In this document: piece after piece, positions 1 to 11,115 of the stretch
How positions within the stretch are numbered: the stretch's first letter is position 1
Layout: the number at the start of each line of letters is the position of its first letter
Origin: Xanthobacteraceae bacterium
Lineage (GTDB): Bacteria > Pseudomonadota > Alphaproteobacteria > Rhizobiales > Xanthobacteraceae
Length of the DNA: 11,115 nucleotides
NCBI GenBank assembly: GCA_030044035.1
Contig: JASHWN010000108.1
Span: forward strand, 1 to 11,115
Direction of reading: 5' to 3'
The notes under the pieces: generated by a model
The model's database searches: none
What the model saw: only the letters and a program-made list of their open reading frames with translations
What the model was told of the DNA's origin: nothing
Made by a program: the position numbers and the translations under genes

Positions 1-39
1 AATGGTAAAGCCTGCGCAGCCCAGCGCCTGGAAGCCCCA

Positions 40-408
40 ATGCGATCCGCCATTTTCATTCTCGCCGTTCTAGTGCTCAACCTCTATGCACAGCTTGTGG
101 TCAAGGCGCGCGCTGTCGCGCACGCGAAACAGCTCGTGACTGCCTTCCCCCAGCTCAATTACCTCGCTGCGATGTTCACCGACCCTTGGGTACTGAGCGG
201 TTTGGTGGCAGTCGTGCTCGCCGGCGCCTGCTGGATGCTCGCTGTCCAGCGCCTCGTAATCGGCTTTGCCTATCCATTCATGGCGCTGAGCTTCGTGCTT
301 GTCCCAGTCGGCTCGATGCTGTTATTCGGCGAGCCCTTGCCGAAAATGCAAATATTTGCGCTTGCGCTCATCATGGCTGGTGTGACGCTAAGCGCGGTGG
401 CGAGATGA
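40..408 (+). CDS. EamA/SMR-like small membrane transporter (ArnE-like)
   Basis: A 122-residue, very hydrophobic protein with about four membrane segments, roughly residues 3-21, 50-70, 73-96 and 102-120. The stretch AYPFMALSFVLVPVGSMLLF followed by GEPLPKMQ and a final Gly-Val-containing helix is the usual end of a single EamA/SMR unit. Proteins of this size beside glycan genes often resemble ArnE/ArnF, which move undecaprenyl-phosphate-linked sugars across the inner membrane; that substrate is an inference here. The ATG has a GGAAG ribosome binding site at 30-34, five bases upstream, which supports this start. It faces the minus-strand glycan operon with only 39 bases between the stop codons, so it belongs to a different transcription unit entering from the left. 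A single four-helix unit would need to dimerise or pair with a partner, possibly encoded outside the window. Family assignment is fairly safe, substrate unknown. Confidence 0.8.
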   Translation: MRSAIFILAVLVLNLYAQLVVKARAVAHAKQLVTAFPQLNYLAAMFTDPWVLSGLVAVVLAGACWMLAVQRLVIGFAYPFMALSFVLVPVGSMLLFGEPLPKMQIFALALIMAGVTLSAVAR

Positions 409-447
409 CGATAAACGCAGCGGTCGGATCGTGGCAGCCGCGGATGA

Positions 448-1197
448 TCAGCTCCGCCGAAGCGGTAAACTTTCATTCTGCGAAGTCCTCAGATAGCGCG
501 GTGCATTCGGCCCCACATTGAACAAAAGGTCGAGCACCGAGACCGAAGCTTCGAATGGGCCGTGCAATTGCGGATATTGTGGATAGCGTTCGTAGCTCAT
601 CCATTCGACGGCAACGCCTGCTCCGGCAAGCAGCGGTACATCGAGATAAGCTTTGGCGGAGGGTCCGCTCAGATAGCAGCCGGCTCCAGCGGCGCGGATG
701 ATCGCCAATACCCGCTCGGTCTTGGTTCCCTGAGCAGGATACGCGGTGTCGCGCACGAAGCGGGTGCCAAGCCCGAGCAGCGCGGCGATTTCGCTGAGAA
801 ATATCGCGTTGACTTCGGTCAGCAAGCGCTCCCTGGCGGCCCGCTCGTACCAGCCGCGCACGCGCGGCGCCACGGCGTCAAAAAATGGCGCGCGCCGGTA
901 GGCCAGTTCGAGCGCGCGCCAATGCTGCTCGGCCCACGGCTTTTCGACCTCCGCCGCGTCGATCGTCTGCTGGCGCCGCCCTGTGGTGATCACCGGTATG
1001 GTGAGCCATTGCGGTCCGGTGGCAGTCTTGATGCGGTTGCGGTTATGCCAGTGACGCTTGACGTACTGGACGTGATCGAAAATCACGTATTCGTCGCAGC
1101 GTCCGATCAGGTCGAAAAAACCCCGCCACGGAATGTAACACGATTGAATGATCGAAATGCGCACGTGTTTCTGAACCTGGAAAAGGCTCGAGTTCAC
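448..1197 (-). CDS. WbqC-family glycan biosynthesis protein
   Basis: A 249-residue protein of the WbqC-like family (Pfam WbqC). The family pattern is clear: IIQSCYIPWRGFFDLIG near residue 16, then a D-x-V-Q-Y-x-K-R-x-W block near residues 41-50, the NRNRIKT motif at 52-58, WLTIPV at 64-69, and a C-terminal LDLLFNVG. Members are common in O-antigen and other polysaccharide clusters; the reaction they catalyse is not settled, so none is claimed. The GTG at 1197 overlaps the TGA of the upstream methyltransferase gene as GTGA, suggesting translational coupling. The next in-frame GTG at 1164 places the start at the family's usual N-terminus (RISIIQS) and is a real alternative. No strong Shine-Dalgarno sequence precedes either. 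This is the last gene of the minus-strand run. I saw no hairpin-plus-T terminator in the 39 bases before the convergent gene. Confidence 0.9.
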   Translation of the reverse strand: MNSSLFQVQKHVRISIIQSCYIPWRGFFDLIGRCDEYVIFDHVQYVKRHWHNRNRIKTATGPQWLTIPVITTGRRQQTIDAAEVEKPWAEQHWRALELAYRRAPFFDAVAPRVRGWYERAARERLLTEVNAIFLSEIAALLGLGTRFVRDTAYPAQGTKTERVLAIIRAAGAGCYLSGPSAKAYLDVPLLAGAGVAVEWMSYERYPQYPQLHGPFEASVSVLDLLFNVGPNAPRYLRTSQNESLPLRRS

Positions 1198-2213
1198 TGG
1201 CCGCGGCTGGTGCTGCCCTCATCCATTCCGGCCGTGGCCGCCAGGGTTTGGCTTTGACGATCAACGGATTTGATTGCGATCCGGCCATTATGATCAATGC
1301 GATTGAGCAACAAGACGACTCCGTTCTGCTCGCAAAACTCGTCAACCGCCTGTTTCTGTCCCGGCATCTCGCCATAGTCATCGATAATGAGGACTCCACC
1401 AGGCGCCAAGCGTGGGTAGAGGTGGCGCAGTTCGTGGGCGGTTGAATCGTACCAGTCGGTGTCAAGGCGCAGCAGCGCAATTGCCTTAGGAGCGCTCGCC
1501 GGTATCGTTTCCTGCACGATGCCTTTGACAAAGGATAGCTTGCCAAACGGATAACCAGTCGACCTGAGATTACCGCGCACCTCTTCCAGTGCCGCTTCCG
1601 CCCAGGAGCTTGACTGATCTGTGCGCCTGCGCTGCAGCCAAAATTCGTAGTGCTCTTTGCAGTCGCGCTCGGGATTGGGCCGCGGATGTCCGGCAAAGGT
1701 GTCGAACAAAACTAAGCTTCGATCGGTCTTCCCAAGCGCGAGCAGCGTCAAGGCGGCCATCATCATGCTGCCGCCACGCCACACGCCGCATTCCACGATC
1801 GCACCTTCGATGTCGGCTCGCGCCACGTGTTCGACTGCCTTGTGCATGGCATAGAGGCGCTCGATCGAGGTCATGGTGTAAGGCTTGACGCGCTCGTACA
1901 GCGCGAAGAATTCGGGATCCGTGAGTTCGAACTTGCGAAGTTTGGCGGCGAAATCGGTCAGCACCTGATAGTCGACTGTTGTGCCGGGAGCTGTGATCGA
2001 ATGCTCTAACGCAGCAATGGTATCCTGCATGTGGGCGAGCGCCTGTTGCGTGAGGACAACGTATCCGGCGCGTTCTGCGACGCCGAGCACCGTTCGCTTA
2101 AGCCAAGGCGGCAATGTGATCGGCATTCGAACGTTGCACGAGATGAGAGCTGTTGCGGCTTTCTTGACGCGGCTTGGCGAATTTTCCGCCGGCCGAACAA
2201 ACGTCGATACCAT
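1194..2213 (-). CDS. TylF/MycF-type O-methyltransferase
   Basis: A 339-residue SAM-dependent, probably metal-assisted sugar O-methyltransferase of the TylF/MycF (macrocin O-methyltransferase) family. The SAM-binding region is GAIVECGVWRGGS (137-149). It is followed by LVLFDTFAGHP (167-177), the LRLDTDWYDST block (249-258) and GGVLIIDDYG (272-281), whose Asp residues match the acidic metal and catalytic sites of the family. Characterised members methylate sugar hydroxyls on macrolides; in a glycan cluster the likely target is a sugar of the exported polymer or its precursor (inference). The ATG at 2213 gives a 29-residue N-terminal stretch with no obvious domain. An ATG at 2126 (MPITLPPWLKR) is an alternative. 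The gene starts 30 bases after the SIS gene and shares a 4-base overlap with the WbqC gene downstream. The only good ribosome binding site nearby is too far from the ATG (see findings). Confidence 0.9.
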   Translation of the reverse strand: MVSTFVRPAENSPSRVKKAATALISCNVRMPITLPPWLKRTVLGVAERAGYVVLTQQALAHMQDTIAALEHSITAPGTTVDYQVLTDFAAKLRKFELTDPEFFALYERVKPYTMTSIERLYAMHKAVEHVARADIEGAIVECGVWRGGSMMMAALTLLALGKTDRSLVLFDTFAGHPRPNPERDCKEHYEFWLQRRRTDQSSSWAEAALEEVRGNLRSTGYPFGKLSFVKGIVQETIPASAPKAIALLRLDTDWYDSTAHELRHLYPRLAPGGVLIIDDYGEMPGQKQAVDEFCEQNGVVLLLNRIDHNGRIAIKSVDRQSQTLAATAGMDEGSTSRGQ

Positions 2214-2243
2214 TATTGCACGAGCACGGCAAACCGCTCCTGT

Positions 2244-2828
2244 TTACCATTTCGTAGCACGGCTCTGCAGCTTCGGATGCGATACCAGGCAATGCCAGAC
2301 GACAGCCTGGAACGCCTCGGTATGCGGCGTGACACGCGATTGCTCGACGGTCGGAATGACGACGACTACGTCACCTGACTGTTTGGTATAGCCGCCGTCG
2401 CGGCCGACAATTCCCAAGATTCGCGTGCCGCGGCTTTTGGCTTCCTGGACGGCAGCGACAAGGTTGGCGCTGACGTTCTTCTCCAGATTGCCGCCGCCTA
2501 CGGAAAACACCAGGATGGCATCGTTGGGCCCGGCGCGGCTCACCTTCAGCCATTCGGCGAATACCGTGTTCCAGCCTTCGTCGTTGGTGCGCGCGGTAAG
2601 CTCGGAGACGTTGTCGGTCGGCGCATAGGCCTCTATGCCGCACAGCTTGCGAAAGTCGTTGACAGCATGGCTGCAATTGCCGGCGCTGCCGCCGACGCCG
2701 AGGATGAACAGGCGACCCTCGCGCTCGCGCAGGTCGGCAAGTTCGTCGCAGAGCGCCTCGATGGCGTCGGGGTCGAGGCCGCGCGCCGTTTCGCACACCT
2801 CCTCGAGGAACTTCGCCGCGTGGCTCAC
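2244..2828 (-). CDS. SIS-domain sugar-phosphate isomerase, GmhA-like
   Basis: A 194-residue single SIS-domain protein, the usual length of phosphoheptose isomerases (GmhA), which convert sedoheptulose 7-phosphate to D-glycero-D-manno-heptose 7-phosphate. Seen in the sequence: the phosphate-binding GVGGSAGNCSH (44-54), a second loop FSVGGGN (108-114), and a C-terminal helix TEAFQAVVWHC (170-180). By comparison with E. coli GmhA, recalled from memory (zinc site His61, Glu65, Gln172, His180), the equivalents here look like His54, Asp58, Glu171 and His179, so two ligands differ. A ketose/aldose sugar-phosphate isomerase role feeding the glycan is likely, but the exact substrate is not proven. The GTG at 2828 was chosen because GGGAGGA lies three bases upstream and the length fits. 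The frame stays open to 3038, overlapping the previous gene; an in-frame ATG at 2900 would add 24 residues and cannot be excluded. Confidence 0.85.
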   Translation of the reverse strand: MSHAAKFLEEVCETARGLDPDAIEALCDELADLREREGRLFILGVGGSAGNCSHAVNDFRKLCGIEAYAPTDNVSELTARTNDEGWNTVFAEWLKVSRAGPNDAILVFSVGGGNLEKNVSANLVAAVQEAKSRGTRILGIVGRDGGYTKQSGDVVVVIPTVEQSRVTPHTEAFQAVVWHCLVSHPKLQSRATKW

Positions 2829-2831
2829 GGG

Positions 2832-2838
2832 TCCTCCC
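2832..2838 (-). promoter_or_regulatory. Strong ribosome binding site for the SIS gene
   Basis: The minus strand reads GGGAGGA followed by CCC and then GTG. It is the best Shine-Dalgarno match among the minus-strand genes and decides the start at 2828 against the upstream ATG at 2900. The spacing is short, and the same bases could encode Gly-Gly in a longer protein, so the call is not certain. Confidence 0.6.
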
Positions 2839-2961
2839 AAACGACCTGAACGCAGCGCTTCTTCTAGCAGGCACCCGGTGGTCGCGTCGATACCGCGCAT
2901 TCGCCGTGGCGTCCGCGTCAGCACAGCGGCGGACCTGGTGCGACGGTCTGCTCCGACATCG

Positions 2962-3816
2962 TTAATCGATTTTGAATCCGAATCGTCGCTTGATCCGACG
3001 GCCCAATTCGATCGCGAGGGTGCGCCCGGGAATCTCACGCAAGCGCCAGTTGTTTACCTGTCTGCTGTCCAAAATCTCTCCGTCGATTACCCTCGGATAC
3101 CGGCTCAATGCCTCCGGCACTTTGGTCTCATATTCCTCTTGAAAAGGCACACAGAACTCTCGCTCGAACGTTTTCCGCTGCGCTACGACGAGAAGATGCG
3201 TTGTTTTGGCGGATAGAGTCAAATAATCGAGCAAGATGGGATCCCACGGTATGAAGCTGGCAATTTGCCAATCCGGCCCAACCCAAACACCAAGCGTTTC
3301 ATACGAATTGTAGCGAGCCAATGCTCTGAAGAAATTCGGCTGGTAGTTGAAGAAGCCATGCTCCAAATGCACTGTGAATGGAACGGCATGGACGAACACC
3401 GCGCCGGCGCGTGCAAAATCATGCATGCTCTTGAATACGTTGTACTGGTTTAGAATATGTTCCGACGTACCATGGTTGGTGACAAGCCCGTATTTGCCCC
3501 TGTGCTCCGCCGGGACCGAATCGAAATTCAGATCCATCACTATTGATCCGGGGCGGTGATCCACGTCGACACATGCGTAATCGATGCCAAGCGCCGTGTA
3601 GAGCAGACGCGCCGGCAATTGGTTGGCGTTGGTCGTGGCAAGTAATTTTTGAGCAGGTTCGCCGCGGCCGAAGGCAGCGAACAGACCGCGCATCAGATTT
3701 TGCTGTGGGCACCAATAGTCCTGAGATCCAAGTTCGATGACATTGGTGATCCCTTCGAACGCGCCCTGTAGTTTGAGCTGCCTATAAAGCTCGATGATGG
3801 GTGGCCCTAGCCCCAT
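2962..3816 (-). CDS. SAM-dependent methyltransferase-like protein
   Basis: A 284-residue class I methyltransferase-like protein. VIELGSQDYW (26-35) occupies the place of SAM motif I, ACVDVDHRPGS (81-91) the acidic loop after strand 2, and a block at 110-146 (LVTNHGTSEHILNQYNVFKS, then MHDFARAGAVFVHAVPF) follows the pattern of strand 4 and the post-strand-4 helix in methyltransferases found in polysaccharide clusters. LEHGFFNYQPNFFRALA (151-167) is a further recognisable block. The likely role is methylation of a sugar or glycan intermediate in the cytoplasm, but the acceptor is unknown and motif I lacks the full Gly-x-Gly-x-Gly pattern. The ATG is preceded by GAGG (3824-3827) at seven bases, so the start is well supported. 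The gene lies 133 bases before the SIS gene and follows the degenerate gap at 3817-4191. The last 20 residues are rich in Arg and Lys. Confidence 0.75.
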   Translation of the reverse strand: MGLGPPIIELYRQLKLQGAFEGITNVIELGSQDYWCPQQNLMRGLFAAFGRGEPAQKLLATTNANQLPARLLYTALGIDYACVDVDHRPGSIVMDLNFDSVPAEHRGKYGLVTNHGTSEHILNQYNVFKSMHDFARAGAVFVHAVPFTVHLEHGFFNYQPNFFRALARYNSYETLGVWVGPDWQIASFIPWDPILLDYLTLSAKTTHLLVVAQRKTFEREFCVPFQEEYETKVPEALSRYPRVIDGEILDSRQVNNWRLREIPGRTLAIELGRRIKRRFGFKID

Positions 3817-3820
3817 AAGG

Positions 3821-4046
3821 TTACCTCAAGAACGCAACTATAACAGCGATTATACCGGCCAATGCTACAAAGACCAGCAATATTGAAAGACACCCTGCGA
3901 TGCGTCGGACACTTCGGACCGGGTCTTGTATGCGAGCGACCGCGCGCGCCGCACAGTAAATTCAGTCCTGAAACTCGTCCACGTTGACCTGAAGATTGTC
4001 GAATCGCGCCATGCGGCACGCGCGTTGGCAGCCGGTCGATCGGCGC
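3821..4046 (-). pseudogene. Broken third copy of the tandem-protein C-terminal tail
   Basis: From 4029 the minus strand encodes ANARAAWRDSTIFRSTWTS, then a short divergent stretch and EFTVRRARSL, matching ANARAARRDSTIFRSTWTS and EFTVRRTQSL of the 615-residue protein ending at 5110. No start codon or body of that protein precedes it. The bases just upstream (4046-4030) match the 615-residue gene with one base missing, which shifts the frame. In the tail frame a stop falls at 3865-3867. In a third frame the sequence reads LSILLVFVALAGIIAVIVAF and ends at TAA 3821-3823, four bases before the next gene's ATG, as if a longer gene once ended there in a membrane helix. Three different frames carry recognisable protein-like pieces, which is what decay by small indels produces. 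That this is a remnant is well supported by the homology; its original extent is not known. Confidence 0.75.
3905..4046 (-). repeat. Direct repeat copy 2 (tail repeat, left of SGNH gene)
   Basis: This 142-base stretch aligns with 5124-5265 in the same orientation with a single one-base deletion. Over the 117 bases from 4029 to 3913 I count 24 mismatches, about 79% identity. The two copies flank the SGNH hydrolase gene and could allow recombination that deletes or exchanges it. Confidence 0.8.
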
Positions 4047-4191
4047 GCGTCGCGGCGCAGTGTCGAACGGCACCGGCACGCGTGCTCTCATCACGCGGTA
4101 AGCGAGGCTGTTGAAAAGGAGGTGAATGCCGCGCCTCACCGATTTGATCATGTTTGAGCGCCGCCCCCCCCGGATTATATTCCAGTTGAGC
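4047..4191. other. Intergenic stretch with TATAAT box and G8 tract
   Basis: Between the SGNH stop codon and the tail remnant I see no convincing gene. On the minus strand there is a perfect TATAAT at 4179-4174, then CC and a run of eight G at 4171-4164. No good TTGACA-like -35 lies 16-18 bases upstream, so promoter function is only possible. A minus-strand frame opens at ATG 4151 (MIKSVRRGIHLLFNS) with no ribosome binding site and becomes the frameshifted remnant; I do not call it a gene. Confidence 0.4.
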
Positions 4192-5103
4192 CTAATGGGA
4201 TTTGGCGAGCGGGTGCTGCATGATGCATTCCAGCCAAGCTTGCGCCACAGCGTCGAGACCCTTCTCAGAGAAATGACAACCGTCGTGGCGGAAATCGCCG
4301 ATAAATTGATCAGTATCGGGGCCGGGCAGGACATCAGGCGGCGACACGAGCTGCCGCTGGGCACGGCGAATTTGCTCATGGTTCTGGTAGGGGTGCGGAC
4401 CGTTAGCGCAGTGAGAAGCTAGCGCGACATAAACCGGTGCTTCTACGCCGACACGCCTGATTTCCGTGAGAAGCCGCCGAAACCGCGCCTGGTATTCCTG
4501 TGCTGAGGTCATCACACGATTGGCATCCGCCTCCCCGTGATGCCAGCACAGCATATCGGGTCGAATTCCGGCTCGCTTCAACCGCGTGAGGGCCAGCATG
4601 AGGCGGCGGTAGCAATAACCGTCCCGCGGCGTCCAGTCCTTGATATACGAGCCGCCGACGGCGATAGGCACAAATAGCACCGATTGAAACAGGTCTGCTT
4701 CAATCAACTTGTCGCCCAGCCGGCCCCAGATCGAGCCGCCGTCGTTCGTCGCCCCGGGCAGGGGATCGATGGCCCGGTAGTAGTTCATGTCAAAAACATT
4801 GAAAGCATAGACGCCACGACGCGCCACGTAGCACTGCGCGCCGGCGTTTGCCGCATTGGATTGGCCGAACGTCAGGATGACGACGGTTTCATGCTGAAGG
4901 GCAACGCCGGCATCAACGCGCCTTTCTGGCGTGACAGGCGCCTCCGCAGGCGCGCCGAGATAGGCGCCGAACGCGGCCGCGTAGTCGACAGTGCCATCAT
5001 CGCGGGCAAAGGACCTGTAATACACATGCTGTGCCATCCGACGGATGTAACTCGCCATCCGGTGGACCGGATTTCTAACCGAAGTCGGCGGCTTCTTTGT
5101 CAC
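4192..5103 (-). CDS. SGNH/GDSL hydrolase, sialate O-acetylesterase-like
   Basis: A 303-residue carbohydrate esterase-like protein of the SGNH hydrolase superfamily, closest in style to the sialate-O-acetylesterase (SASA/CE6-like) group. Block I is TFGQSNAAN (78-86), with Ser82 as the expected nucleophile. Gly150-Gly151 in VPIAVGGSYI fits block II, CWHHGEAD (186-193) block III, and DGCHFSEKG (274-282) supplies the Asp-x-x-His of the catalytic triad (Asp274, His277). It probably adds to, or trims acetyl groups from, sugars of the exported glycan. There is no signal peptide or membrane helix, so it should act in the cytoplasm, before export, unlike many secreted esterases. The start is a GTG six bases after the stop of the 615-residue gene; ATGs at residues 16 and 23 are alternatives. 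The gene sits between two direct repeats of the tail sequence, hinting at cassette-like gain. Confidence 0.85.
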   Translation of the reverse strand: MTKKPPTSVRNPVHRMASYIRRMAQHVYYRSFARDDGTVDYAAAFGAYLGAPAEAPVTPERRVDAGVALQHETVVILTFGQSNAANAGAQCYVARRGVYAFNVFDMNYYRAIDPLPGATNDGGSIWGRLGDKLIEADLFQSVLFVPIAVGGSYIKDWTPRDGYCYRRLMLALTRLKRAGIRPDMLCWHHGEADANRVMTSAQEYQARFRRLLTEIRRVGVEAPVYVALASHCANGPHPYQNHEQIRRAQRQLVSPPDVLPGPDTDQFIGDFRHDGCHFSEKGLDAVAQAWLECIMQHPLAKSH

Positions 5104-5109
5104 GTCCCA

Positions 5110-6957
5110 CTACAGTGTCGTCGCCGAAAGTTCGGACCGGTTGTTGCGTACGAGCGATTGCGTGCGCCGAACCGTAAATTCCATCGTCAGGCTGGTCCAC
5201 GTCGACCTGAAGATCGTCGAATCGCGCCGCGCCGCGCGCGCATTGGCGAGCCGAACGACCGGCGCCAACAACAGGAGCGTCATGCCGATGATCAAAGCCC
5301 GAACTACCGGCGTGGATTGAAACTGCCGCGACGCCCGAAGGTACGCCATGGCCAAGAACCAAGTAACAGCATCACCCCAAAAATGAATTTGCGAAACGTC
5401 CACGCTCGGAAAGGCCACCTCCTGAAGAACCAGATGGGCACCCTCGAAGACCTTACCTCGCTTCGCAACGTAGACAAGGATATGACCGCCATTCTTCACC
5501 AGCGGCCGCAAATTAGTGTAGAGCCGGTCGATTTTCAGGAGATCAAGGAGCGTCAACTCGCAAATGCAGGCGTCAAAGGGCGCCTTTCGTTCAATCGCCT
5601 CGCCAAAGTCGGCGCCGAGAGCCTTGGCTAGATCGACGTGCGCCCCGCCCAGCCTGCGCTGGAGCAGCGAAACGCTCGAACTGATCCAAAGGATGTTCGG
5701 CTTGCCGGCGGCGCCCCAGGCCGTGACCGCCCGCGCTATCGGCGACATGTCGGCCCATAGCGGGTGGAATCTGCCGACCCGCGGCGGCGAGCCGAACGTT
5801 CTGCGATAGATGGTCTGCAGCGCATCGAGCAAAGGCTTTGCAGCGGCTTGGCGGCGCGAGCCCGCCGCGACACCGTCACGCTGGCGCGCCGTCGTCTCCC
5901 TGAACCATCGACCGAGAAGCGGATGATCAACATGGGAAGCTGGCGTCGGCGACAGGCGACGATCAACCTCGGCCAGGTAGGCGCGCGCTTGTTCGCTCAC
6001 CTCGTTGATATCGGCCGGCAGATCGGCGGCATGAAATTTCAACAGCTGTTTGCCGGATTCTCGTTGCTCCTTGGTCAGCCAGACGGACAGATCGCGAGCA
6101 ATTTTGGCATAGCTCGTCCAACCGATCCGAATCATCTCGCGCCCGGTGTCGCGGCTCTGCGGCTCGATCATAAAGAACTGGTCGGAATCGCCGATGAAAT
6201 GCCGCGGCGCCGCGGGCGCAGCCTCGGGAATGAACCCGAAGTCCCATACCACAACGGGATTGGGAACCACGCGCTCCGGCTTAATCGCGACTAGCGCTAC
6301 CGGCGCCTGATAGCCGATCAACGTGTCCTCATCGACGTACCAATAAAATTGATCCATCCATGATTGGTGGCTAAGCCGCTGATTGACTGTGCGCGCCTTC
6401 ACCGTCGGATGCTTGTTGGCGAGAGCGAGCTTGACCATCCGGCGCGGCTCGAGGCGCAACGTGCATGACGCGGTATCGATCAGAGCCTGCAGTTGCGGCC
6501 AGACGTCCTCGGCGACGACGCGGAAGCTCGGCGCATGGATCACGCGATTGCCCTCGCGCATCAGTTTGCCGAGGTGGCCGAGCGCACCGTCACAGACGAT
6601 GAAGTCGGCGTTGAGAAACAATAGGTAGCTCTCGGTCATGCGGGCGCCGAGATCGGCGAAACCGCGAAACAACGCGTGCGTGAGCGTGACACCGTAATCG
6701 CTGGCAAAATCCGTCAGCACGTCGTCGAGAGGGACCAGCCGCGCCGCGCAGATGCGCTCGACTGCCGCGAACGATGGCGCGCGGCGGAACAGATCGAACA
6801 GCCGCGACTCGGTGACAATCACGAGCTCGACCGCGAACGTTCGGCACAGTTCCGGCAAGTTTCCCGGCGCGAGCACAGCGGGGAGCGTCATCGATATGAC
6901 CTTGTCGGCGTATCGCTCGCCCCAAACCGGAATGATCAAACGCGCGGACTCTTTCAT
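5110..6957 (-). CDS. Two-domain glycan protein, tandem copy A (615 residues)
   Basis: I do not recognise a named family for the whole protein. Residues 1 to about 340 form a domain starting SARLIIPVWGE, with TLPAVLAPGNLPELC, ELVIVTES (44-51), an acidic NADF (116-119), ANKHPTVKART (180-190), MDQFYWYVDEDTLIGYQ (201-217) and FIGDSDQFFMIEPQSR (254-269). The alternating hydrophobic strands and acidic loop suggest a glycosyltransferase GT-A-like fold, but this is inference. A linker follows, then from about 418 a region (PNILWISSS; FDACICELTLLDLLK; LRPLVKNGGHILVYV) resembles the C-terminal half of class I methyltransferases without a clear Gly-rich SAM motif. Residues 552-571 are hydrophobic, followed by a conserved tail, so the C-terminus may contact the membrane. 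The ATG overlaps the stop of copy B as ATGA, indicating coupling. It is about 67% identical to copy B over residues 1-350, without gaps. Confidence 0.8.
   Translation of the reverse strand: MKESARLIIPVWGERYADKVISMTLPAVLAPGNLPELCRTFAVELVIVTESRLFDLFRRAPSFAAVERICAARLVPLDDVLTDFASDYGVTLTHALFRGFADLGARMTESYLLFLNADFIVCDGALGHLGKLMREGNRVIHAPSFRVVAEDVWPQLQALIDTASCTLRLEPRRMVKLALANKHPTVKARTVNQRLSHQSWMDQFYWYVDEDTLIGYQAPVALVAIKPERVVPNPVVVWDFGFIPEAAPAAPRHFIGDSDQFFMIEPQSRDTGREMIRIGWTSYAKIARDLSVWLTKEQRESGKQLLKFHAADLPADINEVSEQARAYLAEVDRRLSPTPASHVDHPLLGRWFRETTARQRDGVAAGSRRQAAAKPLLDALQTIYRRTFGSPPRVGRFHPLWADMSPIARAVTAWGAAGKPNILWISSSVSLLQRRLGGAHVDLAKALGADFGEAIERKAPFDACICELTLLDLLKIDRLYTNLRPLVKNGGHILVYVAKRGKVFEGAHLVLQEVAFPSVDVSQIHFWGDAVTWFLAMAYLRASRQFQSTPVVRALIIGMTLLLLAPVVRLANARAARRDSTIFRSTWTSLTMEFTVRRTQSLVRNNRSELSATTL
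5124..5265 (-). repeat. Direct repeat copy 1 (tail repeat, right of SGNH gene)
   Basis: The 3' end of the 615-residue gene, encoding the end of its hydrophobic segment and the conserved LANARAARRDSTIFR tail. It repeats at 3905-4046 in the same orientation. The copy B gene encodes the same protein tail near 7015-7115, but its DNA is less similar to the remnant in the parts I compared. Confidence 0.8.
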
Positions 6958-8843
6958 GAGATTGCGTCTTCTGCTTCCGCGCGGCTTGGATCGAGACGCG
7001 GCGCAATGGAACTATGGCGCTTGACCGTGAATTCGACCGTCAGGCTCGTCCACGTCGTCCTGAAAATCGACGGATCGCGGCGCGCCGCCCGGGCATTCGC
7101 CAGCCACACCAGGGGCGACAGCAAAATGAGAGAGACTAGGATCGCTCCTCGCGCCACCGGACGCGTTGCAACCGGGCGCATCGCCCGTACATGAAGCGCT
7201 CGCAACAGAGCGATGATTGCCGTTCCGTGGAAATTGATTTGCGAAACATCAAGGTCGGGAAACTCACAGCAACTGAGGAAAAGCTCAGCGCCGTCGAAGA
7301 CGCCGCCGACCTTCGCCGTATTAAAGATGACGGACCCACCATCTCTCATCAGCGGCCGCAGCGCGGCATAGAGCCGATTAAGCTCCGACATTTCCCTCAA
7401 TGCGAGCTCGCAAACGCACAGGTCATAGGGCGCCTTCTCGGAAAATGGACCGCGCTTATCGGGTGCCTGACCGCTGGCATGACCCTGGTTGGCCAAGAGC
7501 CGCCAGTTGCCCGAATTGATCCAGAGAACGTTGGCACGGCCGGTCGGTTGCCACCTCGCCGTCTTCTGGGCGAGGGGTGCAGTCTCCGTCCAGAGCGGAT
7601 GAAATTTGCTGACCTTCGGAGGCGCGCCAAACATTCTGCAGTAAAGCCTTTGCAACGCCTTGGTCGCAGAGGCCAAGAAATAGGTGCCAGACGCTGCGCT
7701 GCGGAAGGTCGAACCGGCAGGTGTCTGGCCAGCCCGCGGCGATGGTTCGCCCTCCTGCGCGCCGAGCTGGCGCAGGCTGGCGTCGTCGAACCAGCGGCCA
7801 AGAAGTGGATGGCCGAAATGCGGCGCCGGCGACGACGGCAGCCTTCGATAGAGTTCGGCCATGAAAGCCCGCGATTCTTCGATCACGCCGTCGATGCTGT
7901 CCGGGAGAGCGGCGGCGTGAATCTTTATCAACTGCCTGCCTAGCCGCCGGTGCTCCGTGGTGGCCCGCAGCGATTCAGTCCAGGCCAGTTCATCGAACGA
8001 CGTCCAGCCCATCCGAGTCATCTCCTGCCCGGTACTTCGGCTTTGCGGCTCGATCATGAAAAAATCATCCGAGTCGCCGATAAGATACGGCTCGGCGGCG
8101 GGGGCGGCCTCGGGCAGAAAGCCGTAATCCCAGAAGCTGACCGGCTGGCTGACAAACCGCTCAGGTTTGACGGCGACAAGCGCCGGCGGCGACTGATAGC
8201 CGATCAAGGTGTCGTCATCGACGTACCAGTAGAACTGATCCATCCATTCTAAATGGTTGAGTCTCTGATTGATCGTGCGGGCTTTTACGGTCGGGTGCTT
8301 GTTTGCCAGGGCGAGTTTCGCAAGCGCGCGCGGCGCCACGCTCAAGACGCTCGAATCATGATCGACGAGCGCCTGCAGTTGCGGATCGACATTTTCGGCA
8401 ACGACCCGGAAGCTCGGCGCATGAATGACCCGCTTGCCTTGCTGCATCAACGCGCCGAGGTGTCGGAGCGAGCCATCGGCGATGACGAAATCGGCAATGA
8501 ATGGCAGGAGATAGGTTTCCGTCACCCGCGGCCCCAGATCGGCAAAGCCGCGAAACAGCCCATAGGTAAGCACCATCCCGTAATCGGTGAAGACGCTGGT
8601 CAATAGATCGTCGAGCGGGACGAGCCGCGTCTTGCAGATGCGCTCGGCGGCCCGGAAAGAGCCCGCGCTGCGCACCATGCCGAGCAAGCGCGATTCGGTG
8701 ACGATGACGAGTTCGACGTCGAACGTCCCGCACAGCGCCGGCAGGTTGCCCGGTGCCAACATGGCCGGAAGCGTGACCGACAGGACCTTGTTGACGTAGG
8801 CCTCGCCCCAGACCGGAATGATCAGCCGCGCGGATTCTGCCAT
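6954..8843 (-). CDS. Two-domain glycan protein, tandem copy B (629 residues)
   Basis: Paralogue of the 615-residue gene directly downstream, with the same order of parts. It has an N-terminal domain (SARLIIPVWGE; ELVIVTES 44-51; IADF 116-119; ANKHPTVKART 180-190; MDQFYWYVDDDTLIGYQ 201-217; LIGDSDDFFMIEPQSR 254-269), then a longer and divergent linker (about 355-405). A methyltransferase-like region follows (ANVLWINSG; YDLCVCELALREM; LRPLMRDGGSVIF), then a hydrophobic segment (about 565-583) and the LANARAARRD tail. The frame is open back to 8993, but the ATG at 8843 is chosen because its product aligns from the first residue with copy A and avoids a 68-base overlap with the ATPase gene. AGGAG lies 18 bases upstream, so the start signal is weak. 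The 82-base gap before it has no gene. Enzymatic role unknown; the context says glycan assembly. Confidence 0.8.
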   Translation of the reverse strand: MAESARLIIPVWGEAYVNKVLSVTLPAMLAPGNLPALCGTFDVELVIVTESRLLGMVRSAGSFRAAERICKTRLVPLDDLLTSVFTDYGMVLTYGLFRGFADLGPRVTETYLLPFIADFVIADGSLRHLGALMQQGKRVIHAPSFRVVAENVDPQLQALVDHDSSVLSVAPRALAKLALANKHPTVKARTINQRLNHLEWMDQFYWYVDDDTLIGYQSPPALVAVKPERFVSQPVSFWDYGFLPEAAPAAEPYLIGDSDDFFMIEPQSRSTGQEMTRMGWTSFDELAWTESLRATTEHRRLGRQLIKIHAAALPDSIDGVIEESRAFMAELYRRLPSSPAPHFGHPLLGRWFDDASLRQLGAQEGEPSPRAGQTPAGSTFRSAASGTYFLASATKALQRLYCRMFGAPPKVSKFHPLWTETAPLAQKTARWQPTGRANVLWINSGNWRLLANQGHASGQAPDKRGPFSEKAPYDLCVCELALREMSELNRLYAALRPLMRDGGSVIFNTAKVGGVFDGAELFLSCCEFPDLDVSQINFHGTAIIALLRALHVRAMRPVATRPVARGAILVSLILLSPLVWLANARAARRDPSIFRTTWTSLTVEFTVKRHSSIAPRLDPSRAEAEDAIS

Positions 8844-8925
8844 CGGAAAGTCGTTCCAATCTCCTGCTCGGATACACGGGTGGTTCGACGTATCGGCGAC
8901 GCGCAGCGCCGTCAAACAGAATGAC

Positions 8926-9729
8926 TCATCCTTGCCCGGTGGCCACCTTGGATTGGTAGAGCGAAACGATCTGCTCCAGCGGCCCATAGGCAACCATCTT
9001 GCCCTGTTCCAAAAGCAGGCCCTTGTTGCACCACTGCCGCAGTATCGGCATGCTGTGACTGGCGATGACCAGGATGCCGGCCCTCGAGAGAAAAGTCTTC
9101 AACCGCGCGTCGGCGCGACTGAGAAACGCGGCGTCTCCGGCACCGATCATTTCATCCAAGACCAAAATTTCCGGGACGACGGCCGTCGATATGGCAAAGG
9201 CCAGCCGCAGCGCCATGCCGGTCGAATAGGCGCGGATTGGCATGTAAAGGTAATCGCCGAGCTCGGTAAAATCGGCGATATCGTCAAGCGCGTCCTTGAT
9301 CTCCTTCGTCGTCAGGCTGAGCATCTTGCCGCGCATCCAGATGTTCTCGATGCCGGTGGCGTCCGGATCCATGCCGAGCTGAAGATCGAACAGCGGAAAC
9401 ACGCGCCCGTTGGCCTGGATCGCGCCGCCGACCGGCTCATAAATGCCGGCCAGCGTCCGCAACAGCGTCGTCTTGCCCGAACCGTTATGGCCCACCAGCC
9501 CGACCCGATCGCCTTCCAAAATCTCGAACGACACGCCGTCGAGCGCCTTGACCACGATCCTGCCGGTTTCTCCAGCGCCGATCTGGCCGCCGACGTTCAG
9601 GTTTCTCGTGGCAATTCGGCTGATACCCTTGGCAAGGTGCTTGATGCCGAGCGAATACTTCAACGACCGCATACGGGGGTCGTAGATCGGAAACTCGACG
9701 TGAATGTCTTTGGCGATGATCGACAACAT
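8926..9729 (-). CDS. Polysaccharide ABC exporter ATPase (Wzt/KpsT type)
   Basis: A 267-residue ATP-binding subunit of an ABC-2 polysaccharide exporter. It has Walker A GHNGSGKTT (80-88), the signature YSTGMALRLAF (168-178), Walker B EILVLDEM (187-194) and the switch His225 in VIASHS. The N-terminal 60 residues, with VEFPIYDPRMRSLK (11-24), are the extension typical of the Wzt/KpsT/TagH group. It powers transfer of a lipid-linked glycan across the inner membrane with the permease encoded just upstream. It ends soon after the ATPase fold, so it lacks the C-terminal carbohydrate-binding domain that reads chain ends in O9a-type Wzt. This fits a KpsT-like mode where export does not depend on a terminal sugar modification (inference). 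The ATG lies seven bases after the permease stop. The upstream Shine-Dalgarno match is weak, and coupling to the permease is likely. Confidence 0.96.
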   Translation of the reverse strand: MLSIIAKDIHVEFPIYDPRMRSLKYSLGIKHLAKGISRIATRNLNVGGQIGAGETGRIVVKALDGVSFEILEGDRVGLVGHNGSGKTTLLRTLAGIYEPVGGAIQANGRVFPLFDLQLGMDPDATGIENIWMRGKMLSLTTKEIKDALDDIADFTELGDYLYMPIRAYSTGMALRLAFAISTAVVPEILVLDEMIGAGDAAFLSRADARLKTFLSRAGILVIASHSMPILRQWCNKGLLLEQGKMVAYGPLEQIVSLYQSKVATGQG

Positions 9730-9736
9730 CGCTGCA

Positions 9737-10540
9737 CTAAAGCCAATAGACGATGCGGGAACGGAAGCGGGCGAAGAACAAGAACGTTCCAGTCCAGCCG
9801 ACGACAGTGAGGGTCAAAACGACCAACCAATCGTTCAGCGTCGGCGCGCCGCCCAACAACGGTTCGCGCACCAGCGCGATCATATGCGTGAACGGATTAT
9901 AGTCGGCAATGAAGCGCTTCTGCCCGAGCTGCTCGGGAAAATACATCAGCGGCGTCACCCAGAAAAGAACGGTGATGATGTTGGTAATCATCAGCGGAAC
10001 GTCACGATACCGAGCCGAGATGACAGCCGCTACCAGAGCTATCCACGACAGGCAGAGGACGACGAGAAGCAAGCCCAGCGGCCACAGCACCATGCTTGGA
10101 CTTGGCACGACAACAAAATACAAGGCGATAGCAACGTAGATTGCCAGATTATGGCCGGCTATGATGAGATTGCGCCAAAGCGTCTGCAGCAGGAACACGG
10201 TCAGCGGGCATTTGATCTGGGTGATATAGCGCGCCGATGCGACGAATAGCCCGGCACCGTCGTTGATGGTTTGCGTGATGAGCGCCCACAGCAGCATGCC
10301 GGCGCAGACATATGGAAACGATTTTGCAAGTTCGGACCCGAACAGGAAGGCGCTCAAGAAGCCCATCGTGAAAATCTGGATGCCGAACGACAAGGTCATC
10401 CAGATCGGCCCCAGCGTGGAGCGCCGGTATCTTTGCTTGACGTCCTGCCACGCCAGGAAATGACTGAGCCGCCAGGACGAAAGGCCGGTACGCAGATCAT
10501 CGACAGCGGAAGACAATTGTGTCGAGGTCAACGCTAGCAT
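9737..10540 (-). CDS. Polysaccharide ABC exporter permease (Wzm/KpsM type)
   Basis: ABC-2 family membrane subunit with about six transmembrane helices. Recognisable blocks, numbered from this start, are LAWQDVKQRYRRSTLGPIW (29-47, amphipathic N-terminal segment), ISARYRDVP (174-182), LFWVTPLMYF (192-201) and NPFTHMIALVREPLLG (215-230). It forms the channel for export of a lipid-linked polysaccharide. The ATG at 10540 gives 267 residues, the usual length, and begins MLALTSTQ just ahead of the family's first conserved segment. GGGGAG lies 13 bases upstream, a long spacing. ATGs at 10561 and 10627 are in frame; the latter would add 29 mostly basic residues (MAAIRPHLRL...) that do not look like part of the family, though it has a weak GGAA six bases upstream. 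It is the first gene of the minus-strand operon, divergent from the RgpF-like gene. Confidence 0.93.
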   Translation of the reverse strand: MLALTSTQLSSAVDDLRTGLSSWRLSHFLAWQDVKQRYRRSTLGPIWMTLSFGIQIFTMGFLSAFLFGSELAKSFPYVCAGMLLWALITQTINDGAGLFVASARYITQIKCPLTVFLLQTLWRNLIIAGHNLAIYVAIALYFVVVPSPSMVLWPLGLLLVVLCLSWIALVAAVISARYRDVPLMITNIITVLFWVTPLMYFPEQLGQKRFIADYNPFTHMIALVREPLLGGAPTLNDWLVVLTLTVVGWTGTFLFFARFRSRIVYWL

Positions 10541-11010
10541 GCGAAAGCGGCGGCTCCCCATCCGCGAATTCGCGGGTTGCTTAGCAAGGCGCCATGGCAG
10601 CCGCAAGTGCGGCCGAATGGCCGCCATGCCGGGTTCCGGGCGTGAAGTCGTCGGGTCTCGCCGTGCCGGCTCAAAAGCCCGGCGGCGCGGCTGAAGCGGC
10701 TAAATTGGCAATTTCCGTCGGAGGCTCCGGCCGCGATATGCTGAGCACTAGGTCGAACATTCCCTGACCGACGATGGACGTTCCGCGCCTGCGCCTCCAG
10801 GTCCACACAAACCGGCCGGCTTTCTTCGTAACCGCTCGGGGGCGATATCGGGTAATAATCGCGGATATTGTTCTCGGCGCTGACGCGATTTTATCGGTGT
10901 TCGATCGATTCGGATTCAATGCGCGGGTGCGGCTCGACTCAAGACTTCCGCCATGGTTACCTTGGTCGACAGCCCGCTCCGTCGCGCTGCGAAAATTCGT
11001 AGGTCACTCG
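10541..11010. other. Divergent intergenic region between exporter operon and RgpF-like gene
   Basis: About 470 bases that should hold the promoters of both divergent units. I see no convincing -35/-10 pair on either strand. An imperfect hairpin (GCCGGCT / AGCCCGGC around CAAA) lies at 10665-10683. On the plus strand a frame in phase with the RgpF-like gene is open from ATG 10774 and includes RLPPWLPWSTARSVALRKF before 11011, so the gene could start earlier. It uses rare-looking codons (TTA, AGA, ATA) and has no ribosome binding site at 10774, so I treat it as noncoding. The minus-strand frame at 10671-10919 looks accidental. Confidence 0.5.
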
Positions 11011-11115
11011 ATGCAGAACGTGTGCCTATTTGCCCATTTCGACAAAGACGACAGAGTTGACGACTATGTCCTGCGATACCTCAAAAACATAAAGCAGCTG
11101 CAATTCTCCATTATT
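11011..11115 (+). CDS. RgpF-like rhamnan synthesis F family protein, 5' part only
   Basis: The first 35 codons of a gene that continues past the right edge. The peptide begins MQNVCLFAHFDKDDRVDDYV and continues LRYLKNIKQLQF. This matches the opening of RgpF/rhamnan-synthesis-F proteins, where a short strand, His-Phe and Asp/Asn-Lys come before a Val-Leu-x-x-Leu helix. The family acts in assembly of rhamnose-rich and other cell-wall or lipopolysaccharide glycans, usually as a glycosyltransferase. The ATG has AGG (11001-11003) seven bases upstream, and this start agrees with the short N-terminus of known members. The frame is open upstream to 10768, so a longer N-terminus is possible. The gene is transcribed away from the exporter operon and is probably part of the same glycan locus. 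Only a fragment is visible, so the call rests on one short motif. Confidence 0.65.
   Translation, partial: MQNVCLFAHFDKDDRVDDYVLRYLKNIKQLQFSII

What the first reader, a model, noticed from the sequence alone, without database searches (positions are those of the whole stretch)
5110..8843. Tandem pair of large two-domain proteins with no recognised family
Seen: two adjacent genes with a 4-base ATGA overlap encode 629 and 615 residues. Their first 350 residues align without a gap at about 67% identity by my count (234 of 350). They share a methyltransferase-like region, a hydrophobic segment and a conserved tail, but their linkers (about 350-410) differ in length and sequence. Blocks kept in both, such as MDQFYWYVD, GYQ, IGDSD and FFMIEPQSR, look like an active site. 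Inference: a duplicated bifunctional glycan-assembly enzyme, perhaps a GT-A-like transferase fused to a methyltransferase-like module. Copy divergence could give two linkage or acceptor specificities, or a heterodimer.
Basis: partly seen in the sequence, partly recalled or inferred. Interest (0 to 1): 0.7.

Follow-up and report, generated by a model that had tools for sequence, protein, structure and literature searches.

The report
Paired unannotated GT-A glycosyltransferases
Two neighbouring genes in a bacterium's sugar-polymer export gene cluster probably encode a pair of related but non-identical sugar-transferring enzymes of a family that the databases searched do not name, each carrying a methyltransferase-like part that seems to have lost its cofactor site.

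Summary
Genes A (6954-8843) and B (5110-6957) overlap by ATGA and share 234 of their first 350 residues ungapped. Neither reaches a curated Pfam or NCBIfam cut-off. AlphaFold models of A (pLDDT 67.5) and B (89.6) give residues 1-345 a GT-A fold; best Z for A and B: AvpGT 13.5 and 13.2, K4CP 13.0 and 13.2, SpsA 10.8 and 11.5. D118, D202, D239, D259 and E265 are invariant in 86 of 86 aligned homologues. The C-terminal half is methyltransferase-like, but the motif I glycines are present in only 3 of 86, so 'bifunctional' is not supported. A and B are old paralogues, not a recent duplicate: an AU test rejects a joint clade (p 0.003). The GT module also occurs fused to SASA, TylF, GmhB-like, fasciclin or TPR domains and shares a locus with Wzm/Wzt in 6 of 27 fetched loci. 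Best reading: two GT-A transferases building a glycan exported by Wzm/Wzt. Donors and linkages are unknown. A 3' remnant of a third, B-like copy lies at about 3903-4046.

The parts
6954..8843 (-). gene A, 629 aa: GT-A domain + linker + degenerate methyltransferase-like part with hydrophobic helix
5110..6957 (-). gene B, 615 aa: same architecture, older paralogue of A
7809..8843 (-). A residues 1-345, GT-A fold (model confident to about residue 180)
5923..6957 (-). B residues 1-345, GT-A fold
6601..6612 (-). B residues 116-119 (NADF), at the DxD position after strand 110-114
   Evidence: D118 and F119 invariant in 86 of 86
8487..8498 (-). A residues 116-119 (IADF); residue 116 is I in 17, V in 2 and N in 13 of 32 A-clade proteins
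6181..6189 (-). B residues 257-259 (DSD), candidate catalytic-base motif
   Evidence: D259 86 of 86, D257 85 of 86; role by inference
8067..8075 (-). A residues 257-259 (DSD)
7011..7592 (-). A methyltransferase-like C-terminal part (approximate bounds, from the alignment with B)
5164..5757 (-). B methyltransferase-like C-terminal part, residues about 401-598, with 28-residue hydrophobic helix 550-577
3903..4046 (-). truncated 3' end of a third, B-like copy (C-terminal about 45 codons; its frame runs on to a stop at 3865)
   Evidence: 115 of 147 alignment positions identical to the 3' end of B
9737..10627 (-). Wzm-like ABC permease
   Evidence: Pfam ABC2_membrane E 3.7e-10; NCBIfam galactan Wzm/RfbD E 4.3e-68, below cut-off
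8926..9729 (-). Wzt-like ABC ATPase, 267 aa
   Evidence: NCBIfam galactan Wzt/RfbE E 3.5e-82, below cut-off
4192..5103 (-). SASA-family (SGNH) esterase-like protein; fused to the GT module in L048 and L050
2962..3816 (-). protein with a weak, below cut-off Methyltransf_23 match; relatives recur near GT modules
2244..3038 (-). SIS-domain protein, GmhA-like below cut-off (start uncertain; overlaps the preceding gene)
1194..2213 (-). TylF-like O-methyltransferase
   Evidence: Pfam TylF E 5e-48
448..1197 (-). WbqC-like protein
   Evidence: Pfam WbqC E 7.5e-69

Best explanation
A and B are two GT-A-fold glycosyltransferases of a family not named in the libraries searched. They act at the cytoplasmic side of the membrane on a glycan that the neighbouring Wzm/Wzt ABC transporter exports. 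In each, residues 1-345 bind the nucleotide-sugar donor (D78/D79, D118 at the DxD position) and catalyse transfer (candidate base D239 or D257/D259, with E265). The C-terminal half is derived from a class I methyltransferase but has lost the usual SAM-binding glycine motif, so it most likely serves as a scaffold, acceptor-holding or membrane/partner-docking part, helped by a hydrophobic helix (B 550-577). The pair is kept because the two transferases are not interchangeable: they add different residues or linkages of the repeat, or work as a heterocomplex. Shown by computation: GT-A fold (predicted models), conservation, gene context, old divergence. Inferred: activity, catalytic roles, origin and role of the C-terminal half, membrane contact, division of labour. 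Donor sugar unknown.
For: GT-A fold in two models: A (pLDDT 84-97 in 17 of the first 18 ten-residue blocks, one at 66; poor later) and B (mean 89.6). Of the 50 entries listed per model by VIA, 49 for A (the other is an IspD-type cytidylyltransferase) and 50 for B are glycosyltransferases or proteins with a glycosyltransferase domain (titles as printed). Foldseek: 73 and 70 PDB matches at E<=0.001, GT-A enzymes prominent. Weak sequence links to GT2 at the 'LLFLNADF' strand: Pfam GT2 E 0.0018 and 0.0085 in 2 of 10 distant members; hhalign local segment 94-137, P 0.0019. Acidic residues D78, D118, D202, D239, D259, E265 invariant in 86 of 86. Wzm and Wzt adjacent in the window and on the same fetched stretch as a GT module in 6 of 27 loci: adjacent in L004, L045, L053, about 2 kb away in L055 and L057, 6.6 kb in L054. 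GT module fused to SASA (L050), TylF (L056), Methyltransf_11 (L064) or a GmhB-like HAD domain (L114). A-type and B-type proteins each form a clade (32 and 31 rows, SH-aLRT 100, quick tree), and 9 of 13 contig pairs recognised by equal contig length have one member in each. Precedent: PssG/PssI of Rhizobium leguminosarum, two homologous GT-A-type enzymes that interact, serve complementary functions and contact the membrane by C-terminal amphipathic helices (PMC9961541, passages seen).
Against: No member has been assayed. No profile reaches a known GT family at a curated cut-off: Pfam GT2 matched 4 of 29 members of A1, best E 0.081, and 0 of 10 more distant members (E<=0.1). No GT chain in the PDB was found by sequence. 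hhalign against 8 GT2 proteins of the same genome was weak: prob 14.3 local and 0.1 global with the 86-row profile, 2.3 local with the 15-row profile. The metal motif is NAD/IAD, not a classical DxD, and in A residue 116 is I. Foldseek also matched GT-A-fold nucleotidylyltransferases. The helix has a low hydrophobic moment (0.07-0.32), so it is not a clear amphipathic helix. 279 of 296 family genomes searched have no match to the family at all.
Confidence: 0.65

Rival explanations
1. A and B are truly bifunctional: GT-A transferase plus active SAM methyltransferase that caps or decorates the glycan.
For: The C-terminal half is methyltransferase-like: Foldseek rows include AtPMT1, an FPP C6-methyltransferase and CFA synthase at E 1.4e-5 to 1.3e-4, hhalign prob 80.9 over 54 columns, single PDB sequence hit a tRNA cmo5U34-methyltransferase at E 0.036. 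D or E at B position 442 in 50 of 86. L064 carries the GT module with a Methyltransf_11 domain above cut-off.
Against: Motif I glycines (G at both B 426 and 428) in 3 of 86; by a looser rule, 12 of 86 have GxG somewhere in 418-449, several of them before the strand. 11 of 15 methyltransferases taken from the same genome carry [DE]xGxG somewhere. This part evolves faster than the GT domain (38% against 66% A/B identity). The gene cluster already has a TylF methyltransferase.
Confidence: 0.12
2. A and B form an obligate heterodimer that performs one transfer step, one copy being mainly structural (A, with I116), like PssG/PssI.
For: Coupled ATGA genes in 3 of 3 same-genus loci that show both genes, the window included; residue 116 is I or V in 19 of 32 A-clade proteins but N in 31 of 31 B-clade proteins; PssG/PssI precedent.
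Against: A keeps D118, D239, D257-D259 and E265. 13 of 32 A-clade proteins still have N116. Interaction was not modelled.
Confidence: 0.25
3. The N-terminal domain is a GT-A-fold sugar-1-phosphate nucleotidylyltransferase, making a donor rather than using it.
Against: The leading VIA rows are glycosyltransferases. The G-x-G-x-R signature of these enzymes (recalled) is absent from the first 60 residues of A and B.
Confidence: 0.05

Closest known systems
GT2-like GT-A glycosyltransferases (AvpGT, SpsA, K4CP and PmHS2 modules, TarP/TarS, RmlT, WrtF)
   Different: 7-16% identity in the VIA rows; no Pfam GT2 match above cut-off; NAD/IAD in place of DxD; extra C-terminal methyltransferase-like part
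PssG/PssI pair of Rhizobium leguminosarum (PMC9961541, passages seen)
   Same: Two homologous GT-A-type proteins in one polysaccharide locus, complementary functions, C-terminal parts at the membrane
   Different: PssG/PssI have about 324 residues and belong to a Wzx/Wzy pathway; A/B have about 620 residues with an added domain and lie by an ABC transporter; no sequence comparison was made here
ABC-transporter-dependent O-polysaccharide assembly of Klebsiella O4/O7 (PMC11231755, abstract and passages seen)
   Same: Glycan polymerised at the cytoplasmic face by GT modules spread over single- and multi-module proteins beside wzm/wzt; in O7 one protein joins a methyltransferase part to GT modules
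   Different: In O7 the methyltransferase-kinase is active and ends the chain, and the O4 Wzt is predicted to carry a carbohydrate-binding module; here motif I is missing and no such module was matched in the 267-residue Wzt
Class I SAM-dependent methyltransferases
   Same: The 'YDaCiCEL...RPLmkdGG' region aligns with the central methyltransferase segment
   Different: Motif I glycines absent in 83 of 86 aligned members

Membership tests
GT-A-fold glycosyltransferases (superfamily) | GT-A fold | tested here: met
GT-A-fold glycosyltransferases (superfamily) | Metal-binding DxD or equivalent | tested here: inconclusive
   D118 invariant 86 of 86 but preceded by NA or IA
GT-A-fold glycosyltransferases (superfamily) | Sugar transfer from a nucleotide sugar | not testable with these tools
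   needs an enzyme assay
Pfam Glycos_transf_2 (PF00535) | Profile score above the curated cut-off | tested here: not met
   no match for A or B at E<=1; 4 of 29 members, best E 0.081
Class I SAM methyltransferase | Methyltransferase fold | tested here: inconclusive
   Foldseek rows with probability up to 1.00 but target TM-scores of 0.22-0.33 for the whole two-domain model, hhalign 80.9, E 0.036; the domain was not folded alone
Class I SAM methyltransferase | Motif I glycine loop for SAM | tested here: not met
   G at both 426 and 428 in 3 of 86; control [DE]xGxG 11 of 15
ABC-transporter-dependent polysaccharide biosynthesis locus | wzm/wzt-type transporter genes beside the biosynthesis genes | tested here: met
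   NCBIfam galactan Wzm/Wzt models matched below their cut-offs
PssG/PssI-type complementary GT pair | Interaction and non-redundant function | not testable with these tools
   needs two-hybrid or pull-down and deletion tests
Stealth (PF11380) | CR2 profile above cut-off | tested here: not met
   12.5 bits against 39.4 for A; 6 of 29 members, best E 0.18

The most novel reading that the evidence does not exclude
A large GT-A glycosyltransferase family, spread through Alphaproteobacteria and annotated only as hypothetical or by its partner domain, works as sets of neighbouring non-identical modules (pairs or triples) that together form a polymerase. In it, degenerate methyltransferase, fasciclin, TPR, esterase or phosphatase domains are exchanged as docking or tailoring parts; A and B are one such hetero-polymerase with pseudo-methyltransferase scaffolds.
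Probability: 0.3. Interest if true: 0.65.

Novelty: new variant of a known kind. Interest (0 to 1): 0.45.

Why it matters
It gives a probable activity to a protein family that the libraries searched leave unnamed (488, 487 and 138 relatives at E<=0.001 in three capped searches, the first two overlapping) and that is matched, in whole or part, in 27 of 385 sampled genomes of the class, the window's own included. If confirmed it adds a GT-A family to glycan assembly, could name missing polymerases in glycan loci of Alphaproteobacteria, and offers a case of a methyltransferase-like part kept without its cofactor site.

Tried and rejected
Pfam DUF4350 matched 15 of 29 members, best E 0.00017; in B 17.1 bits against a cut-off of 30.4, at residues 81-171. 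Not used, because it is below cut-off and the two structure models give that region a GT-A fold. Stealth_CR2: below cut-off. PHROGs: no match at E<=0.1 for A, B and three relatives. PDB by sequence: no GT for A or for profiles A1 and A3.

Heptose donor: considered because the SIS neighbour is GmhA-like (51 of 209 bits), SIS relatives of the same sort lie near GT modules in L045, L047, L049 and L062, an epimerase gene in L049 matches the ADP-heptose epimerase model far below cut-off (41 of 275 bits), and one relative fuses the GT module to a GmhB-like phosphatase domain (L114: above cut-off for TIGR01656 and TIGR01662, below for the GmhB models). No heptose kinase or heptose nucleotidylyltransferase was seen among the neighbour genes scanned at E<=1e-5 (20 entries, 18 different genes, each against one or two libraries), so the donor is left open.

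Recent tandem duplication: rejected by the AU test (p 0.00267), with the reserve that the group was named after the tree was seen, that a quick tree was used and that it ran on 81 thinned rows.

VIA rows list no methyltransferase; they are filled by the GT domain, so this says nothing about the C-terminal half. The hydrophobic helix is not clearly amphipathic.

Literature: searches showed no paper on these proteins among the titles listed (66, 67 and 78 listed 10 of 129, 12 of 126 and 6 of 40); only the open-licence PubMed Central set was searched. CAZy could not be searched.
Full report
Observation. The window carries a minus-strand gene cluster, probably one operon: Wzm, Wzt, A, B, SASA esterase-like, a weak Methyltransf_23-like protein, SIS protein, TylF methyltransferase and WbqC-like protein. 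A has 629 and B 615 residues, with an ATGA overlap. All four named blocks are present at equal positions. The window belongs to an incomplete 3.3 Mb assembly (68% complete). The three named loci most like A (L004, L005, L012; 78-85% in the best segment) are from Xanthobacteraceae MAGs.

Families. Neither protein passes a curated cut-off in Pfam or NCBIfam. A search of about 5.8 billion proteins gave 488 relatives of A among 7996 scored candidates; where the 120 listed bear a name it is 'hypothetical protein'. A profile of 15 diverse members gave 487, again without an informative name among the 120 listed.

N-terminal domain. The A model (29-row alignment) has pLDDT of 84-97 in 17 of the first 18 ten-residue blocks but is poor later (mean 67.5). 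The B model (86 rows) has mean 89.6. Re-alignment of Foldseek's candidates puts glycosyltransferases on top in both: best Z for A and B are AvpGT 13.5 and 13.2, K4CP 13.0 and 13.2, PmHS2 12.4 and 12.0, SpsA 10.8 and 11.5. GT-A-fold nucleotidylyltransferases also appear, in Foldseek and once in 50 VIA entries for A, but the G-x-G-x-R signature of that group (recalled) is absent. Sequence support for GT2 is weak and local: 2 of 10 distant members hit Pfam GT2 at E 0.0018 and 0.0085, 0 of 10 others did, and hhalign of the 86-row profile against 8 GT2 proteins of the same genome pairs residues 94-137 with a GT2 stretch that includes the DxD segment (probability 14.3, P 0.0019). The 15-row profile gives only 2.3%, and the local control against methyltransferases gives 0.1% with either profile. 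Invariant in 86 of 86 are, among others, N33, D78, T93, R98, D118, F119, H183, D202, W206, W238, D239, D259, E265, G279, T295 and H309. D118 lies at the DxD place; D239 and D257/D259 are candidate bases (inference; no coordinates were superposed residue by residue).

C-terminal half. The B model shows strands 422-426, 461-468, 487-498 and 521-527, a 28-residue helix 550-577 and a last strand 589-595. Foldseek lists several methyltransferases among its best 50 rows, with low whole-model TM-scores. hhalign against 15 methyltransferases of the same genome gives probability 80.9 over 54 columns (12.6 global), and 0.1 against GT2. The only PDB sequence hit at E<=10 is a tRNA methyltransferase at E 0.036. 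Pfam methyltransferase profiles match few members weakly (Methyltransf_11 in 4 of 29, best E 0.085). The SAM loop is missing: G at both 426 and 428 in 3 of 86, while [DE]xGxG occurs in 11 of 15 control methyltransferases (the looser region count gave GxG in 12 of 86, several of them before the strand). Hence a probable pseudo-methyltransferase; the fold is likely but not settled, and other cofactor use is not excluded.

Pair. In a quick tree of 123 rows, A-type (32) and B-type (31) proteins form two clades, each with SH-aLRT 100. Of 13 pairs that I picked by equal contig length in the 120 rows, 9 have one member in each clade and the other 4 pair members of other clades. Adjacency was seen directly for the window and for L004 and L045; one pair has neighbouring locus tags, VH684_10940 and 10935; for the rest it is assumed. 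Holding A and B together costs 46.65 log units, p-AU 0.0027, on 81 rows. So the two are old paralogues, and pairing seems to have happened with different subfamilies. 20 positions differ with at least 90% fixation in each clade, 16 of them in residues 1-345. Residue 116 is N in all 31 B-clade proteins but I or V in 19 of 32 A-clade proteins.

Spread. 17 of 296 family genomes and 2 of 299 phylum genomes match the A1 profile, the window's own included in both; 27 of 385 class genomes match the wider A2 profile, own included, many over the GT region only and two over C-terminal stretches only. Several hold two or three GT modules on one contig (G622 three within 4.4 kb; G608 and G727 two matches 6-24 bases apart). 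Fusion partners seen: SASA, Methyltransf_11, TylF, TPR, fasciclin and GmhB-like HAD. Relatives of the fasciclin type are named after that domain or as hypothetical.

Context. 27 stretches were searched with the window's genes (L007 and L051 show the same contig, and some others are parts of one contig). Wzm and Wzt are both present in 6 (adjacent to the GT module in 3, about 2 kb away in 2, 6.6 kb in 1), SASA in 8 (2 fused), and relatives of the window's Methyltransf_23-like protein in 7 when L007 and L051 count once. Many stretches are short, so absences mean little. In the two same-genus stretches that show the region after B (L045, L062), B is followed directly by SIS and TylF. In the window, SASA, a piece of a third GT gene and the Methyltransf_23-like gene lie between B and SIS. 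The piece (about 3903-4046) is identical to the 3' end of B in 115 of 147 positions (78%) and to B of two other genomes in 112 of 146 and 109 of 142 (77% each), so it is about as far from the window's B as from theirs. It looks like what is left of an inserted or lost B-like gene; how it came about is open.

Function. Best reading: two GT-A transferases at the membrane, building the chain that Wzm/Wzt exports. ABC-dependent systems with GT modules spread over several proteins are described for Klebsiella O4 and O7 (PMC11231755, abstract and passages seen). PssG/PssI give a precedent for a pair of homologous, interacting GT-A-type enzymes (PMC9961541, passages seen). Donor, acceptor, linkage and chain end are not known.

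Noticed in passing
window about 3903-4046, minus strand: Truncated 3' end of a third, B-like copy between the SASA gene and the Methyltransf_23-like gene; the family profile matched only these C-terminal residues (587-630 of the profile).
   Followed up: partly
window about 3040-5109 against L045 11851-11931 and L062 1012-1092: SASA gene, remnant and Methyltransf_23-like gene are absent between B and SIS in two same-genus genomes: an insertion in the window or a loss there.
   Followed up: partly
L050 9020-12202; L048 9435-12623: About 1060-aa proteins: GT module, methyltransferase-like stretch and SASA in one chain, between Methyltransf_23-like and TylF-like genes; hints that the separate SASA protein of the window acts on the same glycan.
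   Followed up: partly
L114 418-2460: GT module followed by fasciclin and a GmhB-like HAD phosphatase domain in one protein; possible clue to a heptose donor.
   Followed up: partly
L110, L113, L114 and relatives P0217 on: Fasciclin domains, usually thought of as extracellular adhesion domains (recalled), fused behind a GT-A-like module.
   Followed up: no
L007 1-8871: Three Methyltransf_23-like genes and two GT modules (one in two frames at the contig end) in one locus.
   Followed up: no
window 40-408, plus strand: Small EamA/ArnE-ArnF-like membrane protein (below cut-off) facing the end of the gene cluster.
   Followed up: no
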